A DNA stretch of 64,000 nt, from contig JAUXRP010000040.1 of assembly GCA_030681675.1 (NCBI GenBank), positions 310,001 through 374,000 of the forward strand, read 5' to 3'. Both the position numbers and the translations under genes were made by a program. The stretch's first letter is position 1. The number at the start of each line of letters is the position of its first letter. The notes under the pieces were generated by a model. That model did no database searches and had not been told where the DNA came from. It was given only the letters and a program-made list of their open reading frames with translations. The DNA is from Candidatus Planktophila sp. (GTDB lineage: Bacteria > Actinomycetota > Actinomycetes > Nanopelagicales > Nanopelagicaceae). Of this stretch, positions 1 to 64,000 are shown piece after piece.

Positions 1-328
1 TAGAACGTCCCCATGAAGCATCCACGCTAATGGGAACTGTTGAAGCGAAATTCGTTGACCAAATATCGACAGCGGCCTGAACTTCTTTTTTAGCCCACTC
101 GGGAAAATTATTATATGTAACGTTGAAACTCGATTTAGCCGTACCAACAGCGAATTTTTCGCGGGGAGAAGCGGAAGTAACTGGGCTTTTTCCTGCATAA
201 ATATGGCCCCACTGAACTCCAGGAACTTTTAGGAAGAGGGCTTCGGCGGCGGGTGCATTCAGAAGCGACCCAGCGAGTGCAGTAATTACGACCGCTACCC
301 GTATCTTCCTAAAGTTGAACGCCCGCAT
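1..328 (-). CDS. Secreted protein, N-terminal part only (cut by window edge)
   Basis: Reading back from an ATG at 328 gives an open frame of about 109 codons that leaves the window. The first 30 residues look like a signal peptide: basic residues (MRAFNFRKIR), a hydrophobic run, then an Ala-rich cleavage area (NAPAAEA). After it comes a segment with an aromatic/Asn stretch (NVTYNNFPEWAKKEVQAAV) and DIWSTNF...VPISVDASW. That pattern resembles the N-terminal region of large secreted proteins, some of them metallopeptidase-like. This is a weak family resemblance from memory. No catalytic motif is inside the visible part, so no function is assigned. A possible -10 (TAGTGT on the minus strand, plus coordinates 337-342) lies 8 bases before the ATG. 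Confidence 0.6.
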   Translation of the reverse strand, partial: MRAFNFRKIRVAVVITALAGSLLNAPAAEALFLKVPGVQWGHIYAGKSPVTSASPREKFAVGTAKSSFNVTYNNFPEWAKKEVQAAVDIWSTNFASTVPISVDASWGRS

Positions 329-363
329 AAGCGCAAACACTACCAAGATGAGATGATTTCACC

Positions 364-666
364 ATGGTCAATAGCGGCGGTAGTGAATTCTCTAAGCAAA
401 TTGACAGGGTTGCTGCTTGCAGAATCACCGTCTTTACCCGCCATGGTTGTCATTTATGTCAAGTCGCTATAGATCTTTTGGAATCAATGCGCACTGAATT
501 GGATTTTACAATTGAGAAGATTTACATCGAAGGCGATGAAAAACTTGAGAGACTCTATGGAGAGCAGATTCCAGTAATTCATATCAATGGAGAGCACCAT
601 GGGTTTTTCAAAGTTGATCCAGAACGCTTCAGATCTTCCCTTGAAAAACATCGTCGGCGTCAATAA
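364..666 (+). CDS. Glutaredoxin-like protein (DUF836 type)
   Basis: A 100-residue thioredoxin-fold protein. Residues from about 22 on read ITVFTRHGCHLCQVAIDLL, with the CxxC-type redox pair CHLC, and a cis-Pro segment (EQIPVIHINGEHHG) follows near residue 70. Length and motif fit the short glutaredoxin family often found in Actinobacteria beside unrelated housekeeping genes. It probably takes part in thiol-disulfide exchange in the cytoplasm; the partner is unknown. It is convergent with the XPB helicase gene and its last 38 bases overlap that gene's 3' end. The ATG at 364 is the first in frame; the conserved part starts about 20 codons later, so a downstream start is possible. Confidence 0.8.
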   Translation: MVNSGGSEFSKQIDRVAACRITVFTRHGCHLCQVAIDLLESMRTELDFTIEKIYIEGDEKLERLYGEQIPVIHINGEHHGFFKVDPERFRSSLEKHRRRQ

Positions 667-2278
667 TTTTGTAGGAATATCCCTGCTCGGCTAAGAAGCG
701 CTGACGGTTTTGTGCGAAGTCTTGATCAATAGTGTCTCGAGATATTACTGAGTAAAACTTAGCGCTTCGGCCATCAGATTTTGGTCGAAGAATTCGTCCC
801 AAACGTTGTGCCTCTTCTTGTCGGCTACCAAATGCACCTGAAACTTGAATCGCAATCGTCGCATCGGGCAAGTCAATTGAAAAGTTCGCAACTTTTGATA
901 CAACTAAACATGTTATTTCTCCAGATCTAAACTTATTAAAGAGAATTTCACGCTCTTTTATTGGAGTGTCGCCCTTTATGAGCGGAACACCGAGGGTTTC
1001 AGAGAGTTCATCCAGTTGATCGATGTACTGTCCGATTACCAAGATCTGCTCACCGGCATGTTTTTCAACTAATGCCTCTGCGACGTTTCTTTTTGTAAGA
1101 GTCGTCGCACATGTGCGATATCGATTCTCGGGTTCGGCCGTTGCATACGAAAGCCTTTCTTCTTCCGTTAAGTTGACACGGACTTCTATACACTCAGCCG
1201 GAGCAATGTAACCTTGAGATTCAATCTCTTTCCAAGGAACGTCATATCGCTTAGGACCAATGAGAGAGAAAACTTCACCCTCCATACCATCTTCGCGCAC
1301 AAGTGTTGCTGTTAAACCTAAGCGGCGACGAGATTGGATGTCAGCTGTGAATCGAAAGATAGGCGCAGGCAGTAAATGAACTTCATCATAAATAATCAGA
1401 CCCCAGTCATGAGTGTCAAAGAGATCCAGGTGCGCATAAACGCCATTCTTCTTTTTAGTCATAACTTGGTATGTTGCAATAGTTACGGGACGTATCTCTT
1501 TCTTCGCTCCTGAGTATTCACCAATCTCATCTTCATTAAGCGTTGTGCGATGTAAGAGTTCCTCTCGCCACTGACGAGCTGCAATTGTATTTGTAACTAA
1601 AATTAAGGTCGTAGCCTTTGCGTGAGCCATGGCGGCAGCACCGACTATCGTTTTTCCAGCGCCACATGGGAGAACTACAACTCCAGAACCTCCATGCCAA
1701 AACCCTTCCGCGGCTAGCTCTTGATAGGGACGTATCTTCCAATCCTTTTGAACTAACTCAATTGGGTGAGCCTGTCCATCCACATACCCCGCGAAATCCT
1801 CAGCGGGCCAGCCTAAGCGAAGTAACGCTTGCTTAATCGCTCCACGTTGACTGGGCAGGACTGCGATGGTTTCAGCATCAATTCGTGCACCAAGGAGCGG
1901 GGCAATCTTTCGTGCGCGAATAACCTCTTCTAGCACGGCAGTATCGGTCGTGACAAGAATCAATCCATAAACGGGATCGGCTTCTAATCGCAATCGACCA
2001 TATCGAGACATTGTTTCTGCGACATCAATCAAAATTGAGTGGGGCACGGCATAGCGGGAGTATTCAATTAAAGTGTCGATAACTTGCTCAGCGTCATGGC
2101 CTGCCGCACGAGCATTCCATAACCCAAGTGGCGTCAGGCGATATGTATGAATGTGTTCAGGGGATCTTTCGAGCTCAGCAAATGGCGCTATTGCTCGCCG
2201 ACACTCAGTTGAGAGGGGGTGGTCGATATCTAGAAGTAAAGTCTTATCACTTTGAACAATTAACGGACCATCAGTCAT
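629..2278 (-). CDS. XPB/Ssl2-type DNA repair helicase
   Basis: A 549-residue superfamily 2 helicase of the XPB kind. Seen in order: an N-terminal helicase-associated region, Walker A PCGAGKT (204-210), DEVH box (298-301), motif III LTATLVRED near 325, and C-terminal motif VI QRLGRILRP near 495. Bacterial XPB helicases are 3'-5' DNA translocases thought to act in repair; many Actinobacteria carry one. The gene's start overlaps the M20 peptidase stop by 8 bases (ATGACTGA), so the two are probably co-transcribed from the right. The separate helicase-associated protein at 3342-5537 resembles the kind of domain that is fused to or works with such helicases. Confidence 0.93.
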   Translation of the reverse strand: MTDGPLIVQSDKTLLLDIDHPLSTECRRAIAPFAELERSPEHIHTYRLTPLGLWNARAAGHDAEQVIDTLIEYSRYAVPHSILIDVAETMSRYGRLRLEADPVYGLILVTTDTAVLEEVIRARKIAPLLGARIDAETIAVLPSQRGAIKQALLRLGWPAEDFAGYVDGQAHPIELVQKDWKIRPYQELAAEGFWHGGSGVVVLPCGAGKTIVGAAAMAHAKATTLILVTNTIAARQWREELLHRTTLNEDEIGEYSGAKKEIRPVTIATYQVMTKKKNGVYAHLDLFDTHDWGLIIYDEVHLLPAPIFRFTADIQSRRRLGLTATLVREDGMEGEVFSLIGPKRYDVPWKEIESQGYIAPAECIEVRVNLTEEERLSYATAEPENRYRTCATTLTKRNVAEALVEKHAGEQILVIGQYIDQLDELSETLGVPLIKGDTPIKEREILFNKFRSGEITCLVVSKVANFSIDLPDATIAIQVSGAFGSRQEEAQRLGRILRPKSDGRSAKFYSVISRDTIDQDFAQNRQRFLAEQGYSYKIIDADDVFQGKI

Positions 2279-3332
2279 TGAGAATATCCTTTATAAAGGC
2301 ATGTAAGAATTTGCTCCGACTTTCCAGGGTTGTTATGTCGATCCATTCATGTGCAGCGTGTGCGCCATCTCCAACTGCACCCAGACCATCTAATACTTGA
2401 ACACCAGTTGCGGCGGCAAAATTACCATCGCTTGCACCTCCAACGGATGCATGTCCCAGTGGGGACATACCTAAAGTTTTAGCAACTTTCTCTGCACGTT
2501 CGTATAAAGCTATTGTCGATGCAGTTTCAAGAGGTGGGCGATTAAATCCACCGGTAATTTCATATCGAGCTAATGGGTTTACTGAAACTAATTTCCGAAT
2601 CGCTGCATCTACTCGATCTAATTCAGACATCGAAAAAGAGCGGACATCAATATCAAGAGTTGCTAAATCTGGGACGGTGTTTGTCGTGTTTCCAGCCCGC
2701 AACATTGTTGGAACCACAGTTGTTCCGAGATCAATATTTTCTAAGCTCGAAACTTTGAGAATTGCATGAGCGATTTCAATGGTCGCATTAATACCTTTTT
2801 CAGGCTCAAGTCCAGCATGAGATGCCCTGCCATGAATCGATATTTGATACATGGAAGTGCCTTTGCGCCCAGTTTTAACCTTTCCATTTAATGAAGCTTC
2901 GAGAACTAGAACCGCCCTAGCGCGAGCAGAAATCTCTTTAATAAAATCCTTACTAGAAACACTGCCAGTTTCTTCATCGCTTGTTGCTACAAGAGCCACA
3001 GCACCATCAATGCCCACCATCGCAAATAAGGCTTGGATAAATCCAGCTTTCATATCAAAGATTCCAGGCCCAGTCGCCGCCTTTTCAGTAACGCTCCATA
3101 AAGGTTGAAAAGATCCCTTTGGCCAGACAGTGTCCAAATGTGCAAGCAGAATCACTTCTGGAGTATGTGGACCCCACCAAAAAATGGGGCGACCATTAAT
3201 CTCCTGAATCTGTGCTGGAGTACCAAGAAGCTCATGAGCAATCTGGCTAGCGCAATCCATGACTTCACGGCATGCTGCTAAATCCTCAGTTGGAGATTCA
3301 ACACGAACAAGTTTTTCTAGCGCCGACAGCAT
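2271..3332 (-). CDS. M20 family zinc peptidase (carboxypeptidase G2-like)
   Basis: A 353-residue M20 metallopeptidase. Metal-site motifs are all visible: LLAHLDTVW (His65, Asp67), GPGIFDMKAG (bridging Asp93), TSDEETGS (general base Glu120 and Glu121), and a C-terminal GDGAHAAHEWI His. The dimerisation-domain motif GRASHAG is also present. The family removes C-terminal amino acids or acyl groups from small peptides and amino acid derivatives; the GxxDMK and DEETGS forms resemble the glutamate carboxypeptidase branch more than DapE or ArgE. The real substrate cannot be read from sequence. The ATG at 3332 lies 6 bases after a TAGGAT box, which suggests a leaderless transcript that also reads into the helicase gene. 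Confidence 0.88.
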   Translation of the reverse strand: MLSALEKLVRVESPTEDLAACREVMDCASQIAHELLGTPAQIQEINGRPIFWWGPHTPEVILLAHLDTVWPKGSFQPLWSVTEKAATGPGIFDMKAGFIQALFAMVGIDGAVALVATSDEETGSVSSKDFIKEISARARAVLVLEASLNGKVKTGRKGTSMYQISIHGRASHAGLEPEKGINATIEIAHAILKVSSLENIDLGTTVVPTMLRAGNTTNTVPDLATLDIDVRSFSMSELDRVDAAIRKLVSVNPLARYEITGGFNRPPLETASTIALYERAEKVAKTLGMSPLGHASVGGASDGNFAAATGVQVLDGLGAVGDGAHAAHEWIDITTLESRSKFLHAFIKDILND

Positions 3333-3338
3333 AAGGCA

Positions 3339-3344
3339 ATCCTA
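3339..3344 (-). promoter_or_regulatory. -10 box of leaderless promoter for M20 peptidase
   Basis: TAGGAT on the minus strand is followed by exactly 6 bases and the ATG at 3332. The transcription start would fall on the start codon. It overlaps the stop codon of the upstream helicase-associated gene. Inferred from the TANNNT pattern and spacing only. Confidence 0.45.
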
Positions 3345-5537
3345 TATCGGCGCTACGCCGGTAATGCGTGGAATTCGAAAGGATTGAACTTCACCAGTTG
3401 CATGGTCACGGGCAATTAATGATCCAGCGCTGACCCGAATTGGATCAATTATTCTGTGAGTAACCGAACCGTTGTTATCGGCATATCCGATGGAGAGGGA
3501 CTTCTCTTCAATAATAAATCTATTTACTAAATCCATGGTTTCATTTGCGGTGCTACGGGGAAGAGCTCCCAAAGCCTCATTAGCAATTTGACGCAAACGC
3601 GTTTGTTTGTGGGTAGATTTTTCACCAGTTCGTATCGCTCGTATAGCTGAGATCAAAGAATCTTCGCTCGGAATCTCGATTTCACCGATGACACGGGGAG
3701 GTCGCGGCTTAGTCAAAGCCCGATTTGCTCGAGTGCCCATCAACATCAAACCATTGGCAGATTCGGCTGCAGGTAAATACCCGGATTCTTGTAAATGACG
3801 CATGAGTTCATTGGCATCGTGATCGCAGATAACAACTTCAGGTGCGATTCGACGAAGTGAAAGTATCTCTAATTTTTTGTCAAGCATTATTTGTGAGATA
3901 AGAGAAGTATCTTCACAGCGGATAAAAGATGATGTATTCCCAACTCGCAACTTGCCGTGCTTTTTGGCAACATCGGTAATTAAGTATTCAAGTGGCTGCG
4001 GCATAGGTGTTTTGGAGGTTTTGGTTAAAAAAGATCTAATCTCATCGCCAGTTTTTCCATGATCTAGCGCGCGACGAATAGTAGCTTCACTAAAGCGATA
4101 AACCGTTGCACCACCGCGACTTTCAATTTCGGCCATAATCGCTAACTGTTGTGATATTTCATGTTCTAGCGGTCCCGGCGCAATCGCCGTATTGTCGCTT
4201 TGTATCAAGATGTGGTCCACAGTTTTAGGTAGATCACGATTTATTAAATCCAATTCTTCTCCGTTAAGGAAACGAACACCGTACTTCGAAATTGCACCTT
4301 GGCCAGTGATTCCTAACCATTCAGCTTCACGCAGAGTCCAAGCGGCTAGCTCTTCCTGCAAAGAGGAGTTTCTTCGTACCGGCGCACGCCAAGCAAGTAA
4401 CTCATTAAAACTCTTACTCTCAGGTGCCACAGACTCATTCTCAGTAAGAATTGAGAGTGTTAATGCACGCACACGAGCAGCGTTAACACGATCTAGTTCC
4501 GGTCCCAAAGCGGCAACATTCTTCGCCTCGGCCCGCCCAACTAAACCACTAACACGTGAAGTAATTAACCATGCAGATGCAATCGCTTGCCATCGATCTG
4601 AAGGTGTTTGCATTAACCAAATGTCGAATTTATTGCTTGGCATAATCCGATTGGCTGCGTCAACACTTATTAAAGAGGCCAAGTACGCTAACTCCACAAT
4701 AAATGCCGTACATGATTCTTCGAGTCCGAGGTGAGTTGCGATAATTTTTAAATCACGTACGCCCAATCCTCCGGCTCGAAGCGCATCTGCAGGCTCTTCC
4801 GCCCAGAAATTAAGTAGCTCTTCAACCCAACGCAAAACCGTCGAAATATTTGCAATTGCTGCACGATTGACTTGATGCTCATCTCGTTTAACTCCAGACA
4901 ACGTTGGTGCAGTAATGAACATTTCTTTGTGTGTTTTCCCACCACGCAGGTATAAGCCCACTTCACGCGGTAAAATAACTGTGCGTTGATCTAGAGGTAC
5001 TAAGAATTTGCGCTCCAATAACCATCCAACTCCAGCTCCGGGGTTTTTAATGTCACCAACGCTGCCACGGGGAGGTCCCCATATAAGACGCTCCAATACT
5101 TTTTTCGCGTCGGCCGGGGCGTTCTCTAAATCTGCCAGCTTAAGTTTCGCCAGCGAAGTCGGCCCAAGTCCTGCCGGCTCATTACCAATTAAATCTCGAA
5201 GTTGAGATGGAAGTCGCATGCCATCATTGGATGGATATACAAGACCGATAGCAATTAAATGCTCAAGAGCACTGGTGGCCGCTTTATGGGTGAGTGCAAC
5301 TAATGATTTGACTGAAAAGGGTTCGTTGAGTGTTCCTGCCGCTTCTAATACTTGAAACTGCCATTGGTTGAGCGAGTCAATCGCCCGCGCCAAACTAGGC
5401 GCCGAACAAGCCCGGACGGAGAGAGATGTTATATCTGGAGGTACCGGTGTAATTAAATCAGGCCTGGCAGTAAATAACTCCAAAAAGGAAGCGTCATCGA
5501 TACTACGTAAGTAGTCGGAGAAAGAGCGCATTTCCAT
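3342..5537 (-). CDS. Helicase-associated (XPB/Ssl2-like N-terminal) domain protein
   Basis: A 731-residue protein with no Walker motifs. Its opening (SFSDYLRSIDDASFLELFTARPDL) and the repeated helix-turn-helix-like blocks (WQFQVLEAAG, SVKSLVALTH, HLIAIGLVYPSNDG) match the actinobacterial helicase C-terminal-domain-3 / XPB N-terminal-like family. Around residues 455-620 lies a stretch (ILIQSDNTAIAPGPLEHEI, DHDANELMRHLQESGYLP) typical of that family, and the last 90 residues (LVNRFIIEEKSLSIGYAD, RIIDPIRVSAGSLIARD) look like a WYL-type ligand-binding fold. It probably assists the XPB helicase encoded two genes downstream. The start could be ATG 5537 or ATG 5531. Confidence 0.82.
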   Translation of the reverse strand: MEMRSFSDYLRSIDDASFLELFTARPDLITPVPPDITSLSVRACSAPSLARAIDSLNQWQFQVLEAAGTLNEPFSVKSLVALTHKAATSALEHLIAIGLVYPSNDGMRLPSQLRDLIGNEPAGLGPTSLAKLKLADLENAPADAKKVLERLIWGPPRGSVGDIKNPGAGVGWLLERKFLVPLDQRTVILPREVGLYLRGGKTHKEMFITAPTLSGVKRDEHQVNRAAIANISTVLRWVEELLNFWAEEPADALRAGGLGVRDLKIIATHLGLEESCTAFIVELAYLASLISVDAANRIMPSNKFDIWLMQTPSDRWQAIASAWLITSRVSGLVGRAEAKNVAALGPELDRVNAARVRALTLSILTENESVAPESKSFNELLAWRAPVRRNSSLQEELAAWTLREAEWLGITGQGAISKYGVRFLNGEELDLINRDLPKTVDHILIQSDNTAIAPGPLEHEISQQLAIMAEIESRGGATVYRFSEATIRRALDHGKTGDEIRSFLTKTSKTPMPQPLEYLITDVAKKHGKLRVGNTSSFIRCEDTSLISQIMLDKKLEILSLRRIAPEVVICDHDANELMRHLQESGYLPAAESANGLMLMGTRANRALTKPRPPRVIGEIEIPSEDSLISAIRAIRTGEKSTHKQTRLRQIANEALGALPRSTANETMDLVNRFIIEEKSLSIGYADNNGSVTHRIIDPIRVSAGSLIARDHATGEVQSFRIPRITGVAPI

Positions 5538-5577
5538 AACTTGCTAACATTACTGGGCTTTAGTACGTAATGGGTAA

Positions 5578-6345
5578 TTAACTGCGCTTTCTGCGGGGAG
5601 TAAGCCATGTCACCAACGCTGCCAAGCGTACGACCAGCGGGGAGACTGCCTTTCCAATGAAACGGGCTTTACGGAAATCATAAATTGGCCACCCTTCGGC
5701 CATTGCTCGAAGTCCGAGAATTGCATCAGGATTAATCGCAGATGGATGACCCACACATTGCAGCAAAGGAAGATCATTGTTGCTATCAGAGTAGGCATAA
5801 CATTCGGATAGATTTAAGCCTGTCCGCTTTGCTAAATCTTGAACAGCAACGACCTTCTCCTTCCCATGTAATAAGGCACCCAACATTGCGCCAGTGTATG
5901 CACCATCTTTAATTTCAGCTTTGCTTCCGAGAGCGCCTGTAAATCCTAAGCGATTTGCAATCAAAACGGCCATATCTTCCGGAGCGGCAGTGACTAACCA
6001 AACTTCTTCATTGTTCGAAAGATGTTTTTGGGCGATCTCAATTGTGCCTTGCCAAATCGCTGGCGATACATACTCATCATAAATCTCTTGGGCGATTGCT
6101 TCTACATCTTTTACAGAGTGGCCGCCAATAAAATCCGTAGCTGATTTTTGGAATCGCGCGATCTCCTCTTTATTTTCTTTTCCTGTTAAGCGAAATCTCA
6201 GATTTGCCAAAACAAATCGTGAGATATCTCTTTTGGTGAAATAGCCCCTCTGATACATGCCGCGACCAAGGAGGTAGATGGTTGAACCACGGATAAGCGT
6301 GTTATCGACATCAAAAAAGGCCGCTCGCTTCGCTGTGAGTGCCAT
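5578..6345 (-). CDS. HAD-superfamily IB hydrolase (SerB-like phosphatase)
   Basis: A 255-residue HAD phosphatase. Motif I is FFDVDNTLIRGST (nucleophile and acid Asp at about 12 and 14), motif II is LVTAAPED, a Lys is provided by the HGKEKVVAV segment, and motif III is AYSDSNNDLPLL. The helical cap between motifs I and II is of the type seen in subfamily IB, with members acting on phosphoserine or small phosphorylated alcohols. Length and the C-terminal basic hydrophobic tail (LVVRLAALVTWLTPRRKRS) match an actinobacterial group that may touch the membrane. Substrate unknown. The ATG at 6345 lies 6 bases after a TAAGGT box. Confidence 0.87.
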   Translation of the reverse strand: MALTAKRAAFFDVDNTLIRGSTIYLLGRGMYQRGYFTKRDISRFVLANLRFRLTGKENKEEIARFQKSATDFIGGHSVKDVEAIAQEIYDEYVSPAIWQGTIEIAQKHLSNNEEVWLVTAAPEDMAVLIANRLGFTGALGSKAEIKDGAYTGAMLGALLHGKEKVVAVQDLAKRTGLNLSECYAYSDSNNDLPLLQCVGHPSAINPDAILGLRAMAEGWPIYDFRKARFIGKAVSPLVVRLAALVTWLTPRRKRS

Positions 6346-6351
6346 GTCACT

Positions 6352-6357
6352 ACCTTA
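6352..6357 (-). promoter_or_regulatory. -10 box of leaderless promoter for HAD phosphatase
   Basis: TAAGGT on the minus strand, then 6 bases, then the ATG at 6345. It is one of two outward-facing leaderless promoters in the 50-base gap between the HAD and histidine phosphatase genes. Confidence 0.5.
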
Positions 6358-6383
6358 ACTAACTTGGCCTACAAGAGAGGCTT

Positions 6384-6389
6384 TATGCT
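6384..6389 (+). promoter_or_regulatory. -10 box of leaderless promoter for histidine phosphatase and cytochrome c genes
   Basis: TATGCT, then 6 bases (TGCGCA), then the ATG at 6396. No Shine-Dalgarno lies between. It is likely to drive the phosphatase and, because the following genes overlap or abut, the whole block up to ccsB. Confidence 0.55.
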
Positions 6390-6395
6390 TGCGCA

Positions 6396-7016
6396 ATGAG
6401 TTCAACGGTCCATGTTATTCGTCACGGTGAGGTAGAAAACCCGGCCAAAATTCTCTACGGTCGACAGCCAGGCTGGAAACTCTCGCAACGAGGCCAAGAG
6501 ATGGCAGTGGTTTTAGGAGATTGGTCAAAATCAATTGACCTGGGTGCTTTACATGTTTCACCTTTGCAACGTGCACAGGAAACCGCAGCCCCAATTGCGC
6601 AAGCACACAATGTGGCAGTCACAACCGATGAGCGGTTAATTGAAGCTTCAAATATTTTTGAAGGCAAAGCTTTTGGGGTTGGTGACGGAGTTTTGCGCCA
6701 CCCAGCAGCATGGCGACACTTATGGAATCCTTGGAAACCATCTTGGGGAGAGCCGTATGAAGAGCAAATAGCACGAATGCTTGCTGCAATCTTTTTCGCT
6801 CGTGACAAAGCAGAAGGCAGAGATGCTATTTGTGTCTCACACCAACTCCCTATTTGGATTCTACGAAGTGCCATTGAGAACCGTCGATTGCTGCACGATC
6901 CTCGTAAACGCGAATGTTCATTAGCATCTGTCACAAGTATTCATTTTGATAATGACGGGTTAATTTCTGGCTTAACTTACTCCGAACCTGCACGTCACCT
7001 ATTGCCAAAGAAATGA
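6396..7016 (+). CDS. Histidine phosphatase family protein (phosphoglycerate mutase-like)
   Basis: A 206-residue protein of the histidine phosphatase superfamily. The catalytic RHG motif is at the start (VHVIRHGEVENP, His10), with a second Arg in VSPLQRAQETA, the Glu region near residue 83 and the second catalytic His in ICVSHQLPIWIL at about 148. Cofactor-dependent mutase is unlikely because members of this length and sequence are usually broad phosphatases. It overlaps the next gene by 4 bases (ATGA), so it is co-transcribed with the cytochrome c maturation genes; the functional link is not obvious. Substrate unknown. Confidence 0.85.
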   Translation: MSSTVHVIRHGEVENPAKILYGRQPGWKLSQRGQEMAVVLGDWSKSIDLGALHVSPLQRAQETAAPIAQAHNVAVTTDERLIEASNIFEGKAFGVGDGVLRHPAAWRHLWNPWKPSWGEPYEEQIARMLAAIFFARDKAEGRDAICVSHQLPIWILRSAIENRRLLHDPRKRECSLASVTSIHFDNDGLISGLTYSEPARHLLPKK

Positions 7017-7570
7017 CTATGAGTTTTTTTTACAGATATCTAAGTTTCATAGTTGTAGCACTTATATTGGCCGGTTGCAGCGGAGGCGGAGGCGGAGCGT
7101 CAAGTGCTCAAGAGAGTTTTGTTTCGGGTAACGGTTTAGTGACACTTATCAAATCTCAAGATCGAATCGAAGCACCTTCATTAACAGGAATGACTCTTTC
7201 AGGAACAAATTATTCACATGTCTCTGGTCGAGTTACTGTAGTAAATGTTTGGGCATCTTGGTGCGCACCTTGCAGATCCGAAATGCCAACGCTAATTGCT
7301 TTGTCCAAAAAATATAAGGAAACCACATTTATTGGAATTCTTACCCGTGATAATCTTCCGACGGCAGAGGCATTCCAACGTCGATTTCAAATCCCATATC
7401 CAACACTGATTGATGACTCAATCTTGATAGGCTTTAAAGGCTCACTACCCGCAAATGCAATTCCCACAACAGTCGTAATTGATCGAGATGGGAAAGTCGC
7501 TGGACGAATTTCAGGAGCTATCACAGTGGCTTCACTATCTAAGTTAATCGAAACCGTGAGTAACGAATGA
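7013..7570 (+). CDS. TlpA/ResA-like thioredoxin lipoprotein
   Basis: A 185-residue lipoprotein thioredoxin. The lipobox LAGC places the lipidated Cys at residue 22, followed by a Gly/Ser linker. The redox motif is WASWCAPCRSEMP with Cys84 and Cys87, and the cis-Pro segment is NAIPTTVVID near residue 158. Such proteins sit outside the membrane and keep apocytochrome c cysteines reduced so that haem can be attached. Electrons come from CcdA, whose gene follows with a 4-base overlap. ATG 7013 overlaps the upstream stop; a second in-frame ATG lies at 7019. Confidence 0.9.
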   Translation: MTMSFFYRYLSFIVVALILAGCSGGGGGASSAQESFVSGNGLVTLIKSQDRIEAPSLTGMTLSGTNYSHVSGRVTVVNVWASWCAPCRSEMPTLIALSKKYKETTFIGILTRDNLPTAEAFQRRFQIPYPTLIDDSILIGFKGSLPANAIPTTVVIDRDGKVAGRISGAITVASLSKLIETVSNE

Positions 7571-8292
7571 GAGATTTCTTTGTAGAGCAAATCCTTAATG
7601 GTTTTTTGATTACAGCTTTTCCAATTGCAGTAATTGCTGGCCTTGTCTCCTTTCTATCCCCATGCGTACTTCCTTTAGTTCCAGGCTATTTATCATTTGC
7701 CGCAGGATTTTCAAATAACCGAGGTAAAGTATTTTTAGGCTCACTTTTGTTTGTTTTAGGCTTCTCAATTGTATTCATCTCGTACGGAGTTATCTTTGGA
7801 GGTTTAGGTAATCAACTTGCGGCCAATGAGAAAATTATTTCTAGAGTTCTGGGTGTATTAACTATTTTCATGGGATTTATCTTCCTGGGAAAATTTCCTA
7901 TGGTACGTACATTTCGACCACAGATGAAGACGACTAGTGGCTTAATTGGTGCACCATTACTCGGTTTTCTATTTGGAATTGGTTGGACGCCTTGCATCGG
8001 TCCGGCTCTTGCAGCCGTCCAAACTTTAGCATTTCAAGAATCAAGTTCGATGCGAGGGGCTTTTCTCTCACTTGGTTATTGTCTTGGATTAGGTCTTCCA
8101 TTTATAGCTTCAGGAGTTTTTTTCGATCGTTCCGAAAAATTGCGCAAGTTCTTAGTTCGACGTGGAGATTTGATCTCTAAAATTGGAGGCGTTTTTCTTA
8201 TTGCTTTGGGGTTCCTTCAGGTAACTGGCACATGGGGTCAGATCATCAACTCAATGCGCTCACTTATTTCAGATTTTATTCCGGTAGTGTAA
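7567..8292 (+). CDS. ccdA: Cytochrome c biogenesis protein CcdA
   Basis: A 241-residue membrane protein with six predicted membrane segments. The two conserved Cys motifs of the CcdA/DsbD transporter core are visible: LVSFLSPCVLPLVPGYLSF (near residue 34) and GIGWTPCIGPALAAV (near residue 143). It carries reducing equivalents from cytoplasmic thioredoxin across the membrane to the TlpA-like protein just upstream. It abuts resB (stop at 8292, next ATG 8293). System II cytochrome c maturation is therefore present. Confidence 0.93.
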   Translation: MRDFFVEQILNGFLITAFPIAVIAGLVSFLSPCVLPLVPGYLSFAAGFSNNRGKVFLGSLLFVLGFSIVFISYGVIFGGLGNQLAANEKIISRVLGVLTIFMGFIFLGKFPMVRTFRPQMKTTSGLIGAPLLGFLFGIGWTPCIGPALAAVQTLAFQESSSMRGAFLSLGYCLGLGLPFIASGVFFDRSEKLRKFLVRRGDLISKIGGVFLIALGFLQVTGTWGQIINSMRSLISDFIPVV

Positions 8293-9762
8293 ATGAGCCA
8301 AGAGGTTCAGCTTCCAGAGTTAAGCAGCGTTGATTTATTGCGATTTGGATGGCGTCAATTAACTAGCATGCGCACTGCGCTTATCCTTTTAATGCTCTTA
8401 GGTATTGCCGCAGTTCCTGGTTCTCTTATTCCCCAACGCACACAGAACCCAATGGCAGTTACTGCTCATTTTAAGCGCGATCCCGAACTTTCACAGTGGA
8501 TGGATAGATTCTCACTCTTTGATGTATACGGTTCTGCCTGGTTTAGCGCTATTTATATTCTGCTTTTCATCTCACTAATTGGTTGTGTACTCCCGCGCAC
8601 AATCGAACATTTTCAAGCGATGCGCTCACTTCCACCCGCTACACCTAAAAATCTTAACCGAATGGAGTTCTTCTCGACGTGGGCTGCTAGTGGAGGAGAA
8701 TTATATTTAGCTCGAACCTGGTTTAAGACTAATCGATTTAGAATCCTTGAAAGAGACGGCACTATTTCTGCCGAAAAGGGCTATCTGCGCGAAACGGGTA
8801 ATTTATTTTTTCACGTGGCACTTATTTTAATTTTATTAGGAATCTCTTTTTCCTCGCTCTTTGGAATGCGCGGCGAGGCAATTCTAAATGTTGGCGAGAG
8901 ATTTGTTAATACACCAACCAGTTATGACTCGTTAGCGTATGGGAAACTCTTCAAAGATGGAAAGCTTGCGAATTTCATTGTGACTGTTGATAAATTTGAT
9001 GCCTCGTATAACGTTGTAACAAATGCACCTGAGGATTACACACTCAATATCACGCTCCGGCAGGGAGATCTCTCAATTCCCGAAAGGCGAGTAATTAAAG
9101 TGAACTCTCCATTGGCAATTGGAAATACAAAAATCTACCTTCAGGCCAATGGTTACTCTCCAATAGTGACGGTACGAGATTCAAGAGGTAATGTGGCATT
9201 GCAGGGTCCAATCCCATTTCTTCCACAAGATGGCAACCTACGATCAATCGGTGCAATAAAAGTTCCGGATGCTATTCCGCAAGTAGGTTTTGTAGGATCC
9301 TTTGTACCAACATATGCAAGAAGCAATGGAAATGGAGCTATCAGCGTATTTCCTCAGGCGTTAGATCCTCGGCTATTACTCTCGGCTTGGAGTGGAAATT
9401 TAGGTTTAGATTCAGGAGTTCCACAATCTGTTTATCGACTAGATACATCCACGCTTAAGACACTTGGTTTGAAATCACTAAAACCCGGTGAGACTTTCAC
9501 ATATACGGGTGGCTCAATAACATTTGAAGGATATGTCCAGTGGGTTAATCTCCAAATAGTTGACGATCCTGGCAAGCACTATGCCCTTCTCGGCGCTATT
9601 GTTGCCATCCTTGGACTACTTGCATCTTTGTTTACTCGACGTCGACGAATTTGGATTCGATTTGGAAGTGAAGTAGAAGTTGCAGGTTTAGCAAAGAATG
9701 CAACGCCAGGCTTAGAGCAAGAGTTAACTAAGTTAATAAGTGTATTAAAGGGAGAGATTTAA
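8293..9762 (+). CDS. resB: Cytochrome c biogenesis protein ResB
   Basis: A 489-residue ResB/Ccs1 protein. Hydrophobic segments lie near residues 25-45 (TALILLMLLGIAAVPGSLIPQ), 80-100 (WFSAIYILLFISLIGCVLPR), 170-190 (LFFHVALILILLGISFSSLF) and at the C-terminus (YALLGAIVAILGLLASLF), with a large extracytoplasmic domain between the third and fourth. This is the standard layout. With CcsB it forms the haem-handling and ligation complex of system II. Its stop directly precedes ccsB. The C-terminal cytoplasmic tail is basic and then acidic. Confidence 0.93.
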   Translation: MSQEVQLPELSSVDLLRFGWRQLTSMRTALILLMLLGIAAVPGSLIPQRTQNPMAVTAHFKRDPELSQWMDRFSLFDVYGSAWFSAIYILLFISLIGCVLPRTIEHFQAMRSLPPATPKNLNRMEFFSTWAASGGELYLARTWFKTNRFRILERDGTISAEKGYLRETGNLFFHVALILILLGISFSSLFGMRGEAILNVGERFVNTPTSYDSLAYGKLFKDGKLANFIVTVDKFDASYNVVTNAPEDYTLNITLRQGDLSIPERRVIKVNSPLAIGNTKIYLQANGYSPIVTVRDSRGNVALQGPIPFLPQDGNLRSIGAIKVPDAIPQVGFVGSFVPTYARSNGNGAISVFPQALDPRLLLSAWSGNLGLDSGVPQSVYRLDTSTLKTLGLKSLKPGETFTYTGGSITFEGYVQWVNLQIVDDPGKHYALLGAIVAILGLLASLFTRRRRIWIRFGSEVEVAGLAKNATPGLEQELTKLISVLKGEI

Positions 9763-10656
9763 ATGTCACGTACTTGGGCCTACCTTTCTAACTACTTGAT
9801 CTATTCTTCAATGGCGGTTTACACCATCTCCTTTTTCGCTCATGCTGTTGAGACGGCTTGGGCGGTAAGAATTCCGGATGTCTTAAGCGGAAAAATCTTC
9901 GACTACAAGCGGACAGAAAAAGTTGCGCGAATCGCAACGGCAATGATGGGTCTTGGATTTTTACTTCTTTTCGCCGGCGTCATCGCTCGAGGAATTTCTG
10001 CAGGACGCGTCCCTTGGGGCAATATGTATGAGTTTTCTATAACTGGAGCATTGGCATTTTCAGGTGCTTATCTGGCCGCGCTTCGCAAATATGATGTGCG
10101 CTGGTTGGGCCTACTTGTTTCAATTGCAGTTTTATTAACTCTTGGCACAGCCGTTGCTGTTCTTTATGTTCCTAGTGCCCCATTAGTCCCAGCACTTAAA
10201 TCAACATGGCTAGTTATCCATGTTTCGGCAGCGATTATTTCGGGCGGAGTGTTCTTACTTGCAAATGCGATTGCTGCTGCCTACTTGTATCTAGATTCAA
10301 TGGAGTCAAAAGGTGAACGAACTCCATGGGCAAAGCGATTACCAACTCTTGAATACCTGGATCAATTGTCATACCGCTTAGTCGCATTTGTTTTTCCATT
10401 ATGGACTTTCGCTGTTATTGCCGGAGCTATTTGGGCTGAGAGCGCATGGGGTCGATATTGGGGCTGGGATCCAAAAGAGACATGGGCCTTTATTACCTGG
10501 GTTGCATATGCGGCATATTTACATGCTCGTGTAACGGTTGGTTGGCGAGGGCGCCGTGCGGCATGGCTGTGTTTATTTGCCGGCTCCACATTTTTATTTA
10601 ACTACGTATATGTCAATATATGGGGAACGGGCAAACATACCTATTCGGGACTTTAA
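9763..10656 (+). CDS. ccsB: Cytochrome c biogenesis protein CcsB (CcsA/ResC type)
   Basis: A 297-residue polytopic protein with the WGRYWGWDPKETWAFITW tryptophan-rich motif near residue 230, the external haem-binding loop of the CcsA/CcmC/CcmF family. Conserved membrane His residues are in HVSAAIISGG and YLHARVTVGW. It exports haem and joins it to apocytochrome c with ResB. Last gene of the cytochrome c block; its stop overlaps by 4 bases the 3' end of the convergent small membrane-protein gene. Confidence 0.94.
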   Translation: MSRTWAYLSNYLIYSSMAVYTISFFAHAVETAWAVRIPDVLSGKIFDYKRTEKVARIATAMMGLGFLLLFAGVIARGISAGRVPWGNMYEFSITGALAFSGAYLAALRKYDVRWLGLLVSIAVLLTLGTAVAVLYVPSAPLVPALKSTWLVIHVSAAIISGGVFLLANAIAAAYLYLDSMESKGERTPWAKRLPTLEYLDQLSYRLVAFVFPLWTFAVIAGAIWAESAWGRYWGWDPKETWAFITWVAYAAYLHARVTVGWRGRRAAWLCLFAGSTFLFNYVYVNIWGTGKHTYSGL

Positions 10657-10916
10657 AGCTTTCTTAAGAAATCAGGGTCATCATCTGGCGGCAATATTCG
10701 TCGCTGTGGTCGCTTGAAACCTTTTGGTTTATTTCTTCCGGCAATTAAATACGCAATTGGTCCAATCGCAACCGCCTGTGGTCCCAGAAGGATAATTAAA
10801 AGTAACCAACCCCACTTTGGGAGGTTCTTAATCTGAGATTCATCGGCACGGGCGCAATCAATTAGGGCATAAATAGTTACACCAAAGATGAGAACTAATG
10901 GAATGATGCGTGACAT
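10653..10916 (-). CDS. Small membrane protein with phospholipase D-nuclease N-terminal (PLDc_N) domain
   Basis: An 87-residue protein from the ATG at 10916. It has two membrane segments: IIPLVLIFGVTIYALIDCARAD at the start and LPKWGWLLLIILLGPQAVAIGPIAYLIAG after it, then a basic and acidic tail. The LIDCA...W.LIILL.P.G..G pattern fits the PLDc_N family, which is found alone as short membrane proteins in many Actinobacteria. A longer reading from 10946 is open but would run into the end of menA; the later ATG is preferred because the hydrophobic segment begins there. Function unknown. Confidence 0.7.
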   Translation of the reverse strand: MSRIIPLVLIFGVTIYALIDCARADESQIKNLPKWGWLLLIILLGPQAVAIGPIAYLIAGRNKPKGFKRPQRRILPPDDDPDFLRKL

Positions 10917-10920
10917 GGTT

Positions 10921-11769
10921 TTATTGTATCGCCAAGGCCACCGCAAAGATTGCCGAAAAGATAAGCTGGAGTTTTCCAGTCTTACCTAAGAGTGGGATCA
11001 ATGCCGCTCCAGATGCGCCGCCTATCACTTGGCGAGCTAATGAGAGTGTCAGTGGTGCTACAAGTAAAGTTATAAGAACGGCTGGTTTAAAGGTAGCGAC
11101 CGCCGAGATATGGGTGATAACTAGTAGAGCAACAAATGCGCGCCTAGCCGCGGCATCCCCCATTTGTACTGCAAGGGTTCTTTTTCCAGCAATTGCATCT
11201 TGGTTCAAATCTCGTAGGTTATTAATTGCAAGGATGGCACACGAGAGTGCGCCCACTGGAATCGCCACTATGAAACTCATTAAGGTAATCCTCTGAGTTT
11301 GGACATAGAAACTTCCAACCGTTGCTATTAGGCCAAAGAAGACAAAGACTGAAATTTCACCAAATCCAATGTAACCGTACGGCCTTCGCCCCCCGGTATA
11401 ACTCCAGGCTGCTGCGATAGATAAAATACCGACCCCGATTAATATGGGCGAAGTTAATACGGCTAACCAAAGGCCGCAGATTGATGCGATACCAAAAGAA
11501 ATGAAGGCCGCAGTTCTTACGCTCCGGGCAGTTGCCAAGCCACTGCCAACGAGTCGAGTAGGTCCAATACGATTGGCATCGGTTCCCTTGATTCCATCTG
11601 AATAATCATTTGCGAAATTCACGCCGATTTGCAGCCACAAAGAAACTTTTAGTGCCAAAGCGGCGCGAAACCAATTGAAATCGCTGCCAGCTAGTGCCGA
11701 TGCCACTAGTACTGGCGCAAAAGATGCCGGTAAAGTGCGTAGGCGCGCTCCAAGAATCCATCTATTCAT
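10921..11769 (-). CDS. menA: 1,4-dihydroxy-2-naphthoate polyprenyltransferase MenA
   Basis: A roughly 282-residue membrane prenyltransferase. The first Asp-rich motif is NFANDYSDGIKG near residue 55 and the second is NNLRDLNQDAIAGKRTLAVQMG near residue 190, both typical of the UbiA family and specifically of MenA. It attaches the polyprenyl chain to dihydroxynaphthoate to give demethylmenaquinone. The ATG at 11769 is chosen because the family begins MxxWILGARLRTLP; six more upstream codons are open. It overlaps menE by 8 bases, so the two are co-transcribed. Confidence 0.93.
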   Translation of the reverse strand: MNRWILGARLRTLPASFAPVLVASALAGSDFNWFRAALALKVSLWLQIGVNFANDYSDGIKGTDANRIGPTRLVGSGLATARSVRTAAFISFGIASICGLWLAVLTSPILIGVGILSIAAAWSYTGGRRPYGYIGFGEISVFVFFGLIATVGSFYVQTQRITLMSFIVAIPVGALSCAILAINNLRDLNQDAIAGKRTLAVQMGDAAARRAFVALLVITHISAVATFKPAVLITLLVAPLTLSLARQVIGGASGAALIPLLGKTGKLQLIFSAIFAVALAIQ

Positions 11770-12838
11770 TTCTAACCATCCTTGCAAGAGTTAAACGATC
11801 AACTTTCCCAATACCGAGCAATGGTAGTGATTCAATCGAATGAATGCCTTTTGGCTTTGCTATTTGCCCGAGTGCGCCCTCCAAATAAAGCGAAATTTCA
11901 TTCTCATTAGCTTTGCCAACAATTGCAATGTGAAGAGCTTGTCCCCACTGAGGATCTTTGACTCCAAAAGCTGCGCACTCCATATCTGGAAATCGAACTG
12001 AGAGCACCGCTTCGATTGCCATGAGTGAAAGATTTTCTCCTCCAGTAATAATTACATCATCAGCACGACCAAGTACAATCAGTTTCCCATCATTTATTTC
12101 ACCAAGGTCATTTGTAGTGAACCAACCATTGTGGAGCTCAAAGAGATTTGATGAGTTCAGATAATCACTTGCCATCACAGCGCCACGAATTTTTATAACA
12201 CCCTGATCATTAATTGCAACTTCCACTCCATTTAAGGTGCGACCATCATAAACGCATCCACCACATGTTTCAGTCATTCCATATGTTTCAACAATATTAA
12301 TACCCTCAACCTCTGCTTGTTCTCGAAGGCTTTGAGCCAAAGCAGCGCCTCCAACTAAAACAGTTTTAGCGCTCTGCAAATGACGAAGCATGCGCTCATC
12401 TGAATTTAGAGCTCTAAAAAGTTGAGTTGGAACGATCGAGGTAAAATCTACAGGTGGATACTCTCCTTCGAAATTGCGAAGGTCAAGTGGAAGAGTGCCA
12501 AGTTCCATTGACCGAAGAATTACATTGACGCCTGCGATGTGATTGATAGGAAGTAGAAGTGACCACTGTGACCCAGGCGTTGCACCAACGAATGAGTTAG
12601 ATGCTTGCGCCGATGAAATGAGGGCGGCCCGAGTGAAAGCGACCTCTTTTATTAAACCTGTGCTGCCACTTGTACCAATAACCATGGCGAACTCATTGGA
12701 TAGGTTTTTAGTGCGGACCTCGCCAAAGCTCAGGGCAGGGCCATTTCCAACGAGGGCGGCCGTGATTTCGGCGGCTAACTGCGGAATTGACCACGCAGGG
12801 TTGGCTCGAAGTATTTCTCGTTGTGACGACATGTCCAT
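11762..12838 (-). CDS. menE: o-Succinylbenzoate-CoA ligase MenE
   Basis: A 358-residue ANL-family ligase, short as is usual for actinobacterial MenE. The AMP-binding P-loop is IGTSGSTGLIKEV near residue 55, the A5 motif is ETYGMTETCGG near residue 190, and GWFTTNDLG then GRADDVIITGGENLS carry the A7/A8 motifs. The catalytic Lys would be in GIGKVDRLTLARM at the C-terminus. It activates o-succinylbenzoate for ring closure by MenB. It is divergent from menB with only about 40 bases between. ATG 12838 or ATG 12832 may be the start. Confidence 0.92.
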   Translation of the reverse strand: MDMSSQREILRANPAWSIPQLAAEITAALVGNGPALSFGEVRTKNLSNEFAMVIGTSGSTGLIKEVAFTRAALISSAQASNSFVGATPGSQWSLLLPINHIAGVNVILRSMELGTLPLDLRNFEGEYPPVDFTSIVPTQLFRALNSDERMLRHLQSAKTVLVGGAALAQSLREQAEVEGINIVETYGMTETCGGCVYDGRTLNGVEVAINDQGVIKIRGAVMASDYLNSSNLFELHNGWFTTNDLGEINDGKLIVLGRADDVIITGGENLSLMAIEAVLSVRFPDMECAAFGVKDPQWGQALHIAIVGKANENEISLYLEGALGQIAKPKGIHSIESLPLLGIGKVDRLTLARMVRNE

Positions 12839-12879
12839 TGCAGCCGTAGGCTATCGCTAGCGACGATAATGGAGGAAAT

Positions 12880-13758
12880 GTGAGCAAGCCGATTAATCGT
12901 GAGTTTGGTAGCCGTGTGATTCCCGCCTGGGTAATAGCGCCGGGTGGCGAGGAGTTTATTGATATCAAATATCAAATAGGTGATGGCATGGCGAAAATCA
13001 CTATCAACCGCCCTGAAATTCACAATGCATTTCGTCCTCAAACCATTATTGAGTTAATGCAGGCTTTCTCATTAGCTCGTGACAATGAAGAGGTCGGTGT
13101 AATTATATTAACCGGCGAAGGTACTGAAGCTTTTTGTTCAGGTGGAGATATCACCGTCCGAGGCGATGATGGCTACCTTGGCGATGATACGTTAGCAAAA
13201 AAAGGTATCGGCCGGCTCAACGTTCTAGATCTTCAGGTGCAGATCCGTCGAACACCGAAACCAGTTGTTGCGATGGTCGCTGGTTGGGCCATTGGTGGAG
13301 GACATGTGCTTCATGTCGTTTGCGATTTAACAATTGCCGCCGACAATGCAAAATTTGGCCAGACAGGTCCGAGAGTTGGTTCATTTGATGGAGGATACGG
13401 AGCAGGCCTCCTTGCAGCCCACGTAGGTCAGAAAAAAGCGCGCGAGATTTGGTTTATGACTCGCCAATATGATGCACAAGAAGCGCTTGATATGGGATTG
13501 GTAAATACTGTAGTGGCAGTGAATGACTTAGAAAGTGAGACGGTTTCATGGTGTCGAGAAATGCTTCGCAACTCACCATTAGCGCTCCGTTTACTGAAAT
13601 CAAGTCTAAACGCTGCCGATGATGGTTTGGCAGGCGTGCAGCAACTTGCTGGCGATGCGACACTTCTTTTTTACATGAGTGAAGAGGGTCAAGAGGGCCG
13701 TGATGCATATAAAGAAAGACGTGCACCAAACTTTGAAAAATTTCCAAAGCGTCCTTAA
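12880..13758 (+). CDS. menB: 1,4-dihydroxy-2-naphthoyl-CoA synthase MenB
   Basis: A 292-residue crotonase-fold enzyme. Diagnostic MenB segments are [16 protein letters not shown] (near residue 90), [22 protein letters not shown] (oxyanion hole Gly), and [18 protein letters not shown] with the catalytic Asp. The C-terminal [15 protein letters not shown] is the usual MenB end. It cyclises o-succinylbenzoyl-CoA. The start is GTG 12880; the overlapping ATG at 12878 is followed at once by a stop. A strong GGAGG at 12871-12875 sits 4 bases before the GTG. Confidence 0.95.
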
Positions 13759-13761
13759 TCG

Positions 13762-14733
13762 ATGCTTGATTCAATATTAGGCTCGCTCAAAGTCGTTGCA
13801 CTGGCGACTAAGACTGACTTTCGTTCAGTCACTTCCCGAGAAGTCGCACTTTTTGAGGGATCACAGGGATGGGGCGAGTTTTCTCCCTTCCTTGAATACA
13901 GTTATGAAGAGTCAGTGCCATGGCTCTTAAGCGGTATAGAAGCCGCTTTTGTTGAAACGCCGGCAGCAGTGCGGCAGAGAATTGAAGTTAATGCCACGTT
14001 ACCGGCTATAGATGATCCAACAGAAATTGAAAAACTCCTTAATGCATTTGAGGGGACTAAAGTTGTGAAAATTAAAGTTGGTGGAGAGCCGGAGATAGAT
14101 TTAGCTCGAATTGCTTGCGTCCGAGCGCTTCGCCCAGATGCAAAAATTCGCTTAGACGTTAATGGATTATGGAGTGTTAACCAGGCTCATGCATTCTTAA
14201 CTCAAGTGGGCGAGATTGAGTATGTCGAACAACCTTGTTCAACGATCGAGGAGCTTCGCGAGTTAAAACATCTCACGGGAGTAAAGATTGCTGGTGATGA
14301 AATCATTAGAAAGGCCAAAGATCCATTAACTCTAGATCTTTCAGGTGCAATAGATATAGTGATGCTCAAAGTGGCGCCACTTGGTGGTATCACCAAAGCT
14401 TTAGAAATTGCACGTCACTATTCTCTTCCAGTTGCGGTCTCAAGCGCGCTAGAGAGCGCGGTTGGAATTTCGCATGGACTAAAGCTTGCTGCTGCGATTT
14501 CGCAACTGGATTATGCATGTGGTTTAGGAACAGGAGCCTTACTAGCAGTAGATGTTGGTGAACTTCCCATTATCGACGGCACAATTGAGGTTACAGATGT
14601 AAAACCAGATGCTTCGGCGTTAAATAAGTTTGCAGTGTCGAACGAGCGCTTAAACTGGTGGAAGAATCGAATTCGCATGGTGTGGACTGCTGGAGCAGAA
14701 CAAGGTATTAAGAATAATGGGTGGAATGAATGA
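13762..14733 (+). CDS. menC: o-Succinylbenzoate synthase MenC
   Basis: A 323-residue enolase-superfamily enzyme. Visible active-site elements are KVVKIKVGGE (KxK near residue 105), IRLDVNGLWS (metal Asp), EYVEQPC (metal Glu), KIAGDEII (metal Asp/Glu) and IDIVMLKVAPLGG (Lys). It dehydrates SHCHC to o-succinylbenzoate. It follows menB by 3 bases and overlaps menD by 4 (ATGA), so menB-menC-menD is one transcript. Confidence 0.92.
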   Translation: MLDSILGSLKVVALATKTDFRSVTSREVALFEGSQGWGEFSPFLEYSYEESVPWLLSGIEAAFVETPAAVRQRIEVNATLPAIDDPTEIEKLLNAFEGTKVVKIKVGGEPEIDLARIACVRALRPDAKIRLDVNGLWSVNQAHAFLTQVGEIEYVEQPCSTIEELRELKHLTGVKIAGDEIIRKAKDPLTLDLSGAIDIVMLKVAPLGGITKALEIARHYSLPVAVSSALESAVGISHGLKLAAAISQLDYACGLGTGALLAVDVGELPIIDGTIEVTDVKPDASALNKFAVSNERLNWWKNRIRMVWTAGAEQGIKNNGWNE

Positions 14734-16304
14734 ATACTTCGACAGCGTTAGCTCGGACAGTAGTTCGTCAGATTATTGAAGCCGGCATCACCGATGTAGT
14801 GGTCTCTCCTGGCTCTCGAAATGCACCTCTTTTGCTGGCATTCAACGCTGCTGCTACACGCGGACTTATTAAAATTCATATTCGAATCGACGAGCGCACC
14901 GCAGCTTTTTTTGCACTGGGTCTTATTAAATCTACTCACAGACCTGTGCCTATCGTTTGCACAAGTGGTACGGCAGTTGCGAATTTCCACCCCGCGGTTT
15001 TAGAAGCAAACCACACGAATGCTGCATTGCTAGTTTTAACCGCTGATCGCCCGGCAATGCTTCGGCGCACGGGTGCAAATCAAACTACAGAGCAGGCACG
15101 AATCTTTGGAAAAGCCGTTCGATATTTTGCCGATATTGACGGACCAGTTTTTCCAATGGAATTACCTTTGGATAGCTTACGGTTCGGTCCCGTACATTTG
15201 AATCTCCAGTTTGATGAACCGCTGTTGCCTGATGAATCAGCTGAGTGGTTGGATGAGATTGAAATCGCCACGCCTTCATTTGAATCTCGCAAGAGCGCAG
15301 TAAAACTAAAAGTGCAGGCAAGTCGTGGAGTTTTAGTGATTGGCCATGATCGCGGCGGATTAAGTGTGGATGAGGTGAGTACATTTGCTAAGAAACTTGA
15401 TTGGCCAATAATTGCAGAAGATCCACTTACTTTTCCGCACGCGATCGCACACGCCTCGATTTTCTTAGCCGCAGCCCAAGTAAGAAGTGTTTTAGTTCCG
15501 CAAGCCGTCATTGTTATAGGGCGTACAACACTTTCACGATCGATCAATGCACTTGTTGGATTGGCACCATTGATTTATGTTATTGATCCACGAATCGCAA
15601 CAGTTGATAGCGATCGGTCTGCAGAAAAGCGCTTTACTGAAATTCCGCTGTTAGACAATGTGATGGCATCCGAAGATTGGATTGCTCAATGGCAGAAATA
15701 CTCAGCGCGCTGTGCGAAATTAATTAACGAACTCGATGGCTGGAACGAAGCTGCGATTGCAAGGCAGATAGGAGAGGCGATTCCAGATGGATCAGCTCTA
15801 TTTATGTCCTCATCACGCCCAATTCGAGACTTTGAGGGCTTTGCAACTCCTCGCTTTGGCGTAACTACCTATGCAAACCGAGGTTTAGCAGGGATTGATG
15901 GGAATATCTCTTCGGCATTGGGTGTAGCGTCGGGACATCTTCAAACTTTTGCAGTACTTGGAGATTTAGCTTTTCTTCATGACATCACTGGGTTAATTGA
16001 GTGCGAAGATATTAACTGTAAGTTTATTGTAATTAATAATGATGGCGGTGGAATTTTTTCAACACTTTCACAACGTGGGATCGAAGGCTTTGAAAAAGTA
16101 TTTGGAACCCCTCATGGTTTAGACCCTGCAGCTATTGCAAAGTCATTTGGAGTACCTTCAACAACGATTACATCTATTGCAGAACTTAAGAATGAATTGA
16201 CGAAGCCGATCAAAGGTGTCTCTGTTGTAGTCGCTAAGGTTCAATCACGTGATGCTAATGCGCAATACTTGAAATCGATTTATGAAAAAATGAGTTCTAT
16301 TTAA
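14730..16304 (+). CDS. menD: SEPHCHC synthase MenD
   Basis: A 524-residue thiamine diphosphate enzyme. VVVSPGSRNAPLLLAF near residue 25 and RIDERTAAFFALG (the ThDP-activating Glu) are the MenD N-terminal signature; GDLAFLHDITGL and INNDGGGIFSTL near residue 430 form the diphosphate/Mg site. It joins isochorismate with the succinic semialdehyde unit from 2-oxoglutarate. The 3' end overlaps convergent menF by 8 bases. MenH was not seen next to it. Confidence 0.95.
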   Translation: MNTSTALARTVVRQIIEAGITDVVVSPGSRNAPLLLAFNAAATRGLIKIHIRIDERTAAFFALGLIKSTHRPVPIVCTSGTAVANFHPAVLEANHTNAALLVLTADRPAMLRRTGANQTTEQARIFGKAVRYFADIDGPVFPMELPLDSLRFGPVHLNLQFDEPLLPDESAEWLDEIEIATPSFESRKSAVKLKVQASRGVLVIGHDRGGLSVDEVSTFAKKLDWPIIAEDPLTFPHAIAHASIFLAAAQVRSVLVPQAVIVIGRTTLSRSINALVGLAPLIYVIDPRIATVDSDRSAEKRFTEIPLLDNVMASEDWIAQWQKYSARCAKLINELDGWNEAAIARQIGEAIPDGSALFMSSSRPIRDFEGFATPRFGVTTYANRGLAGIDGNISSALGVASGHLQTFAVLGDLAFLHDITGLIECEDINCKFIVINNDGGGIFSTLSQRGIEGFEKVFGTPHGLDPAAIAKSFGVPSTTITSIAELKNELTKPIKGVSVVVAKVQSRDANAQYLKSIYEKMSSI

Positions 16305-17520
16305 TTAAAGCACTTCGCATTGGTATTAGTTTGGCTTCACTCTCTGCTAGCTCTTTGTCGGGATCGGATCCGGCAACTATCCCGCAACCAGCAAAGATTC
16401 GAATTGTTCGCCCCTTAATCTGACCACATCGAAGTGCAATCCCAAGTTCTCCATCTCCGGCGGCATCAATCCAACCAACTGGACCGGCGTATCTACCACG
16501 TGAGATTCCTTCAATCTCGGCTATTAATAAAGCAGCCTGTTCTCGCGGTGTACCACAGACTGCCGCTGAAGGATGAAGTTTTTCAAGGATTGTAAAAGCA
16601 TCAACATGGGCCAATTTTTCAGCTAAAGCACCAGTTACATCGGTTGCTAAGTGCATGACATTTGCTAAGTGCAAGACATATGGCGACTCAGGAACATTTG
16701 TTGAAGTACACAGTGGTTCAAGAGCATCGGCAACAGATCGCACAGCATAGATATGTTCCTCTAAATCTTTCGAAGAACGAGCAAGAGATGCCGCAAGCGC
16801 TAAATCGCGCTCGTCATCACCGGTTCTACTAATTGTCCCAGCTAAAACTCGAGAAGTAACCATTTTACGGCTCAATCTCAGTAGTAATTCAGGTGTAGCA
16901 CCGATTAATCCGGATACTGCAAAACTCCATGTCGAGGGATATTCGACTGCTAACTTTCTTAAGATCGTTCGCGGCTCAATATCTTCTTCGGCACTTCCAG
17001 TGAAATCTCGGGCAAGTACAACTTTATCAAGAGCACCACCTTGGATTCGATTAACTGCAGTAGATACCCGAGCTTTCCATGCGCTATCTGCATCGTTGTT
17101 AACATCCCAAGAAATCGAGGTGGGAATTAATTGCGGAGAGAGAGATTTCAAATCTGGTTGGGGGGATGGACCGATCCAAGTGATCCAAGATTTCTCTGCT
17201 TTCTTTCCGACGATTACTTCCGGAATAATTAAGACTGATTCATCCTCTGCCGAAAAAGAAAAGGATGCAAATAGAACTGGGCCTGTTCCATTTCCATGTA
17301 CAGAATTTGTTACCGCAAAGCTTTCAAGTTGTTTCAACCACCAGTTACGTGCATCGGCAAAGCGGTTCGGGCCACTTACGGTTGTTGTTGCATAAACACC
17401 CCAACCAACTAAACCTTCTCCGTTGCGAACCCAAGCAACTGGATTCGAATCAGGTAAAAGATCGAGAAGAGGCAAGTGTTTACCAAGATGGGTCGTTGTT
17501 ACTGAGACTAGCGAGGGCAT
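16297..17520 (-). CDS. menF: Isochorismate synthase MenF
   Basis: A 407-residue chorismate-binding enzyme. C-terminal catalytic motifs are clear: KVVLARDF near 165, ATPELLLRLS, TISRTGDDERD, SKDLEEHIYAVRSV, HLATDVTG, LHPSAAVCGTPRE, YAGPVGWIDAAGDGELGIALR and FAGCGIVAGSDPDKE. It converts chorismate to isochorismate, the first menaquinone-specific step. It lies alone on the minus strand between menD and menG. Isochorismate synthases of siderophore pathways are similar, but the menaquinone neighbours decide the call. Confidence 0.92.
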   Translation of the reverse strand: MPSLVSVTTTHLGKHLPLLDLLPDSNPVAWVRNGEGLVGWGVYATTTVSGPNRFADARNWWLKQLESFAVTNSVHGNGTGPVLFASFSFSAEDESVLIIPEVIVGKKAEKSWITWIGPSPQPDLKSLSPQLIPTSISWDVNNDADSAWKARVSTAVNRIQGGALDKVVLARDFTGSAEEDIEPRTILRKLAVEYPSTWSFAVSGLIGATPELLLRLSRKMVTSRVLAGTISRTGDDERDLALAASLARSSKDLEEHIYAVRSVADALEPLCTSTNVPESPYVLHLANVMHLATDVTGALAEKLAHVDAFTILEKLHPSAAVCGTPREQAALLIAEIEGISRGRYAGPVGWIDAAGDGELGIALRCGQIKGRTIRIFAGCGIVAGSDPDKELAESEAKLIPMRSALIK

Positions 17521-17598
17521 GGAGCCGGCAAAACCATGAGGGAAATCTCCTTGGGCGATGAAGTTGTGGATGAGCCTACTTCAAGGGAGAATGCATGT

Positions 17599-18291
17599 AT
17601 GTCCCGCGCTAATCTCGGCAAAGATCCTAAAGAGGTTGCGGCGATGTTTGATGGTGTGGCCAAACGCTATGACTTCATCAATGATCTCCTGTCTCTTGGC
17701 AGGACTAAAGCCTGGCGCAAAGCGGCAACGAAAATAATCGCACCAGCCCCTGGCATGACAATTCTCGATATTGCCGCCGGACCGGGATCTTCCTCAGAGC
17801 CCTTGCATAAAGCCGGCGCAACCGTACTGTCAACTGATTTTTCTGAGGGAATGCTCGCTCAGGGTCGAAAATCCCGCCCATATCTGAACTTTTCCAAGGC
17901 CGATGCCCTAAATCTGCCCTTTGATGATGAGAGCTTCGATGTAGCAACGATCTCTTTTGGCTTGCGAAACACAGTGGATTACAACAAAGCGCTCGCCGAA
18001 GCGCTACGTGTGGTTAGGAAAGGGGGGCGAATGGTCGTTGTTGAATTCTCCCACCCCACATGGCGCCCTTTTCGTAGCCTATATATGGGGTATTTGATGC
18101 GCGCTTTGCCCGCAATAGCTCGGAAAACAGCGTCAAATCCCGATGCCTACCTCTATTTAGCGCAATCAATCAGGGCATGGCCAAATCAAAAGGGTCTGGC
18201 AAAGGCGATGGAGCTCGCAGGCTGGAGTTCGGTAATCTGGAAAAATCTGACTTTTGGGGTTGTTGCAGTTCACATCGGGATAAAGGGTTAG
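17599..18291 (+). CDS. menG: Demethylmenaquinone methyltransferase MenG
   Basis: A 230-residue SAM methyltransferase of the UbiE/MenG family. Motifs are MFDGVAKRYDFINDLLSLG at the start, the SAM loop ILDIAAGPGSSSEPL, DFSEGML, and FGLRNTVDYNKALAE with GGRMVVVEFSHP. The start at ATG 17599 fits actinobacterial MenG proteins, which open with MSRAxLxKxPxEVAAMFD, and has an AGGGAGA at 17584-17590. An upstream in-frame ATG at 17536 would add 21 poorly conserved residues. It makes menaquinone by the last methylation. Confidence 0.93.
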   Translation: MSRANLGKDPKEVAAMFDGVAKRYDFINDLLSLGRTKAWRKAATKIIAPAPGMTILDIAAGPGSSSEPLHKAGATVLSTDFSEGMLAQGRKSRPYLNFSKADALNLPFDDESFDVATISFGLRNTVDYNKALAEALRVVRKGGRMVVVEFSHPTWRPFRSLYMGYLMRALPAIARKTASNPDAYLYLAQSIRAWPNQKGLAKAMELAGWSSVIWKNLTFGVVAVHIGIKG

Positions 18292-18318
18292 CGGTCATTG
18301 GCATAGGCCATACGACTC

Positions 18319-18324
18319 TAAGAT
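18319..18324 (+). promoter_or_regulatory. -10 box of leaderless promoter for nuo operon
   Basis: TAAGAT, then 7 bases, then the GTG start of nuoA at 18332. No ribosome-binding site lies between. A TTGGCA at 18298-18303 is a possible -35 with a short 15-base spacer. This would be the main promoter for the complex I operon. Confidence 0.5.
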
Positions 18325-18331
18325 TTCGTAC

Positions 18332-18703
18332 GTGATATCCACATCTAATCCATATGTGCCGATTCTCGCACTAGGGGCAATTGGCTTTGCCTTTGCCTTA
18401 ATCTCGGTAGTTGCAGGTGCGCTCACAGGTCCTGCCCGTTATAACCGTGCAAAGTTAGATTCATATGAATGCGGAATCGAACCATCTCCACAAGCTGCAG
18501 AGGGTGGACGTTTTCCAGTTAAATACTTTTTAACGGCGATGCTATTTATTATTTTTGATATTGAGATCGTTTTTCTTTACCCATGGGCAGTCACATTTGA
18601 TCAATTAGGACTCTTTGGCTTAGTTGAAATGGCAATTTTTATTGGCACCGTATTTATTGCTTATGCATACGTGTGGCGGCGCGGCGGATTGGAGTGGGAT
18701 TAA
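18332..18703 (+). CDS. nuoA: NADH-quinone oxidoreductase subunit A
   Basis: A 123-residue subunit with three membrane segments. The conserved loop KLDSYECGIEPSPQAAEGGRFPVKYFLTAMLFIIFDIE near residue 45 contains the invariant Cys and acidic residues of the family and is decisive. It sits at the base of the membrane arm beside NuoB and NuoD. GTG start, probably leaderless. Only 40 bases separate it from menG. Confidence 0.96.
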   Translation: MISTSNPYVPILALGAIGFAFALISVVAGALTGPARYNRAKLDSYECGIEPSPQAAEGGRFPVKYFLTAMLFIIFDIEIVFLYPWAVTFDQLGLFGLVEMAIFIGTVFIAYAYVWRRGGLEWD

Positions 18704-18706
18704 GAA

Positions 18707-19264
18707 ATGGGTCTTGAAGAAAAAATTCCAAGTGGATTTCTATTAACTTCCGTTGAAAAACTTGCTGGTTACATGCGCAAGAATTCATTGTGGCCAGCAA
18801 CTTTTGGTCTTGCCTGTTGTGCAATTGAAATGATGGCCGTTGGATCGGCTGCAAAGTATGACATTTCGCGTTTTGGTATGGAGGTTTTTCGCGCATCTCC
18901 ACGTCAGGCAGATTTAATGATTGTTGCCGGACGAGTGTCGAATAAAATGGCTCCAGTATTGCGCCAAATTTATGATCAGATGTCGGCACCCAAATGGGTT
19001 ATTGCGATGGGTGCTTGCGCTTCTTCAGGTGGAATGTTTAATAACTACGCAATTGTCCAAGGTGTAGATCACGTAGTGCCTGTTGATATTTACCTTCCCG
19101 GCTGTCCACCCCGCCCAGAAATGTTAATGGATGCAATTTTAAAGCTTCATGAAAAAATCTATGATGAAAAACTCGGCGCTAATCGTGCGCAAATTATTAA
19201 GGAAGTTGAACTCGCTGCGATGAATGCGAAACCAACTCAGCAGATGAAAGGTTTGCTTGCATAA
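18707..19264 (+). CDS. nuoB: NADH-quinone oxidoreductase subunit B
   Basis: A 185-residue peripheral-arm subunit. Cys ligands of the N2 [4Fe-4S] cluster are in [11 protein letters not shown] (two adjacent Cys), [15 protein letters not shown] and [11 protein letters not shown]2 hands electrons to menaquinone. It follows nuoA by 3 bases. The length is normal for Actinobacteria. Confidence 0.97.
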
Positions 19265-19894
19265 ATGACTGATTCTGGAATGTTTGGGGCACGTGGTACG
19301 GGTGATACCTCCGGTTATGGTGGTCTAGTTAGAAGCGCGGCATCGACAGGCTCATCAGAACGTCCTTATGGTGGCTATTTCGATGGTTTAGTTGATGATT
19401 TAGAGCGTGCTTACCCCGAGTTTTCAGCCTCCATTGAGCGCGTAATTGTTGATCGTGGCGAACTAACACTGCATGTAAAGCGTGAAAAATTAGTTGAAAT
19501 TTCCTTGGTTTTACGCGATACATTGAAGTTTGAAATGTGCATGGGAGTTTCTGGTATCCATTACCCAAACAACACTGGTCGCGAACTTGTAGCTGTGTAT
19601 CCACTCCTCTCCATGACAAATAATCGTCGCGTTCGTCTCGAGGTTTCGGTTTCAGAGGCCGATGCGCACATCCCATCATTAGTTGAGGTGTGGGCGGGCA
19701 ATAACTGGCATGAGCGCGAAACCTTTGACATGTTTGGAATAATCTTTGATTCTCACCCAGGTTTAACTCGGATTTTGATGCCAGATGATTGGCAGGGCCA
19801 TCCTCAACGCAAAGATTACGCATTAGGTGGAATTGCAGTTGAATATAAAGGCGCAACAATTCCTCCGCCTAGTGAACGTAGGAGCTATTCATGA
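19265..19894 (+). CDS. nuoC: NADH-quinone oxidoreductase subunit C
   Basis: A 209-residue subunit with the 30-kDa-subunit signature [36 protein letters not shown] near residue 155. The first 40 residues are Gly/Ser-rich and not part of the conserved fold, which is common in actinobacterial NuoC. It abuts nuoB and overlaps nuoD by 4 bases. It is separate from NuoD, not fused as in Escherichia. Confidence 0.96.
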
Positions 19895-21228
19895 CAACAT
19901 TTGACCCATACGCACCTTCTCGCGAAACCACCGAAGGAACGGTTTTTTCAGTAACTGGTGGGGATTGGGATTCACTCGTTCAAGAAATTGGTTCGACTAA
20001 AGAAGAGCGCGTAGTCGTAAATATGGGGCCGCAGCACCCATCTACTCACGGAGTTCTTCGTTTAATTCTTGAACTAGAAGGAGAGACTGTCACGGAAGTC
20101 CGTTGCGGTATTGGATATTTGCACACAGGAATTGAAAAGAACATGGAGTACCGTAGTTGGACGCAAGGAACAACTTTCGTAACGCGTATGGATTACTTAG
20201 GGCCAATCTTTAATGAGACTGCTTACTGCTTAGCGATAGAAAAACTTCTTGGCATTACTAATGACGTTCCAGAGCGTGCCAGCGTTATTCGCGTGATGAT
20301 GATGGAGCTCAACCGTATCTCATCCCATATGGTCGCCCTTGGTACAGGTGCTCTCGAACTCGGCGCAATTACGCCAATGTTTTTTGCTTTTCGCGAACGT
20401 GAAATTGTTCTAGATATCTTTGAAATGATCTCGGGTTTACGCATGAATATGGCTTATATCCGCCCAGGCGGAGTTCAACAAGATCTTCCGGAAGGTGCAA
20501 TTTCAAAGATTCGTGATGCAGTAAAACTGATGCGCAAAAACTTTAAGGACAACACAAACCTTCTTGTCGGAAACTCAATCTGGTTAAAACGAACACAGGG
20601 GATCGGCTATCTTGATTTAGCTGGAGCTACAACGCTTGGTATCACTGGTCCAGTACTTCGCTCGACCGGTCTTCCGTGGGACTTACGTAAAATGCAGCCA
20701 TATTGTGGATATGAAAACTATGACTTTGATGTAGTCACTGCCGATACGTGTGATGTTTATGGTCGTTTCTTGATTCGCATGAACGAGCTAGAACAATCAC
20801 TGCGCATTATCGAACAGGCACTTGATAAATTAGAAAATCTAGATGGCGCACCTGTCATGGTTGCCGATAAGAAAATTGCTTGGCCCGCACAGTTAGCCCT
20901 TGGCAGCGATGGACTTGGAAATTCACTTAACCATATCCGCGAAATTATGGGAACTTCAATGGAATCACTCATTCACCATTTCAAATTAGTTACCGAAGGC
21001 TTTCATGTTCCAGCCGGTCAGGTCTATCAAGCAGTTGAATCTCCAAAGGGTGAACTCGGTGCTCATGTTGTATCCGATGGTGGTACACGTCCATACCGTA
21101 TGCACTTCCGAGAGCCATCTTTTAACAACTTGCAAGCAACATCGGCAATGAGTGAAGGCGGAATGATCGCCGACATAATCGCCGCAGTCGCATCAATCGA
21201 TCCAGTAATGGGAGGCGTTGACCGCTAA
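19891..21228 (+). CDS. nuoD: NADH-quinone oxidoreductase subunit D
   Basis: A 445-residue 49-kDa subunit. [24 protein letters not shown] near residue 45 carries the quinone-site His, and [30 protein letters not shown] and [12 protein letters not shown] are further signatures. It shapes the quinone cavity with NuoB. The N-terminal 40 residues are variable. It overlaps nuoE by one base (TAATG). Confidence 0.97.
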
Positions 21229-21854
21229 TGGCTTACTCAAGCGAAGATCTCGCGATAATGGATTCAATAGTTAAGCGCTATCCACGACCACGTTCGGCAA
21301 TCATGCCGCTTTTACATTTTGTTCAATCACGTGTGGGTTTCGTAAATGGCGAAGGCATTGAACTTATTGCCAAGATTTTAACTTTAGAGATGGCAGAAGT
21401 TTCAGCAGTGTCAACGTTTTATACTCAGTACAAGCGCAAGCCGGTTGGTGAGTATCACGTAGGTGTGTGCACTAATACTTTATGCGCAGTAATGGGCGGG
21501 GATGCAATTTTTGCTGGTCTTAAAGAGCATCTTGGCGTAGAGAATGATGGTGTTACTGAAGACGGGAAAGTCTCTCTTGAACACATTGAATGTAACGCGG
21601 CCTGCGACTATGCACCAGTAGTTATGGCTAATTGGGAGTTTTATGACAACCAAACTGTGCAATCCTCAAAGGATTTAGTTGATTCAATGCGCGAAGGAAA
21701 TCCAATCCCACCTACACGTGGTCCAGATAAGTTAGTAACGTGGAAAGAGGCATCGGCAGTTCTGGCGGGGATCAATGATGGAAGAGCACACGAAGGTGTT
21801 CAAGCTGGCGAACCAACTCTTCTCGGTTTAAAGATTTCGAAAGAGGGCAAGTAA
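21228..21854 (+). CDS. nuoE: NADH-quinone oxidoreductase subunit E
   Basis: A 208-residue subunit. The [2Fe-2S] N1a ligands are in VGVCTNTLCAVMGGD and HIECNAACDYAPVVMAN. The C-terminal 40 residues (GPDKLVTWKEASAVLAGINDG and on) extend past the core, as is usual in actinobacterial NuoE. It works with NuoF in the NADH-oxidising tip. One-base overlaps on both sides show tight coupling. Confidence 0.96.
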   Translation: MAYSSEDLAIMDSIVKRYPRPRSAIMPLLHFVQSRVGFVNGEGIELIAKILTLEMAEVSAVSTFYTQYKRKPVGEYHVGVCTNTLCAVMGGDAIFAGLKEHLGVENDGVTEDGKVSLEHIECNAACDYAPVVMANWEFYDNQTVQSSKDLVDSMREGNPIPPTRGPDKLVTWKEASAVLAGINDGRAHEGVQAGEPTLLGLKISKEGK

Positions 21855-23134
21855 TGACTGCGTTAACGCCTGTACTTTCAGCGCATTGGGATGAAAAGGA
21901 TTCATTCACGATTGAGGCATATACACGTCACGGTGGATACACAGCTTCGAAAAAAGCATTAGCTATGGATCCCGATGAAGTTATTCAATTAGTCAAAGAT
22001 TCTGGCCTCCGTGGTCGTGGCGGAGCGGGATTCCCAACTGGAATGAAGTGGGGTTTTATTCCGCAGGGCGATAATAAAGATCACTACTTAGTTGTAAATG
22101 CCGATGAGTCTGAGCCAGGTACGTGCAAAGACATGCCATTACTCATGGCAAACCCACACGTGTTAGTAGAGGGTTGCATTATTGCTGCTCATGCAATCCG
22201 AGCGAAGCATGCCTTTATTTACATCCGTGGAGAAGTCACACATATTGTCCGCCGACTCAATCAAGCAATTGAAGATGCCTACAAAGCCGGTCATCTTGGT
22301 AATGGAGTAGATTTAGTTCTACACGTCGGAGCGGGTGCATATATTTGCGGTGAGGAGACTGCACTATTAGATTCACTTGAAGGTTTTCGGGGTCAACCAC
22401 GTCTGCGTCCACCATTCCCAGCTATCGCAGGTCTATATGCTCGTCCAACCGTTGTTAATAACGTCGAGTCCATCTCAGCAGTTCCAGCGATTGTTAATAA
22501 TGGTGCTGAGTGGTACCAATCGATGGGAACTGAAAAGAGCAAGGGTGCAACGCTGTATTCATTGTCGGGCCATGTTAATAATCCAGGTCAATTCGAAGCA
22601 CCTCTTGGAATAACTTTGCGGCAAATTCTTGAAATCTCTGGCGGAATTCGTACTGGGCATTCCTTAAAATTCTGGACACCTGGTGGATCCTCGACTCCTA
22701 TTTTTACGTCCGATCATTTAGATACTCCGCTTGATTACGAAGGCGTAGCCGCTGCTGGGTCGATGTTAGGTACGAAAGCGTTACAGATATTTGATGAGAC
22801 AACGTGCGTTGTCCGTGCGGTACTTCGTTGGACCGAGTTTTATAAACATGAGTCATGTGGAAAGTGCACACCATGTCGTGAAGGCACATGGTGGTTAGTC
22901 CAGATTCTTCGCGATTTGGAGGCTGGTAAAGGTACAGAAGAGGATCTTGCAAAACTCCTAGATCTTTGCGACAACATTTTAGGTCGCTCATTTTGTGCTC
23001 TAGGCGACGGCGCAACGAGTCCAATTACTTCTTCAATTAAGTATTTCCGTGATGAATACATTGCACATATCACGAACAAAGGGTGCCCCTTTGATCCAGT
23101 TGCTTCAACACTCTTTGTTGGGGCAGGTGCGTAA
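21854..23134 (+). CDS. nuoF: NADH-quinone oxidoreductase subunit F
   Basis: A 426-residue NADH-binding subunit. The FMN/NADH motif GLRGRGGAGFPTGMKW is near residue 52, and the N3 [4Fe-4S] ligands are in HESCGKCTPCREGTWW and RSFCALGDGA. It accepts hydride from NADH. It abuts nuoG with no gap. Confidence 0.97.
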   Translation: MTALTPVLSAHWDEKDSFTIEAYTRHGGYTASKKALAMDPDEVIQLVKDSGLRGRGGAGFPTGMKWGFIPQGDNKDHYLVVNADESEPGTCKDMPLLMANPHVLVEGCIIAAHAIRAKHAFIYIRGEVTHIVRRLNQAIEDAYKAGHLGNGVDLVLHVGAGAYICGEETALLDSLEGFRGQPRLRPPFPAIAGLYARPTVVNNVESISAVPAIVNNGAEWYQSMGTEKSKGATLYSLSGHVNNPGQFEAPLGITLRQILEISGGIRTGHSLKFWTPGGSSTPIFTSDHLDTPLDYEGVAAAGSMLGTKALQIFDETTCVVRAVLRWTEFYKHESCGKCTPCREGTWWLVQILRDLEAGKGTEEDLAKLLDLCDNILGRSFCALGDGATSPITSSIKYFRDEYIAHITNKGCPFDPVASTLFVGAGA

Positions 23135-25486
23135 ATGGATACTACTGAAATCGTGGACTTGATTACTGTTGTTATAGATGGTTTTGAAGTTACTGTTCCG
23201 AAGGGGACTTTAGTAATCCGCGCAGCTGAGCAACTTGGAATTCAGATTCCTCGATTCTGTGATCACCCACTGTTAGATCCAGTCGGCGCATGTCGGCAGT
23301 GTTTAGTTGATATTGAAATTAACGGTCGAGCATTTCCTAAACCACAGGCATCATGCACAATTCCGGTTGAGCCAGGAATGATTGTAAAAACACAGCTCAC
23401 ATCAACTGTTGCCGATAAAGCACAGAAAGGTGTTATGGAGCTTCTGCTTATTAATCACCCTCTGGACTGCCCAGTCTGCGATAAGGGCGGAGAGTGCCCA
23501 CTTCAAAACCAAGCGATGAGCACTGGTCGCTCGGAAACGCGCTTTGAAGGCGTAAAGCGAACATTTGAAAAGCCAATTAATATTTCATCCCAAGTCTTAC
23601 TCGATCGTGAACGTTGCGTATTATGCGCGCGTTGTACTCGTTTTTCAGATCAAATTGCTGGCGATCCATTTATTACTCTTAATGAACGTGGCGCACTACA
23701 GCAAGTTGGTATTTACGAGAAGCAACCTTTCAAGTCATATTTTTCTGGAAATGCAGTTCAAATTTGTCCAGTTGGAGCCCTAACTGGTGCGTCTTATAGA
23801 TTCCGCGCTCGACCATTTGATTTAGTTTCAACTCCTTCGGCATGCGAGCACTGTGCATCGGGCTGCGATATGCGCACCGATGTTCGTCGTGGCAAGACAC
23901 TTCGTCGGCTAGCTGGTGATGATGCCTCAGTTAACGAAGAGTGGAATTGCGATAAAGGACGTTGGGCATTTAAATACGTAACTGCGGTTGATCGCTTAAC
24001 TCATCCACTTGTACGCAATGAAGCAGGAGTGCTAGTTCAAGCATCTTGGCCAGAAGCAATTGCCGCCGCAGCTAATGGTTTAAAATCAAATACTTCGGCA
24101 GTCCTTGTTGGCGGACGTGCAACACATGAGGATGCATATGGATATAGCAAGTTTGCACGTATTGCACTAGGTACAAATGATGTTGATTTCCGTTCCAGGA
24201 TTTCCTCAGATGAGGAGCGAGACTTCTTAGCGGCCCACGTAGTTAGTTCAACCACAACGTATCGCGATATCGATCGCGCCGATCACGTTGTATTAGTTGG
24301 CTTTGAACCCGAAGAAGAGTCGCCAATTGTTTTCTTGCGCTTAAATAAGCAGGTACGCAAACGCGCGTTGAAAGTTACGGCGATTGCTAGCAAACTTTCA
24401 ATTGGAGTTGAAAAACTCAAAGCTGAGTTTGTAAAGGTTGCACCAAGTCAAGAGGCAGCCGCACTTTCTTCATTGGCATTGACTGCTCAATCAATTTTTC
24501 TCGTCGGAGAACGCGCATGCGAGAGCGCCGGGGTTTTAACGGAAGTTGCCGCCTTGGCAGTTTCAACCGGTGCGAAGATCGCCTGGATTCCACGGCGTGC
24601 AGGCGAGCGTGGAGCGTTAGAAGCCGGAGCAATTGGAAACTTATTACCAGGTGGACGTCCCGTGATAGATGCGCTAGCCCGTGTAGATATTGCCGCATTA
24701 TGGGGCGTGCCATCACTTCCAGCAACTGTTGGTCGAAGTAGCGATGAAATCTACGCCGCGGTTAAATCAGGTTCGATTGGAGCACTCATTATTGGTGGAG
24801 TCGACCCACTAGATTCTAAAAACAGTGCCGTAGCCCTTGAAGCCCTTGATAAAGCATTTGTTGTCAGTCTTGAAATCGCTCCAAGTGAAGTGAGCGCGCG
24901 CGCAAATGTAGTTCTGCCAGTTGCCGCAATCACAGAAAAGAGTGGATCATTTTTAAATTGGGAAGGACGGGCACGTTCATTTGATGCGGCCGTTCATGAT
25001 TCACTCAATCGCAGCGATCTTCGAATTCTCTCAATGATTGCCGAAGAAATGGGTGCTGAATTAAACCTCGGAACCGTCACTGCTGCAGCTAAAGAGATTG
25101 CATCTCTCGGTGCGTGGGATGGTGCACGAGCATTAATGAAGCCAGTGAACTCAACAGATGCCCCAATGCTAAGTGACAAGCAATTCATTCTTAATTCGTG
25201 GCGCCGTTTATTAGATCTTGGCACACTTCAGAAAGGTGAAGAAAATTTAGCTGGTACAGCGCGCCAAACCGTTGCAGTTATTTCGCCAAATCGCGCACAA
25301 GCAATGGGCGTTGTCGATGGAGATCTCTTAAAGATTTCAACATCTCACGGTTCAATTACCTTAGCTGCGTTAGTTGAAGATATTCATGACGATGCAATTT
25401 GGGCGCCACGTAATTCACAAGGCTCTCAATTACTTGTAAACCTAGGCGCTGGACATGGCGCAGTAGTTACGGTGGTGAAGCTATGA
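23135..25486 (+). CDS. nuoG: NADH-quinone oxidoreductase subunit G
   Basis: A 783-residue iron-sulfur subunit. In order: N1b [2Fe-2S] Cys in [19 protein letters not shown]4/N5-type ligands in [29 protein letters not shown] and VQICPVGAL, then a molybdopterin-family Cys set [13 protein letters not shown] with a distant Cys in [10 protein letters not shown] (extra [4Fe-4S] site). The rest is a degenerate molybdopterin-oxidoreductase fold. It passes electrons through the peripheral arm. The last 4 bases overlap nuoH (ATGA). Confidence 0.95.
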
Positions 25487-26730
25487 CAACAGCGCAGTTA
25501 ATCGGAGCAGATCCAGGTTGGTTAATCACTGTAAAAGCCTTACTCGTCTTTATCTTTTGTGTTGTGCTCACACTGCTTTCTGTGTGGGGAGAGCGTCGCT
25601 TAGTCGGTCGCATGCAACAACGCCCCGGACCTAACCGCGTTGGTCCATTTGGTTTAATCCAAGCTCTGGCTGACGGTGTAAAACTTGCACTCAAAGAGGA
25701 CATCATTCCTGCTGCTGCAGACAAGATTGTCTTTATAGTAGCCCCCATTATCAGTGCTACCACATGCTTTATGTCTTTTGCCGTGATTCCAATTACCGGC
25801 CCGGTAAATCTCTTTGGGCAGAAAACTGCCATGCAGCTGACCGATCTTCCCGTCGGGGTTCTCTACGTCTTAGCTATCGCCTCGGTAGGTGTTTATGGAA
25901 TTATTTTGGCAGGTTGGTCATCGGGCTCTACATATCCACTTCTCGGAGGGCTCCGTTCAAGTGCACAGGTAATTTCTTATGAAATAGCGATGGGTCTTTC
26001 ACTTGTAGCTGTCTTTATTTATGCAGGTTCGATGTCAACATCAGACATCGTGGCCGCTCAATCCACGACCTGGTATGCAGTCGTCCTGTTCCCATCCTTT
26101 GTTATCTATGCAATATCAATGGTCGGTGAAACTAATCGTGCACCATTTGATTTAGCAGAAGCAGAAGGCGAACTTGTCGGCGGTTTTCACACTGAGTATT
26201 CATCACTCAAATTTGCACTCTTTTTCTTAGCTGAATATGTCAACATCATAGCTGTCTCAGCCCTTGCGACAACTCTCTTTCTCGGTGGATATCACGCACC
26301 ACCGTTCCTTGGCTTTACCGAAAATTGGTTAGGTGGTTGGTTTACCGCAATTTGGTTCTTCTCAAAAGTTTTGGTTTTCTTCTTTGTATTCGTTTGGCTG
26401 CGAGGAACACTTCCTCGACTTCGCTACGACCAGTTCATGCAGTTTGGTTGGAAAGTCTTAATTCCAGTGTCAATCGTTTGGATCTTAGTAGTTGCAACAC
26501 TTCGAGTAATGTCCTTACAAGGCGCACCTCGATTGACCGTTGTGGCCTTCGCTAGCTTTGTAGTGCTTCTCGTCATGGTGGTCAACATTGCCTTCGATAA
26601 TGCAAAGAAGAAGAAGGAATCCATAGTGTTCAAAGATGCAACAGCGCCTAGCTTTGCAATTCCAGAGCTGCCAATGAATATTTCTGCAGTCAATATTTCT
26701 GAACACAGTAATGGAGGCGACCGTGGCTGA
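25483..26730 (+). CDS. nuoH: NADH-quinone oxidoreductase subunit H
   Basis: A 415-residue membrane subunit with about eight segments. [33 protein letters not shown] near residue 36 and [26 protein letters not shown] near residue 210 are the NuoH signatures at the quinone entrance. The C-terminus carries an extra 60 residues of polar sequence, the usual actinobacterial form. It overlaps nuoI by 8 bases if the GTG at 26723 is used. Confidence 0.96.
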
Positions 26731-27334
26731 AATTGAACCTTTAAAAAGCAACGATATGGATTTAAAGAAAGTAGAATTCACACAGGTAGATCAACCTGGC
26801 TCAGTTGGGTTGACCGGTCATATGAAGGGATTCTGGACCACTTTTTCTACTATCTTTAAAAAGCCTGAAACCGTTGAATACCCTGAAGTCAAAGCACCAA
26901 CACAAGAACGATTCCATGGACGTCACCAACTCAATCGCCACCCAGATGGTCTTGAAAAATGTATCGGCTGCGAACTATGCGCTTGGGCTTGTCCGGCCGA
27001 TGCAATCTATGTCGAAGGTGCTGATAACACCGAAGAACATCGGATGTCACCTGGTGAGCGCTATGGCAAGGTTTATCAAATTAACTATCTTCGCTGCGTT
27101 TTTTGTGGGTTATGTATTGAAGCTTGTCCAACTCGCGCATTAACAATGACTAATGAGTACGAACTTGCCGATGATTCGCGAGAAAAACTCATCTTTGAAA
27201 AAGATGACTTACTCGGACCATTGCGTGCAGGAATGTTGATGCCACCACATCCAATGTACCCAGATATGAATGATTCAAACTATTACAAAGGTGACGTGCT
27301 TGGTGCTCATCCATCGCAGGAAGTAAACAAATGA
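26723..27334 (+). CDS. nuoI: NADH-quinone oxidoreductase subunit I
   Basis: A roughly 203-residue ferredoxin-like subunit. Two [4Fe-4S] motifs are visible: [20 protein letters not shown] and [16 protein letters not shown] (N6a and N6b). It links NuoG to NuoB. The start is placed at GTG 26723 because a GGAGG at 26713-26717 lies 5 bases upstream; an ATG at 26711 is in frame but overlaps that site. It overlaps nuoJ by 4 bases. Confidence 0.94.
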
Positions 27335-28122
27335 GCGATCTAGCATTACAAGTTGGTCAGACTGCATCGCCAGAAGCGACGCTCTTTTGGATTCTCGCCC
27401 CGCTAACTTTTTTGGCAGCCCTTGGTATGTTGCTCGTAAAAAAAGCGGTTCACTCAGCGATTTTAATGGCATTTGTAATGGTCGCCCTGGCTATTTTTTA
27501 TATCGCACAAGGTGCACCATTTCTCGGAATTGTGCAGATAGTTGTTTACACCGGCGCAGTAATGATGCTCTTTCTATTTATTCTTATGTTGGTTGGCGTT
27601 GATTCATCGGATTCGTTAACTGAAACAATCCGCGGTTTGCGACCTATCGCAATTATGGCCGCCCTTGGTTTTGGCGGATTAATGGTTTCTTTACTCGCAC
27701 GTGCATCTCTCGGCCGCACAGCGGTCGGAGTCGAGGCGGCAAATGCCGACGGAAACGTTCAAGGAATTGCACAACTTTTATTCTCTACTTTTGTTTGGCC
27801 ATTTGAAGTTGTTTCTGCGCTTTTAATTACCGCCGCCCTTGGCGCTATGGTTTTAGCTCACCATCATCGAATCCAAGAACGTCCAACACAGCGTCAACTC
27901 TCAATAGAGAGATTTCGTGGGGAGTCACTGGCAAATGCCGCTGGTCTTCCAGCACCAGGTGTTTTTGCCCGTCACAACGCAGTTGATGTTCCTGCGCTAT
28001 TGCCAGATGGCACGGCTTCGGTGGCATCGGTTAATGCCAGCTTAAAAGCTCGCGGAGATGTTTTGGATCCATCGCAATTTGAACTTAGCTCTATCGATAC
28101 AAGTGTTGAGGAGGAGAAGTAA
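27331..28122 (+). CDS. nuoJ: NADH-quinone oxidoreductase subunit J
   Basis: A 263-residue membrane subunit. [51 protein letters not shown] near residue 35 contains the transmembrane helix 3 region with its pi-bulge-forming sequence. A long polar C-terminal tail (about residue 190 on) is typical for Actinobacteria. It abuts nuoK. Confidence 0.95.
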
Positions 28123-28422
28123 ATGAATGCCGCTAACTACCTCTACCTTTCCGCACTCCTTTTCACAATTGGCGCAGTTGGCGTTGTAGTTCGCCGGAAC
28201 GCAATTGTGGTTTTTATGTGCGTTGAACTAATGCTCAATGCTGCAAATCTCTCTTTCGTAACATTTTCTCGTATCAATGGTGATCTCAATGGTCAAGTAA
28301 TTGCCTTCTTTACAATGGTGGTAGCAGCTTGCGAAGTTGTGGTTGGTTTGGCAATTATCGTGACGATTTATCGTTCACGTCGATCAGCATCCGTTGATGA
28401 TGCTAGTTTGTTGAAGCGATAA
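28123..28422 (+). CDS. nuoK: NADH-quinone oxidoreductase subunit K
   Basis: A 99-residue subunit with three membrane helices. The two membrane Glu used in proton transfer are visible in [17 protein letters not shown] and [19 protein letters not shown]. Length is normal. It is 2 bases from nuoL. Confidence 0.97.
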
Positions 28423-28424
28423 AT

Positions 28425-30314
28425 ATGATGACTTCAAATAGCCTCGTCTATCTAATTGCACTTCCACTTGCTGGCGCTGTAATACTTTTACTTTCTGGCC
28501 GTCGAAGCGATAAGTGGGGACATTTGCTTGCAACAGCGCTTTCTGCCTCGTCGTTCTTCGTAGGACTTTATCAACTCTCATTGATGCTGGACCGTACAAA
28601 TGAAGAACGCCCAATAACTCAAAAACTCTTTGAGTGGATTTCAGTTGGAACTTTTAAAATTGACGCTGGCTTACTTCTTGATCAACTATCCATCTGTTTC
28701 GTACTTTTAATTACAGGTGTGGGTACCCTGATTCATATTTACTCTATTTCTTACATGTCTCATGACCCAGATCGTCGACGTTTTTTTGCATTCCTTAATC
28801 TCTTTATCGCTTCGATGTTGTTACTGGTTTTGGGTGATAGTTACCTCAATCTCTATGTCGGTTGGGAAGGCGTAGGTCTTGCTTCTTACCTCTTAATTGG
28901 ATTCTGGAATCAGAAGCCGGCCTATGCAACTGCATCTAAAAAAGCCTTTGTCATGAATCGAATCGGCGACATGGGACTCTCCTTTGCCATCATGATTGCC
29001 TTTGCCACGATGGGCACCGTTTCCTTTACTGGAGTAAAAGCTGCGGCCGAGCACACATCAACGGCTGCACTAACTGGGATTGGAATTATGTTGCTTGTTG
29101 CAGCTACAGGAAAATCAGCTCAATTCCCACTCCAGGCATGGCTTGGCGATGCGATGGCTGGTCCAACTCCTGTTTCAGCCCTTATTCACGCTGCGACCAT
29201 GGTGACTGCGGGTGTGTATCTCATTACTCGATCAAACTTCATATTTGATGCAGCCCCTACCGCACAGCTATTAGTTGTGATTGTTGGTGCAATTACATTG
29301 ATGTTTGGCGCCTTGATCGGTACAGCAAAAGATGATATTAAAAAAGCGCTTGCCGCTTCGACTATGTCGCAAATTGGTTACATGATTTTGGGTGCCGGTC
29401 TTGGCCCAGTCGGATATGCATTTGCCATCATGCACCTGCTCACTCATGGCTTCTTTAAAGCTGGAATGTTCCTTGGAGCAGGATCCGTTATGCATGGAAT
29501 GAACGATGAAGTAAATATGCGCAAATACGGTGCGCTTCGAAAGTTTATGCCAATTACATTTATCACTTTTGGTTTAGGGTACTTAGCAATTTTGGGAGTT
29601 CCTCCATTTGCTGGCTTCTATTCAAAAGATATGATCATTGAGACGGCATTTAACGCTGGCGGCATAAAGGGAATCATTCTTGGTACTGTCACATTGCTAG
29701 GCGCAGGGATCACCGCTTTTTATATGACTCGGGTAATGGTCCTGACTTTTACAGGCCCATCACGGTGGGATGAAGAGGCACATCCTCATGAATCCCCATG
29801 GCTGATGTGGCTGCCAATGGCGATTCTTGCAGTAGGTTCGGTTACATCAGGATATTTATTGAGCAATGGCGACGCCTTAGTTAACTGGCTATCACCGCTG
29901 TTTGAAGATCATGGAGAGCATGAAGAGCTCTTGTCACCGATCTTAGTTTCGGCAATGGCTTTAACAATGGTGGCTATCGGTGTTGCATTCGCTTTCATTA
30001 AGTATTCACTCAACGAAGTTGATGAAGTTGCTCCTTCTGACGTTTCAATCTTTACCAAAATTGCGCGCCAAGATCTTATGCAGGATCGCTTCAATGAAGC
30101 TGCCTTTATGCGCCCAGGTCAAGCACTTACCGAGGTTTTACTTAAGACCGATGAAGTTGTAATCGATGGGGCGGTTCGTGGTATTGGGCGAGCGGCGCTA
30201 GGTTCAGGTGCATCTCTGCGTAGGATTCAGTCCGGCTTTGTCCGTAGTTATGCGATGTTAATTTTGATTGGTGCAGTCGCACTGGTCGCAGCGATTTGGG
30301 TGGTGACTCAATAA
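28425..30314 (+). CDS. nuoL: NADH-quinone oxidoreductase subunit L
   Basis: A 629-residue antiporter-like proton channel subunit. Core signatures are YVGWEGVGLASYLLIGFW near residue 145, GKSAQFPLQAWLGDAMAGPTPVSALIHAATMVTAGVYLI near 225 and ILGAGLGPVGYAFAIMHLLTHGFFKAGMFLGAGSVMHGM. The C-terminal lateral-helix region follows. ATG at 28425 or 28428. It overlaps nuoM by one base. Confidence 0.96.
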   Translation: MMTSNSLVYLIALPLAGAVILLLSGRRSDKWGHLLATALSASSFFVGLYQLSLMLDRTNEERPITQKLFEWISVGTFKIDAGLLLDQLSICFVLLITGVGTLIHIYSISYMSHDPDRRRFFAFLNLFIASMLLLVLGDSYLNLYVGWEGVGLASYLLIGFWNQKPAYATASKKAFVMNRIGDMGLSFAIMIAFATMGTVSFTGVKAAAEHTSTAALTGIGIMLLVAATGKSAQFPLQAWLGDAMAGPTPVSALIHAATMVTAGVYLITRSNFIFDAAPTAQLLVVIVGAITLMFGALIGTAKDDIKKALAASTMSQIGYMILGAGLGPVGYAFAIMHLLTHGFFKAGMFLGAGSVMHGMNDEVNMRKYGALRKFMPITFITFGLGYLAILGVPPFAGFYSKDMIIETAFNAGGIKGIILGTVTLLGAGITAFYMTRVMVLTFTGPSRWDEEAHPHESPWLMWLPMAILAVGSVTSGYLLSNGDALVNWLSPLFEDHGEHEELLSPILVSAMALTMVAIGVAFAFIKYSLNEVDEVAPSDVSIFTKIARQDLMQDRFNEAAFMRPGQALTEVLLKTDEVVIDGAVRGIGRAALGSGASLRRIQSGFVRSYAMLILIGAVALVAAIWVVTQ

Positions 30315-31828
30315 TGATGTGGTTAACACTCTTAATGGTTTTGCCTCTCGCGGGTTCAGTTTTAATAGTTAGTCTTCCTAAAGCAAATGAGAAATTAACT
30401 AAGCAAGTAGCTTTAGCTACAACTTTGGTTGTCTTGGGCACGACTATCGCGATGGCAGTTGGTTTTGAACGAGATAATGTAGAACTTCAATTCGTCGAAA
30501 AGTATGCATGGATTCCCTCCTTTGGCATTAATTACGCGCTAGGGATAGATGGCTTGGCACTTGTATTGATATTAATGTCTACAATTCTGGCACCTGTTGT
30601 TGTTCTGGCTGGTTGGAATGAAGCACATGGCGGACGTTGGAGTGTTAAAACTTTCTATATCTTGATTCTCGTTCTTGAAACAATGATGATTGGCGTCTTT
30701 GCTGCAACCGATGTCTTCCTTTTTTACGTAATTTTTGAAGCGATGTTGATTCCGGTTTATTTCCTTATTGGGGGATACGGCACAGGGGAGCGATCGGCCG
30801 CAGCAGTTAAGTTTCTAATTTATAGCCTCTTTGGAGGCTTGTTGATGTTAGCCTCCATCATTGCACTGTATGTGATGTCAGGTGCCCAAGGCGGTCACAC
30901 ATTTGATCTGGCTGCACTTTCAGATCTTGAAATGAGTTCAACTACTCAGAACTTTCTATTCTTGGGATTCTTTTTAGCTTTTGCAATTAAAGCGCCGCTC
31001 TGGCCTCTCCATACATGGCTTCCCGATGCTGCAGAATCAGCAACACCAGGAACTTCCGTGCTGCTGTTGGGCGTACTCGATAAAGTTGGAACTTTTGGAA
31101 TGATTCGTTACTGCCTCTCGCTATTTCCTGAAGCGAGCAAAACATTCACTCCGATGATTCTTGTCTTGGCGGTAATCTCAATTATCTACGGTGCGATCCT
31201 GGCTATAGGACAACGTGATTTAAAACGCCTCATTGCCTTCACATCGATCTCCCACTTCGGTTTCATCACTATGGGAATCTTCGCAATGACCTCCCAAAGT
31301 CAAAGCGGAGCCACGTTATATATGTTTAATCATGGGTTTTCAACGGCAGCGCTCTTCCTTGTCGGCGGCTGGATGATTTCGCGTCGTGGCTCTTCAACGA
31401 TCACAGACTTTGGCGGATTGCAACGGGTGACACCTGTAATGGCTTGGATGTTCTTCCTAGCCGGAATGTCTTCTCTTGCCCTTCCAGGACTCTCAAGTTT
31501 CGTGAGTGAGTTTCTAGTTTTAGTTGGAACATTCACTCGCTATCCAGTTCATGCAATTATTGCAACATTTGGAATTGTGTTAGCTGCACTTTACATACTG
31601 ATTCCAGTACAGAAAGCTTTACATGGTCCAACTACATCTGGCAATGAGAATCTTAGTGATTTAAATCTTCGAGAGAAGGTCGCCATCGCTCCGGTTATTG
31701 CAATTATTGTTGTACTTGGCTTCTATCCATCGCCACTGCTTAAAGTTATCAATCCAGCGGCCACACATGTCATCGCTCAATTTGGTTTCAGCGATCCTGT
31801 ACCGAATTTGAATAGTGGGGGTAAGTAA
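30314..31828 (+). CDS. nuoM: NADH-quinone oxidoreductase subunit M
   Basis: A 504-residue antiporter-like subunit. Signatures are FYVIFEAMLIPVYFLIGGYG near residue 145, FLAFAIKAPLWPLHTWLPDAAESATPGTSVLL near 225 and RDLKRLIAFTSISHFGFITMGIF near 300. The start ATG at 30314 overlaps the nuoL stop by one base (TAATG). One-base overlap with nuoN at its end. Confidence 0.96.
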   Translation: MMWLTLLMVLPLAGSVLIVSLPKANEKLTKQVALATTLVVLGTTIAMAVGFERDNVELQFVEKYAWIPSFGINYALGIDGLALVLILMSTILAPVVVLAGWNEAHGGRWSVKTFYILILVLETMMIGVFAATDVFLFYVIFEAMLIPVYFLIGGYGTGERSAAAVKFLIYSLFGGLLMLASIIALYVMSGAQGGHTFDLAALSDLEMSSTTQNFLFLGFFLAFAIKAPLWPLHTWLPDAAESATPGTSVLLLGVLDKVGTFGMIRYCLSLFPEASKTFTPMILVLAVISIIYGAILAIGQRDLKRLIAFTSISHFGFITMGIFAMTSQSQSGATLYMFNHGFSTAALFLVGGWMISRRGSSTITDFGGLQRVTPVMAWMFFLAGMSSLALPGLSSFVSEFLVLVGTFTRYPVHAIIATFGIVLAALYILIPVQKALHGPTTSGNENLSDLNLREKVAIAPVIAIIVVLGFYPSPLLKVINPAATHVIAQFGFSDPVPNLNSGGK

Positions 31829-33345
31829 TGACATTCACAGCACCAGTTCTTAACTACACACTTCTCTCACCAATGTTAATTCTCCTTGCCGGCGCATTAA
31901 TCGGCGTGCTTGTCGAAGCTTTCGTATCAAAAGCGCTTCGCCCAATAGTTCAGCTGAGTATCACCATCGGCACTCTAGTTTTATCTCTCGCGCAATTGTG
32001 GCGAATTCGACATGAAGAATCTACGTCAGCTGCAATGGGATCGGTGGTAATAGATGGACCAGCAATTTTGTTGCAGGCCTCAATACTTATCATTTCAATT
32101 ATTTCGGTTTTTCTTATTGCAGACACTGATCATTTTACTGCTCTCGCCGCTGCCCTACCGGGCTCTGATGAAGAGCGTCACGCAGTGCAGAAAGGAAATC
32201 AAGTAACCGAAGTTTATCCACTAACTCTTTTTGCAATCTCTGGAATGATGTTGTTTCCAGTTTCAAGTGATTTGATCACCCTTTTTGTCGCCCTTGAAAT
32301 GCTCTCTTTACCGCTCTATTTAATGGCCGGGCTCTCACGTCGCCGCCGTTTAGCATCACAGGAAGCAGCGTTGAAATACTTCTTACTTGGCGCGTTTTCT
32401 TCGGCATTTTTCCTCTTCGGAATGGCTTATTTATACGGCTATTCAGGCTCAGTAACTTTTGCTGGAATTCGTGAATCTGTAGTCGGCGGAAGTGGTAACG
32501 ATGTATTACTTCTAATCGGTATCGCCTTTGTTTCAATTGGACTTCTCTTTAAAGTTGGAGCAGTACCGTTTCATGCCTGGTCACCCGATGTCTATCAAGG
32601 TGCACCAACTCCAGTAACTGGTTTCATGGCCGCAGCGACGAAGGTAGCAGCCTTTGGCGCAATGCTGCGTATTTACTACACGGTTTTCGCCAATGCGGAA
32701 TGGTCATGGTCGCCTCTGCTCTCCGCAATTGCAATCATTACAATGTTATTTGGTTCATTGGTAGCGATAGCCCAACGCGATGTTAAACGTATGTTGGCTT
32801 ACTCTTCAATAGCACATGCCGGTTTTCTTCTTGCAGGTGTAATTGCTTTGAACAAAGCTGGACTTGAAGCTTCAATCTTCTACCTATTTACATACGGAGT
32901 TGCAACCGTTGGCGCATTTGCAGTTGTAACTTTGGTGCGAGATTCAGGTGGAGAAGTAACTGATTTGAATCGTTGGAAGGGTTTAGGCAAACGTTCACCT
33001 TGGGTAGCTGCAACCTTTGCTGGGTTCCTATTGGCATTTGCCGGAATTCCTTTGACAAGCGGCTTCATAGGAAAGTTTTCTATCTTTTCTGCGGCCTATG
33101 AAAATGGTGCTAAAGGCGTTGTAATCGCTGGCGTTCTTTCAAGTGCAATTGCCGCCTTCTTCTACATTCGCGTAATTGTCTTGATGTTTTTTACCGATCC
33201 AATTCAAGATGGTACAAGTGTAGAAATTCCATCCGTACTTACGCGTGCTGCAGTCATCTCTTCAATAGTTCTTACTATTCTGCTCGGTATTTACCCAGCA
33301 CCACTTCTGACAATGATTACAAACTTCTCAACCTTTATTCGCTGA
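31828..33345 (+). CDS. nuoN: NADH-quinone oxidoreductase subunit N
   Basis: A 505-residue antiporter-like subunit, last of the complex. LFVALEMLSLPLYLMAGLSRR near residue 150, FKVGAVPFHAWSPDVYQGAPTPVTGFMAAATKVAAFGAML near 240 and AIAQRDVKRMLAYSSIAHAGFLLAG near 310 are decisive. With it all 14 Nuo subunits are present and in the usual order. It overlaps the polyprenyl synthase start by one base (TGATG). Confidence 0.96.
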   Translation: MTFTAPVLNYTLLSPMLILLAGALIGVLVEAFVSKALRPIVQLSITIGTLVLSLAQLWRIRHEESTSAAMGSVVIDGPAILLQASILIISIISVFLIADTDHFTALAAALPGSDEERHAVQKGNQVTEVYPLTLFAISGMMLFPVSSDLITLFVALEMLSLPLYLMAGLSRRRRLASQEAALKYFLLGAFSSAFFLFGMAYLYGYSGSVTFAGIRESVVGGSGNDVLLLIGIAFVSIGLLFKVGAVPFHAWSPDVYQGAPTPVTGFMAAATKVAAFGAMLRIYYTVFANAEWSWSPLLSAIAIITMLFGSLVAIAQRDVKRMLAYSSIAHAGFLLAGVIALNKAGLEASIFYLFTYGVATVGAFAVVTLVRDSGGEVTDLNRWKGLGKRSPWVAATFAGFLLAFAGIPLTSGFIGKFSIFSAAYENGAKGVVIAGVLSSAIAAFFYIRVIVLMFFTDPIQDGTSVEIPSVLTRAAVISSIVLTILLGIYPAPLLTMITNFSTFIR

Positions 33346-34334
33346 TGTCCTCATTTGGTATTCCAAACATTGCTCCAGAACTTGAAGCGACACTGCTTGC
33401 GCAAATGGCACAAGTTGAGAGCTTACTTTTTAACCACACACAGAGCCAGTACCCATTTGTTAATGAGACTGCCCACCACTTATTGGCCGCCGGAGGTAAA
33501 CGCCTTCGCCCTTTATTAACCCTATTAACAGCTCAATTTGGGGATCCAACGAAACAGGAGGTCATTGCTGCCGCGGTTGCCTGCGAAATAACCCATTTGG
33601 CAACGCTTTATCACGATGATGTTATGGATGAAGCGCCCCTGCGTCGAGGTGTAGAGAGTGCAAATATGCGTTGGGGAAACACCATAGCAATCTTGACGGG
33701 TGACTTTCTATTTGCAAAATCATCTGACTTACTTGCCGATCTTGGCCCCGAGGCGGTTCGTCTACAGGCCCGAACTTTCGAACGACTTGTGGTTGGCCAG
33801 ATTATGGAGGCTCAAGGACCTGCATCAGGCCAAGACCCATTAGAACATTATTTAAAGGTCGTCGCCGATAAAACCGGATCATTAATTGCAGCAAGTGCGC
33901 GCTATGGCGGAATTGTCTCTGGTGCCCCTGCAGAAATTACTGAAACCGTCACTTTATTTGGCGAAAAAATCGGAGTTGCTTTTCAGTTAGCGGATGATGT
34001 AATCGATATCGCAAGTGAGTCAAATCAATCGGGTAAAACACCGGGTACAGATTTACGTGAAGGTGTTCCAACCCTTGTGACTTTAAATGTCATGAAGTCA
34101 ACCGATCCTGCTGACCGAGAACTACAACGATTACTCGCAACGCCAATAGAAGATGAAACGACAGTTGCGCACGTATTAGTGGCACTGCGCAATCACAAAG
34201 CTTTGGATGATTCACGTAACCAGTTACATCAAGTTGCACGCGAAGCCAAGCTTGCACTTGGCCCACTTCCTGTCAGTGATGCAACTGGTGCATTGGTGTC
34301 GTTATGCGAAGCCGTTATCGATCGCTCGGCTTGA
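33345..34334 (+). CDS. Polyprenyl diphosphate synthase (menaquinone side chain)
   Basis: A 329-residue trans-prenyltransferase. The first Asp-rich motif is LYHDDVMDEAPLRRG near residue 90 and the second is FQLADDVIDIASES near residue 220; GGKRLRPLLTLL binds substrate. Small or aromatic residues before the first motif (AT-L-Y) suggest a long-chain product, but length cannot be fixed from sequence. Co-transcription with nuoN and nearness to menG point to the menaquinone tail (hepta- to nonaprenyl). Its 3' end overlaps convergent rarD by 33 bases. Confidence 0.9.
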   Translation: MSSFGIPNIAPELEATLLAQMAQVESLLFNHTQSQYPFVNETAHHLLAAGGKRLRPLLTLLTAQFGDPTKQEVIAAAVACEITHLATLYHDDVMDEAPLRRGVESANMRWGNTIAILTGDFLFAKSSDLLADLGPEAVRLQARTFERLVVGQIMEAQGPASGQDPLEHYLKVVADKTGSLIAASARYGGIVSGAPAEITETVTLFGEKIGVAFQLADDVIDIASESNQSGKTPGTDLREGVPTLVTLNVMKSTDPADRELQRLLATPIEDETTVAHVLVALRNHKALDDSRNQLHQVAREAKLALGPLPVSDATGALVSLCEAVIDRSA

Positions 34335-35192
34335 TTTAACTAAATCAATAGCCAGTGTTATAAGCGCAATCCAGATAATAAGAAATCCAATCCAGCGCGC
34401 AGTTGGCATCGCTTCATGCCGGACCCACACTCCGATTGAAAATTGAATCGTTGGAGTTATGTACTGCAGCAGGCCAATAACCGTAAGTGGCAAACGAGTG
34501 GTCGAACCATTAAAGAGGAGAAGAGGAATTGCAGTTATTGCTCCAGCACTAATGAGAAGAATGGTTATACCCAGACCATTACCGAACTGTCCGGTGCCCT
34601 TCTCGCCAAGGTAGATCAAGAAAAACAAGTATGGCAGGCTCGCTACTAGCGTTTCTATCGCTAATCCCTCGAGGGCTCCAAGGCCAAGTTGTTTCTTTAC
34701 AAAACCGTAACTGCCCCATGAAAAGGCAAGCGTGAGTGCAATCCACGGTAAGCGTCCATAATCAATTGTGAGCACTAAAACACCCACTGCAGCAATACCA
34801 ACTGCACACCATTGAAGCGCGCGCAATTTTTCCTTCAAAATTATGGTTCCAAAACCAATCATGACTAATGGATTTATGTAGTAACCCAATGAGGCCTCTA
34901 CAACGTGTCCATTATTTGTTGCCCAAATATAAACCAACCAGTTAATTGAGATAAGAATAGAAGTTAGGAATAACTTTGCTGCCACTTTCGGGCGGCGCAT
35001 AGTTTCACGAGTAGCGCGTAAAGATTTTGTGATTGCTAAGATAATGATACAAAAGACCAGCGTCCAAACTGCACGATGTGAAACTATTTCAAGTGCTGAA
35101 GCAGGTTCCAGGAGCGGCCAATACAGCGGAAAAGCACCCCAAAGAACATAGGCGCTCACTCCAAAGAGTAGGCCCGTTTTGTGGTGGCTCAA
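34302..35192 (-). CDS. rarD: EamA/RarD-family transporter
   Basis: A 296-residue protein with ten predicted membrane segments in two repeats. The start (LLFGVSAYVLWGAFPLYWPLLEPASALEIVSHRAVWT) is the RarD signature, and the second repeat has LLQYITPTIQFSIGVWV. The family moves small metabolites, probably out of the cell; the substrate is unknown and chloramphenicol resistance is only the historical name. The start codon is TTG directly after the yajQ stop (TAATTG), so it depends on yajQ transcription. Confidence 0.85.
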   Translation of the reverse strand: MSHHKTGLLFGVSAYVLWGAFPLYWPLLEPASALEIVSHRAVWTLVFCIIILAITKSLRATRETMRRPKVAAKLFLTSILISINWLVYIWATNNGHVVEASLGYYINPLVMIGFGTIILKEKLRALQWCAVGIAAVGVLVLTIDYGRLPWIALTLAFSWGSYGFVKKQLGLGALEGLAIETLVASLPYLFFLIYLGEKGTGQFGNGLGITILLISAGAITAIPLLLFNGSTTRLPLTVIGLLQYITPTIQFSIGVWVRHEAMPTARWIGFLIIWIALITLAIDLVKSSRAIDNGFA

Positions 35193-35684
35193 TTATCTAA
35201 AGTTCGTAAATTGAACTGCAAAATCCCAGCCACCATCTTTAATCATCGCCATAGTTTCTTGCAAGTCATCGCGGCTCTTTGACGTTACCCGTAGTTCATC
35301 ACCCTGAATTTGAGTCTTTATAGATTTAGGTCCCTCGTCGCGTAAAAACTTCGCAATCTTTTTCGCGTTCTCAGTTGAAATTCCCTCTTTCAAAGGTGCG
35401 GCAATCTTGTAAATCTTGCCGGATAAGAAAGGTGCACCTGGATCTAAATGCTTTAAAGATACTCCGCGCTTGATCATCTTATCTTTGACCACATCAAGTG
35501 CTGCTTTAGCTCTCTCCTCAGTATCAGCCTCAATCAAAATCTTTTCACCCTCTAACTCGATCTTTGAGCCCGTATTTTTAAAATCAAAGCGAGTATCAAT
35601 CTCGCGTATCGCCTGGTTAATGGCGTTATCGAGCTCCATACGGTCAATCTTGGAGGTTACGTCAAAACTGCTATCTGCTGCCAC
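35193..35684 (-). CDS. YajQ-family cyclic-dinucleotide/nucleic-acid-binding protein
   Basis: A 163-residue protein of the usual YajQ length. The start SSFDVTSKIDRMELDNAINQAIREIDTRFDFK and the end GGWDFAVQFTNFR are the family's conserved ends. Members bind nucleotides, and in some bacteria cyclic di-GMP; the role here is unknown. The start is GTG with a GGAG 7 bases upstream. Confidence 0.92.
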   Translation of the reverse strand: MAADSSFDVTSKIDRMELDNAINQAIREIDTRFDFKNTGSKIELEGEKILIEADTEERAKAALDVVKDKMIKRGVSLKHLDPGAPFLSGKIYKIAAPLKEGISTENAKKIAKFLRDEGPKSIKTQIQGDELRVTSKSRDDLQETMAMIKDGGWDFAVQFTNFR

Positions 35685-35789
35685 TTTGGGGCTCCATTCA
35701 CTCGAAAAAGCGCGGTTTGTGCGCCTACTCGCCTAAGGTATCCTTTCCCTTCGCACTATCCATAATTGCCGCATAACTTGTTCGACCTT

Positions 35790-35874
35790 GGCGGGTTGCC
35801 CGAGCGGCCAATGGGAGGGGACTGTAAATCCCCCGGCTCTGCCTTCGAAGGTTCAAATCCTTCACCCGCCACCA
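35790..35874 (+). tRNA. tRNA-Tyr (anticodon GTA)
   Basis: An 85-base class II tRNA with encoded CCA. The acceptor strands GGCGGGT and ACCCGCC pair perfectly. The anticodon GTA lies at 35824-35826 in the loop CTGTAAA, a variable arm follows, and the T arm reads GGTTCAAATCC. The accessory sugar region begins right after it. No second copy of its 3' end was noticed in the window. Confidence 0.97.
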
Positions 35875-36053
35875 GTAAGACATCATGAAAATGAGCGTGA
35901 GTTCCGTATTTAGTTGTATTCAAAACGCATTCTCTCACTAACCACTGACAATTTCTAGTGCGCTCAAATTGCAGGTGTAGGCAATCGTTTCATACCAAAT
36001 CAATACTGAAAAATAAATAGAATTTCCTCCCCCCAAGGTTAAATTAGGTCTAG

Positions 36054-36083
36054 TTGATTAATTCACCAGGGCTTACGTATAGT
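36054..36083 (+). promoter_or_regulatory. Likely promoter of the aldose-epimerase-like gene
   Basis: TTGATT at 36054-36059, an 18-base gap, then TATAGT at 36078-36083; transcription would begin near 36090. Just upstream, a CCCCCCAAG at 36029-36037 repeats the core of the tandem repeats at 39147-39190. The rest of the 234 bases between tRNA-Tyr and 36109 shows no gene. Confidence 0.4.
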
Positions 36084-36108
36084 TGTCACAATTCTAAATA
36101 ATAACAAC

Positions 36109-37194
36109 GTGCCCGTAAAAACAAACTACAAACCACGATTGGCTCTTAAAATTGGTGGTGAAATTACTCAAAATGTAGTTCAATTAAGACCCAGTGAACA
36201 GTTGGCTAAAACTTGGAGAAATTTTATCTTGAGTATAGACATAAAGTCGGAGCTATATTTTGGATTGAATTCGACAATTTTACAGAACGAAGTATTGAGA
36301 TTGCGAATAATTCCTGATTTAGGTTGCAAAATTGTAGAGATATTCGATAAAGAAAATCAGCATGAATGGCTCTGGTCTGATAAGTCGCGTCCAATAAAGT
36401 TAGCTGAATATGGTGATGCTTACGACAAATATGACATCAGTGGTTTCGACGAGTGTTTTCCCAATATCGGAATATCTAAATATCCTGAGAAAGATGAAAT
36501 CGAATTACCAGACCATGGTGAGATTTGGTCCTTGCCGTGGAAAGTAGAAAATACCGAACTAGGTATTACCGCAACTGTAATTGGAAAAATCTTTGAGTAC
36601 CGATTTTCCAGAAGAATTTCATTAATAGGTCGCAAGATATTAATTAATTATTCTGCTTCGAATATTGGGAAAATTGACATTACCTATTTGTGGTCGGCTC
36701 ATCCGCTCTTCAAAATCGATGACGATATGAAAATTGAGATTTCTGGAAACCCAAAGATGTTGAAGGAGTTTGGCTTTGGCGGACGAATTGGTGATGATGG
36801 CGAGGCTTGGCACGGCGGTCACTTATCAGAACATACCTGGCCAATAGTCTTAAGTAGAAACGGAAATCTAAGCGATATTAGTGAGGTTTCGCTTTCGAAA
36901 ATTTTGACGGATAAAGTTGTTTTAGATGCGCCAACTGACGGGATAGTCAAACTTAGAAAACTCAACTCTAATCGGATTTTATCAATGAAATTTGAACCAA
37001 ATAAAATTCCATATCTTGGAATTTGTTTTAACTTCGCCGCTTGGCCATTAACGGGTGAACCAGCAACTTGGGTAGCGCTGGAACCAACTACCGGAAGAAC
37101 CGATCGATTAGATGAGTGTAAGAGTTTAGACAGTGCGAAAATTCTGAAAGCGAATGAAAGCAAGGACTGGCAGTTAGAACTAGAGATTAATTGA
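36109..37194 (+). CDS. Aldose 1-epimerase-like (galactose mutarotase fold) protein
   Basis: A 361-residue protein of the galactose mutarotase superfamily. Motifs seen are RLRIIPDLGCKIVEIFDK near residue 65 (beta-sandwich start), SGFDECFPNIG near 110, YLWSAHPLFKID near 195 and AAWPLTGEPATWVALEPTTGRTDRLDE near the end. True GalM has two catalytic His and a Glu; here a His is seen in SAHPLF and a Glu in VALEPTTG, so activity is possible but the sugar is unknown. GTG start at 36109. It is convergent with the SMP-30 gene, overlapping by 8 bases. It probably serves the sugar pathway of this region. The gene is clearly more AT-rich than the nuo block. Confidence 0.75.
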   Translation: MPVKTNYKPRLALKIGGEITQNVVQLRPSEQLAKTWRNFILSIDIKSELYFGLNSTILQNEVLRLRIIPDLGCKIVEIFDKENQHEWLWSDKSRPIKLAEYGDAYDKYDISGFDECFPNIGISKYPEKDEIELPDHGEIWSLPWKVENTELGITATVIGKIFEYRFSRRISLIGRKILINYSASNIGKIDITYLWSAHPLFKIDDDMKIEISGNPKMLKEFGFGGRIGDDGEAWHGGHLSEHTWPIVLSRNGNLSDISEVSLSKILTDKVVLDAPTDGIVKLRKLNSNRILSMKFEPNKIPYLGICFNFAAWPLTGEPATWVALEPTTGRTDRLDECKSLDSAKILKANESKDWQLELEIN

Positions 37195-38050
37195 AGAGAA
37201 CTGTCTTATTGCCCTTAATCCCTGGATCTATCACGAAAGTCATCCCTGACTTTGGATTTTCTGTATCGTCGGTGCTGGCTGTAGTAATTACTAACATATC
37301 TAGATTTTCGCCTGCAAATGCGCATGAAGTAATATTTTTCACGGGCATTTTTATTTCATGAGTTTTCTTGCCTCTACTGTCATATCGTCGGATGTGTGAA
37401 CCTCCCCAAAAACCTACCCACATGCCGCCACCAGAATCTGAGCAACCTCCATCCGGCATGCCGTCCTTCTCCTCAAATGTCACTAATGTTCGACGATTAG
37501 TAATCCCATGATCTGAATAATCGAATCTATCTAATTGCATTGTTAACGTATCGATGTAATAGAAATATGATCCATCAGGGGACCAATCCAATCCGTTACT
37601 TATAGAAACCGAGGAGAGTAATTTAGTAATTGACTTTCCGTCCTTTGAGAATTTATAGAGAGAACCAGCGCCTTCTTTACCATCAAATGCCATTGTTCCT
37701 GCAAATAGTTCACCATTAGGTGCAACCTTCGCATCATTCCATCGAACTGGAATTTTTAGTGGCTCAGATTCAGCCTCAAGCCAACTTGGCAATGGTGACT
37801 CAGTTCCATCGATGTCTCTAAGTGTTGCACCAGATGAATGCCCGACAACAACTCCAAAATTCTTCCTTGGAAGCGCAAAACCAACTTCTGCGGGGGTTTC
37901 AAATGATCCAAACTCTCCAGAAATAATATCTCGCCATAAAACCTTAAAAGACAAGATATCAATCCACATCACATGGTTGTTTGTTTGGCCGCTAGAGGTA
38001 GGTCCTTCTCCCAGCACACAACGACGTTCATCAAATATTTCGATATTCAT
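37187..38050 (-). CDS. SMP-30/gluconolactonase family lactonase
   Basis: A 287-residue six-bladed propeller protein. Metal-site motifs are CVLGEGPT (Glu near 15), PVRWNDAKVAPNGELFAGTM (Asn/Asp near 103), ISNGLDWSPDG (Asn near 147) and MPDGGCSDSGGGMWVGFWGG (Asp near 198). This is the family that opens sugar lactones made by sugar 1-dehydrogenases. With the SDR at 42976 it would turn an aldose into an aldonic acid. It lies 33 bases from the ABC permease on the same strand, so they may be co-transcribed. Confidence 0.87.
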   Translation of the reverse strand: MNIEIFDERRCVLGEGPTSSGQTNNHVMWIDILSFKVLWRDIISGEFGSFETPAEVGFALPRKNFGVVVGHSSGATLRDIDGTESPLPSWLEAESEPLKIPVRWNDAKVAPNGELFAGTMAFDGKEGAGSLYKFSKDGKSITKLLSSVSISNGLDWSPDGSYFYYIDTLTMQLDRFDYSDHGITNRRTLVTFEEKDGMPDGGCSDSGGGMWVGFWGGSHIRRYDSRGKKTHEIKMPVKNITSCAFAGENLDMLVITTASTDDTENPKSGMTFVIDPGIKGNKTVLFN

Positions 38051-38083
38051 TTTATCTCAAGCATTTTTTGAAGGGTTTTATCG

Positions 38084-39049
38084 CTAATTCTTCATCTTAA
38101 GTGTAGAAATCCATACCGCAATAATCATCACCGCACCGACAACTGCCTCAAGTAAAAATGGATTCAAACCAAGCATTACCAACCCTTGAAGAATTACTTG
38201 AAGGAAAAGAATTCCAATGAATGCTCCGGTTAGCGAACCACCACCACCAGTCAATTTAATACCGCCTACAGCCGCTGCAGCGATAACACTCAATTCCCAA
38301 CCAAGGCCAGTTACGGCATCAGATCTTTCAAGTTTGCTCATCAATAAAATTCCGGCAAAGGCTGACAATGCGCCACAGAGTGTAAAGAGACCAATTTTTA
38401 TTTTATCAACTTTTATCCCAGATAGTTTTGCCGCCACTTGATTGCCGCCGATTAAATAGAATTGGCGACCAAGCACACTTCGTCGAACGAATTGGTCAGC
38501 AATAATGAAGAGTATTAAGAAAATCCATACTGCAGTCGGGAAACCTAAAATCATCGGTCTTGATAAATTACCAGTACCCTTTGGCAGTGGATAGACCGGG
38601 TCGCCTCCGCTTAGTACATATGAAATTCCGCGGGCTAAGAAGAGCATTGAAAGCGTTGTGATGAAAGCCGGAATTCCAACTCTTATTGTGATAAATCCAT
38701 TTAAAAATCCGACGAATGCACCTATGCCAATTCCGATTATTACTGCAACTGGTAATGGCAAATTCCAATCGGCAAGCATTAGACCTGTTGTGATTGTGCC
38801 CAAAGATGCAACTGCACCAACTGAAAGATCAAGCTCCCCAACGATCATTAAGAGAGCTTGCCCAATTAAAACTATTCCAGTATAAATAACGGTCACCAAT
38901 AGAATCTTTAAACTGGCAAGTGAAGCAAAATAGGGGTTGAAAGCTGAAAAGAGAATTAAAGTAGCAATAAAAACTATAAATAGTCCGAGTTCGGGAATTT
39001 TTTGAAAGATTTGAACTCGCTTCTTCGAATTTAGACTCAAAGTTGTCAT
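38084..39049 (-). CDS. Ribose-type ABC transporter permease (first)
   Basis: A 321-residue permease of the RbsC/AraH family with about nine membrane segments. Signatures are VLIGQALLMIVGELDLSVGAVASLGTITTGLML near residue 65, NGFITIRVGIPAFITTLSMLFLARGISYVLSGGDPVYPLP near 120 and VIAAAAVGGIKLTGGGGSLTGAFIGILFLQ near 255. It is divergent from the binding-protein gene. A second, different permease is at 42027; the two may form a heterodimer. Confidence 0.9.
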   Translation of the reverse strand: MTTLSLNSKKRVQIFQKIPELGLFIVFIATLILFSAFNPYFASLASLKILLVTVIYTGIVLIGQALLMIVGELDLSVGAVASLGTITTGLMLADWNLPLPVAVIIGIGIGAFVGFLNGFITIRVGIPAFITTLSMLFLARGISYVLSGGDPVYPLPKGTGNLSRPMILGFPTAVWIFLILFIIADQFVRRSVLGRQFYLIGGNQVAAKLSGIKVDKIKIGLFTLCGALSAFAGILLMSKLERSDAVTGLGWELSVIAAAAVGGIKLTGGGGSLTGAFIGILFLQVILQGLVMLGLNPFLLEAVVGAVMIIAVWISTLKMKN

Positions 39050-39146
39050 GATGCTTCAAACTCCTAACTCAATAAATAACTCTAACCTGGCGATAATTGT
39101 CGACTCATGGTTCGCGTTCTTTTCAATAAATATGACGACTTGCATT

Positions 39147-39190
39147 CTTGAAATACCCCCCAAGAATGCTTGAAATACCCCCCAAGAATC
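39147..39190 (+). repeat. Two tandem 22-base repeats between divergent transporter genes
   Basis: Unit 1 (39147-39168) and unit 2 (39169-39190) each read CTTGAAATACCCCCCAAGAA followed by TG or TC, identical over 21 of 22 bases and directly adjacent. Each unit has CTTG and CAAG as inverted ends; around unit 1 the arms extend to CATTCTTG and CAAGAATG (39143-39150 and 39161-39168). The 22-base period puts both on the same DNA face, as for regulator binding. They lie about 34 bases before the binding-protein promoter and 100 bases before the permease start. Confidence 0.75.
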
Positions 39191-39223
39191 TATTGACTTT
39201 TAACGCCGACTACTGAAGCATAC

Positions 39224-39260
39224 TTGACAATCGTTAATTGTAAACAGTATTAGTCTGTTT
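39224..39260 (+). promoter_or_regulatory. Promoter and operator of the binding-protein gene
   Basis: TTGACA at 39224-39229 and TATTAG at 39248-39253 form a promoter with an 18-base gap. Inside the gap is ATTGTAAACAGT (39237-39248), identical to the element at 48002-48013. A broken inverted repeat AAACAG-7 bases-CTGTTT covers 39242-39260. A binding site here would block RNA polymerase, so a repressor is suggested. The half-site TTGTAAAC recalls LacI-family operators. Confidence 0.5.
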
Positions 39261-39297
39261 CTCTTGATGCCCACTCTAGGAGGAGGATTTACGGAAA

Positions 39298-40368
39298 ATG
39301 GTGAAAGAAAAGAAAAGTAGCAAAGCTATATTTAAAACATTGGCAATATTTTCAGTTTCAGCGCTCTTGTTATCAGCTTGCTCATCGAAAGCAGAAGAGA
39401 GTGTTGCCACTGACGATGCTGGTGGAACTGCAGCTTCAAAGGTGTACACACCCATGGCAGCAGCGCCATGCGATGTCAGCGAAAAATCAATTACATTCTT
39501 GTCAGTGCTTAAGGGACACCCAACTCTTAGACTTTGGCAACAAGGTTTCTTGGATCAAGCAAATGCACTTGGCTTCAAGAGTGCAACAATTGTTTCTCCA
39601 GATGAGCCTGATTGGACTAAGGCAGTAACACTTGGCGAAGGCGTACTTGCGACCGGAACAGATGGACTTGTACTTGGTTTCGTTGATCCGGTTGAAAAAG
39701 ACTTGATCGCTAAATTTGCTGCGAAAGATATTCCGGTGGTAGTCGGACACGTTCAAGTAAAGCCAGATGAATATCCTGGCGTTATTGCATACGCAGCCTT
39801 TGATCCAAAGGCTTGGGGATCTGCCGCAGCAGATGCAATTGGCGAAAAAATTGAAGGCAAAGGAACTGTTGCAGTAACTGAAGGTGGCTTCAATCCAGTT
39901 GAAGATGCAGTTGCCGCCGCATTCACTGCTCAAATGAATGCGAAATATCCTGACGTTAAGGTTCTAAAGCCGGCTGAAGAGGGATTCGATGTACCAAAGG
40001 CGATCGCTAAGGCAGTTGCAATTGCTATTGCAAACCCAGATCTAGTTGGAGCAGTTGGAACCACTGGGGGAAGCCCTGTTACGTGGGCTGGCGCTTCAGA
40101 TCAAATCGGTAAGCCAATTTGGGCTATCGGACCTGATGCAACTCGTCCAAATCTTGACGCAGTTCGCGACGGAAAGATTCTTGGAGTGGCTGCACAACCA
40201 GGATACGAAGAACATCAAATGGCTGTCGATTTAGTTGCCAACGCAATTTGCGGCAACCCACCCGCACAATTCGCTAATGATTTGCCAACACCTATCATCT
40301 TTGCTGACGGTTTAGCACCTTATTACGCAGTTGTAGACGCAATTGATGCTCGAGTGGAGAATGAATAG
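39298..40368 (+). CDS. Ribose-type sugar-binding lipoprotein of ABC transporter
   Basis: A 356-residue periplasmic-binding-protein type I lipoprotein. The lipobox LLSAC gives Cys28, followed by an acidic/Gly linker. The fold is shown by FLSVLKGHPTLRLWQQGFLDQANALGF near residue 63, GLVLGFVDPVEKDLIAKFAAKDIPVVV and the late DGKILGVAAQPGYEEHQMAVDLVANAI. RbsB-like proteins bind monosaccharides or related small molecules; the ligand is unknown. A long Shine-Dalgarno AGGAGGAGG sits at 39278-39286, 11 bases upstream. It is followed by a strong hairpin that separates it from the ATPase gene. Confidence 0.9.
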   Translation: MVKEKKSSKAIFKTLAIFSVSALLLSACSSKAEESVATDDAGGTAASKVYTPMAAAPCDVSEKSITFLSVLKGHPTLRLWQQGFLDQANALGFKSATIVSPDEPDWTKAVTLGEGVLATGTDGLVLGFVDPVEKDLIAKFAAKDIPVVVGHVQVKPDEYPGVIAYAAFDPKAWGSAAADAIGEKIEGKGTVAVTEGGFNPVEDAVAAAFTAQMNAKYPDVKVLKPAEEGFDVPKAIAKAVAIAIANPDLVGAVGTTGGSPVTWAGASDQIGKPIWAIGPDATRPNLDAVRDGKILGVAAQPGYEEHQMAVDLVANAICGNPPAQFANDLPTPIIFADGLAPYYAVVDAIDARVENE

Positions 40369-40388
40369 GAACGAATAAGGCGTAAGAC

Positions 40389-40439
40389 ATAATAAGTGAA
40401 CCAGGCTAACGTCTATTAGTAGCTTGGTTCACTTATTAT
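40389..40439 (+). terminator. 19-bp stem-loop after binding-protein gene
   Basis: Left arm 40389-40407 (ATAATAAGTGAACCAGGCT), 13-base loop, right arm 40421-40439; all pairs match except one G-U. No long T run follows. It probably protects the binding-protein mRNA end and only partly stops transcription, giving more binding protein than ATPase or permease. Confidence 0.7.
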
Positions 40440-40485
40440 TCGCAATTCCCCTTGTGTGACTATAAATTTAATTCAAGGAAGGTAA

Positions 40486-42030
40486 ATGAGGATGCCAAGT
40501 TCCGATAGCACCGATTACGCCCTAGAAATGACTAAAATCCATAAGAACTTTGGACCCGTGATTGCGTTAGATTATGTTTCCTTGCAAGTAATAAGCGGCA
40601 CCATCCATGGATTGATTGGCCAGAACGGCGCTGGTAAATCCACTCTCATGAAAATATTGAGTGGTATCTATCCTTATGGAACATTCGGTGGTGAAATAAA
40701 GGTTTCAGGGGAATCAGTGAAAATGAATTCACCACTTGATGCCCAATTACGAGGAATATCAATCGTTCCGCAGGAGATCACGGTTGCAGATACGTTAACT
40801 GTGGCTGAGAATATCTTGCTCTCCGAGTTAGCAAGGCACCGATTTAGTTTCTATTTTAAAAAAAAGGGATTGCAAAAGATTGAGAAATTCTTAGAGGATA
40901 ATGAAATCCCTTTAATAGCTGACCAGCTGGTATCGGAACTTAGTTTGCACAAGAAGCAAATATTGATGATAGCCAGCGCTCTTTATAAAGATCCGAAAGT
41001 GCTTGTATTAGATGAACCTACCTCAAGTTTAACTTCTGATGAAATTGAAAATCTTTTTTCTATAGTAAGAAATCTAAAGAAACGTGGATTCACAACCGTC
41101 TTTATTACACATAAACTTCCTGAAATTCTTGAATTGTGCGATGCCGTCTCAATTTTGCGTGATGGCAAGACAGTACGAACGAGTAGCAGATCAGAATTTG
41201 TCGCAAATGCACTGGTAAGTGACATGATCGGAAGAAAATTGGGCGACCTTTATCCAGAGAAGAATCCTTTACCTGTTGATGCAAAAGTTATTTTTTCAGT
41301 TCGCAATTTGATTGTAGAGAACCCCCGTAAACCAGGCGAGAAGATGGTTTCGGAGTTTTCATTTGATTTGTACGCTGGCGAAATCCTTGGTCTGGGTGGA
41401 CTTGTCGGTTCTGGAAGAACCGAGATTCTTCGTGCACTGTACGGGGACAATAGAGTTTTAGCTGGGAAACTCGAGTTAGATGGCGCAGAGCTGATAGCCA
41501 AAGATATCCCCTCTGCAATTCAATCTGGGATTGGGTATGTGACTGAGGATCGAAAGATAGAGGGCTTATTCTTTAATTTGGAGATAAAATCAAACTCAAC
41601 TGCAAGTATTTTAGACAGTTTTAAAAAGTTCGGAATCTTGAATAAGCAAAAAGAAAAAGATGTTGCTACAGAAATTACCGAGTCGTTGGCAGTTAAACCT
41701 CAAGATATTTACGAGATGATCGGAAATCTCAGTGGTGGAAACCAACAAAAAGTATTAATTGGAAAAGGCTTACTTGCCAAGCCAATCATTTTTATGTTGG
41801 ATGAACCAACAAAGGGTGTTGACATAGCGTCAAAAGCTGAGATTTATCGAATCATAAGTGATTTAGCAAATAGGGGAGTCGGAATTATTTTGGTATCTAG
41901 CGAATTCCCAGAACTGTTAGCGCTATCTCATCGGATTTTAGTGTTTTCAGGAGGCGCAATGCGTGGGGAAATGGTTGGAGATATCACTAAAGAGAAGGAA
42001 CTTATGATGATGGCGATCGGGCAATCATGA
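40486..42030 (+). CDS. Ribose-type sugar ABC transporter ATPase
   Basis: A 514-residue protein with two ATP-binding halves (RbsA/MglA family). First half: Walker A GQNGAGKST near residue 48, Walker B VLVLDEPTSSL near 170, and a changed signature SLHKKQ in place of LSGGQ. Second half: a degenerate P-loop LVGSGRTE near 306, a normal signature LSGGNQQK near 415 and FMLDEPTKGVD near 440. This asymmetry is usual in the family. A good AGGAAGG lies before the ATG. It overlaps the second permease by 4 bases. Confidence 0.93.
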   Translation: MRMPSSDSTDYALEMTKIHKNFGPVIALDYVSLQVISGTIHGLIGQNGAGKSTLMKILSGIYPYGTFGGEIKVSGESVKMNSPLDAQLRGISIVPQEITVADTLTVAENILLSELARHRFSFYFKKKGLQKIEKFLEDNEIPLIADQLVSELSLHKKQILMIASALYKDPKVLVLDEPTSSLTSDEIENLFSIVRNLKKRGFTTVFITHKLPEILELCDAVSILRDGKTVRTSSRSEFVANALVSDMIGRKLGDLYPEKNPLPVDAKVIFSVRNLIVENPRKPGEKMVSEFSFDLYAGEILGLGGLVGSGRTEILRALYGDNRVLAGKLELDGAELIAKDIPSAIQSGIGYVTEDRKIEGLFFNLEIKSNSTASILDSFKKFGILNKQKEKDVATEITESLAVKPQDIYEMIGNLSGGNQQKVLIGKGLLAKPIIFMLDEPTKGVDIASKAEIYRIISDLANRGVGIILVSSEFPELLALSHRILVFSGGAMRGEMVGDITKEKELMMMAIGQS

Positions 42031-42986
42031 AATTGAATTTTAGTGCTTTCACTTCGTTATCGCCTTTTAATAAGCGATTGATCTTTGTTGCTGTAGTTTT
42101 CGGAATTTTCTCAATTCTTAATCCATCCTTTGCAAATTACGCAAGCATCCTTTCTATAGTTCAAGGTATAACTTTCGTGGGCATAGCCTCAATCTTTTTG
42201 GTTCTCCTCATAACTTCTGGAGAGTTCGATATCTCAATTGGTGCTACTGCTGCACTCAGTGCTTTGACTTCTGCAATTCTAGTGACGCACCAGGGTTTCA
42301 GCATGCTGAGTGCTTTTTTCATCAGTTTAGGCACAGGTATTTTAGTTGGACTAATAAATGGCCTAGTTGTGATTTATGGAAAAGTCCCTTCATTTATCGC
42401 AACAATCGCAATGCTATTCATGTGTAAGAGTCTGGCGACTTTTGTATCTGAAGGCAAAGGAATTGCAGATTTTCCAGATTTATATGAAGGATTTAAAAAT
42501 TCGATTCTTGGACAGTACTTCTCAATTATAATCTTTGTAGTTTTAATTTTTGTTGGCGAGTTAATATTAAATAAGAGCAATTTTGGAAAAGTAATTGCGG
42601 CGGTAGGAAGTAACCCTGAGGCGGCTCGAACCGCTGGTATTAATACAAATAGAGTTAAATTGCTACTCTTTATGGCGACAGGTTGCGGCGCAGCTTTGGC
42701 GGGGTATTTATCACTTCTGCATTTCGGTAGCGCATGGTTCACACTTGGATCCGGGTGGGAGCTTTTGGCGATTGCAGGAATGGTAATTGGAGGTACAAGT
42801 CTATTTGGTGGAAGAGGAACGGTAACTGGGCTATTTCTTGGGATGCTACTTATGCAAGTTGTTGCGAGCGGCATGGTAGCTTCACATATCGATCCCTGGT
42901 GGCAAACCGTCATAACTGGAGTTATCGTATTGGTCTCGCTTAGCGTTGATATGAAGCGAAAGAAGGTAAAATTCGATGCCAAATGA
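42027..42986 (+). CDS. Ribose-type ABC transporter permease (second)
   Basis: A 319-residue RbsC-family permease. Signatures are LLITSGEFDISIGATAALSALTSAIL near residue 55, NGLVVIYGKVPSFIATIAMLFMCKSLA near 110, AVGSNPEAARTAGINTNRVK and ELLAIAGMVIGGTSLFGGRGTVTGLFLGMLLMQ near 250. It differs strongly from the permease at 38084, so the system has two unlike permease subunits. It is translationally coupled to the ATPase and overlaps the SDR by 11 bases. Confidence 0.92.
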   Translation: MKLNFSAFTSLSPFNKRLIFVAVVFGIFSILNPSFANYASILSIVQGITFVGIASIFLVLLITSGEFDISIGATAALSALTSAILVTHQGFSMLSAFFISLGTGILVGLINGLVVIYGKVPSFIATIAMLFMCKSLATFVSEGKGIADFPDLYEGFKNSILGQYFSIIIFVVLIFVGELILNKSNFGKVIAAVGSNPEAARTAGINTNRVKLLLFMATGCGAALAGYLSLLHFGSAWFTLGSGWELLAIAGMVIGGTSLFGGRGTVTGLFLGMLLMQVVASGMVASHIDPWWQTVITGVIVLVSLSVDMKRKKVKFDAK

Positions 42987-43767
42987 GGCTTCGTTTATTC
43001 CCAATAGATTTGTTAACAAAGTTGTAATTGTTACAGGAGCTGAGTCAGGTATCGGCAAAGCTACCGCAACTAGATTTGCCCAAGAAGGTGCGATTGTTTA
43101 TGGACTAGGTTTGCGCGCTGAAATTGGCGAAGCTTGGGTTAAAGATATGGCGAGTTCAGGATTGAACGTAAATTTTAAAGTTTGCGACTTAAGGATTTCC
43201 GCAGCTATTGCGGCAGCCGTAACTGGAATTGGTGAAGCAAATAATGGTATTGATATAGTTGTAAATAATGCAGGAACTTTTCTGTTTAGGTCTGTAGATG
43301 AAACGTCTGAGGATGAATGGGATAACGTTCTAGATACAAATTTAAAAGGAGTTTTTTTAGTTTCTAAATATGCAATTCCTTTTCTTCGTAAAAGAGGCGG
43401 TGGATCAATCATAAATATCGCTTCAGTGCACGCATATGCAACGATGGAGAAAGTGGCTGCTTATGCAGCAAGTAAAGGTGCAATTGTTTCCCTGAGTAGG
43501 CAAATGGCAATTGATTACACAAAAGAAAGAATTCGAGTTAATTCTGTAGTTGTAGGGGGAGTAGACACCGATATGTCTAAGACGCACGCGTTGGCGCTCG
43601 GGAGACCTCTTGATGACCTTGGCTTTAATTCTGATGTAACCAAACTTGGTCGAGCTGCCCAGCCTCATGAAATTGCTGCTGGAATCATCTTCCTGGCTTC
43701 TCCGGAAGCTTCATTTGTGATTGGTGCACCATTTATTATTGATGGCGGACTCTTAACCGACCTTTAG
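42976..43767 (+). CDS. SDR-family oxidoreductase (probable sugar 1-dehydrogenase)
   Basis: A 263-residue classical short-chain dehydrogenase. Cofactor motif is VTGAESGIGKAT near residue 18 and NNAG near 95; the catalytic set is Ser in NIASVHAY and YAASK near 155-160. It ends with IIDGGLLTDL. The last gene of the transporter operon, overlapping the permease by 11 bases. Family members next to sugar ABC genes and an SMP-30 lactonase often oxidise an aldose at C1 to the lactone; that role is inferred from context. Confidence 0.85.
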   Translation: MPNEASFIPNRFVNKVVIVTGAESGIGKATATRFAQEGAIVYGLGLRAEIGEAWVKDMASSGLNVNFKVCDLRISAAIAAAVTGIGEANNGIDIVVNNAGTFLFRSVDETSEDEWDNVLDTNLKGVFLVSKYAIPFLRKRGGGSIINIASVHAYATMEKVAAYAASKGAIVSLSRQMAIDYTKERIRVNSVVVGGVDTDMSKTHALALGRPLDDLGFNSDVTKLGRAAQPHEIAAGIIFLASPEASFVIGAPFIIDGGLLTDL

Positions 43768-43926
43768 TTTAATTGTTCAGCCATCACTGAATCGAATTTA
43801 ATACCTAAATTCAATTTGCTCACCGCGTTGCAGCAATGCAGCGAGCGATGCAAACCCCACTTGGAGCAAGACCATGCAGTTGGCGTTTGAGAGTTGCTCG
43901 CTCGAGTCAACGGGTAGGTTGCTTGA

Positions 43927-43946
43927 ATCTGTAAGTAATTACAGAT
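43927..43946. repeat. Perfect 20-base palindrome in gene-free stretch
   Basis: ATCTGTAA-GTAA-TTACAGAT: 8-base arms with a 4-base centre, no mismatch. It lies in the 237-base stretch 43768-44004, where no gene is seen. It could be a regulator-binding site or a small hairpin. No promoter elements were found at fixed distance. Confidence 0.6.
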
Positions 43947-44004
43947 CTAGATGGATGGTGAACCGTTCACAAGAACGACAGGATCCGGCTTATAGGGCGG
44001 TTCT

Positions 44005-44382
44005 TTATGAGTGTTCCCCCACATGCTCGGGGTGCTGGTCCGTCGTTGGTTTTGCATCGCCCGTGCCACTTAGCTTTGGGCCAATGACGAAGGTTGAGAG
44101 CGAAAATAGCAGTGTAAAAATGAGTAGTCCGATAGCTGGGGCTCGCCAAGTTCCGAATCGTCGGTGCAGGCGCACTAACATCGGAATCGAAAAGAGAAAG
44201 CCCAGCGCACCAAAGAGGGCTGTTCCTCCCGATCCAGCAACGAGCGCAGTACCAGCCAGGAACCCGACGTGATGGAGAATGTGTGGAAGCAGACCCATTA
44301 CCAAACCCATGGCTCCGACAAGTGAACCCCAAGTGGAGCGTACCCGATCTCGCCAAGTAAATTCCCTCTTAGTTTGCGCCAT
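44005..44382 (-). CDS. Small conserved membrane protein, function unknown
   Basis: About 125 residues from ATG 44382 (12 bases inside a longer open frame). Three hydrophobic segments: WGSLVGAMGLVMGLLPHILHHVG, FLAGTALVAGSGGTALFGALGFLFSIPML and WRAPAIGLLIFTLLFSLSTFVIGP. His residues cluster in LPHILHHVG within the first helix end and in the tail DQHPEHVGEHS, which could suggest metal contact. Similar short proteins occur in other Actinobacteria, from memory. The gene is visibly more GC-rich than its neighbours, so it may have arrived separately. A separate promoter is expected since the flanking genes are not close. Confidence 0.7.
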   Translation of the reverse strand: MAQTKREFTWRDRVRSTWGSLVGAMGLVMGLLPHILHHVGFLAGTALVAGSGGTALFGALGFLFSIPMLVRLHRRFGTWRAPAIGLLIFTLLFSLSTFVIGPKLSGTGDAKPTTDQHPEHVGEHS

Positions 44383-44525
44383 GGTGACCTCCAAGGTCTG
44401 TTCATATTGCCATTGATGTCTTAACTGATAATAGCTGAACTGTGATGTGAATATTGGGTAGCTCTGCTTTAATTTTATTGAAGAGTATATTGGTCTCTAT
44501 TCAAAACCCGATCTTGCAATAACTT

Positions 44526-44569
44526 TGAATGACCAAGTCTGTACTTCAAATGTTGAAATTGGTCATTCA
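44526..44569 (-). terminator. Stem-loop after the enolase-like gene
   Basis: TGAATGACCAA (44526-44536) and TTGGTCATTCA (44559-44569) are perfect 11-base arms. The loop holds a smaller hairpin TTCAA-ATG-TTGAA. It begins just after the minus-strand stop at 44574. The T run is weak, so the strength of termination is unclear. Confidence 0.6.
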
Positions 44570-44573
44570 CTAC

Positions 44574-45851
44574 TCACATGGGCTTAAAAGGGTTCGAAAA
44601 CTCAGTAACTTCAGTTGCTTCAAGCTCCAGCAGGCGATTCCATTTTGCGGTGCGCTCAGACCCATGTGTTGATCCGACTTTAATTTGACCTGCTCGCCAT
44701 CCAGTTGCACAATCTGCTAACCACGCATCCTCAGTTTCTCCAGATCTAGCCGAGACGACAGCATTGAAACCCGCGGCCTGTGCTTCCTTCAATACCGAGT
44801 AGGTTGAGGTAATTAAACCATTTTGATTGGCTTTAATGAGAATTGCATTTGATGAATTCTCAACTATGGCTCGCTCTAGTCTTGCCGAATTGGTAGTTAA
44901 GAGATCATCGCCGACAATCTGTAATGATTTTGGTGCAGTTTGTGTGAACTCATGCCAGGCTTCCCAATCATCCTCTGCAAATGGATCTTCTATTGAAGTA
45001 ATTGGAAATTCAGTGACAAGATTATGCACATACTTTACAAATTGCTCAGATTGATAGCTCTTTTGTGAGGTCCGTAAAAAGTATTGTCGGCCATTAAAGA
45101 ACTGTGTGGCCGCAATATCGAGTGCGAGTCGAACTTGAGAATCAATAGAGAGTCCCACCATTTCAATCGCCTCAATGACAAAGTCGCAAGCCATTTCAAT
45201 GGATTCAAAAGGAATTCCAAGCCCGCCCTCTGCGGCTACTAAGTGCGTTACTACTCCAGTCTCTGCTCCAAGTCTCGCTGCCATTTCGCGAACAGCCACA
45301 ATCCAAGAGATTGCTTCTGTAAATGATTTCGCGCCGACTGGAATGATCAAGATATCTTGAATGTCTAAACTATGATTTGCGTGGGCTCCTCCTGAAAGAA
45401 TATTTACCATCGGCATTGGAATCAATAATTTGCCTTCGGGCTGGAAATATCGGGCCAATGAAAGCTTTTCTGCATGTGCAGATGCAAGTGCTCCAGCTAA
45501 AGATACTGCCAGCGTTGCATTAGCCCCCAAAGTTGAATGATTTGGCGATGGATCTATGTCTTTAAGTGCACCATCGACGAAATCTAGGTTGATTTCGTTC
45601 CCGACAAGTTTTGGTGCAATGTGGTCATTAATGTTGTCAACTGCAGTGTAAACCGAATACGAACCATAAAATTTATTGGAGAGCGGAGAATCTCCATCAC
45701 GTAATTCAATCGCCTCATGTTTTCCAGTGGATGCACCTGAGGGAACTCGAGCGGTATGAGTAGAACCATCTTCTAGTGAAATTGCTGCCGCTACAGTTGG
45801 CTTTCCGTGAGAGTCAAGCACTTGATAACTCTGTAACTTTGTAATCTTCAT
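44574..45851 (-). CDS. Enolase paralog with altered active site
   Basis: A 425-residue member of the glycolytic enolase family by full-length similarity: VLDSHGKPTVAAAI at the start, the mobile loop PSGASTGKHEAIELRDGD, GGAHANH (His157), metal Asp245 (LALDIAATQFF), Glu288 (SIEDPF), Asp315 (IVGDDLL), Lys340 (ILIKANQNG) and Lys391 (QIKVGS). However, residues invariant in true enolase differ: the substrate His in the loop SHRSGETED is Ala368, the Glu of IQEFMI is Asp166, and the Asp in GDEGG is Ala207. Ordinary 2-phosphoglycerate dehydration would be impaired. Next to an MtnK-like kinase (4-base overlap) and a sugar-acid dehydratase, a phosphorylated sugar-acid substrate is a reasonable guess. 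Confidence 0.85.
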   Translation of the reverse strand: MKITKLQSYQVLDSHGKPTVAAAISLEDGSTHTARVPSGASTGKHEAIELRDGDSPLSNKFYGSYSVYTAVDNINDHIAPKLVGNEINLDFVDGALKDIDPSPNHSTLGANATLAVSLAGALASAHAEKLSLARYFQPEGKLLIPMPMVNILSGGAHANHSLDIQDILIIPVGAKSFTEAISWIVAVREMAARLGAETGVVTHLVAAEGGLGIPFESIEMACDFVIEAIEMVGLSIDSQVRLALDIAATQFFNGRQYFLRTSQKSYQSEQFVKYVHNLVTEFPITSIEDPFAEDDWEAWHEFTQTAPKSLQIVGDDLLTTNSARLERAIVENSSNAILIKANQNGLITSTYSVLKEAQAAGFNAVVSARSGETEDAWLADCATGWRAGQIKVGSTHGSERTAKWNRLLELEATEVTEFSNPFKPM

Positions 45852-46831
45852 CTGGCACTCAATTCAAAGAGTTTTCTCGCATCGACCACATCTCTATTAC
45901 GAAGAATATTTTTTGTAAACTTTTGCAACTTAACTTGAGCTGATTTATTTAGATAATCAACTGGTGATTTTCCTTCAACTCGCGCAAGTGCTATGAGCGC
46001 GGTATGGAGTGGAAGGCTTGAACTAATTGAATGGGAGGCCTCGTATTTACTTAAGAATTTGTCAGCAAGACTTGCAAGCTGTAAAGCCATCTGATCATTC
46101 TCTGCCCTGAAGAATTTGCAAAGTAAGTGTGAAACCAAGAATGCAAGATCAAAAATTGGATTTCCAACATGCATAACTTCAAAATCCAAGACATAAACTT
46201 GCTCGCCCGGCGTGACCATAATATTTTTGGGTGAAAAATCTCCATGAACAATTGTGCTGTTGTCTGACTTGAGTTCGTCAATCAAAGCGAAAATCGACTT
46301 TTGAAGATACGGATTTTTATCCCCGACAAATCTATAAAATGGGTCAACACGTAACTGTTCAAAAAGCGTATCCTCTTTAAATTTAGATTGGTACTTTGGA
46401 TGCTCTGCACCAAAGTGATGCCATTCGGCAAGGGTTTTACCTAGAACTTCTGGCACCATTGGATTAAAAATGCCAGTTAATAAGTCAGATTTCCAAACAC
46501 TACTTCCCAAAGGAAGACGCTCCATAATCAAGACAAATTCAATTGGATCAATGAATACTAGTTTTGGAACAACTGTTGGACTTATCTCATGAAAGAGTCG
46601 CAAAGCGTCGGCCTCAACAATTGCGCGACGTGGGTCGGCCTCCCACTTCTGAGCCACTTTTAACTCAGGCAAAGCCTGCTTTAACACTAAATCTTGGTAC
46701 TTTGTGGTAATCGACAAGACAGTATTCGAAACTCCACCTGTCAAGATTTCCACGCGGGGATCCTCAGTAGAAGTAACTACGCCATGATCGATTAAGTAGT
46801 CGATTACGGTTGATTCATTCAGTAACTCCAA
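45848..46831 (-). CDS. MtnK-like / aminoglycoside-phosphotransferase-fold kinase
   Basis: A 327-residue kinase. The N-lobe has EILTGGVSNTVLSI and VLKQALPELKVAQKW (ATP Lys51), which is strikingly like 5-methylthioribose kinase. The C-lobe has the catalytic loop VHGDFSPKNIMV (Asp198, Asn203) and the metal motif LDFEVMHVGNP (Asp216). It should phosphorylate a small sugar-like alcohol. No other methionine-salvage gene is nearby, so MTR is not assumed. It overlaps the enolase paralog by 4 bases, which argues that its product feeds that enzyme. Confidence 0.8.
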   Translation of the reverse strand: MELLNESTVIDYLIDHGVVTSTEDPRVEILTGGVSNTVLSITTKYQDLVLKQALPELKVAQKWEADPRRAIVEADALRLFHEISPTVVPKLVFIDPIEFVLIMERLPLGSSVWKSDLLTGIFNPMVPEVLGKTLAEWHHFGAEHPKYQSKFKEDTLFEQLRVDPFYRFVGDKNPYLQKSIFALIDELKSDNSTIVHGDFSPKNIMVTPGEQVYVLDFEVMHVGNPIFDLAFLVSHLLCKFFRAENDQMALQLASLADKFLSKYEASHSISSSLPLHTALIALARVEGKSPVDYLNKSAQVKLQKFTKNILRNRDVVDARKLFELSAR

Positions 46832-46861
46832 GGTCCTTCTTCTTCCTATTGAGTTTGATTC

Positions 46862-47965
46862 TTAGGATGAGTAACGCTCAATTGCTTGCCAATCCCATTG
46901 GATTCCAAAGCCCGGCTCTGTATTAAGGATAGCTTTCCCATTTCTAATTTCTATCGGATTAAGTAAAAGATGATGGAATAAATCGATTTCGTATCGGGGA
47001 TCTAGGTACTCCAGTCCTCCAGGATAGAGATTTGGGGTGGCTGCGGCTAATTGGGAGTGAATTTCAGTGTGGATATGAGTAGCAAAAGTTTTACCCTTGC
47101 TATTGGCATACTCAACTGCTTTAAGAAATTCACTAACGCCGCCAATGACGAGTGCGTCTATGCGCAATACATCAACGTGATTATAGTAAAGCGCTTGCTC
47201 TGCCATCTTTGACGAAGCCAAAGACTCTCCAAAAGAGACCGGGACTCCAGTGGCTTCGCGTAAAGCGATGGCTGCCACACCCTCGGATTCAAGAAATGGG
47301 TCCTCTACAAATGAAATCCCAAACTCTTTTATAAGGTTCACTCGTGTAATTGCATTTTCTAAATTGCTGAGCGTCCTAAATGCATCAACTGCTATTAGAA
47401 CAGAGTCCCCAACTTTTTCTCTTAGTACTTTTAAACGTTTCACATCGCGCTCTGGCGTCTCAGCACCGAAAACGATCTTAAATGAATTTATTCCGCGGCT
47501 AAGTGCGAAATCAATCTCTTCTTCAAGCCCGGCTTCGTCTTTGCCATAGTGATAGCCCACAACAGAATAAATTGGAAGTTCACTCAGTTGAGCCCCGAGC
47601 ATGCTGGCGATACTTTTACCCAGCCGCTTTCCACCGATATCGTTAAGCGCAATATCTATCGCGCTCAGACCAGCTGTCAAGGTTCCATGTTCTGCAGATT
47701 GCCAATTGAAACCGAGCACTAATCTTCGGATTTCATGGGGGGATTCAGAAGTCTTCCCAATGATAACCGGCGTCATGACATCGTCGATGATTTTTGTGAT
47801 TGGTAGACCTCGGCTATAGCAATAGCCAACTCCAGTGATCCCGTCTTCTGTCGTAATTCTTACAACCGAATAACTTCGATGGGTTATGAGAGCCGATCCA
47901 ACTGATAGTGGTTGCGGAAGAGGGACTCGGGTTTCAAAAGTTTCTATTGAGTTGATTCTGTCCAC
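46862..47965 (-). CDS. Mandelate racemase/muconate lactonizing family dehydratase
   Basis: A 367-residue enolase-superfamily enzyme. Metal ligands: Asp194 (IAVDAF), Glu221 (FVEDPF), Glu247 (SFGESL). The base dyad Asp270 (LRIDALVIGG) with a His in THIHTEIH (297 or 299) is present. The KxK position reads SFKIVFG, so Lys163 is kept but the second, usually catalytic Lys is Val165. This pattern suggests an acid-sugar dehydratase that uses the His-Asp dyad; the exact sugar acid is unknown. GTG start. Promoter TTGACC-17-TAGCAT lies directly upstream. It is divergent from the epimerase gene. Confidence 0.87.
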   Translation of the reverse strand: MDRINSIETFETRVPLPQPLSVGSALITHRSYSVVRITTEDGITGVGYCYSRGLPITKIIDDVMTPVIIGKTSESPHEIRRLVLGFNWQSAEHGTLTAGLSAIDIALNDIGGKRLGKSIASMLGAQLSELPIYSVVGYHYGKDEAGLEEEIDFALSRGINSFKIVFGAETPERDVKRLKVLREKVGDSVLIAVDAFRTLSNLENAITRVNLIKEFGISFVEDPFLESEGVAAIALREATGVPVSFGESLASSKMAEQALYYNHVDVLRIDALVIGGVSEFLKAVEYANSKGKTFATHIHTEIHSQLAAATPNLYPGGLEYLDPRYEIDLFHHLLLNPIEIRNGKAILNTEPGFGIQWDWQAIERYSS

Positions 47966-47973
47966 AGTTGAAG

Positions 47974-48002
47974 ATGCTATATGCTTGATTCTTTTTGGTC
48001 AA
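47974..48002 (-). promoter_or_regulatory. Promoter of the dehydratase gene
   Basis: On the minus strand TTGACC (48002-47997), a 17-base gap and TAGCAT (47979-47974), then 8 bases to the GTG at 47965, so the transcript is close to leaderless. The shared element ACTGTTTACAAT abuts the -35 on the upstream side. Confidence 0.5.
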
Positions 48003-48034
48003 CTGTTTACAATGGAAACTCGCGCAAGCATAAT
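48002..48034 (+). promoter_or_regulatory. Promoter and operator of the epimerase gene
   Basis: TTTACA (48006-48011), 17 bases, CATAAT (48029-48034). The element ACTGTTTACAAT at 48002-48013 overlaps the -35; it is the reverse complement of the 12 bases at 39237-39248. GTTT-7 bases-AAAC forms a loose inverted repeat here. A repressor bound here could shut both divergent genes. Confidence 0.5.
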
Positions 48035-48052
48035 CAATGAAAAGGAAATCAA

Positions 48053-49018
48053 ATGAGAGTGCTCCTCTTTGGCGGAACTAGATTTATGGGGCGTTATGTA
48101 TTGAAAGCGCTGCTGGAAAATGGTGTGGATGTAACGATCGCTAATCGCGGCACACGTGAGGAAAATCTTGGAGCTACAAATGTAAAGTGTGACCGCTCGG
48201 AACCAGGCTCACTCAATCAATTTACAGATTCACACTTCGATGCAGTTATCGATTTTTCAGCTTATGCATCAGCCTGGGTTGAAGAGGCTGGAGAATTTTT
48301 CGCCAATAAAATTTCGAAATATATCTTTATTTCAACCGGTGCTGTTTATACCGCTAGTAATATTTTTCCAATTACCGAAGATTTCCCAAAAGGGCCACCA
48401 CATCTTTTTGCAGATTATGCGCGAGAAAAGATTCGTTCCGAGTCTCTACTTATTGAATTTAGTAAGAAAGGGTATTTTCAGACGACTTCTTGTCGATTGC
48501 CATTTGTATTGGGACCGGATAATTATGAAGATCGCGAATCATTTGTATTCAGTCGATTATTGAACGGGGATCCAATTTATTTGGCAAACGGCGGGAAATC
48601 AATACACTCATTTATATTTGCAGGTGATGTCGCCGCAGCAATAGTCTCGATTTTGAAGGCCGACGAAAGTGTGGATGGTGAAGCTTTCAATATTGCGATT
48701 CCACAGACGATTACAAGTCGAGGATTTGTAGACATTGCCGGCAAAATTTCCGGCAAAACGCCGAATGTCATTTCATACGTTCCTGAAGATTTTAGAATTG
48801 ATACCTCAAATTTTGATTTGCGAAATGTTGCTTTTCCATTTCCCGAAAACAACGCATTTCTTAGTTCTGAAAAGATTAAATCAGTACTTGGATTTATTCC
48901 GAAGCTCTCGCTAGAGGAGATGCTATCCACGTACCATAAGTGGTGGTTGGATAAATCGGATCTTAACCCAAAAGAGTACCCACTTGAGAATCGAATTAAA
49001 GAAGAACTTAATGGTTAG
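48053..49018 (+). CDS. NAD-dependent epimerase/dehydratase (extended SDR)
   Basis: A 321-residue extended SDR. The nucleotide motif is LLFGGTRFMGRYV near residue 5 and the catalytic YxxxK is YAREK near 125, with FISTGAVYT supplying the Ser/Thr. The GGTRFMG form and the late HSFIFAGDVAAAI are typical of a subgroup acting on sugars or nucleotide sugars, which also includes RNA-binding relatives. The exact reaction is unknown. RBS AAGGAAA precedes the ATG. Divergent from and probably co-regulated with the dehydratase. Confidence 0.82.
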   Translation: MRVLLFGGTRFMGRYVLKALLENGVDVTIANRGTREENLGATNVKCDRSEPGSLNQFTDSHFDAVIDFSAYASAWVEEAGEFFANKISKYIFISTGAVYTASNIFPITEDFPKGPPHLFADYAREKIRSESLLIEFSKKGYFQTTSCRLPFVLGPDNYEDRESFVFSRLLNGDPIYLANGGKSIHSFIFAGDVAAAIVSILKADESVDGEAFNIAIPQTITSRGFVDIAGKISGKTPNVISYVPEDFRIDTSNFDLRNVAFPFPENNAFLSSEKIKSVLGFIPKLSLEEMLSTYHKWWLDKSDLNPKEYPLENRIKEELNG

Positions 49019-49078
49019 TCAATAAGTTGCAAAATTAGTGGGGCTAACCACCCAGAAGCAGATCTACAATGTTATTTT

Positions 49079-49461
49079 CTAAAGCGATTTCAACGATAAA
49101 TTGGATTTAGAATCTGACTTTGAATCGGGTTTTCCATTGACCTTTACATCGGACTTCACATTCTTCTTTTCATTGCCACTGTTTTCTGGCTTTTTTATCT
49201 GTGAATCAGTTTTGGCGTACTTGGCTTAGCTTCGTTACTTGGCTTAGCTTCAGCCGATTTGCTCTCTGTTGGTTTGGATGCTGGAACAGGTTTAATCTCC
49301 GCAGGAGTAGTGTTGGCAGGCTCCTCCTTTTTAGGATTCTCACTACTCGTAGGAGGGGTAGGTTTGTCTGAAGCACCCGAAGCAAAACTTGGTGCTATTA
49401 ATCCAAGGGATGGGCAACACAGACTTACTAAAAGCCTGAGAACTACCTTTTTCCTGATCAA
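49079..49461 (-). pseudogene. Secreted Lys/Pro/Ser-rich protein with frameshift near its 3' end
   Basis: The start is placed at TTG 49461, which has GGGGAG 6 bases upstream (49468-49473) and opens a signal peptide (LIRKKVVLRLLVSLCCPSLGLIAPSFASG). The mature part is low-complexity: repeated Lys, Pro, Ser, Glu and Ala (for example AEAKPSNEAKPSTPK). In this frame the stop comes at 49195. At the four-A run of CCAAAACTG the other frame continues the same style (KTDSQIKKPENSGNEKKN ... SKSDSKSN) for 43 more codons to a stop at 49079. This looks like one lost A in the run, or a slip in reading or sequencing. Function unknown; maybe a cell-wall-associated spacer. Confidence 0.6.
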
Positions 49462-49603
49462 CTCGAACTCCCCTTTGCAGGGCTTAGCCACTAACTTGTC
49501 ATAGACGTGGAGCTCTATAAAACTCAAGAAATAAACATCAAATTCTCTTTAAAATTTCCTCTCATAAGGCTCAATCTTTTGAAATTTAAAGGTCTTTATG
49601 GGC

Positions 49604-50608
49604 TTATGGATTAAGAATAATTCGAATCGGATTATCAGTCTTATTTTCCAATTGTTTCAGAGCTAATCCTGCCTCTTCTAGAGAGAAAATTGAAGAAATG
49701 GAGGCGGAGAGATCGAGTTTGCCCTCCTTCAAAAGTGCGACTAACTCTGCGGTGTGATGTGGCTCAGAGCCGTAGTGTCCTAAAATTTGATTTCGCTTAT
49801 ACACAAATGCCATGTCATTCGGAATCACTACCGCCTCATTGGCGATTCCAATTATGACTAAACGTCCCCCTTCGGCTAATAGTGGCAACGCTTGAATTCG
49901 AACTGCACCCACACCGGCGAAATCAAAAGCGGCATTGACCCCTCGACCATTAGTTGCCGCACGGATTTGCTTAGAAAATTCGCCATCACTTGGATCTAAA
50001 GCAAGATCTGCACCGATCAGTAATGCGCGCTCACGTGCAAGTGGCAGTGGATCAACCGCGATTATTGGAGTTGAGCCAATTATTTTTAAGAGTTGAACCG
50101 CGTGAATCCCAAGTCCGCCGAGACCGAACACCATGCTTGATTCACCTGATTCAACTTTAGCCGTCTGAGTGATTGCAGCCCATGGTGTTGATACTGCATC
50201 GGGAATTATGCAGGCCTGTTCAAAACTTAACTCATCATGTATAGCAACTAACGTAATCACATCCGCGATCATGAATTCAGCAAAACCGCCATCAAAATCA
50301 AATCCTTGAGTTCGGACGCGACCTTTTGCATCTCTAATGCCTGCACAAACAATTACTCGATTCCCAATCTTCCAGTCCGAAACATCTGAGCCTAAAGATT
50401 CAATTACGCCGGCAACTTCATGTCCCATAGTTACTTCGTCGCCCTCTAAATACCCTGGCGAGAGTGTCGAATCAAGCAAGTGAACATCGGAAAGACATAC
50501 ACCAGCTGCCTCAACTTTAATTCGAACCTGTTGTGGACCAGGCAGCGGAATTGGAAAATCGACGATTTGGAACTCTCTGGTACTTATTTTTATTCGTCCG
50601 GCGCGCAT
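49604..50608 (-). CDS. Zinc-type alcohol dehydrogenase
   Basis: A 334-residue medium-chain dehydrogenase. Catalytic zinc ligands are Cys in AAGVCLSD near residue 37 and His-Glu in TMGHEVAGVIE near 62; the NAD(P) motif is VFGLGGLGIHAV near 162. The structural-zinc four-Cys loop is missing, as in several subgroups. Substrate unknown. ATG 50608 overlaps the upstream stop by one base (TGATG), preferred over a TTG three bases earlier. Third gene of a leaderless operon with the acyl-CoA dehydrogenase. Confidence 0.87.
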   Translation of the reverse strand: MRAGRIKISTREFQIVDFPIPLPGPQQVRIKVEAAGVCLSDVHLLDSTLSPGYLEGDEVTMGHEVAGVIESLGSDVSDWKIGNRVIVCAGIRDAKGRVRTQGFDFDGGFAEFMIADVITLVAIHDELSFEQACIIPDAVSTPWAAITQTAKVESGESSMVFGLGGLGIHAVQLLKIIGSTPIIAVDPLPLARERALLIGADLALDPSDGEFSKQIRAATNGRGVNAAFDFAGVGAVRIQALPLLAEGGRLVIIGIANEAVVIPNDMAFVYKRNQILGHYGSEPHHTAELVALLKEGKLDLSASISSIFSLEEAGLALKQLENKTDNPIRIILNP

Positions 50609-51645
50609 CAAATCATCCTCATCGTTCGATTAATCATAATGTTCACCGCATCACCAAAGCCCGCGAAGGCCGGATTAGATGTCTGACCTGCAAAATATCG
50701 CGCCCAGATCTGTTGCAAAATCACGGTTAACCTGAAAATTCCAAAGACTTCGTAAAAAGTAAAGTCATCACATCTCCACTGCGTCTTTTTAAGATATCTG
50801 GAAATGAACTCTTGTCGTGTTGGCATTCCGGGCAGATGAGTTGGTTGTCTGCGCAGTGCTACAAATTCAGGCTCATCATTGCGATCGATCCAGTAAGCCA
50901 TGGATGAACCTAAATCCATTAGAGGGTCGCCAACCGTTGCTAACTCCCAATCGAGGGCACCAACTAGTTGTGGTCTATTGTCTAGATTCAGAACTAAATT
51001 ATCTAATCTCCAATCGCCATGAATAACACAGGATGCAACGTCGTCGGGTTGATTCTCATCCAGCCACCTCATGAGAACTTCAGCATCTGCAACATCAGGA
51101 GTTCGCGCAGCTCTATATCTTCTAGACCAGCCCTCCACTTGGCGTCCAACATAACCAGGACCTCTACTCAATTGTGCAAGCGGGGCAGAATCTACATTGT
51201 GAAGTGAAACTAAGCCATCTATAACTAAATCTCCGATATGAGTTATATTGTCAAGAGTTAGAGATAAATCTTTGGGCAGATCTCGTCTCAAGATTACCCC
51301 TTCAATCTTTTTCATTACATAAAAGTCGGATCCGATAATTGAAAGATCTTGACAAAGGGCGACAACTTTTGGAACTAGTGGAAAATCCGGAAGTAAAGCC
51401 TTTTGAATTGTGAATTCACGTTTCATATCATGAGCTGAAGCGGCCTTAGTTCCTACCGGGGGACGCCGCAGAATAAGTTCTTGATCCCTATATGTAAGAA
51501 GATACGTTAAATTGGATGCACCTGCACCAAATTGTTGAACTCGTGGAATCTCTGATGGCACGTCAGCGCTTTTCTGTAACCATTCATGAACTGCAGCGAC
51601 ATCAAAGGCATCTTCGCTGCGCACTTCTCCAAGTTCAAAACTCAT
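50608..51645 (-). CDS. Phosphotransferase-fold protein associated with acyl-CoA dehydrogenase
   Basis: A 345-residue protein of the aminoglycoside-phosphotransferase fold. FGAGASNLTYLLTYRDQELILRRPP near residue 42 is the N-lobe, CVIHGDWRLDNLVL near 215 the catalytic loop, and GALDWELATVGDPLMDLG near 235 the metal site. This is the bacterial counterpart of the kinase-like part of ACAD10/ACAD11, usually encoded beside acyl-CoA dehydrogenases. It overlaps that gene by 4 bases. It may phosphorylate a hydroxylated acyl-CoA to allow its breakdown. Confidence 0.87.
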   Translation of the reverse strand: MSFELGEVRSEDAFDVAAVHEWLQKSADVPSEIPRVQQFGAGASNLTYLLTYRDQELILRRPPVGTKAASAHDMKREFTIQKALLPDFPLVPKVVALCQDLSIIGSDFYVMKKIEGVILRRDLPKDLSLTLDNITHIGDLVIDGLVSLHNVDSAPLAQLSRGPGYVGRQVEGWSRRYRAARTPDVADAEVLMRWLDENQPDDVASCVIHGDWRLDNLVLNLDNRPQLVGALDWELATVGDPLMDLGSSMAYWIDRNDEPEFVALRRQPTHLPGMPTRQEFISRYLKKTQWRCDDFTFYEVFGIFRLTVILQQIWARYFAGQTSNPAFAGFGDAVNIMINRTMRMI

Positions 51646-52871
51646 TTTCTAGAGCTGGGCTGGCTTTTCAGTTCAATTCGCGCAATATCTCGAAGGTGCA
51701 CTTCATCTGGCCCATCGACTATTCGAAGGGTGCGAATTCCGGCAAACATCGCAGCCAGAGGCGTATCTTGGCTGACACCGGCAGCCCCATGAGTTTGAAT
51801 CGCATGATCGATTATTCGTTCAGCCATTCTTGGTACGACAACCTTGATAGCGGCAATTTCTCTTCGTGCAGCTTTTGCTCCAACAGTATCGATTAGCCAC
51901 GCCGTCTTTAGTACAAGTAGTCGCGCCTGTTCAATATCGATTCGTGCATTGGCAATCCACTCTTGAATAACGCCTTGCTGATTCAATCCCTTTCCAAAAG
52001 CTGTTCTCTCAGCTGAGCGGCTAACCATTAGAGATAAAGCCCTTTCGGCCATTCCAATGGCACGCATGCAGTGGTGTACCCGACCCGGACCTAAACGGGC
52101 TTGTGCGATTTCAAAGCCAGATCCCGCTTCACCTATTAAATTAGCAACTGGAACTTTTACATTTTCAAAGAGAATTTCGGCATGACCATGTTGATCCTCA
52201 TAACCAAAGACTGTCAAATTTCTTACGATACTTAATCCAGGTGTATCCATCGGCACTAGCACCATTGATTGGCGTCGGTAACTTTCAGCATCTGGATTAG
52301 TGATACCCATAACTATTAACACTTGACAACGTGGATCCATTGCACCTGTTGTCCACCATTTGCGACCGTTGATAACGAACTCGTCGCCGATACGATTGAT
52401 TGAAGTAGAAATATTGCTAGCATCACTTGATGCAACATCGGGCTCGGTCATTGCAAAACCAGAACGGATTTCACCCCGCAATAGCGGCTCCAGCCATTGA
52501 TGTTTTTGTTCTTCGTTACCGAAGAGGTGCAAGACCTCCATATTTCCAGTATCAGGGGCGGCGCAGTTAAGCGCTTCAGGTGCGATCTCCGGAGACCAGC
52601 CAGTAATTTCGGCTAACGCCGCATAATCGGTAACGGTTAGACCGTGCGCAGGTTCATGTGAATCTGGCAGAAATAAATTCCATAGCCCTTTTGCTCTGGC
52701 ATATTCCTTCAACTCCTCAATTACTGCAGGTAAGACATGAGGGTGACCAGATATTTTTAGCACTTCGCGTTGCCGGTGATAAATCGGTTCAGATGGCAGA
52801 ACTTTTTGTTCCATGAAAGTGCGTAGGCGCTCAAGGTATTCCTCAGCCTTTAAACTGTTACTAAACTCCAT
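51642..52871 (-). CDS. Acyl-CoA dehydrogenase
   Basis: A 409-residue flavoprotein of the ACAD family, ACAD10/11-like group. GFAMTEPDVASSDASNI near residue 140 is the FAD/substrate signature, WWTTGAMDPRCQV follows, and TAFGKGLNQQGVIQEWIA and IQTHGAAGVSQDTPLA carry the C-terminal helices. The start is ATG 52871, since a TACGGT box lies 6 bases before it; an in-frame codon 24 bases earlier would lie within the promoter. It likely oxidises a branched or hydroxylated acyl-CoA with the partner kinase-like protein. Confidence 0.9.
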   Translation of the reverse strand: MEFSNSLKAEEYLERLRTFMEQKVLPSEPIYHRQREVLKISGHPHVLPAVIEELKEYARAKGLWNLFLPDSHEPAHGLTVTDYAALAEITGWSPEIAPEALNCAAPDTGNMEVLHLFGNEEQKHQWLEPLLRGEIRSGFAMTEPDVASSDASNISTSINRIGDEFVINGRKWWTTGAMDPRCQVLIVMGITNPDAESYRRQSMVLVPMDTPGLSIVRNLTVFGYEDQHGHAEILFENVKVPVANLIGEAGSGFEIAQARLGPGRVHHCMRAIGMAERALSLMVSRSAERTAFGKGLNQQGVIQEWIANARIDIEQARLLVLKTAWLIDTVGAKAARREIAAIKVVVPRMAERIIDHAIQTHGAAGVSQDTPLAAMFAGIRTLRIVDGPDEVHLRDIARIELKSQPSSRK

Positions 52872-52877
52872 GGTAGT

Positions 52878-52883
52878 ACCGTA
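52878..52883 (-). promoter_or_regulatory. -10 box of leaderless promoter for the acyl-CoA dehydrogenase operon
   Basis: TACGGT on the minus strand, 6 bases, then ATG 52871. It argues for the shorter start and for a single transcript over acyl-CoA dehydrogenase, kinase-like protein and alcohol dehydrogenase. Confidence 0.5.
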
Positions 52884-52913
52884 CGCATAGTGCACTAAAA
52901 AGGGGAGAGCCTC

Positions 52914-53675
52914 ATGAATGTTTTAGATACTTTTCGACTTGACGGCAAAGTGGCCGTTGTCACAGGTGCCTCTTCGGGATTAGGCGTTGCATTTGCGCAA
53001 GCTTTAGCCCAAGCTGGAGCAGATCTTGTGTTAGGTGCACGTAGAGTCGAACGGTTGCCAGAAACAGGTGCACTCGTTGAAGCTGAAAATAGAAATTTCG
53101 TTGCGCTAAAAACAGATGTAACAATGCCGGATAATTGCACAGCACTCATTGCACTAGCAATCGAACGTTTTGGCAGAGTGGATATATTGGTTAATAACGC
53201 TGGAGTAGGAACTGCTGTCCCTGCAACTTCTGAAACTCCCGAACAGTTTCGAAATGTCATCGATGTAAATTTGATGGGTTCATATTGGATGGCACAAGCC
53301 TTTGCACGCGCAGCAAAAAGCGGTGGGGCAATAGTTAATATCTCGAGCATTCTTGGAATGCGCCCTGGAGGTTTGCCCCAAGCCGCCTATGCATCCAGTA
53401 AAGCGGGAGTAATTGGATTGACTCGTGATCTAGCGGCGCAGTGGACGGCCAGAAAAGGAATTCGAGTCAATGCACTGGCGCCTGGATTTTTCCCATCTGA
53501 GATGACTGATCAGGTGCCAGAAGTATCGATTGAAATGGTACGAACACTGACGGCGGCCCAACGAATTGGGCGGGTCGAAGAGTTAGCCTCCACCCTTATT
53601 TGGCTAGTAAGTGATGCCTCCTCGTATGTTTCAGGTGTGACGGTGCCGGTTGATGGCGGCTTTGTGATGCCTTAA
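52914..53675 (+). CDS. SDR-family NAD(P)-dependent oxidoreductase
   Basis: A 253-residue classical SDR. VTGASSGLGVAF near residue 17, NNAGVG near 93, Ser in VNISSILGM near 143 and YASSKAG near 155-160 form the cofactor and catalytic sites; the end PVDGGFVMP is usual. RBS AGGGGAG lies 7 bases before the ATG. It is divergent from the acyl-CoA dehydrogenase operon, so it may act on a hydroxyacyl intermediate of the same pathway. The substrate is not clear. Confidence 0.88.
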   Translation: MNVLDTFRLDGKVAVVTGASSGLGVAFAQALAQAGADLVLGARRVERLPETGALVEAENRNFVALKTDVTMPDNCTALIALAIERFGRVDILVNNAGVGTAVPATSETPEQFRNVIDVNLMGSYWMAQAFARAAKSGGAIVNISSILGMRPGGLPQAAYASSKAGVIGLTRDLAAQWTARKGIRVNALAPGFFPSEMTDQVPEVSIEMVRTLTAAQRIGRVEELASTLIWLVSDASSYVSGVTVPVDGGFVMP

Positions 53676-53693
53676 CCTTTACCTTTATCCTTT

Positions 53694-53699
53694 TATCCT
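53694..53699 (+). promoter_or_regulatory. Possible -10 box of amino acid transporter genes
   Basis: TATCCT, with transcription expected near 53706. This would start the mRNA after the ATG at 53701 but before GGAGA (53716-53720) and GTG 53725, which supports the GTG as the real start of the binding protein. Confidence 0.35.
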
Positions 53700-53724
53700 G
53701 ATGGCTACGAAAATTGGAGATACC

Positions 53725-54573
53725 GTGAAAAAACGTTTTGGATTGTTATCAGTTGCAGTTATTTCAACAGCATTAATTCTTTCAGGCTGCGCCACGAGTG
53801 ATTCAGCAACATCGGAAGAGGCGGCATCGTGTGCCAAGGCAGATCTTGCGACTATTGAGCCAGGCAAGTTAACAATAGCTACAGGTGAACCTGCTTACTA
53901 CCCATGGATTATTGACGATGCACCAGAGACTGGAAATGGTTTTGAAGGCGCAGTGGCGTATGCAGTTGCAAAACAACTCGGATTTACTAATGATGAAGTT
54001 GTCTGGGTCCGTACTACATTTGATAGTGCAGTAACACCAGGGGAAAAGAATTTTGACTTCAATCTACAACAGTTCTCTATCACCGCTGAACGGTCAGCAG
54101 CAGTTGATTTTTCATCACCGTACTACACAGCTCCACAGGCAATCGTCTCTTTCAAAGGTAGTAAAATTGAAGGTAAAACTTCTATAGCTGAGTTGAAGGA
54201 TGCAAAGCTTGGTGCAGCCGTAGGCACAACATCTCTAGATGCAATTCAAAACCAAATCGGGATTAAGCCAGAGGTATTTAATGACAATGCAGCCGGCGTA
54301 TCAGCACTTAAAAATGGGCAGATTGATGGTTTAGTCGTGGATCTTCCAACGGCTTTCTACCTATCCGGAGTTGAAGTAACAAATGGACTAATTGTTGGAC
54401 AGCTGCCTTCATCAGGTGCCGGCGATCAATTTGGTCTCTTGATGTCAAAGGGAAGTGCGTTGACAGCATGTGTCTCTGCCGCCGTTGATGCGATTACAGC
54501 CGATGGAACTTTGGCTGCGATCACGGATAAATGGCTCGCAACTGATGCTGGTGCGCCAGTACTAAAGCCTTAA
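53725..54573 (+). CDS. Amino acid ABC transporter binding lipoprotein
   Basis: A roughly 282-residue polar amino acid binding protein (family 3). From GTG 53725 it opens as a clean lipoprotein signal: KKRFGLLSVAVISTALILSGC, with the lipobox LSGC. Core motifs: GKLTIATGEPAYYPWIID near 45, FDFNLQQFSITAERSAAVDFSSPYY near 110 and LKNGQIDGLVVDLPTAFYL. An ATG at 53701 is in frame but adds 8 non-signal residues. It supplies the permease and ATPase downstream. The ligand is unknown. Confidence 0.9.
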   Translation: MKKRFGLLSVAVISTALILSGCATSDSATSEEAASCAKADLATIEPGKLTIATGEPAYYPWIIDDAPETGNGFEGAVAYAVAKQLGFTNDEVVWVRTTFDSAVTPGEKNFDFNLQQFSITAERSAAVDFSSPYYTAPQAIVSFKGSKIEGKTSIAELKDAKLGAAVGTTSLDAIQNQIGIKPEVFNDNAAGVSALKNGQIDGLVVDLPTAFYLSGVEVTNGLIVGQLPSSGAGDQFGLLMSKGSALTACVSAAVDAITADGTLAAITDKWLATDAGAPVLKP

Positions 54574-54596
54574 TAGAAAGAATGAAGTAGACGCGG

Positions 54597-54602
54597 TAGC
54601 TT
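54597..54602 (+). promoter_or_regulatory. Possible leaderless -10 box for permease gene
   Basis: TAGCTT followed by 7 bases and ATG 54610. It would be a second internal promoter in the amino acid transporter set. Confidence 0.3.
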
Positions 54603-54609
54603 GGCGACC

Positions 54610-55476
54610 ATGAGCGAGCGAGTTAACTCGGCGTGGTCGCCAAGCTCACGTGAGACAGAACGTGCAATTGCCCGGAAGCGAATTGCCCGCAAACAGCGTT
54701 TAATTGCCGCGATTTCCTCGATTTTCGTAATCGGAACACTCATTGCAATCGTGGTTTCTTCACCGGGCTGGAAAGTAGTTAAAAAAACTTTTTTTGATAT
54801 CGAATATGGGCGCGAAGTTCTTCCAACTGTCATCGCCGGTCTTTGGATTAACCTGCAGTTAACTTTTATCGGTGGCGCTTGTATCGGTGTAATAGCCCTA
54901 GGCCTAGCACTAATGCGAACAACGAAATCCCCAGCACTTACACCTTTTAGATTTCTTGCCACGGCATATGTAGATATCTTCCGCGGAGCCCCGCTCATTT
55001 TGATCATTTTGCTCGTTGGATTTGGGGTACCGGCGCTACGACTAACGGGTATATCAAGCAACGTAATTTTCCTGGGCACCGTAGCAGTTGTACTTACTTA
55101 TTCTGCCTATGTTGCTGAAGTTATTCGTAGTGGAATTCTCTCAATTCACCCAAGCCAAAGAGCTGCAGCCAGGTCACTAGGCCTGACATCGGGACAGACC
55201 ATGCGATACGTGGTTTTACCGCAAGCGATTCGCAGAGTTGTGCCACCCTTACTCAATGACTTCGTTTCATTATTGAAAGATACAGGTCTAGTGTCAATCT
55301 TAGGAGTTACCGATGCAGTACGCGCTGCACAAATTAATTCAAGTCGAACATTTAACTACACACCTTATGTAGTTGCCGCAATTCTTTTTCTCCTAATTAC
55401 AATTCCTATGACGCGCTATACCGATCGCGCGATTCGCCAGCGAACTAATGCACAGAATTCAGAAGGTGCAATCTGA
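54610..55476 (+). CDS. Amino acid ABC transporter permease
   Basis: A roughly 288-residue HisMQ/GlnP-family permease. The start of the core is LPTVIAGLWINLQLTFIGGACIGVIALGLALMR near residue 72, and the cytoplasmic EAA loop RSGILSIHPSQRAAARSLGLTSGQTMRYVVLPQAIRR near 180 contacts the ATPase. A basic N-terminal tail precedes one extra membrane segment (AAISSIFVIGTLIAIVVSS), common in Actinobacteria. A TTG at 54601 is an in-frame alternative start. It overlaps the ATPase by one base. Confidence 0.9.
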   Translation: MSERVNSAWSPSSRETERAIARKRIARKQRLIAAISSIFVIGTLIAIVVSSPGWKVVKKTFFDIEYGREVLPTVIAGLWINLQLTFIGGACIGVIALGLALMRTTKSPALTPFRFLATAYVDIFRGAPLILIILLVGFGVPALRLTGISSNVIFLGTVAVVLTYSAYVAEVIRSGILSIHPSQRAAARSLGLTSGQTMRYVVLPQAIRRVVPPLLNDFVSLLKDTGLVSILGVTDAVRAAQINSSRTFNYTPYVVAAILFLLITIPMTRYTDRAIRQRTNAQNSEGAI

Positions 55477-56222
55477 TGAGTAACGTTTTAGAACTGATTG
55501 ATATTCGCAAATCTTTCGGAGAGGAATTAGTTCTCAACCACCTTTCTCTTTCAGTGCCAGAACACACTGCGACAGTTTTAATAGGTGCCTCGGGATCAGG
55601 TAAATCAACGCTTCTTCGCTGTATAAATCTCCTTGAATCCATTGATGATGGACGGATTCTCTTAGATGGCGATGAAATATCTGACCCACTAATAAATGTA
55701 GATGCCGTGCGTCGCAAACTTGGAATGGTCTTTCAATCTTTTAATTTATTTCCACATAAAACAGTCTTAGAAAATATTACGTTGGCACCGATTAAAGTTC
55801 AGGGTAAGAAAAAAGAAGAGGCGATTGAAGCTGCACAAAAGCTTCTCAAACGCTTTGATTTAGCTGACAAGGCCGATCAATACCCAGATCGTTTGAGCGG
55901 GGGACAGCAGCAACGTGTTGCAATCATTCGTTCTTTGGCTTGCAATCCACGTCTACTTTTGTTGGATGAGATTACTTCGGCCCTGGACCCAGTCTTGGTG
56001 AATGAAGTTTTAAGCATAGTCCGTGATTTAAAGAGCGACGGAATGACAATGGTCTTAGCAACACATGAGATGGGATTTGCTACCCAAGTTGCCGATGAAG
56101 TTTGCTTCCTAGAATCTGGAGACATTCTCGAACGTGGCAGTGCCCAAGAGGTTTTGCACGATCCTAAAAATCTTAAAACTAAGGAGTTTTTAAAGCGAGT
56201 TCACGAAGCTGGCCGCCTTTAA
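55476..56222 (+). CDS. Amino acid ABC transporter ATPase
   Basis: A 248-residue GlnQ-type ATPase. Walker A GASGSGKSTLLRC near residue 37, Q-loop VFQSFNLFPHKT near 90, signature LSGGQQQRVAI near 142, Walker B LLLLDEITSALDP near 163 and the switch His in LATHEMGF near 198. Fits a single-ATPase homodimer. Its end overlaps the convergent cytochrome P450 gene by 4 bases. Confidence 0.94.
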   Translation: MSNVLELIDIRKSFGEELVLNHLSLSVPEHTATVLIGASGSGKSTLLRCINLLESIDDGRILLDGDEISDPLINVDAVRRKLGMVFQSFNLFPHKTVLENITLAPIKVQGKKKEEAIEAAQKLLKRFDLADKADQYPDRLSGGQQQRVAIIRSLACNPRLLLLDEITSALDPVLVNEVLSIVRDLKSDGMTMVLATHEMGFATQVADEVCFLESGDILERGSAQEVLHDPKNLKTKEFLKRVHEAGRL

Positions 56223-57466
56223 AGTTTTACAGGCAGTGAGATTAATCCCCGCAATGCGACATCTTTTCGCCAAGATAATTCAATCGTCGGATCTTTCAAT
56301 GCAATATTAGGAAACCTAAGCAGAATCTCTTTTATTATCTCTTGACCTTCAATACGAGCAAGAGGTGCTCCTAAACAAACGTGGACTCCTCGTCCAAAAG
56401 CTAAGTGTTTTCTGGTGTCGCGTCGTATATCAAATCGATCTGGATTTTCAAATACGCTCTCATCTCGATTGGCCGATGAAAGCATTGGAAGTACCAATTC
56501 ACCTTGAGGAATCGTTATGCCTCCAACATCCATGTGCCGCTTTGTAATCCTCCATGAGCGAGGTACCGAACCGTCAAACCTAGCCATCTCATCAATAGCC
56601 GCAGGAATTAAACTAGGTTCAAGCTGAAGCAAGTTGAGTGATTCAGGTTGATTTAGAAGCGCTAACATCCCATTTCCAAGTAGGTGAGTTGTAGTTTCAT
56701 GGCCGGCAACAAAGAGAGTAACAACAGTTGAAACTAATTCTGATTCACTCAATGAGTCGCTGTGAACCTCAGCATTGACTAAGCCCGACAAGACATCAAC
56801 TGTTGGATCCAGATCCCCACTTTTACTCAGCAATCTACGCTCACCCGCGAGCTTGATCACGAACTCTCGTATTTCGTGAAGCATTTCTTCGGCAAAAATC
56901 GCTTTCTGCGGGTCAATATTGCCCCCTTTTTCATACAAGCCATTAATTGCCCCTGCCCAACGAATCAAGTGTGGGATATCGCTCTCACTTGATCCGAGCA
57001 AACGGCCTACCACTAATGCAGGAACTGGAGTAAATAAATCGGAAATTAAATCAACGTCGCCTCTCAATTCTTTGAGAATTCTGGTTACAACTTCGTGCGT
57101 AATTGGTCGCATATTTTCTGAGATTTTGGGAGTGAAGGCTTGAGCCAAAATTCCCCGTAAACGCTTATGTTCTGGGGCATCAGTATGGGCGAGACCGGTG
57201 GCAAAATGAGAGTGGAGCATAGGCAGACGCTCTTGAACAGCGGGTTCTAGTTTACTCAAAAGGTGAAGAACGCGTCCTTTACTTGAGTAATCTTCGTGGT
57301 TGTGCAAAATCTCTGAGACATGTGCGTATCGAGTGATTATCCATCCACCAAGAGTTGGGCTATAAAAAACTGGCGCTGATTTACGAAGTTCACCAAAGAG
57401 AGGATATGGATTTGAAAAATATGAACCGTCAGTAATAGCGTTTTTTAGTAAATCTTCGCCCACCAT
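56219..57466 (-). CDS. Cytochrome P450
   Basis: A 415-residue bacterial class I P450. The I-helix is FVAGHETTTHLLGN near residue 230 (acid/Thr pair), the K-helix ExxR is EMAR in AAIDEMARFDGSVPRSWR near 285, and the haem loop is FGRGVHVCLGAPLARIE near 350 with the ligand Cys. It needs a ferredoxin partner, not seen here. The substrate is unknown; neighbours include an amino acid transporter and an acyl-CoA dehydrogenase. GAAGGAG lies 7 bases before the ATG. A TACAAT -10 for this gene lies about 45 bases upstream and overlaps the opposing promoter of the next gene. Confidence 0.92.
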   Translation of the reverse strand: MVGEDLLKNAITDGSYFSNPYPLFGELRKSAPVFYSPTLGGWIITRYAHVSEILHNHEDYSSKGRVLHLLSKLEPAVQERLPMLHSHFATGLAHTDAPEHKRLRGILAQAFTPKISENMRPITHEVVTRILKELRGDVDLISDLFTPVPALVVGRLLGSSESDIPHLIRWAGAINGLYEKGGNIDPQKAIFAEEMLHEIREFVIKLAGERRLLSKSGDLDPTVDVLSGLVNAEVHSDSLSESELVSTVVTLFVAGHETTTHLLGNGMLALLNQPESLNLLQLEPSLIPAAIDEMARFDGSVPRSWRITKRHMDVGGITIPQGELVLPMLSSANRDESVFENPDRFDIRRDTRKHLAFGRGVHVCLGAPLARIEGQEIIKEILLRFPNIALKDPTIELSWRKDVALRGLISLPVKL

Positions 57467-57507
57467 GTTTTGGCTCCTTCATGAACGCTCCATTGGCAAT
57501 TCTTAAG

Positions 57508-57513
57508 TAAGAT
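57508..57513 (+). promoter_or_regulatory. -10 box of leaderless promoter for the M24 gene
   Basis: TAAGAT, 7 bases, ATG 57521. A TACAAT on the minus strand (57512-57517) overlaps it, so the P450 and M24 promoters probably compete. Confidence 0.45.
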
Positions 57514-57520
57514 TGTAACC

Positions 57521-58585
57521 ATGAACGCAATTAATGAACGCATTCAGCCAATCCGCGAGTTGATGAAGAAAAAGGGGCTAGACGCTTTTGTTGTACGCCG
57601 AAATCCAAATCTAGCATGGGCGATTGCAGGTCGTGCTCATGTCCCATCCACAATTGATGCAGCATGTTTTGATCTCATTGTGACTTTGGATTCAGTTATA
57701 GCGGTCACTAATTCAATCGAAGCGCCGCGTTTAGTGGCAGAAGAGTTTCCGGCTGGGCTGGAAGTAAAGATTATTAACTGGTGGGAAGGTCGAGACTCTC
57801 TTCTACCAAGAGGCGACATGGTTGGTTCTGATCAAGCAGGTGCCGGACGTATTGATTTGAGTTTGGAAGTTGAAGTAATACGTTCCTCGCTGATTGAATC
57901 TGATGTTGCACGTTTTAAAGAGATCTGCGTTGATGCAGCTTCGGCATTGGGAGCTGCAATGAAGGAAGTTAAAAGTTCAGATCGCGAAATTGATGTAGCA
58001 GGATTGATTTCTAAATCATTATGGGAGTCTGATTTAGAGATTGCTTTTCTAGGTGTCGCAGGTGAGTCACGAGTGAAGAGATTTAGACACCCACTCCCGA
58101 CTAGTGAATTAGTCGGCTCGCGTGTGGTGGCATCAATTTGTGCCAAACGAAAAGGGTTAATTGCATCGCTTACTCGGATAGTCACTTTTGGTGAATTATC
58201 TGAACCTGAAATCAACTCATATTTCTCACTTTTACAGGTTGAAGCCGCGCTTTTTGATGCAACAAACGTTGGGAGTGCATTTAGCGAGCCAGTAAAGGCA
58301 GCCGTTACCGCCTATCCTGCCAATGGATTTGATGCCGATGAGTGGACTCACCACCATCAAGGAGGACCTACGGGATATCTACCCAGAGATTGGCCGGCCA
58401 CCACAACGACAACTCGATTGATCGCCGAACACCAACCAATTGCCTGGAATCCAACGGGTCAGGGGTGGAAAGTAGAAGATACGCTTCTAACAACAACATC
58501 TGGAGTCAAAATCCTCTCAATCGATCCCAATTGGCCCATGCGAATGGTCCAGGGTAGAAATCGTCCGAACCTGCTTCGTAAATAG
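57521..58585 (+). CDS. M24 (creatinase/aminopeptidase P-like) protein lacking metal ligands
   Basis: A 354-residue pita-bread-fold protein. The N-terminal domain has the family's GLDAFVVRRNPNLAWAIAG. In the C-domain the two metal Asp of the family are replaced (VVASICAKRKGLIASLTRIV instead of DLGA...ADLTR), and the first Glu is Asn310 (IAWNPTG). His277-279 (THHHQGG) and Glu319 (VEDTLL) remain. A metal-dependent peptidase is therefore unlikely. The pattern recalls creatinase, which works without metal with a His and Glu pair, but the substrate is unknown. It stands alone. Confidence 0.8.
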   Translation: MNAINERIQPIRELMKKKGLDAFVVRRNPNLAWAIAGRAHVPSTIDAACFDLIVTLDSVIAVTNSIEAPRLVAEEFPAGLEVKIINWWEGRDSLLPRGDMVGSDQAGAGRIDLSLEVEVIRSSLIESDVARFKEICVDAASALGAAMKEVKSSDREIDVAGLISKSLWESDLEIAFLGVAGESRVKRFRHPLPTSELVGSRVVASICAKRKGLIASLTRIVTFGELSEPEINSYFSLLQVEAALFDATNVGSAFSEPVKAAVTAYPANGFDADEWTHHHQGGPTGYLPRDWPATTTTTRLIAEHQPIAWNPTGQGWKVEDTLLTTTSGVKILSIDPNWPMRMVQGRNRPNLLRK

Positions 58586-58593
58586 CCTGTCTT

Positions 58594-59718
58594 TTATTTA
58601 ACTTGAACGCCTTTAATTAAAACTGCTTCAATCTCATGATTAAAATTAACTACAACAATATTAGCAAGTTTTCCAGTTGCTAAAACTCCGACTTCTGGCA
58701 AATGATATTTCACTGCCGCATTGCCTGCGAAGAACTTAGCAGCTTCCACGTAACTAACGTCAAAGTTTTGCATGAGAAACTTAAATGCCCTATCCATAGT
58801 CAATGTACTTCCGGCTAAGAGTTCACTGTTCTTAATTTTAGCTACTCCATTTTTTACAATCACCGCGATATTTCCAAGTTGAATTTCCCCGTCGACAGAC
58901 CCAGCAGCTGAAATTGCATCAGTGACAGCGATTAATTTTTTCCGAGCAGTATCTAATAGGAGTTGGATTGCCTCTGGAATAATATGCGTCCCATCTAAGA
59001 TAAATTCAAGGAAAACATCTTTGTCATATAGAGCTTCTAGAGCCAGACTTGAAACACGGTGGCTTAATGGGCGCATTGCACTATAAAAGTGAGTGATAAT
59101 TGAAGCACCACAATCAATGGCTTCACGTGTTATTTTTGCATCTGCATCAGTATGACCCAATGCAACGACAACCCCAAGGGATTTTAGCAATTTTATTGCA
59201 TCGAGAGCCCCTTCAATCTCAGGCGCAATGGTCACAGAAATAATTGTGTTATTTGAATTAAAAATTAGTTCTTCAATCTCACTTTTATCTGGTTTCCGCA
59301 AAGCCGATATATCGTGTGCACCACAAAATTTTTCAGATAGCCAAGGGCCTTCCAAATGTATGCCTGCTACCGTCAAAAAAGGAATGATTGAACCAAGCCG
59401 ACCAACTTGCTCTAAGAGAATCGACGGTTCCTGTGTGACGAGGGAGGCAAAGAGTGTAGTAGTGCCTTTTTGCAAGTGAAACTCGGCAATAGATTCAAGG
59501 TTTATAACGTCGGTATCAGAGAAGAAGAACCCATTACCTCCATGGCAGTGAGTATCTATAAACCCAGGAAGCGCAACACCATCAATGACCAGATCACGAG
59601 TACTTGGCTCCACAGCGCATTGAATCTCAGTTATCTTGCCCTCATCCACAACAACACGAACGCTCTTTTCGAGATTTTCTCCTATGACTGCCGTTGGAAA
59701 CCAATATTTAGTTAACAT
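58594..59718 (-). CDS. nagA: N-acetylglucosamine-6-phosphate deacetylase
   Basis: A 374-residue amidohydrolase. GFIDTHCHGGNGF (His57, His59), GIHLEGPWL near 120, LGHTDADA near 192, ITHFYSAMRPL near 212 and AVTDAISAAG near 265 form the metal and substrate site of NagA. It removes acetate from GlcNAc-6-phosphate. The nagB-like gene overlaps by 11 bases, so the pair is one operon. Confidence 0.92.
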   Translation of the reverse strand: MLTKYWFPTAVIGENLEKSVRVVVDEGKITEIQCAVEPSTRDLVIDGVALPGFIDTHCHGGNGFFFSDTDVINLESIAEFHLQKGTTTLFASLVTQEPSILLEQVGRLGSIIPFLTVAGIHLEGPWLSEKFCGAHDISALRKPDKSEIEELIFNSNNTIISVTIAPEIEGALDAIKLLKSLGVVVALGHTDADAKITREAIDCGASIITHFYSAMRPLSHRVSSLALEALYDKDVFLEFILDGTHIIPEAIQLLLDTARKKLIAVTDAISAAGSVDGEIQLGNIAVIVKNGVAKIKNSELLAGSTLTMDRAFKFLMQNFDVSYVEAAKFFAGNAAVKYHLPEVGVLATGKLANIVVVNFNHEIEAVLIKGVQVK

Positions 59719-60511
59719 TCAGAGCCTTAGCTGCACTTAATTCATCAGCAAGCACAATGGTATCTGGATGCGATTGAAGTAAAGTGATCGGATAACTCAC
59801 ACTCAAAGGCCCTTTAACAAATTGATAAATTGCTTCATTTTGGCGAATACCACCATCGCAATATAAGCGAACTTTTTTTGAAGAGAGAATTAAATCCATC
59901 CCAATCGTTACTGCTAATGTAGGAAAATCTGAGAAATTTCCTCCGGCAGATCGCAGAGCATTTATCACAAAAGTTTCTGGAGTAAGTGATACAACTCTTG
60001 TTTTGGAGTTAGCAAACTCTTCAATAGAAATCGCGCCATATTTTGAAACGGGGGGTTCATTAAATGCAATGTGTCCATTTACGCCGACTCCTCCATAACA
60101 GACATCAACTCCACCTAAATTATTAAAAAAACGTTCCGTCCGATCGATATCGAATGGGTCGGGAACCACCCATTGTGCCTCACTAGGCCGTAATTCAATA
60201 TCTAACGAGTTTAGAAATACTTCAAACGAGCCTTTAAAACTTAACGAGTGGCTTGTCGGAAGTGGTCGACCTTGCCAGTCCAAGTACTCATCCATGAGGG
60301 AGATAAAAACTCCTTGAAACGAAATCCTTTCGCTGTTGCATATTGCTGCTAAGAGTGGGTAGTGAGCAACTGGCCCAACTGGGAATATCAGCTTTAGCTC
60401 CCGCCCATCTCGATGTGCTTGTTTGATTTCATCGGCTATTTCTCGGGCAAAACTGGCATAAACATCCTGTGGTTCAGGAACAACTACTAACCGTGCCTTC
60501 ACACATTTCAC
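59708..60511 (-). CDS. NagB-like glucosamine-6-phosphate isomerase with altered Asp
   Basis: A 267-residue sugar-phosphate isomerase-fold protein. FISLMDEYLDW (Asp74) and GGVGVNGHIAFNEPP (His147, Glu152) match GlcN-6-P deaminase. The ring-opening Asp of GxGxDGH is Asn145 here. Deamination may be slowed or another amino sugar used. GTG start at 60511. The coupling to nagA supports an amino sugar role. Enough of the family is clear to exclude 6-phosphogluconolactonase. Confidence 0.82.
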   Translation of the reverse strand: MKCVKARLVVVPEPQDVYASFAREIADEIKQAHRDGRELKLIFPVGPVAHYPLLAAICNSERISFQGVFISLMDEYLDWQGRPLPTSHSLSFKGSFEVFLNSLDIELRPSEAQWVVPDPFDIDRTERFFNNLGGVDVCYGGVGVNGHIAFNEPPVSKYGAISIEEFANSKTRVVSLTPETFVINALRSAGGNFSDFPTLAVTIGMDLILSSKKVRLYCDGGIRQNEAIYQFVKGPLSVSYPITLLQSHPDTIVLADELSAAKALNVN

Positions 60512-60649
60512 CTTTCATGGCCATTAACGAGCAGGAGCGTGGCTAGCCCCGGGCTTAAGTAACAGTTTGATAAAGGTACCCAAATACAATTGACTTGGAT
60601 AGGCTAAAGGTGGCACCCTCCTCCAAGAGGTCTTACCACTGGAGGTTAA

Positions 60650-62050
60650 ATGAGCACCGTTGCTCTCGTTGCATTAGCGCGACCTACCTTTGATCTCACG
60701 TGCGCACAGGCTAATTTCGATAGCGCGAGGTCATTACTTCTCGAACTCGGTGCGCAAGTGGTCGGACCAGCAGAGCTCGTAATGACCCCTGAGGATGTTG
60801 CTGCAGTCACACTTCCTCCAGCCGATCTACATATTCTATTTATGGCCTCATTTTCAGATGCATCACCAGCCGTTGAACTTCTCGGAAAAGTTAAAGGCCC
60901 GATTCTTGGCTGGTCAATGCGAGAGCCTGGAGCCGTGGGAGAGCGGCTGAAACTCAATTCAATGTGCGGAGTCAATCTTGCCGCACACGCTTTGATGAAT
61001 GTTGGTCAATCGATGCGACATATTCATGGAAATGCAGATGAGCCTGACGTGCGCAGCGCGATCAAAGCAGCGCTCGCAGGAGAGCTACCAACTGCAGATG
61101 CTCCAAAGATTGTCTCTGGAGAATTTGCAACAGATGCCGTAGTTGATGCTGCATTTGCATGGCTTAAAGGAAAAAAGATTGGAGCGGTAGGTGAGGCTCC
61201 CAATGGCTTCACGCCATGCGTTTTTGATGGTCCACAACTGCAGAAACTCTTCGGTCTTGATGTTCGACAGATAACAATTGATGATGCTTTTGGAAGAATT
61301 TCTGAGGTAAGTGAAGATGCACGCGAACTTGCATACGCAAATGCAGTCTCCGCACAACCATCACTTTCATCTGTCAATGTGATAGAGGCAAAGAAAGTTT
61401 ATGGAGTCGAAGTTGCGTTAGATAACTGGCGAGTTGCAGAGTCATTAGATGCAATTGCAATTAGATGCTGGCCAGAGTTTCCTACAGATTTAGGTGCTTG
61501 CATTTGCTCATCCCTCGGTCGATTATCTGATCGCGGCACTGTTACAACGTGCGAACGCGATGTGCTTGGAGCCGTCACGATGATGGTCTGCGAATCTCTG
61601 GGTTCGGATGAAAATTATTTAGTTGACATAGTGGACCTTGATGCCTCTCAAAATTTAGTACGTTTGTGGCACTGTGGATCCGCAGCCACAAAACTCGCAG
61701 CTGACCCAATGAATGCAACACAAACAACCCACTGCAACCGCAAACTAGGCGTTGCAGGTAACTTTCCGCTCAAGACCGGACCAGTAACACTGTTTCGAAT
61801 TGATCGGGATGTAGATCCGAGCAACCGCACGGGTTTACGAATGGTTGTGAGCCGAGGGGAATCAATCCCTGCTCCCAATCACTTCCAAGGCAATACAGCC
61901 ACGGTCGTCACTCAACCCGACGCCGCAGCTTTAGTAAATGGAATAGTCACTGGTGGATACCCACATCACTTGGTAATCTCGTGGATCGATGTGCGTCCGG
62001 GTATTCGGCAGATGGCAAAGAAGTTAGGGATCCCCCTCACAGAATGGTAA
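60650..62050 (+). CDS. L-fucose-isomerase-related protein
   Basis: A 466-residue protein of the L-fucose/L-arabinose isomerase superfamily. AIRCWPEFPTDLGACICSSLGRLSDRG near residue 268 and TCERDVLGAVTMMVCESLG carry candidate metal acids; GGYPHHLVISWIDVR near the end gives the His. These fit ketose/aldose isomerases acting on 6-deoxy or other hexoses. The ATG follows a strong GGAGG at 60641-60645. It leads an operon with a sugar-binding protein and permease, so the imported sugar is probably its substrate. Confidence 0.78.
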   Translation: MSTVALVALARPTFDLTCAQANFDSARSLLLELGAQVVGPAELVMTPEDVAAVTLPPADLHILFMASFSDASPAVELLGKVKGPILGWSMREPGAVGERLKLNSMCGVNLAAHALMNVGQSMRHIHGNADEPDVRSAIKAALAGELPTADAPKIVSGEFATDAVVDAAFAWLKGKKIGAVGEAPNGFTPCVFDGPQLQKLFGLDVRQITIDDAFGRISEVSEDARELAYANAVSAQPSLSSVNVIEAKKVYGVEVALDNWRVAESLDAIAIRCWPEFPTDLGACICSSLGRLSDRGTVTTCERDVLGAVTMMVCESLGSDENYLVDIVDLDASQNLVRLWHCGSAATKLAADPMNATQTTHCNRKLGVAGNFPLKTGPVTLFRIDRDVDPSNRTGLRMVVSRGESIPAPNHFQGNTATVVTQPDAAALVNGIVTGGYPHHLVISWIDVRPGIRQMAKKLGIPLTEW

Positions 62051-62084
62051 ATCAACCCACAAACCCTCGAAAGCAAGGACAACA

Positions 62085-63527
62085 ATGAAAACTAAAGGAA
62101 CTAAAACCTTCAGCATGAGTCGCCTTGGAGCAGTAGCTGCAGTTGCATTTGCACTTGTCGCTACCACAGTTCCATCCGCGTTTTCAGCTGGAGAAGTATT
62201 CGGAAAAAAATGTTCGACGGAAGGAATCAGCACTGGAACCAGTTCTACTTCTCTTGTTTGTAAAGAAAATGCAGCGGGCAAGTTAACTTGGCAGCGAGTC
62301 CGACTCGCCAGTGGCAATGGTGCCCCTGTTGCAGCTCTTAGAGCTCTACCGGGAACAATTGAGTTCCACCACTGGCGCGGTGCTGAAGATGGCAAAATCT
62401 TTGACGAGATAATTGCTCTCTTTGAGGCAAGAAATCCTGGCGCAAAAGTCAAGCAGGTCACTATGCCATCCGGCGACTACACGAACCTTGCATTTTCGAG
62501 GATTCGTTCAAATCCAAAGGCTGCCGTCTTCGCAACTTTCCGCGGCTCCCAATTCGCACAGTTCGCTAAAGGCGACTTGATGACGGATTTGAAAAATGAA
62601 CGCTTTACTAGACAAAATGTAATTGCTACTGGTCTGACTGCAGGTCAGTATGAGGGTAAGCAACTAGGCATTCCATTGCATTACCTCTTTAATAATCCTG
62701 TCTACAACACAGAGATTTTTGCTAAGGAAAAATGGACACCCCCAACTAACTTCACAGGACTTCTTGCTTGGTGTAAGGCCGCCAAAACTGCAGGGTATAC
62801 ACCTTTAGCGTGGTCAGGTGGATTCCGTCCAAATGCTGGACAGATGCTCAACTCAATGTTGATGAACTCAGCGCCAGATTATGCAACGCTTTTGCAGCGC
62901 ATTGAAGATATCGATACTGGTAAAGCAGATTTACAAACTGCTTGGTTTAAAGACATGGCTAATCGCTATAAGAAGATGGCTGATGCCAATTGCTTCCCTG
63001 ACAATGCAACTGGAGTAACAGATGCCGCTGCATTAAACCTCTTTGCAACTGGAAAATCTCCAGTTCTTCCAACAGGATCTTTTTCGATGGGATCAATTAA
63101 AGTCCTTAACCCTTCAATGGCTGGCAAGATGCAGCTTTTTTCACTCATAACAACGGATGAGAAGCCTCAGTACGTTGGAATCCAAAACAACACATTCATT
63201 TTGAGTGTCAATAAGAACTCAAATGCAAGAGATCAAAAGATAGCAAGGGCATTTATTTCATTCTTAATGACTGGTGAAATAGCATCTATTTATGCAAATG
63301 GAACCTCACAGCATGTAAATGTTTTAAATGTTACATATACGAATCAAGATTTGATTAATACTTCTATATGGCAGTCGAAGAAGACGCTTTTGGCACCACG
63401 CTTCAACTGGCTAAATCAGGGAGTGCGCGATCTAATGGAGGATGCCCTCATTGCTATTGTGGGTGGTAAACCAATCGATGCTACTTTAGAAGATTACTCG
63501 AAACAGATTAAGCAAAAGCTAGGCTAA
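62085..63527 (+). CDS. Sugar ABC transporter binding protein (family 1)
   Basis: A 480-residue extracellular binding protein. A signal peptide (MSRLGAVAAVAFALVATTVPSAFSAG) is followed by a short Cys-containing module (GKKCSTEG ... LVCKENAAGKLTWQ) before the sugar-binding fold begins at about residue 88 (GTIEFHHWRGAEDGKIFDEI). The Cys pair module is an actinobacterial extra. Motifs GIPLHYLFNNPVYNTEIFAK and FATGKSPVLPTGSF fit carbohydrate uptake family 1. The pairing with a MalF-like permease follows. Confidence 0.88.
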   Translation: MKTKGTKTFSMSRLGAVAAVAFALVATTVPSAFSAGEVFGKKCSTEGISTGTSSTSLVCKENAAGKLTWQRVRLASGNGAPVAALRALPGTIEFHHWRGAEDGKIFDEIIALFEARNPGAKVKQVTMPSGDYTNLAFSRIRSNPKAAVFATFRGSQFAQFAKGDLMTDLKNERFTRQNVIATGLTAGQYEGKQLGIPLHYLFNNPVYNTEIFAKEKWTPPTNFTGLLAWCKAAKTAGYTPLAWSGGFRPNAGQMLNSMLMNSAPDYATLLQRIEDIDTGKADLQTAWFKDMANRYKKMADANCFPDNATGVTDAAALNLFATGKSPVLPTGSFSMGSIKVLNPSMAGKMQLFSLITTDEKPQYVGIQNNTFILSVNKNSNARDQKIARAFISFLMTGEIASIYANGTSQHVNVLNVTYTNQDLINTSIWQSKKTLLAPRFNWLNQGVRDLMEDALIAIVGGKPIDATLEDYSKQIKQKLG

Positions 63528-63540
63528 CCCAATCTCAACT

Positions 63541-64000
63541 ATGAAGACGCTGAGTAGCCCCCTCAATAAAATGAGTGGGGCTACTCGTCGTTCCTCCAAA
63601 AATCGTCGTGCGGTCCAAGGATCAAAAACTGCTCTATATTGGATGTCAGCACCTGCACTTGCTCTTTATGCGTTTCTATTTTTATTTCCAGTTTTGAGCA
63701 ACTTCAGATATGCGCTCATGAAGTGGGATGGAATAGATGAGGGAGAATTTGTCGGTCTAGCGAACTTTAAAAAACTCGCGACGGATGATGATTTGGCAAC
63801 TAAAGTTTTAGGTAACAACATTGAGTTCATGTTTTGGGTTGTCATTTTTCAGACTTTACTAGCCCTTCTCTTTGCAACTTATTTAGTTAAAAATACTCGA
63901 GCTAGCTTATTTTTTAGAACGCTATTCTTTTTCCCCACAATTCTCTCCTCAGTCTCTGTGGCCATGATTTGGCTCTTCCTTTATGACCCTAACTACGGCG
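63541..64000 (+). CDS. Sugar ABC transporter permease, MalF-like (cut by window edge)
   Basis: An open frame from ATG 63541 to the window end. After a basic N-tail, the first membrane segment SAPALALYAFLFLFPVLSNFRYALMKW is seen, then FVGLANFKKLAT and further segments (FMFWVVIFQTLLALLFATYLV, FFFPTILSSVSVAMIWLFLYDP). This is the MalF/UgpA family start. A stem-loop covers 63552-63586 within the first codons; start at ATG 63571 is an alternative. Confidence 0.85.
   Translation, partial: MKTLSSPLNKMSGATRRSSKNRRAVQGSKTALYWMSAPALALYAFLFLFPVLSNFRYALMKWDGIDEGEFVGLANFKKLATDDDLATKVLGNNIEFMFWVVIFQTLLALLFATYLVKNTRASLFFRTLFFFPTILSSVSVAMIWLFLYDPNYG
63552..63586 (+). other. Stem-loop between binding protein and permease
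   Basis: GAGTAGCCCCCTCA (63552-63565) pairs with the segment 63572-63586 through a 6-base loop with one bulge. It has no T run. It may stabilise the binding-protein mRNA or limit permease translation, because it falls over the probable permease start. Confidence 0.55.

Follow-up and report, generated by a model that had tools for sequence, protein, structure and literature searches.

A conserved pair of a methylthioribose-kinase-fold kinase and a non-canonical enolase that may act on a short hydroxy acid

Enolase generally counts as a housekeeping enzyme with a single function. In secondary metabolism, phosphinothricin biosynthesis uses an enolase homologue, carboxyphosphonoenolpyruvate synthase, that acts on a substrate other than 2-phosphoglycerate and for which we know of no kinase partner. 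The archaeal enolase paralogs arCOG01169 and arCOG01170 are likewise second enolase-family genes whose function is thought to have shifted, some branches being linked to the ribosomal superoperon, and the accessible text of that account describes no kinase partner (PMC4390880). The enolase paralogs of SAR202 are annotated mostly as mandelate racemase (MR)-type dehydratases and, in the available part of that report, are not of the type described here (PMC6946804). According to the accessible text of the respective reports, glycerate kinases fall into classes I, II and III, of which class II makes 2-phosphoglycerate (PMC2063504), and L-2-phosphoglycerate is a substrate of CpgD (PMC12275187, PMC13228409). 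In the accessible portions of published work on enolase paralogs, the kinase families, FAH proteins and candidate substrates, we found no account of the kinase-enolase pair reported below.

Within the window, the whole 64,000-nucleotide stretch of Candidatus Planktophila sp. DNA analysed here, four genes cluster at positions 44574–49018, as originally predicted. A minus-strand run begins with MRD, an MR-family, acid-sugar-dehydratase-like protein (46862–47965), and continues with KIN, a 327-aa kinase of methylthioribose-kinase fold (45848–46831), and ENOP, a 425-aa enolase-family paralog (44574–45851), the latter two assigned from open reading frames and family models. The KIN and ENOP genes do overlap by four bases (ATGA), and an extended SDR, SDRe (48053–49018, plus strand), is divergent from MRD. 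MRD matched the N- and C-terminal MR_MLE domains in Pfam and 15 NCBIfam models, none above cut-off, the best being L-talarate/galactarate dehydratase (159.8 bits against a cut-off of 500). Just 3′ of ENOP lies an inverted repeat (44520–44573, minus strand; predicted −15.7 kcal/mol) that is predicted to be terminator- or operator-like. A classical SDR (42976–43767, plus strand), accessory and outside the conserved core, ends a sugar ABC-transporter run (38084–42986), beside which lies an accessory SMP-30/SGL lactonase (37187–38050, minus strand). All three were expected upstream; they are present, but their lower coordinates place them downstream of the minus-strand operon. The gene at 36109–37194 had no match in Pfam or NCBIfam, and its label 'aldEpi' is a guess.

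ENOP belongs to the enolase family (TIGR01060 eno, 418 bits; cut-off 300) and resembles the C. aurantiacus enolase 4z17 with a Foldseek TM of 0.94. It keeps the metal ligands D245, E288 and D315, the Lys340/Lys391 pair and Glu208, together with Ser41, His157, Gln165, Arg369 and Ser370, and carries Asp166 in place of Glu, Ala368 in place of His and Ala207 in place of Asp, so that the earlier reading of the three replacements, the metal ligands and the Lys pair was correct. We take the substrate-contacting Glu and the pocket His to be residues 168 and 373 of yeast enolase. The former is Glu165 in the C. aurantiacus enolase, according to the accessible text (PMC4450660). The metal ligands, Lys pair, general-acid Glu, phosphate Arg/Ser and loop Ser were kept in 95/95 aligned ENOPs. 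Asp166 was found in 100/100 and position 368 was Ala in 99 and Gly in one, while canonical enolases from ENOP-type genomes had Glu and His at these positions in 31/31; the near-invariance across the subfamily indicates that Asp166 and Ala368 are not due to chance. Position 207 was Asp in 94/95 ENOPs and the single Ala was that of this genome, making Ala207 a peculiarity of this genome and no feature of the ENOP family. Eleven sites set 100 ENOPs apart from 31 canonical enolases, about seven with smaller residues (including M149V, N153S/G, E166D, M366V and H368A) and two (35 and 184) with larger ones. The smaller residues would also suit a longer substrate.

In an enolase tree, 47 ENOPs and 31 canonical enolases lay on opposite sides of one branch (support 100/99), a position that, in this unrooted tree, is no proof of a single ENOP origin. 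ENOP did not group with the canonical enolases, and the proteins with the residue signature fell on one side of this branch. This genome has a separate canonical enolase, which rules out ENOP as its sole enolase, and a canonical enolase was found in 39/41 ENOP-bearing genomes.

The likeness of KIN to 5-methylthioribose kinase (MtnK) held for the fold and failed for the family score. The two share a fold (VIA-align Z 34.7–36.6 at 2.2–2.3 Å, with Z 36.6 at 2.3 Å over 323 residues) among the matches listed, whereas KIN scored 77.7 bits against TIGR01767, far under the cut-off of 275, and with 327 aa is shorter than the 401-position model. Conserved HGD, SPKN and DFE motifs were present. In the Pfam search, at E up to 0.001, KIN matched only PF01636 (APH), PF19974 and PF02958, with no match to PF02595 or PF13660, the class I/II glycerate kinase models.

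KIN and ENOP adjoined in 20/20 family neighbourhoods, and in a wider search ENOP was present in 70/80 KIN loci and adjacent in 69. Eight of the ten loci without ENOP end 2–571 bp past KIN. Two of the 80 (L109 and L132) have KIN without adjacent ENOP despite room, and the L132 genome has ENOP elsewhere. Both genes were found in 29 of 37 fetched loci, four of these 29 being from genomes already among the 80, and 26 of the 29 pairs adjoined on one strand; in five fetched loci (L162, L164, L167, L168 and L173) KIN lacks an adjacent ENOP despite room and each genome has one elsewhere. No ENOP was seen in the 10 kb of another, distant fetched locus (L153), and in Enterobacter (L244) a KIN-like gene lies beside a degenerate enolase homologue without the catalytic Glu. 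The pair occurs in Actinomycetota, Bacillota (Negativicutes), Pseudomonadota, Planctomycetota, Bacteroidota and Halobacteria, including freshwater acI actinobacteria and the cultured Rhodococcus opacus PD630, Azospirillum brasilense Sp 7 and Paracoccus seriniphilus DSM 14827. Among 246 Planctomycetota genomes, the ENOP signature was found in 18/18 with KIN, four of which carry the two genes unlinked, and in 1/228 without KIN (Fisher p 2e-26). In addition, KIN and ENOP distances correlated with r 0.96 over 76 pairs and 0.87 over 27 distant pairs (0/2000 permutations each). At the level of sequence, the pairing, the residue signature, the kept ligands and the paralogy are thus established.

The other two genes of the predicted unit did not travel with the pair: MRD homologues were found in 10/80 KIN loci and SDRe homologues in eight, every one also with MRD, while the remaining 70 had no MRD homologue above 35% identity, contig ends cutting some loci. 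The conserved unit is two genes, KIN and ENOP, not four, and the MR dehydratase and SDR are lineage-specific. What stands of the predicted sugar-acid unit is a conserved kinase and non-canonical enolase, often among sugar-acid genes.

An SMP-30 lactonase homologue lies near the pair in 16/80 KIN loci, and 45/80 carry a U32-like protein, never alongside an MR gene; MR-type genes also occur near KIN in two further loci (L151 and L146) and in haloarchaea. In the fetched loci, genes were predicted with a home-made scoring and named by Pfam, NCBIfam, record annotation or, where stated, cluster membership. A set of dehydratase, SDR and FAH hydrolase lies beside many KIN-ENOP pairs, with FAH hydrolase and SDR near the pair in a subset of loci, and the FAH protein near ENOP had DhyDRhmHlse as its best NCBIfam model, below cut-off. 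A 2-hydroxyacid dehydrogenase is found near the pair in six fetched loci, and together with PEP carboxylase and KIN in rhizobia; we take the 'C-terminal binding protein' of the records to be a dehydrogenase of this kind, with which the homologous arrangement in L145 agrees. The family of the dehydrogenase beside KIN is named D-isomer specific. GarR and HpcH aldolase occur near the pair in a subset of loci, a GlcF-like context at some, and neighbouring dehydrogenase and GarR proteins match 4-phosphoerythronate and L-threonate dehydrogenases below cut-off. Smaller runs read RpiR-ENOP-GntP permease-KIN and KIN-ENOP-LarA-lactate permease. This LarA belongs to the LarAH10 family, a tested member of which, according to the accessible text, racemises glycerate very weakly (0.12 per M per s; PMC11770544), and we dropped it as a direct pointer to glycerate. 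Methionine salvage was likewise dropped as a role for KIN, as no methionine-salvage gene name appeared among the annotated plasmid neighbours of the pair.

The gene contexts suggest chemistry around glycerate and PEP, not around a phosphorylated keto-deoxy acid: FAH hydrolase, 2-hydroxyacid dehydrogenase, GarR, PEP carboxylase and lactate/gluconate permeases, each in a subset of loci, would fit a route from glycerate to PEP. We infer every reaction step. KIN would use ATP to phosphorylate a short 2,3-dihydroxy acid at its 2-hydroxyl, and ENOP, as a non-glycolytic enolase, would bind the 2-phospho acid with the same metal ligands, phosphate-binding residues and Lys pair as canonical enolases and remove water to give an enol phosphate. 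Judged from the neighbours, the substrate would be of glycerate level and the product PEP. Breakdown of sugar acids, involving the transporter, dehydrogenase, lactonase, MR dehydratase and SDR, would supply the acid in this genome. Elimination of sulfite from phosphosulfolactate was considered and dropped as the reaction.

Whether KIN and ENOP form a dedicated module with glycerate-level chemistry is, in our judgement, evenly balanced, an estimate that does not cover the L enantiomer and overlaps partly with the D-glycerate explanation below, so that the likelihoods given here do not sum to one. The broader statement, that a widespread cross-domain module, made up of a kinase of a new class and a true enolase turned to another purpose, converts L-glycerate or a C4 acid to PEP or a homologue, we hold to be slightly on the probable side. 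Our committed guess, conversion of L-glycerate via L-2-phosphoglycerate to PEP, is tentative, and is made because the canonical enolase in nearly every such genome already serves D-2-phosphoglycerate. The D form would be favoured over L by the D-isomer-specific dehydrogenase family beside KIN and by GarR, which makes D-glycerate.

KIN may simply be a D-glycerate kinase, because a class I or II enzyme is missing in 14/17 KIN-bearing family genomes (6/12 without KIN). In that case KIN would add a fourth class to the D-glycerate 2-kinases, with ENOP as an isozyme of ordinary enolase that acts on D-2-phosphoglycerate and stays next to KIN for regulation or channelling. The HpcH/GarR, 2-hydroxyacid dehydrogenase, GlcF-like and FAH surroundings are all compatible with D-glycerate. 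We nevertheless regard this as unlikely, given that these genomes nearly all hold a canonical enolase already, that 27/32 distant KIN-bearing genomes already hold a class I/II glycerate kinase, and that two active-site residues are swapped almost without exception in ENOP; in yeast enolase, substitutions at these two positions cost much activity. A longer 2-phospho acid (C4 or above) of canonical (2R) stereochemistry, such as 2-phospho-erythronate, 2-phospho-threonate or 4-deoxy analogues, is a possible though doubtful ENOP substrate, the product being a 3-substituted PEP. The lost His and the Glu shortened to Asp would make room for an extra C3 substituent, in line with the smaller residues at about seven of the eleven sites; the usual stereochemical course is possible because ENOP retains the acid/base residues and metal ligands, and the dehydrogenase and GarR neighbours match C4-acid enzymes, below cut-off. 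However, two of the eleven sites are larger, no pair-conserved downstream enzyme for a substituted PEP was seen at these loci, where small operons add a regulator, permease or racemase, and the PEP carboxylase adjoining KIN in rhizobia suggests plain PEP.

That KIN acts on a 2-keto-3-deoxy acid made by MRD, and ENOP on the resulting phosphate, would agree with the gene order MRD-KIN-ENOP here and with the MRD and MR-type genes at other KIN loci, but is very unlikely, as most KIN loci (some cut by contig ends) have no such homologue and an enolase needs an alpha-hydrogen and a beta-hydroxyl, neither of which a 2-keto-3-deoxy acid offers. Phosphorylation of the enol of such an acid was dropped as unfavourable on general knowledge. 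The loss of two active-site residues and the overlap of the genes might instead fit a catalytically weak ENOP serving as scaffold or regulator of KIN, which we consider highly improbable, since the metal ligands, the Lys pair, Glu208 and the phosphate-binding residues never vary in the 95 aligned ENOPs and the replacements are uniform, not decayed.

The link of a subfamily with two uniformly replaced active-site residues to a dedicated kinase, in haloarchaea as well as five bacterial phyla, suggests that carbon enters central metabolism by a route not yet recognised. Since the kinase pairing is found again in distantly related bacteria and in halophilic archaea, ENOP, labelled in databases as an ordinary glycolysis gene, probably does something else. 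All ten opened plasmid records with an annotated ENOP call the gene phosphopyruvate hydratase or enolase, so glycolysis models may count the wrong gene. If the proposed module is real, a hydroxy acid unusable by glycolysis would enter as PEP or a PEP homologue, which is testable now because the pair occurs in acI actinobacteria and cultured strains.

With the L-rhamnonate-type diketo-hydrolase pathway, many KIN-ENOP loci share the set of dehydratase, SDR and FAH hydrolase, whereas its known versions, which can end in lactate, are without a kinase and enolase. A version ending in glycolate is described in the accessible text (PMC9795676). With glycerate kinases, KIN shares the proposed type of reaction but matches the APH model in place of those of classes I and II. 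With the glycolytic enolase (TIGR01060, PF00113/PF03952), ENOP shares fold, metal ligands, Lys pair, general-acid Glu and phosphate Arg-Ser, but it has Asp for the substrate Glu and Ala for the His preceding the phosphate Arg, is paired with a kinase, and is paralogous to the canonical copy.

On the minus strand of the window, MRD (a mandelate-racemase-family dehydratase-like protein; 46862-47965), KIN (a kinase with the methylthioribose kinase, MTRK, fold; 45848-46831) and ENOP (an enolase-family paralog; 44574-45851) form a run in which KIN and ENOP share the predicted 4-base overlap, ATGA, while MRD is flanked by the divergently oriented extended SDR gene SDRe (48053-49018). The source genome comprises 1.83 Mb in 46 contigs, with the window on contig 40. 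The lactonase, SDR and sugar ABC transporter genes, placed upstream by the original prediction, were observed beyond ENOP, at the far end of the minus-strand run. An inverted repeat (44520-44573) lies directly 3′ of ENOP, and a 361-aa ORF adjoining the lactonase gene (36109-37194) had no matches in Pfam or NCBIfam.

The conserved unit is KIN together with ENOP. A KIN alignment run against 84,980 species genomes yielded 109 confirmed relatives, and among the loci of the best 80 of these 109, ENOP was present in 70, no more than 200 bp from KIN and on its strand in 69/70, and at 403 bp in L123; in the family of the source genome, the two genes adjoined in 20/20 neighbourhoods. The original prediction had proposed a four-gene sugar-acid pathway of ENOP, KIN, MRD and SDRe, of which the KIN-ENOP part was conserved, whereas MRD and SDRe occurred at 10 and 8 of the 80 loci, respectively. 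ENOP was missing from ten loci, eight of which had contigs ending 2-571 bp past KIN; room beside KIN and yet no ENOP there was found at L132, whose genome carries ENOP on a different contig, and at L109, a family member with KIN, a small SDR and an FAH-type hydrolase.

KIN is uncommon in wide genome samples, occurring, with the centre genome counted each time, in 5/250 genomes of the class of the Pelosinus match, 9/398 of the phylum of the Rhodospirillales match, 18/246 Planctomycetota genomes and 4/396 Actinomycetota genomes. Both genes were present at 29/37 loci taken from these samples, adjoining on one strand at 26/29 and separated by 4.6 kb, 7.9 kb and 1.5 kb at L145, L147 and L159. The stretch held no ENOP at the other eight: L137 and L142 end beside KIN, the genomes of L162, L164, L167, L168 and L173 carry ENOP elsewhere, and L153 had no ENOP within 10 kb. 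Distant relatives of KIN (26-30% identity) at L136 and L153 adjoin the gene of a PEP-utilising enzyme, PPDK-like by eye, with no ENOP nearby. Plasmid records with KIN-ENOP, their taxa read from 14/32 matching records, came from Rhizobium, Rhodococcus, Azospirillum, Sphingobium, Methylobacterium, Roseibium, Paracoccus, Persicobacter (Bacteroidota) and the haloarchaea Haladaptatus and Halomarina.

Coupling was also tested independently: the strand-7 signature of ENOP, written as an exact pattern, was matched against the same 246 Planctomycetota genomes, with the reversed pattern as control. The pattern matched 19/246 genomes, including 18/18 with KIN, and the control matched none; in the one matching genome without KIN, G1430, ENOP lies at the end of a contig. 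Both genes were present in G1254, G1328, G1369 and G1398, though far apart or on separate contigs. The co-occurrence gave a Fisher p of 2e-26, a value inflated by kinship among the genomes. Pairwise distances of KIN and ENOP correlated at 0.957 (76 pairs), and at 0.868 for distant pairs (n = 27), with 0/2000 permutations reaching either value.

ENOP is a paralog of canonical enolase. The source genome has two enolases, so ENOP is not its sole copy, and canonical enolase was present in 39/41 ENOP-bearing genomes when used as the query; that search found ENOP alone in G551 and G1331, and the canonical copy alone in G547, because a contig end truncates ENOP there. Among the 151 family genomes sampled, source genome counted, 60 had a close ENOP, at 57-100% identity and in some cases truncated by contig ends, and at least three more had a divergent ENOP. 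In a tree comprising 31 canonical enolases and 47 ENOPs, read as unrooted, one branch (100/99; 100% of 200 bootstrap trees) divided the two groups, with the 47 ENOPs on one side.

The predicted Asp166 and Ala368 replacements were borne out in 95/95 and 94/95 ENOPs, respectively, the remaining one having Gly (counts exclude ENOPs of 380 residues or fewer and include a few genomes twice under different locus ids), and five further rows, bringing the total to 100, concur. Canonical enolases (n = 31, from 30 KIN- or ENOP-bearing genomes) had Glu and His in 31/31. Ala207, also predicted, is present here but was found in the source genome only among the 95 ENOPs. Ser41, His157, Gln165, Glu208, Asp245, Glu288, Asp315, Lys340, Arg369, Ser370 and Lys391 were kept in 95/95. 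Eleven sites distinguish ENOPs from canonical enolases, about seven changing to smaller residues and two (35 and 184) to larger ones. In an alignment with C. aurantiacus enolase, Asp166 corresponds to Glu165 and kept ENOP residues to Glu206, Lys338, Arg367 and Ser368, the five residues described as holding 2-phosphoglycerate (PMC4450660). Of the enolase-type proteins encoded close to KIN on the first 13 plasmid stretches, 12/13 also have Asp and Ala, those of haloarchaea included; the exception, a degenerate homologue from Enterobacter chuandaensis plasmid NZ_CP097174.1 (L244), has Asp, Gly at the His position and Lys at the general-acid Glu position. Its biosynthesis-like cluster holds a KIN-like kinase, a U32 protein, an aminotransferase, an iron-containing redox enzyme, an M14 peptidase and an MFS transporter.

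Neighbours at the 80 KIN loci, many shortened by contig ends, included a small SDR (47), a U32-like protein (45), an IlvD-type dehydratase (36), an FAH-type hydrolase (33) and a lactonase (16), and the U32-like protein and MRD were mutually exclusive (0 loci with both). The U32-peptidase-like protein (L037:6562-7452 and homologues), first gene of a U32-SDR-KIN-ENOP run and with PF01136 (34.6 bits) as its sole Pfam match in L037, may be an unrecognised sugar-acid enzyme. The order KIN-ENOP-FAH-SDR was found in Roseibium, Paracoccus, L146 and L150, and KIN-ENOP-SDR-FAH in Asanoa. A 2-hydroxyacid dehydrogenase occurred at six of the 37 sampled loci (family confirmed for four), a 'C-terminal binding protein' gene adjoins in Rhodococcus and Rhizobium, and PEP carboxylase adjoins KIN and one or other of these at L145 and in two rhizobia. 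Negativicutes loci carry GarR, RraA and an HpcH aldolase; five of five (L137, L138, L139, L140, L154) have a URO-D-family protein, assigned by Pfam for L138 only, and another conserved gene ahead of KIN. Further arrangements were RpiR regulator-ENOP-GntP permease-KIN (L159), KIN-ENOP-LarA-lactate permease (L138), GlcF-like-KIN and RraA-ENOP (L205), and a class I glycerate kinase directly after ENOP (L048). In that MRD-KIN-ENOP-glycerate kinase cluster, a pyruvate phosphate dikinase-type gene (L048:3592-6330) adjoins SDRe. On haloarchaeal plasmids L245 and L246, large sugar-acid clusters enclose KIN-ENOP; MR-type genes number four and five there, alongside cupins, an ilvC-named gene and genes for TCP-1/cpn60 chaperonin.

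We propose that KIN would form the 2-phosphate of an acid that neighbouring genes would make or import at the glycerate level. The kept residues suggest that ENOP would bind, with metal, a carboxylate bearing a C2 phosphate, base and acid being retained; its altered Glu and His positions presumably surround C3. Glycerate-level neighbours, and small operons with nothing obvious for a larger product, point to a glycerate-type acid converted to PEP. Among such acids our committed guess, a doubtful one, is L-glycerate, passing through L-2-phosphoglycerate, with D-glycerate and a C4 acid as rivals. L-glycerate is favoured because canonical enolase is nearly always present and a glycerate kinase of class I or II is encoded in 27/32 distant KIN-bearing genomes. 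Against it, the dehydrogenase family beside KIN is D-specific, 14/17 KIN-bearing family genomes lack a class I or II glycerate kinase (versus 6/12 relatives without KIN), and the smaller residues at the separating sites may suit a longer acid.

The AlphaFold model of ENOP (pLDDT 90.1) has enolases as its nearest structures, and our literature search found no report of a KIN-ENOP pair. Three classes of glycerate kinase are described (PMC2063504), and KIN matches neither class I nor class II. Among the matches listed for its model (pLDDT 91.7), MTRKs are nearest (Z 34.7-36.6), followed by PsiK (Z 33.1 and 27.8), the rest falling below 25. Despite this likeness in fold, KIN stands outside the MTRK equivalog because it scores 77.7 against a cut-off of 275. 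Compared with these systems, KIN-ENOP appears to be an enolase subfamily partnered by a kinase, putatively catalysing a candidate new reaction.
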